This document shows positions 1 through 8,865 of a DNA stretch of 8,865 bases, one piece after another. The stretch is from an uncultured Pseudomonadota bacterium (GTDB lineage: Bacteria > Desulfobacterota_B > Binatia > UBA9968). Numbering within the stretch: position 1 is the first letter of the stretch; every line of letters starts with the position of its first letter. The DNA lies in the NCBI GenBank assembly GCA_946478635.1, contig CAMLCX010000177.1:1-8865 (forward strand), written 5' to 3'. The notes beneath the pieces are model-generated. The model had not been told where the DNA came from and did no database searches. It saw nothing but the letters and a program-made list of their open reading frames with translations. The position numbers and the translations under genes were made by a program.

Positions 1-42
1 CTTGGCGGAGACTATACGCCGGATAAAGCACCAACAGCGTGA
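1..42 (+). CDS. Possible 3' tail of an upstream gene (partial)
   Basis: From the first base a frame is open for 13 codons and ends at TGA 40-42, giving a tail that ends DYTPDKAPTA. A second frame is also open here, as far as TAG 53-55, so the choice is uncertain. Support is positional: the strong terminator at 264-292 needs an upstream gene, and the inverted-repeat element at 52-207 could have inserted between that gene's stop and its terminator. The product cannot be recognised from 13 residues. Confidence 0.2.
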   Translation, partial: LGGDYTPDKAPTA

Positions 43-51
43 GACACTACA

Positions 52-207
52 CTAGCAGGTATTGAAAAAACCTTTTCGGAGTCCTTCGACGGGACTCAGG
101 ACGAACGGAGTGGGGTTTGAAATCCTTGAGGATTTTCCGTTCTGCTGAGCTTGTCGAAGCATGAGGCCCTCGAAGCATTCCCAAACCTCTTTTCAGTAGC
201 CTGCTAG
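52..207. mobile_element. 156-bp long-hairpin, MITE-like inverted-repeat element
   Basis: The ends are inverted copies: CTAGCAGG..ATTGAAAAA at 52-68 against the complement of TTTTCAGTAGCCTGCTAG at 190-207. The interior is also folded back. CCTTCGAC...CTCAG...GAACGG near 73-107 pairs imperfectly with CCGTTCTGCTGAGCTTGTCGAAG near 137-159. The centre is a hairpin of AAATCCT (120-126) against AGGATTT (129-135). It carries no coding capacity. The core motif GCTGAGCTTGTCGAAG belongs to a widespread family of intergenic repeats in environmental proteobacteria-like genomes, and the end motif resembles the element at 2124-2252. It is best read as a non-autonomous, degenerate miniature element. No target-site duplication is evident. 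Confidence 0.65.
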
Positions 208-263
208 ACAGTGGCGATCCTGGGCGCAACTGGTGGTAACGACAATCGGTATAGTTTCGCCAT

Positions 264-294
264 AAAAGGGCCGCGACGAAGCGGCCCTTTTTGT
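264..294 (+). terminator. Rho-independent terminator or leader hairpin
   Basis: A perfect 10-bp stem, AAAGGGCCGC (265-274) with GCGGCCCTTT (281-290), has the loop GACGAA and runs into T-rich sequence TTTTTGTTGT. It has full intrinsic-terminator architecture on the plus strand. Only 17 bases separate it from the ATG of the first EamA gene, so it is either the terminator of a gene upstream of the window start or a hairpin in the transporter leader. Confidence 0.8.
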
Positions 295-308
295 TGTCAA
301 CGACGATC

Positions 309-1169
309 ATGGCTGAATACTTTTCCTTTCAATCCGCGCTGCTATTCTCGATTACCCATATATTCGTCCGGCGCGGTTTGGTGAATTCCAATGCCCTCAC
401 CGGCTCGGTGATTTCCCTCGGCACGAGCGTCGTCATCTTCTGGTTGCTGCTGGTCGTTTTTGTTCCGCTTTCCGCCTTGCGCAATCCGGGCATCGGTTAT
501 TTTATTGCGGGCGGCGTTTTTGCGCCCGCCATCGGTCAGACGCTCGGCTATATCGGCATGGAACGGATCGGCGTCGCGCGCGCGGCGTCAATCGTCAATA
601 CTTCGCCGATTTTCTCCTCTATCCTGGCGGTTTTGCTATTGGGCGAACGGTGGGTGTTTCAAAACATCGTCGGCACCTGCCTGGTGATTCTCGGCGTGGT
701 CATTTTGTCCTCCGGCAAGTCCGCAGATCGCAATTGGCGGAAGAAGGATCTCATTTACCCCATCCTTGCCGCTGTGGTTTTCGGGATTTCGACGAATCTG
801 AGAAAAACCGGCTTGACGGTGATCCCGCAGCCCGTGCTCGCCGCCGCGGTTACCCTGGCGGCGGCCTTTGTGGCGCTGTTGATCATCGTCCAATTTCAGG
901 GAGGAATGAAGGCGCTGCAGTTTCATCGCAACAGCAGCCGCTGGTTGTTCGGCGCGGCAGTGGTCAACTCCGGAGCGATCCTGTCTTTTTTTGCCGCGCT
1001 CAATGTCGGCCATATTGTTCGAGTCGAACCGGTGGTCGCATGCAATCCGTTGCTGACCCTGCTTTGGACCAGCATTTTTCTCCGCCAGATCGAAAGTCTG
1101 TCAGGCCGCACTATCTTAGGCGCGCTGGTAACGGTGGCGGGCACGGTCCTGGTCGTGACGGCCAGGTAA
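309..1169 (+). CDS. EamA/DMT-family permease, first of a tandem pair
   Basis: This is a 286-residue inner-membrane protein of the drug/metabolite transporter superfamily. It is almost entirely hydrophobic, with about ten membrane segments arranged as two EamA repeats (roughly residues 5-140 and 150-285). Typical signatures are the G-R/Q-T-L-x-Y-x-G-x-E-R-I-G-V-A-R stretch near residue 77, the S-P-I-F-S-S motif and L-L-G-E-R at the end of the first repeat, then a basic cytoplasmic linker before the second. The family exports or imports small metabolites; the substrate cannot be told. The ATG at 309 is preferred over an upstream TTG at 291, because the latter sits inside the terminator T-tract and the ATG gives the same length and N-terminus (MAxYFSFQ) as the next gene. 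No Shine-Dalgarno sequence is visible before the ATG. The stop lies 9 bases before the second paralog, so the two form an operon. Confidence 0.9.
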   Translation: MAEYFSFQSALLFSITHIFVRRGLVNSNALTGSVISLGTSVVIFWLLLVVFVPLSALRNPGIGYFIAGGVFAPAIGQTLGYIGMERIGVARAASIVNTSPIFSSILAVLLLGERWVFQNIVGTCLVILGVVILSSGKSADRNWRKKDLIYPILAAVVFGISTNLRKTGLTVIPQPVLAAAVTLAAAFVALLIIVQFQGGMKALQFHRNSSRWLFGAAVVNSGAILSFFAALNVGHIVRVEPVVACNPLLTLLWTSIFLRQIESLSGRTILGALVTVAGTVLVVTAR

Positions 1170-1178
1170 AGGCGAACT

Positions 1179-2039
1179 GTGGCGATCTATTTTTCCTTTC
1201 AGGCAGCGCTCTGTTTCTCCATCGCGCATATCTTTATCCGGCGCGGCCTGGTCGAGTCCAACGCCATGACCGGGTCATTCATCTCACTATCGATGAGCGC
1301 GGCGCTGCTCTGGCTGTTGCTGCCCTTCGTCGCGCCGCTTTCGGCTCTATGGACTCCGGCAGCGCTCATTTTCGTCGCCGCCGGCATTTTCGCTCCCGGC
1401 ATCGGCCGGACGTTGAGCTACGTCGGCATCGAGAAAATCGGCGTCGCTCGATCGGTGCCCATCGCCAATTCTTCGCCGATCTTTGCATCGATTTTTGCCG
1501 TCATCTTTCTCGCCGAGGGCTGGGTTCTGCAGAATATCGCGGGAACGCTGCTGGTCATCGGCGGCACGATTGTTTTGTCGATGGCAAAACCGGCCAAGGG
1601 AAAATGGCGCAAGTTCGATGTCATCTACCCTTTCGTCGGCGCCATGGCTTTTGGCGCTTCGGCGATCCTGCGGAAAACCGGCCTGGGTTTTATCGGCATT
1701 CCGGTGATGGCCGCGGCGGTAACGGCCGGTTCTGCGGCGGTATTTTCATTTATCCTGCTACAGATTCGCGGCGGCAAAGTAGCCTTCAAGCTGACCCGCA
1801 CGAGCGCCGCCTGGCTTTTTCCCGCCGGTGTTTTCAACACGGCGGCGATGCTTTCGGTATTTTATGCGCTCAGCCACGGCAAGGTCGTCATCGTCGAGCC
1901 TCTGGTCAGTTCCAATCCTGTGCTCACACTGCTTTTCACGGCTATTTTTCTCCGGGACCTGGAAGCCGTAAACCTGCGCGTGATCGTCGGCGCCCTGCTG
2001 ACCGTGACCGGAACGATCCTGGTCGTGACCGTAAAGTAG
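1179..2039 (+). CDS. EamA/DMT-family permease, second of a tandem pair
   Basis: This 286-residue multi-pass inner-membrane protein has two EamA repeats and collinear length and motifs with the gene before it: MAIYFSFQAALCFS at the start, IGRTLSYVGIEKIGVAR near residue 75, and SNPVLTLLFTAIFLR near the end. By eye about 60% of the first 60 residues match the preceding protein, so the pair arose by an old tandem duplication. It starts with GTG at 1179; AAAGG (1168-1172), overlapping the previous stop, sits at a usable Shine-Dalgarno distance. Both genes are intact, and their divergence suggests distinct substrates, or a heterodimer as known for some small paired DMT proteins, although each here is already a full ten-segment protein. 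The substrate is unknown. Confidence 0.9.
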   Translation: MAIYFSFQAALCFSIAHIFIRRGLVESNAMTGSFISLSMSAALLWLLLPFVAPLSALWTPAALIFVAAGIFAPGIGRTLSYVGIEKIGVARSVPIANSSPIFASIFAVIFLAEGWVLQNIAGTLLVIGGTIVLSMAKPAKGKWRKFDVIYPFVGAMAFGASAILRKTGLGFIGIPVMAAAVTAGSAAVFSFILLQIRGGKVAFKLTRTSAAWLFPAGVFNTAAMLSVFYALSHGKVVIVEPLVSSNPVLTLLFTAIFLRDLEAVNLRVIVGALLTVTGTILVVTVK

Positions 2040-2055
2040 GCATTCAAAAGCCCTT

Positions 2056-2084
2056 ACTCAGAAAATCATTACGGACTTCTGAGT
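2056..2084 (+). terminator. Candidate hairpin downstream of the EamA pair
   Basis: ACTCAGAA (2056-2063) and TTCTGAGT (2077-2084) form a perfect 8-bp stem with a 13-base loop, 17 bases after the second transporter stop. No T-tract follows, so it may only be a transcript-end stabilising stem or a processing site. Confidence 0.35.
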
Positions 2085-2097
2085 CATGACATTAGAA

Positions 2098-2118
2098 TAG
2101 CAGTTTACTGAAAAACCC
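2098..2118 (+). repeat. Solo end of an inverted-repeat element
   Basis: TAGCAG..TACTGAAAAACCC resembles the left end of the element at 52-72 (TAGCAGG.ATTGAAAAAACC). It has no matching partner nearby and stops just short of the complete element at 2124. It looks like a remnant of an earlier insertion at the same spot. Confidence 0.35.
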
Positions 2119-2123
2119 GGATT

Positions 2124-2252
2124 GCAGGCTGCTCAAAAAGATCTCAGAGGCGAGGCGCGCGAAAAATAGACGAGCGGAGGCGTACATCGGCGGTACGTTG
2201 ACGCGAGGCGATTGAGCGCAACGAAGCATATGAGTCTTTTTCAGCAGCCTGC
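2124..2252. mobile_element. 129-bp MITE-like element with about 22-bp terminal inverted repeats
   Basis: The left end GCAGGCTGCTCAAAAAGATC (continuing TCA to 2146) and the complement of the right end (2231-2252) agree except for one substitution and one single-base gap. An inner hairpin, CGTAC (2181-2185) with GTACG (2193-2197), marks the centre. No protein is encoded. This layout (GCAGGCTGCTGAAAAA ends, a CGAGCG..GGCGTAC core, ATTGAGCGCAACG before the right end) is a recurrent intergenic element in deltaproteobacteria-like and related metagenomes. It is non-autonomous; the transposase that might move it is not in the window. Its right end lies 64 bases before the bicupin start codon, so it forms part of that gene's upstream region. 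Confidence 0.8.
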
Positions 2253-2254
2253 GC

Positions 2255-2282
2255 TTGTTTCAGTTTGCCGGGATGATATGAA
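2255..2282 (+). promoter_or_regulatory. Weak candidate promoter for the bicupin gene
   Basis: TTGTTT (2255-2260) and TATGAA (2277-2282), with a 16-base spacer, each match four of six sigma-70 consensus positions. The site sits between the end of the inverted-repeat element (2252) and the ATG at 2316. Confidence 0.25.
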
Positions 2283-2315
2283 TTCAGCAGCGAAATTGAC
2301 GGAGGAACAGCGACA

Positions 2316-3452
2316 ATGTCCAAAGCCATGCTAGGCGAACGAAGAATGTGGAGCAAGTATTACACCTATGATGAGTGGATGGAGGCCCAGGGAATTCCCG
2401 TCTACCGCGGCTATTACATCGAGGACTTGCGCACATTACAGCTTGGCTGGTGGGATGCGCGCGAGTGCAACTCCGCGTTCATCCAACTCGTCGGTCAGGA
2501 AGGCGTCACTTCGGCGCGCGTGACGGAGATTCCTCCGGGCAAGACTCTGCCGCCGATCAAATTTGCTCTCGACGAGATCGTCTATGTCGTCGAAGGGCGC
2601 GGGCTCACAACCATCTGGTCCGGCGCGAAACGACCCAAGAAAACTTTCGAATGGCAAAAGCACAGCATGTTTCTCCTGCCGCATAACTACACGCACCAGT
2701 TTACCAACATGCAGGGCGACAAGCCGGTGCGGCTGCTGCATTACAACTACATGCCGCTCACGCTCTCCGGTGTGCGCGATGTGAATTTTGTCTTCGGCAA
2801 TGCCTACGAAGGAGCGGATATCCATAATGAGATGGATTTCTACTCCGAGGCGAAGATGGTTTCGCAGAACAATCTCGATGAGTCGTGGGGGCGGCGCGCC
2901 TACTGGTACGGCAATTTCTTCCCCGACATGCGCGCCTGGGACAAGCTCGATAGCAACGCCCGCCGCGGCGCCGGGGGCCGGAGCGTTTACATCCAGTTTC
3001 CTGATTCGGAGATGTCCTGCCACATGTCGGTCTTCGACGCGCGCTTGTACAAGAAAGCGCACCGGCACGGCCCGGGGCGCGTCATCGTGATCCCCGTCGG
3101 CGAGGGTTATTCGATCATGTGGGAGGAAGGTAAAGATAAAGTCGTCGTGCCGTGGCACGAGGCGAGCTGTTTCGTGCCGCCGAACAAATGGTTCCATCAG
3201 CACTTTAACGCCGGCGGCGACCCGGCGCGTTATCTCGCGCTCCATCCGCCGATGCAGTTCCACGGCCATGCCGAGAAGGTTGAAGACCGCGCCAAGGATC
3301 AGATCGAGTACGTCAACGAAGATGAATGGGTGCGCGAAAAATTCGAAGGCGAGCTCGCCAAAAAAGGTTTGACGTCATTGATGCCGTCCGAAGCGTACAC
3401 GGATCCGAGTTTTGAGTGGAACTGGTCGCCGTTTATCAAGAGCGCGAAGTGA
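2316..3452 (+). CDS. Bicupin-domain protein, metal-binding cupin in the second half
   Basis: This 378-residue, probably cytoplasmic protein has two cupin barrels. Cupin 1 spans about residues 63-147: V-T-x-I-P-P-G-K near 69-76, L-D-E-I-V-Y-V-V-E-G-R-G at 85-96 and P-H-N-Y-T-H-Q-F at 122-129. It lacks the canonical HxH of motif 1. Cupin 2 spans about 235-312 and keeps likely metal ligands: H249-R-H251 and H294 in W-F-H-Q-H-F. The second domain is therefore the likely active or metal site, and the first is structural or differently liganded. Length and two-domain layout recall gentisate-dioxygenase-like bicupins, and close relatives tend to be labelled generically as cupin proteins. The reaction is not known. 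The start is well supported by GGAGG (2301-2305), 10 bases before the ATG. The last 49 codons are duplicated at 4157-4307. Its 3' end converges on the minus-strand gene 26 bases away. Confidence 0.88.
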   Translation: MSKAMLGERRMWSKYYTYDEWMEAQGIPVYRGYYIEDLRTLQLGWWDARECNSAFIQLVGQEGVTSARVTEIPPGKTLPPIKFALDEIVYVVEGRGLTTIWSGAKRPKKTFEWQKHSMFLLPHNYTHQFTNMQGDKPVRLLHYNYMPLTLSGVRDVNFVFGNAYEGADIHNEMDFYSEAKMVSQNNLDESWGRRAYWYGNFFPDMRAWDKLDSNARRGAGGRSVYIQFPDSEMSCHMSVFDARLYKKAHRHGPGRVIVIPVGEGYSIMWEEGKDKVVVPWHEASCFVPPNKWFHQHFNAGGDPARYLALHPPMQFHGHAEKVEDRAKDQIEYVNEDEWVREKFEGELAKKGLTSLMPSEAYTDPSFEWNWSPFIKSAK

Positions 3453-3455
3453 GGC
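3302..3455 (+). repeat. Direct repeat, copy 1 (3' end of the bicupin gene)
   Basis: The 154 bases ending three bases past the bicupin stop recur at 4157-4310 in the same orientation with about nine differences (roughly 94% identity). The copies are 855 bases apart and enclose the minus-strand secreted-protein gene, so recombination between them could delete that gene. Confidence 0.95.
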
Positions 3456-3477
3456 GGCGAGAAGCCTTTAAGCTATG

Positions 3478-3930
3478 CTACTCTCCGCCCTTTCCGTCGT
3501 CCTGACCCTGCTCCCGGCCGCGTTTTGTGTCCTCGTCGTAACGCTCGCGGCTCGCCTCCCTTAGGGCTTCCTCGTAACCTCGGGAGTATCCTTCGGAGTA
3601 TCCGCGTTCATACGCCGTTCCGACGCTCGGAGGAGGTGGTACAGAATACTGATTATTATAGTAGGGGTAAGGCGGCGGATACGCGTAAGCCGGGTAGGCG
3701 TAGCTCGGCATGTAGTAAGAACCGTAGTAGCCCGGCGGTAAAAATAAGGACGGTGGAAACAACGCCCTATTAACAAAGAACGAAGCCGGCCCGCGCCCAA
3801 AATGGCCGCCGACTATCGCGCCGGGGAAGAAGGGCCGAACAACGACACCGCCACCCCGCGGTCCCCAAGCGAAAGATGAGCTGGGAATCGCGATTATAGC
3901 AATCAGTGCAGTGATTCCGATAGCCTTCAT
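3478..3930 (-). CDS. Small secreted Gly/Pro/Tyr-rich protein
   Basis: This is a 150-residue exported protein of unknown role. The N-terminus is a clear signal peptide: K2, a hydrophobic core at residues 4-15, and a likely cut after S-S-S-F-A21. The mature part has a Gly-rich segment (22-48), then a Pro/Tyr-rich segment (about 60-100) with YAYPAYAYPPPYPYY. A charged C-terminal tail follows, with the short repeats ERGYSEGYSRGYEEA (108-122) and many Glu, Arg and Asp. Such proteins are usually periplasmic or surface-associated and resemble signal-peptide plus YXXG-tail proteins often called hypothetical. The start is supported by a strong Shine-Dalgarno sequence on the minus strand (GGAGG, complement of 3936-3940), five bases before the ATG. 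It stands alone, converging with the bicupin gene and lying between the two direct repeats. Confidence 0.75.
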   Translation of the reverse strand: MKAIGITALIAIIAIPSSSFAWGPRGGGVVVRPFFPGAIVGGHFGRGPASFFVNRALFPPSLFLPPGYYGSYYMPSYAYPAYAYPPPYPYYNNQYSVPPPPSVGTAYERGYSEGYSRGYEEALREASRERYDEDTKRGREQGQDDGKGGE

Positions 3931-4156
3931 AGCGTCCTCCCTCTCCCGAAATTGGCTGTTTATTGTTCACCACATCTTTTGGCCGAAGACAAGAGACTGG
4001 AACGGCTTTGAACGAAGGCGGGAGGCACCCAAGGGTCGGACCGCGCTACGTCTCAGCAGGTTTAGCATTTTTCCCTTTTGAGTTAGAGCATCATTTTCAC
4101 CAGCTTGTTAGTCGACTGCCAGCGATTAACTCTTCGTGTAACCAGGAAGGAATAGC

Positions 4157-4307
4157 GATCGAATACGTCAACGAAGACAAATGGGTGCGCGAAAAATTCG
4201 AAGGCGAGCTGGCCAAGAAAGGTTTGACGTCATTGATGCCGTCCGAAGCGTACACGGATCCGAGCTTTGAATGGAACTGGTCGCCGTTTATCAAGAGCGC
4301 GAAGTAG
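4157..4307 (+). pseudogene. Isolated 3' fragment of a bicupin gene
   Basis: The fragment matches bicupin residues 330-378 through the stop; only the C-terminal tail is present and neither cupin barrel. Of nine differences from the intact gene, six are synonymous, one changes Glu to Lys (the D-E-W to D-K-W position), and two lie in the stop codon (TGA against TAG). That pattern means most divergence accumulated while the sequence was still under protein-level selection. The source was therefore probably a once-complete paralog or homologous allele whose 5' part was lost, rather than a recent copy of the neighbour. A frame runs into it from about 3963, but the upstream 60 residues have no similarity to bicupin and there is no ribosome binding site, so I do not call a functional gene. 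Confidence 0.85.
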
Positions 4308-4310
4308 GGC
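4157..4310 (+). repeat. Direct repeat, copy 2 (partner of 3302-3455)
   Basis: This is the second copy of the 154-base repeat, in the same orientation. Similarity begins abruptly at GATCGA and ends at the GGC after the stop. Flanking bases on both sides are unrelated, so the junctions are sharp. Confidence 0.95.
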
Positions 4311-4500
4311 TGTTGCTGAAATACACGGTTACAAAGCTCCTGGACTCGGCAAAATAAAACAGAAGGCCTGGCGCTGAGCGGTTATGTGAACACTTCGATT
4401 TTCTCGAGCGTAATCGAAATCAATTTAGAACCAGATACAAGAGCCCGCTCGATGTCAGCCCATTCATGAGCCAGCACCTCGTAAAGAGCAGGTCTTGGCG
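4311..4500. other. No convincing gene; short minus-strand open frame
   Basis: No complete gene is visible. On the minus strand, a frame open from 4531 down to the TAA at 4382-4384 reads ...ALYEVLAHEWADIERALVSG... and ends IEVFT. It looks protein-like but has no ATG and no ribosome binding site. It could be a gene remnant overlapping antisense to the toxin-like remnant at 4501-4593, or chance. I cannot name a family. Confidence 0.3.
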
Positions 4501-4593
4501 TACTGTCTATCGGATCGCTTGGATGCGATCGTCATTTTGGAAGTCTTTAGAAAAGCGAGCAGAGGAATGCCCAAAGCGATTATCGAGGCGTGA
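4501..4593 (+). pseudogene. Remnant resembling the C-terminus of a Gp49/HigB-like toxin
   Basis: One plus-strand frame reads SDRLDAIVILEVFRKASRGM, then PKAIIEA and TGA at 4591-4593. This fits the C-terminal signature of phage Gp49-like/HigB toxins of the RelE/ParE superfamily (xAIVxLxxFxKKTxxTPxxxIExA). Only about 30 residues are recognisable. The upstream part is not toxin-like, has no start codon back to the TAG near 4426, and the RelE-fold core is missing. The stop falls inside the dispersed repeat that begins at 4590, so the family's usual downstream Arg-rich helix has been cut off. The call rests on a short motif recalled from family knowledge. Confidence 0.4.
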
Positions 4594-4643
4594 AGCTTGA
4601 ACACACGACAGCCTGCGAACGTCCGATGTGTCAGGGCAAGACC
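4590..4643 (+). repeat. Dispersed about 54-bp repeat, copy A
   Basis: GTGAAG.TTGAAC.CACGACAG.CTG.GAACGTC.GA...GTGT recurs at 6558-6612 with about 80% identity and one single-base gap. It truncates the toxin-like remnant before it. The repeat has no coding capacity and its role is unknown. Confidence 0.7.
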
Positions 4644-4680
4644 TGAGCCTCACCCCGCTGTTTAATTTCGGACGCACAGA

Positions 4681-4707
4681 AAAAAGGGGAGGTTACGTCC
4701 CTCCCCC
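4681..4707 (-). terminator. Rho-independent terminator of the collagen-like gene
   Basis: Read on the minus strand, GGGGAGG (complement of 4701-4707) pairs with CCTCCCC (complement of 4687-4693) across a 7-base loop and is followed by TTTTTT (complement of 4681-4686). It lies 34 bases beyond the stop at 4742 and fits that gene exactly. The plus-strand reading lacks a T-tract. Confidence 0.85.
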
Positions 4708-4741
4708 TTAATCGCTTAAACCAGATAAGCTAACTCAAGCC

Positions 4742-5059
4742 CTATCTGTTTTTTCGTCCATCTGCTCCGGTCGCTCCGGTCGCTCCAGTCGCGCCTGCCG
4801 CTCCGGTTGCACCGGCTGCTCCGGCTGCTCCAGTCGCACCGGGCGCTCCTTCTTGGCCAGGCTTGGCTTTTTCTCCCTCAGCCCCGGTCGCTCCAGTCGC
4901 ACCGGACACGCCTTCTTGTCCGGCTGGTCCTGCTGGCCCCGCCGGTCCGGCTGGCGCCGGCGCCGGCGGCGCTGCTGGCGGAAGCGGATTCTGCTGGCAG
5001 CCGGCAAGAGCCCCAACGAAGAGGGCTACGCCCGACCACAAAACAAGTTTCTTTCCCAT
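4742..5059 (-). CDS. Collagen-like (GXY-repeat) lipoprotein
   Basis: This 105-residue lipoprotein has a signal peptide (KK at 3-4, hydrophobic core 5-17) ending in the lipobox L-A-G-C21, so Cys21 should be lipidated and the protein anchored in a membrane of the envelope. A short Pro/Ala linker (22-37) precedes about 22 collagen-type triplets (38-103), mainly GPA, GAT and GAA. One triplet lacks Gly (A-K-P at 65-67). The chain ends three to five residues later, with no globular C-terminal domain. Bacterial collagen-like segments can form triple helices; here the repeat may act as a stalk or spacer. The start is strongly supported by GGAGGTGA on the minus strand (complement of 5066-5073), six bases before the ATG. 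It is monocistronic with its own terminator. The 9-base DNA repeats could change in number by slippage. Confidence 0.85.
4759..4950. repeat. Imperfect 9-base tandem repeats encoding collagen triplets
   Basis: On the plus strand, GGTCGCTCC, GGCTGCTCC and close variants recur in phase. They encode GAT/GAA/GPA triplets on the other strand. The run is interrupted near 4855-4880, where the GEKAKPGQE segment lies. Confidence 0.75.
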
Positions 5060-5449
5060 GATAATTCACCTCCCTTCCCACAACTAAATTGGTATCTCGG
5101 TCTCCGATTAGGTTGGGCGTGATCATGCTCCGCCCGGGGTGGAATTGCAGTCCAATACTGAACGGTTTTCGAAAGAAATGTCGCGCAGCCCTAAATCGGC
5201 GCGGCGCAATCGATCCCAGGCCCCGAAATCTCCATATTAACGCGCTGATACGGAGGCAACCGCGACCAGGAATTAGACAAGTGGATGGAAAGTTAAGGTT
5301 CTGTGGTCGTGAGTCATCCGCTCGATTGTTCATGCATCCAGGTAGACCCCGGGCGCGGCCAGGGTAAAGATTCAATTCCGAGTGCGCGGGCGAGCACGAT
5401 GCGCCTCCCATTCGCATCGATTCGCATTCATTCTGTCTGACTTCGGAGT
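5060..5449. other. 390-bp intergenic stretch without a recognisable gene
   Basis: It holds the ribosome binding site and presumably the promoter of the minus-strand collagen-like gene at its left end, and the lead-in to the toxin-antitoxin promoter at its right end. ATTCGCAT occurs twice, at 5410-5417 and 5420-5427. A long minus-strand open frame crosses the region, but its composition is not protein-like and it runs over the lipoprotein gene in another frame. I see no RNA gene. Confidence 0.5.
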
Positions 5450-5477
5450 TTGACAAACAATTTCTAATATATATAAG
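5450..5477 (+). promoter_or_regulatory. Near-consensus sigma-70 promoter of the PIN toxin-antitoxin operon
   Basis: TTGACA (5450-5455) is a perfect -35 box. TATAAG (5472-5477) is a five-of-six -10 box with a 16-base spacer. An inverted repeat spans it, AACAATTT (5456-5463) with AAATTGTT (5490-5497). AAGGTAAAC occurs twice, at 5475-5483 and 5503-5511, the second ending at the start codon. Both repeat pairs are plausible operators for autoregulation by the antitoxin, which is typical of such operons but not shown here. Confidence 0.75.
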
Positions 5478-5511
5478 GTAAACCAAGTTAAATTGTTATA
5501 AGAAGGTAAAC

Positions 5512-6006
5512 ATGAAAGAAAAAGAGCCATCCCTCAAGGTTGCCGACGAGGTGTGGATCGCGACCGCGTTGCTTCATCATGAGAATCCCAAGCGCGCGGA
5601 CTTTACGGTTTCAGAAATCGTCGAGAGAGCGCGCAAAGAAAACATCTCGGGCGCCCTGAGGGCGGGGGTGCAAGTGCATGCTTACCTTCATTGCGTTGCG
5701 AACCTTCCGCCCAATCCCGGCCGGTATAGGATGCTTTACGCAACCGGGAAGAACACGCGCCGGCTTTTTCGCGAGAGCGACGATTTCCATCCCGAGCGCC
5801 GGGGCGGCAAGATCACCCCTCAAAGAGAAAATATGCCCTCTCGATATAGGAAGTTTTTGGACTGGTATGCGGAGAAATTCGCCGGGAAGAAAAAGGGCGC
5901 CAAAGAATGCGACCCTATTCTTGCGCTTCGAGGACTCGGCAAGGAAATCTGGGTTGGCGAGGACGCCGATGAGTATGTGCGCCGGGTCCGTGGAGAATGG
6001 GAGTGA
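5512..6006 (+). CDS. Putative winged-helix antitoxin paired with a PIN toxin
   Basis: This 164-residue soluble protein is the first gene of a two-gene operon. Residues 11-87 look like a winged-helix fold: helix V14-W-I-A-T-A-L-L, F31-T-V-S-E-I as the helix before the turn, A51-G-V-Q-V-H-A-Y-L-H-C as a recognition-type helix, then the strand pair R71-Y-R-M-L-Y-A-T-G-K and T82-R-R-L-F as wing. A basic linker (118-131) leads to a C-terminal tail, D134-P-I-L-A-L-R-G-L-G-K-E-I-W and E150-D-A-D-E-Y-V-R-R, of the type that wraps a PIN toxin. It is not a VapB/AbrB, Phd or RHH protein by sequence. The antitoxin role is inferred from gene order, size, DNA-binding-like head and toxin-binding-like tail. 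AGAAGG (5501-5506) serves the ATG. It overlaps the toxin gene by 10 bases, so translation is coupled. Confidence 0.8.
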   Translation: MKEKEPSLKVADEVWIATALLHHENPKRADFTVSEIVERARKENISGALRAGVQVHAYLHCVANLPPNPGRYRMLYATGKNTRRLFRESDDFHPERRGGKITPQRENMPSRYRKFLDWYAEKFAGKKKGAKECDPILALRGLGKEIWVGEDADEYVRRVRGEWE

Positions 6007-6425
6007 GCCGCATCTTTTGGGACACGAACCTGTTCATCTATTTAGTGGAAGATCAGGGGGAATTATCGGAGCGGGTGGCGAGCTTGCGGACGCGCATGAT
6101 CGAAAGAAGCGACGATCTCTTCACATCTGCGCTGACGGTGGGCGAGATTTTGGTTAAACCGCTCGAAGCCGGCAATGAGATCCTCGCGCGCCGTTACGAA
6201 GCCACCCTGCGCCAGGGGGCGACGATCATTCCTTTCGATATCGAAGCTGCCCGGATTTATGCGGGTATTCGCAAGGATCGCACGATTCGGCCGCCGGATG
6301 CGATCCAGCTTGCGTGCGCGGCACAGGCACGCGTGGATCTATTCATCACCAATGACGAGCGGCTGAGCATGAAATCAATTTCACGGATCCAATTTGTCAG
6401 CTCTCTGCAGCGCGCCTTCTTGTGA
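5997..6425 (+). CDS. PIN-domain (VapC-like) ribonuclease toxin
   Basis: This 142-residue protein is the usual size of a VapC-type toxin. Acidic residues expected to bind metal are in place: D9 in F-W-D-T-N, E50 in S-A-L-T-V-G-E-I-L, D101 in R-P-P-D-A-I-Q-L-A and D120 in F-I-T-N-D-E-R-L. The family cleaves RNA, often tRNA or rRNA, with Mg or Mn; the target here is unknown. The ATG at 5997 lies inside the antitoxin gene. GTG at 6003, within GTGA overlapping the antitoxin TGA, is an alternative start with a better Shine-Dalgarno distance (GGAG 5992-5995) and would shorten the protein by two residues. All catalytic positions are intact, so the toxin is probably active. The gene ends a few bases before the remains of an unrelated gene. 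Confidence 0.88.
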   Translation: MGVSRIFWDTNLFIYLVEDQGELSERVASLRTRMIERSDDLFTSALTVGEILVKPLEAGNEILARRYEATLRQGATIIPFDIEAARIYAGIRKDRTIRPPDAIQLACAAQARVDLFITNDERLSMKSISRIQFVSSLQRAFL

Positions 6426-6435
6426 ATCATCGGAG

Positions 6436-6525
6436 CTGACTAACGACGTGTTCAAGGACGACCGCGGCCTTCTGTGGGTGACCGATAAGGAGCGCGGCTT
6501 CGACGTCATCGAATACAAAAATTGA
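6436..6525 (+). pseudogene. 3' remnant of a beta-propeller (LVIVD-like) gene
   Basis: The frame 6436-6525 reads LTNDVFKDDRGLLWVTDKER, then GFDVIEYKN and TGA. This matches the closing blade common in LVIVD/YncE-like propeller proteins (TNDVxxDDRGLIYVTDxxxGLDILEY). There is no start codon or ribosome binding site, and the rest of the protein is absent; the preceding bases belong to the PIN gene. It is thus the surviving 3' end of a gene whose upstream part was replaced or deleted, probably when the toxin-antitoxin cassette arrived. Identification is from a short motif. Confidence 0.55.
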
Positions 6526-6766
6526 ACGCGCGCTCAAGGACGGCTTCGCTTTCGTTCGTGAAGGTTGAACGCACGACAGACTGTGAACGTCTGAACGTGT
6601 GAGCGCTAGACCATCAAACCACTCAAACCGAGAATGCCGTCTGGCTTTCCACGCGAGGTTGCGCGCCGATATGCGGGACGCCGATCTTGATTCCGCCGGT
6701 GAGGCGATTCAATAACGAAGAAAGTCGAGTTGTAAATGCCTGACCCTCGTGCCTTCCCCCTTGATC
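6526..6766. other. Intergenic stretch without a recognisable gene
   Basis: Apart from the dispersed repeat at 6558-6612, I find nothing assignable. A minus-strand frame ending at TGA (complement of 6623-6625) reads ...RLTGGIKIGVPHIGAQPRVE.... It could be another gene-end remnant, but it has no start and I cannot match it to a family. Confidence 0.4.
6558..6612 (+). repeat. Dispersed about 54-bp repeat, copy B
   Basis: This is the partner of 4590-4643, in the same orientation. Like copy A, it lies just downstream of a truncated gene end: 33 bases past the propeller remnant's stop, compared with direct overlap for the toxin remnant. Confidence 0.7.
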
Positions 6767-6803
6767 TCTGAAGCGGTGCGTCGCAGTCTTGATGCGACGA
6801 TGT
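6767..6803 (+). repeat. 37-bp direct repeat left of the AbiE module
   Basis: It begins TCTGAAGCGGTGCGTCGCAG and ends GACGATGT. It matches 8829-8865 at 35 of 37 bases, 2062 bases away, same orientation. It contains the hairpin CGTCGCA (6779-6785) with TGCGACG (6793-6799). It may be an attachment or insertion-site duplication. Confidence 0.85.
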
Positions 6804-6864
6804 CTGGTGTCGAGGACTTGGGGCCGGTTGAGCTAAATGATGAGCGTCGTCCATTTATCTCTCG

Positions 6865-6883
6865 TGTCCACGGTTTGTGGACA
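6865..6883. promoter_or_regulatory. Operator-like inverted repeat 1 of the AbiE-like operon
   Basis: TGTCCAC, five bases, GTGGACA form a perfect 7-bp palindrome. A lone GTCCA half-site lies at 6849-6853. It is the same motif and spacing as the site at 6946-6964, 81 bases downstream centre to centre. It is a likely binding site for the AbiEi-like regulator, because AbiEi proteins are known to bind paired inverted repeats in their own promoter. Confidence 0.75.
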
Positions 6884-6945
6884 TTAAGAACATTTGTAAA
6901 TTATCAATTTAATGTGGTTTTATTAATGAGTACATTATTGACTTT

Positions 6946-6964
6946 TGTCCATGCTTCGTGGACA
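6946..6964. promoter_or_regulatory. Operator-like inverted repeat 2 of the AbiE-like operon
   Basis: TGTCCAT, GCTTC, GTGGACA: one mismatch from a perfect palindrome and otherwise the same as operator 1. It lies just before TATAAT (6967-6972) and the ATG at 6975, so a bound repressor would cover the promoter and translation start region. A further TGGACA half-site spans the start codon (6976-6981). Confidence 0.75.
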
Positions 6965-6966
6965 CT

Positions 6967-6972
6967 TATAAT
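6967..6972 (+). promoter_or_regulatory. Perfect TATAAT box directly before the AbiEi-like start codon
   Basis: TATAAT is separated by 16 bases from TTGTCC (6945-6950), a four-of-six -35 inside operator 2. Transcription from it would begin at or after the ATG at 6975. Either this box is not the promoter for that start, or an alternative such as TTGACT (6938-6943) with a poor -10 near 6961 gives a nearly leaderless transcript. No ribosome binding site is seen before the ATG. Confidence 0.4.
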
Positions 6973-6974
6973 AA

Positions 6975-7988
6975 ATGGACAAGCTAGATCGGCAGAATTT
7001 GCTGGAGGCCGCAATAATCACTGCGCAACAGCTCGGTCTCGGCATGGAAGTGGTACAGCTCGAGCCCCAACTTGGTGCGGCGCGGGCAGACGCACTCGTT
7101 CGCGTCCGCTACGACGACCAAGAAGTTTTATACGCAGCAGAAGTTAAGCGTGAGATTCGTCCCGCGATGTTAGGAGCAGTAACACAACAGCTGGCGCGTC
7201 TGGGACAGCCGGCGTTGCTTGTGACGAATTACGTAACGCCGCCGCTTGCAGACGCATTTAAGGAACGAGGTATTGCCTTTCTCGACGCGGCGGGCAACGC
7301 GTACCTAAAGCATCCGCCGTTACTTATATGGGTGAAGGGTCAAAGACCACAAAAACTAATTACAGCGAACGTGACAACACGCACGTTCAACCCAAGCGGA
7401 CTTCAGGTGATCTTTCCGCTCCTTTGTCATCCGGAGTGGGCTGATCGTCCATATCGCGAAATTGCCCAAATGGCCACTGTAGCCCATGGCACCGTTGGCT
7501 GGGTGCTAGCAGAATTACCGAAGCTAGGATTTATGGCTGAGGTCGGCGGAAAGCGCCGCCTGCTCCAACCCGAGCGGCTCCTTCAACAGTGGGTAGAAGC
7601 CTACGCGCGCACTCTCCGACCGAGATTGTTGCTCGGTCGCTTTCACGCGGATCAGTTGGATTGGTATAAGACACTCGATCCCGGCAAATATGGCTACGTC
7701 TTAGGCGGTGAGGCTGCGGCGGCGCGGCTAACACAAAATTTACGTCCGGGCACACTTACGCTTTACGGTCAGAAGGTCGAACCTCGATTTATACTTGACC
7801 AGCGGCTCCGGCCCGATCCGCAAGGCACGGTTGAGATCCTCAGGCGTTTCTGGAAATTCGATTACGTCGATCCATTGCTAACCCCGCTTCCGTTAATCTA
7901 CGCGGATCTTTTGGCAATCGGAGATGCGCGTTGTCTGGAGACCGCCAAGCTCATCTATGGTGATATCATCGCTCGATTTGGCCGCTAA
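6975..7988 (+). CDS. AbiEi-family type IV antitoxin / transcriptional regulator
   Basis: This 337-residue protein is first in a two-gene operon with an AbiEii-like toxin. A central winged helix (about 140-205) contains Y160-R-E-I-A-Q-M-A-T-V-A-H-G-T-V-G-W-V-L as helix-turn-helix and L181-P-K-L-G-F then G192-K-R-R-L-L as wing. The C-terminal half carries family-typical blocks: R215-P-R-L-L-L-G-R-F, G244-G-E-A-A-A-A-R-L-T, L278-R-P-D-P-Q-G and L308-I-Y-A-D-L-L-A-I-G-D. These fit the AbiEi_2 type antitoxin. In type IV systems the antitoxin represses the operon and counteracts the toxin without forming a stable complex. The N-terminal domain has D39, E56-V-K58 and a Gln-bearing helix near 71, as in PD-(D/E)XK folds. 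The ATG at 6975 gives a family-like N-terminus. It overlaps the toxin gene by 32 bases. Confidence 0.85.
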   Translation: MDKLDRQNLLEAAIITAQQLGLGMEVVQLEPQLGAARADALVRVRYDDQEVLYAAEVKREIRPAMLGAVTQQLARLGQPALLVTNYVTPPLADAFKERGIAFLDAAGNAYLKHPPLLIWVKGQRPQKLITANVTTRTFNPSGLQVIFPLLCHPEWADRPYREIAQMATVAHGTVGWVLAELPKLGFMAEVGGKRRLLQPERLLQQWVEAYARTLRPRLLLGRFHADQLDWYKTLDPGKYGYVLGGEAAAARLTQNLRPGTLTLYGQKVEPRFILDQRLRPDPQGTVEILRRFWKFDYVDPLLTPLPLIYADLLAIGDARCLETAKLIYGDIIARFGR

Positions 7989-8823
7989 GAGCGAACTGAC
8001 ATTCCTGGCGGAATTGGTTGCAGATCTTCGTGCTGCGGCGCCTGCTTGGAAGCCGCTTCTCGCCGGAGCGATGGCGAGGGACCTACTCCTCTATTACAGC
8101 CATAACATTCCCGTGATTCGGGCTACGGAGGATATCGACCTGGGATTTGCCGTAGCCGACTGGGATGATTTTGCCGCTCTGCGGGCTGCGTTACTTGCGT
8201 CCACTCATTTCGAGGCCCACGGTTCATTGGTCCACAGATTTTCTCATCGACGGGTTCGCCGGATTGACCTCATCCCATTTGGCGGATTGGAGCGGCCCGA
8301 CGGTTCCATAGCATGGCCGCCACAGGGCGACGAAGTGATGACAGTCGCCGGCTATCGCGAGGCAATGGCATCAGCTATCGACGTAATGCTCGCGGACGGC
8401 CAGCGAACACTGGTCGTATCGTTGCCAATGCTCGCCATATTAAAAGTGATTGCATGGTCCGAGCGGCACACCATGGCACCACGTAAAGATGCGGCAGATT
8501 TAGGCTTGATCCTCAAGAGCTACCTCGACGCCGGCAATCAACAGCGACTGTATGATGAAGCGTCGCACCTGTTAGACGATAGTAATTTTGACTACGAGCG
8601 GGCAGGCGCTTGGCTTGCGGGCCTCGATGCGGCTGCGGTTCTCCGAAAGGATACCGCCGGGCAGACGCACTTGCATCAGATGATTACCACGATCCTCACC
8701 AAAGAAATCGACCCGGACGGACCGCTAAGACTACTAGGAGAATTGGGCGGCGGCGATGCCGAAAAAACACGCCTTCTACTCGCAGCTTTTCTCCATGGAT
8801 TTAACGGCGAACAAACACCTTAA
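7957..8823 (+). CDS. AbiEii-like nucleotidyltransferase toxin
   Basis: This protein has 288 residues from the ATG at 7957; an earlier ATG at 7924 would give 299 but a 65-base overlap with the previous gene. Nucleotidyltransferase motifs, numbered from 7957: G37-A-M-A-R-D in the glycine-containing motif, the acidic pair D59-x-D61 in A-T-E-D-I-D-L-G, a third acidic residue D104 in R-R-I-D-L-I-P-F-G, and later I-L-K-V-I-A-W-S-E-R and R-K-D-A-A-D-L, typical of AbiEii/AbiGii-like proteins. Known relatives transfer nucleotides to tRNA acceptor ends, stopping growth and giving phage abortive infection; the substrate of this one is unknown. No clear Shine-Dalgarno sequence lies before 7957, as expected for coupled translation. 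The key acidic residues are intact. No terminator is visible before the direct repeat that follows five bases after the stop. Confidence 0.82.
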   Translation: MVISSLDLAAKSELTFLAELVADLRAAAPAWKPLLAGAMARDLLLYYSHNIPVIRATEDIDLGFAVADWDDFAALRAALLASTHFEAHGSLVHRFSHRRVRRIDLIPFGGLERPDGSIAWPPQGDEVMTVAGYREAMASAIDVMLADGQRTLVVSLPMLAILKVIAWSERHTMAPRKDAADLGLILKSYLDAGNQQRLYDEASHLLDDSNFDYERAGAWLAGLDAAAVLRKDTAGQTHLHQMITTILTKEIDPDGPLRLLGELGGGDAEKTRLLLAAFLHGFNGEQTP

Positions 8824-8828
8824 TATTT

Positions 8829-8865
8829 TCTGAAGCGGTGCGTCGAAGTCTGGATGCGACGATGT
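8829..8865 (+). repeat. 37-bp direct repeat right of the AbiE module (runs to window end)
   Basis: It matches 6767-6803 at 35 of 37 bases, with one change in each half. It starts five bases after the toxin stop codon. The window ends at its last visible base, so its true right boundary is unknown. Confidence 0.85.

Follow-up and report, generated by a model that had tools for sequence, protein, structure and literature searches.

We analysed an 8,865-bp stretch of DNA (the window) in which an AbiE-type operon is enclosed by two direct copies of a piece of another gene, next to a second toxin-antitoxin (TA)-like operon and further gene pieces. The relevant features are as follows.

2316..3452 (+): complete cupin-domain (dioxygenase-like) gene, 93% identical in amino acids to its counterpart in the relative G001, with its 3' end present twice in the window
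4157..4310 (+): 3'-terminal 154 bp of the cupin gene, second copy, 94-95% identical
5512..6425 (+): second TA-like operon, a 164-aa ORF without Pfam match and a PIN-domain protein
6435..6525 (+): 3'-terminal 91 bp of a gene for an LVIVD-repeat protein, 84-92% identical to G001, G016, G034, G035, G019 and G020, and 78% to G023
6760..6837 (+): left copy, a segment of a class III adenylate/guanylate cyclase gene, internal to its 3' part (LISEAVRRSLDATMSGVEDLGPVEL), 84-85% identical over 77-78 bp to G018, G019 and G026
6865..6883 (no strand): palindrome 1, TGTCCACggtttGTGGACA, putative AbiEi operator, 14 of 18 positions symmetric
6946..6964 (no strand): palindrome 2, TGTCCATgcttcGTGGACA, putative AbiEi operator, 14 of 18 positions symmetric
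6975..7988 (+): abiEi, antitoxin/regulator of 337 aa (PF09952, E 3.4e-37), relatives up to 94% identical
7957..8823 (+): abiEii, nucleotidyltransferase toxin of 288 aa (PF08843 at E 4e-6 in a scan starting at 7966)
8829..8865 (+): right cyclase copy, truncated by the end of the window; both mismatches to the left copy are at synonymous third positions

The abiEi and abiEii genes are adjacent on one strand in operon order, and PF09952 and PF08843 both scored above the cut-off. The start of abiEii was taken at 7957, so that this gene overlaps the end of abiEi. Relatives of abiEii numbered 443 at E <= 0.001 among 7997 candidates scored; NCBIfam gave no match at E <= 1 for AbiEi or AbiEii, and in PADLOC the toxin match reached only E 0.04. 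According to passages of PMC3985639, the type IV AbiE system is a two-gene operon of an antitoxin/repressor (AbiEi) and a nucleotidyltransferase (AbiEii), whose promoter carries paired palindromes. The window has the same two-gene operon and paired promoter palindromes; unlike the system in those passages, it belongs to a distant lineage and its operator-like palindromes differ. By analogy, both palindromes may be AbiEi operators, and one resembling palindrome 2 is present at positions 7978-7996 of the homologous G001 locus (L001). The unit is predicted to function as a self-contained AbiE (type IV) TA operon. A viral origin was considered and rejected, as none of the 76 IMG/VR stretches that fit a peptide pattern encoded an AbiEi relative. 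A plasmid search returned 34 records, every one below 60% identity.

The repeat that bounds the operon (6767-6803 and 8829-8865) is identical at 35 of 37 positions, with copies 2062 bp apart; with equal base frequencies, chance alone would give about 1e-11 such pairs in a sequence as long as the window. Since the right copy reaches the window end at 8865, 37 bp is a lower bound for the repeat length, and the right end of the abiE unit falls beyond the window. The original prediction of a direct repeat enclosing a complete regulator-plus-toxin operon was confirmed, as abiEi and abiEii, and no transposase or integrase gene, lie between the copies. The right copy does begin five bases past the toxin stop (stop at 8823, copy from 8829), and a codon comparison bore out that both differences between the copies are third-position and synonymous.

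Judged by DNA similarity, the repeat belongs to the coding sequence of a class III adenylate cyclase gene, within its 3' part, and is not a recombinase site. A single match, always within the cyclase gene, was obtained in 3 of 35 genomes from the order; in G018 this gene carries PF00211. On each of these three related contigs (G018, G019 and G026) the piece is single and abiE is absent; note that these homologues come from species other than that of the window and that their flanks were not matched to it. The homology of the left copy to its parent gene spans 78 bp (6760-6837), contains the 37-bp repeat and stops 13 codons before the cyclase stop. The alternative suggestion, that the copies share part of a coding gene with SEAVRRSLDATM as its frame, was therefore correct, this frame being the C-terminal part of the class III cyclase. 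On the other hand, the internal hairpin, proposed as a recombinase recognition site, pairs at 7/7 positions in the left copy, 6/7 in the right copy and only 4/7 in each of the three homologues, so that no conserved recombinase site is indicated. An attL/attR pair was likewise not supported, because the repeat is a piece of an ordinary protein gene and the enclosing sequence varies by locus. A unit inserted with no integrase or transposase of its own was supported, both by the single, abiE-free copies in the three related genomes and by the finding below that the G001 module lies within pieces of another gene. An interspersed element occurring at many unrelated places was rejected, because DNA similarity ties the repeat to one gene in three genomes. 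Degenerate repeat patterns found no match in GTDB genomes or IMG/VR, which says little about absence since they require a Thr codon where the cyclase homologues have Ala and were too strict for them. The repeat, the operon and the gene origin of the repeat together form a solid structure.

The repeats and fragments in the window come from three protein genes, namely the cupin, LVIVD and cyclase genes. For the cupin gene (2316..3452), Pfam cupin scores fell just under the curated cut-offs. A 0.7-kb insert with a minus-strand ORF (3478-3930) separates it from the second copy of its 3' end; no TA module was recognised in this insert. Six of the seven changed codons between the cupin copies are synonymous, and their ancestry signal is mixed. 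In the second TA-like operon, the VapC-like PIN-domain toxin occupies 5997-6425 (PF01850, E 2.9e-15), and the 164-aa ORF before it is a putative antitoxin by position. The LVIVD piece begins about 10 bp past the PIN gene stop; the remaining part of that gene, whose G001 counterpart carries PF08309, had no DNA match within the window. Two EamA genes in the window are tandem paralogues. An integron origin, considered on the L040 and L033 repeats, was set aside because the window repeats are pieces of different genes and not an attC family.

The nearest relative found, G001, carries a homologous abiE module at L001, with an AbiEi 88% identical to that of the window. There the module is enclosed by 3'-end copies of a molybdopterin oxidoreductase gene (231 bp, 93%), the intact gene standing before it and the 231-bp copy after it, and a third 3'-end copy (82%) lies past the next gene. 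DNA homology between the window and L001 spans the module alone (6866-8811). In G025, the molybdopterin oxidoreductase gene has one 3'-end match genome-wide; another ORF follows 50 bp on, and abiE is absent. The second abiE of G001 (L096) lies within a repeat (286 bp, 93%) derived from the following gene's 5' end. The inserts at L127 and L115 contained no TA module that we recognised. Silent changes account for 12 of the 16 changed codons between the L001 copies and for both of those between the cyclase copies in the window; at L150, where the copies flank a PIN gene, just 8 of 13 differing sites are third positions, and the L094 fragment has a one-base gap and visible non-silent changes. At the 17 sites differing between the L001 copies, G025 agreed with the fragment 12 times and with the intact copy 4 times, a weak asymmetry (P about 0.04, one-sided, hand estimate). 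The fragment also has the shorter branch in a tree of these copies, which is poorly supported (bootstrap 55). The ancestry evidence, from this one sister locus, may weakly hint at a recombination route.

In this related genome, toxin genes often sit between duplicated gene pieces. Among the 17 PIN-toxin genes found in G001, 14 were usable, and 7 of these were straddled by direct repeats versus 3 of 40 response regulators (P=0.0015). The straddling rule was set ahead of fetching the regions; because the idea arose from contigs of G001 itself, the count was repeated without the two PIN contigs seen beforehand and gave 5/12 (P=0.011). The response regulators, a core-like control, were the 40 first-listed of 67 matches after limiting them to one per contig and leaving out contigs with a PIN gene. 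Inverted straddling repeats were found in neither set, and local repeats on 56 G001 contigs were 36 direct and 0 inverted. Any local direct repeat was present in 11 of 17 PIN regions, 9 of 40 response-regulator regions and 17 of the 56 contigs. Such repeats were in general no scarcer around response regulators (73 in 271 kb, with 60 at a single locus) than around PIN genes (28 in 114 kb).

Outside G001 the straddling pattern was rarer, at 2/17 usable PIN loci versus 0/23 response regulators (P=0.17). For this comparison, 28 of 30 PIN loci were taken (L223, from G001, and L224 being left out), of which 17 were long enough, as were 23 of the 30 response-regulator loci (one from G001); the gene was assumed to occupy the region from base 1501 up to 1500 bases short of the end. 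In larger regions outside G001, 2 of 18 usable PIN loci (19 tested) were straddled, and two single-contig genomes gave 0/12. Three loci are common to both sets, so that 4 of 32 distinct loci were straddled in the other genomes of the order. Across bacteria, straddling direct repeats lay within 1.5 kb at 4 of 47 usable abiE loci (50 in all), versus 52 of 4294 control intervals at the same loci; the L005 and L049 repeats, more than 1.5 kb from the module, were left out of these four. Straddling repeats were 62 to 338 bp long.

It is a long-standing question how TA modules lacking a mobile element have come to occupy their many chromosomal sites. Direct-repeat enclosure recurs in a relative with other genes and other TA types, and module-free homologues with a single copy exist. 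We infer a route of homology-anchored insertion, and consider it reasonably probable that TA modules here enter in this way, leaving two copies of a host-gene piece and using no recombinase of their own. The AbiE operon would have been inserted beside the host cyclase fragment by a host-recombination event, with a copy of the gene piece left on each side. Incoming DNA would bring, besides the module, a stretch with homology to some host gene, and this stretch would pair with that gene through RecA-type recombination. The other end might then be joined illegitimately, or a circle might integrate by a single crossover. The module would thereby come to lie between two non-identical direct copies, with a predicted duplicated core of 71 bp (6767-6837). 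Selection would retain events at gene ends, where one gene copy remains whole. The direct repeats would make the segment prone to deletion, which the TA module would counteract because its loss is harmful. Note that a single insertion is insufficient to explain the window site, given that the left copy, too, is a fragment.

A comparable mode, insertion with long target duplication of restriction-modification (R-M) systems, was reportedly described by Nobusato (2000) and Furuta (2010). In passages of PMC3874152 and PMC3031569, such insertion leaves direct repeats of about 100 bp. The present loci resemble those accounts in having an addiction-type module, no transposase or integrase of its own, and host-sequence direct repeats of variable length (at least 37 bp in the window, with 78 bp of the parent gene on the left, 231 bp at L001 and 286 bp at L096). 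They differ from them in that the module is a TA operon, with several TA types in one genome, and in that the copies, in the pairs counted, differ mainly at silent sites, a hint of two alleles rather than plain duplication. A transposition-like target-site duplication, by a staggered cut of at least 71 bp with later drift of the copies, would likewise leave a duplicated core at either side, in direct orientation, and the cited R-M passages are worded in such terms, but we consider it unlikely. By eye, no common termini, inverted repeats or junction motif were seen in 16 units, and the straddling repeats vary from 62 to 338 bp. Furthermore, most differences in the three counted pairs are silent, though one copy is a dead fragment, and the shorter branch of the L001 fragment is contrary to drift of a dead copy. 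Several left ends of the 16 units are G+C-rich.

It is distinctly improbable that a tandem gene duplication came first and that a TA module then replaced the 5' part of the second copy, as in the decay of a paralogue pair. This would account for direct orientation, silent differences and 3'-end pieces, and tandem paralogues such as the EamA genes do occur; however, G025 has one molybdopterin 3'-end match, the cyclase piece is single on three related contigs, a 5'-end piece is found at L096, and close tandem paralogues would be needed at many unrelated genes. Site-specific integration, with the repeat as attL/attR of an integrase-mobilised element, is very improbable. Gene 3' ends are frequent integrase targets, and at the distant abiE locus L033 the repeat includes, by eye, an apparent 3' part of tRNA-Phe, but the stretch between the window copies encodes no integrase, the target gene is not the same in the window and L001, and the hairpin is not conserved. 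An assembly artefact or chance repeat can practically be dismissed, since, even though the window stops within the right copy, a repeat being a common place for contigs to end, and most relatives used are MAGs, the chance expectation is about 1e-11, the copies differ by synonymous changes, and straddled abiE loci also occur in L032 (a record titled complete genome) and L033 (a 482-kb contig).

If homology-anchored insertion is correct, the mode proposed for R-M systems would extend to TA systems. Should TA genes prove enriched between long direct repeats of host-gene pieces, insertion scars would be readable genome-wide, empty sites would be predictable, and the stabilisation of otherwise unstable direct-repeat insertions by addiction could be tested through counts and deletion-rate assays. 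Homology-facilitated illegitimate recombination has been proposed, in parts of PMC5361080, for Vibrio T6SS effector-immunity arrays, where toxin-linked modules would likewise be inserted one after another at an anchor of homology, moving the older 3' ends downstream. In the Vibrio arrays described there one kind of locus serves as anchor, whereas unrelated genes do so here, and the mechanism is a proposal in both cases. As a tentative extension, a TA operon of this lineage with a borrowed host-gene end might act as a recombinase-free cassette with portable homology arms, which could enter cells, recombine at that gene or any paralogue and build serial arrays, addiction protecting the unstable unit. 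Arrays that could be read in this way are the three 3'-end copies at L001 and those on the G001 contig C48, where the 3' end of an ABC substrate-binding gene occurs five or six times, twice as the end of a complete gene.

The 35/37 direct repeat of the original prediction was borne out at both of its positions, and the AbiE operon, a type IV toxin-antitoxin (TA) operon, was found to be complete inside it, as judged by matches of abiEi to PF09952 (E = 3.4e-37) and of abiEii to PF08843 (E = 4e-6). Such a repeat pair is far beyond chance, the expectation under equal base frequencies being ~1e-11 pairs. Note that the window ends within the right copy, so that 37 bp is a lower bound on the repeat. 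The unit is arranged as follows.

6767-6803, left copy of the direct repeat
6865-6883, palindrome 1, upstream of the AbiE operon
6946-6964, palindrome 2, upstream of the AbiE operon
6975-7988, abiEi
7957-8823, abiEii
8829-8865, right copy of the direct repeat, running to the window end

The origin of the repeat was traced by a DNA search of 35 genomes from the order of G001, the nearest relative genome found. The stretch 6760-6837 matched once each in three genomes (84-85%), in all cases toward the end of a gene for a class III adenylate/guanylate cyclase (for the G018 copy, PF00211 at E = 1.3e-26). G019 and G026 have a long open cyclase reading frame; the G018 gene has its 5' part split off as a piece that contains a stop codon. 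The cyclase protein of G019 ends in LISEAVRRSLDAAMSGVEDLGPVPLKGQPNPARIFKVA, and the frame of the left copy reads LISEAVRRSLDATMSGVEDLGPVEL before it diverges from the cyclase, indicating that the left copy is a cyclase piece without the first part and the last 13 codons of the gene. The right copy begins seven bases further into the cyclase gene than the left copy and runs out of the window; on the simplest reading, the duplicated core is 6767-6837. In G018, G019 and G026 the cyclase piece was single on its contig (contigs as fetched; 20 of 23.8 kb for G026), and an AbiEi match was absent from these three genomes. A hairpin in the repeat had been proposed as a recombinase recognition site, but it was not conserved, since pairing fell from 7/7 in the left copy to 6/7 in the right copy and 4/7 in each of the three homologues.

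A similar arrangement was observed around the closest of 50 genome loci that encode AbiEi relatives. This locus (L001), in the Deltaproteobacteria MAG G001, encodes an 88% identical AbiEi, and the DNA it shares with the window is the module only (window 6866-8811). There, a molybdopterin oxidoreductase gene is followed by the abiE module and then by a 231-bp, 93% copy of the oxidoreductase 3' end; a third 3'-end copy (153 bp, 82%) lies past the following gene. The oxidoreductase gene is also present in another related genome, G025 (91% over 1755 bp); its 3' end matches once in that genome, a different ORF lies 50 bp behind the gene, and AbiEi has no match there. Upstream of the second abiE of G001 (contig C428) is a 286-bp, 93% copy of the downstream gene's 5' end. 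Overall, direct repeats within 1.5 kb straddled 4 of the 47 usable abiE loci (of 50) versus 52 of 4294 control intervals from the same loci, and inverted repeats 0 of 47 versus 10 of 4346; no P-value is attached, as intervals from the same loci are not independent. At a distant abiE locus (L033), the flanking repeat (7863-8035 and 10275-10448) contains, by eye, an apparent 3' part of a tRNA-Phe gene, resembling more a classical integrase island site.

Duplicated or orphan gene ends also occur elsewhere in the window. A cupin gene has a second copy of its last 154 bp (3302-3455 and 4157-4310, 94-95%), separated from the first by a 0.7-kb insert that holds a minus-strand ORF of 150 aa with no Pfam hit. 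The G001 counterpart of this cupin gene instead has a Fic/DUF4172 gene behind it, and on that contig its 3' end occurs once. Furthermore, an orphan 3' end of an LVIVD-repeat gene (6435-6525, 91 bp with stop) begins ~10 bp after the stop of a gene for a PIN domain (VapC-like toxin).

Inserts between local direct repeats in G001 include Gp49/HTH (HigBA-like, one of the Gp49 matches scoring below the curated cut-off), DUF4258 and DUF6036 genes. On contig C48 (locus L111, 7962-13718), the 3' end of an ABC substrate-binding gene (PF04392) is present five or six times, twice as the end of a complete gene, with a PIN pair among the interspersed genes; this arrangement looks like a serial insertion array. 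We then compared PIN genes with response regulators under a rule set before the regions were fetched, namely that direct-repeat copies of 60-1000 bp (E <= 1e-6) lie within 2.5 kb on either side of the gene, with flanks of 500 bp or more. In G001, all 17 PIN places found were taken, 14 with enough flank, and 40 of 67 response-regulator matches, one per contig and leaving out PIN-bearing contigs, were all usable. Seven of 14 PIN genes were straddled versus 3 of 40 response regulators (Fisher one-sided P = 0.0015), or 5 of 12 (P = 0.011) without two PIN contigs already seen. The repeats around the three response regulators (65-81% identity, up to 780 bp) look like paralogues, and neither set was straddled by inverted repeats. 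The density of direct repeats per se was about the same around response regulators (73 in 271 kb, 60 in one locus) and PIN genes (28 in 114 kb), with 36 in 516 kb of 56 other contigs; regions with at least one numbered 9/40, 11/17 and 17/56, respectively. The pattern was weaker in other genomes of the order, where 2 of 17 PIN genes versus 0 of 23 response regulators were straddled (P = 0.17), and in larger regions 2 of 18 PIN loci (0 of 12 in two single-contig genomes). Combined, 4 of 32 distinct PIN loci were straddled, three loci being common to both sets, indicating that straddling is not universal, strong as it is in G001, the closest relative.

The copies could have arisen by duplication followed by drift, or as two alleles joined by recombination. 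In the three pairs of coding copies counted, silent changes made up 6 of 7 changed codons (cupin), 12 of 16 (L001) and 2 of 2 (cyclase); at locus L150, 8 of 13 differences were at third positions, and the L094 fragment had a gap and non-silent changes. The dead fragment of L001 differed from the G025 allele at 12 of 231 positions and from the living copy at 17, and the living copy differed from G025 at 20. Because the differences are mostly silent and the dead fragment is nearer to G025 than the living copy is, these comparisons moderately favour two alleles, although the tree of the L001/G025 copies gives the grouping no firm support and the cupin copies carry a mixed ancestry signal.

The unit resembles the insertion with long target duplication of restriction-modification (R-M) systems; a passage of the review PMC3874152 describes some of these as inserting with long, variable duplications on the order of 100 bp, and the original R-M paper is among the references of the TA review PMC2654758. 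In a limited survey, mainly of titles and some passages, we noticed no report of such insertion for AbiE or other TA modules. PMC5361080 puts forward homology-facilitated illegitimate recombination to explain how effector-immunity modules insert in series, displacing 3' ends. Direct repeats next to variable segments are not by themselves unusual, since PMC2884548 reports repeats on the flanks of 10-18% of the small variable segments of bacterial genomes. The repeats described here are direct, variable in length and different in sequence from locus to locus, and no common end motif among the units was visible by eye. The best-supported account is homology-anchored insertion, which host recombination would carry out; insertions may be kept at gene ends since an intact copy of the gene survives there, and the TA module could stabilise the insertion.

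Other stretches of the window were also noted. An ~80-bp stretch at 6667-6746, possibly a REP-like element, is 75-76% similar in G020, G021 and G023, and 4494-4592 gives a short match (78-80%) to places in G033 and G001 contig C232. A short minus-strand protein (4742-5059) has collagen-like triplet repeats (PF01391) and, by eye, a lipoprotein-like start. Finally, two tandem EamA transporter genes (PF00892) at 291-2039 are 75% identical over a single 56-base stretch.
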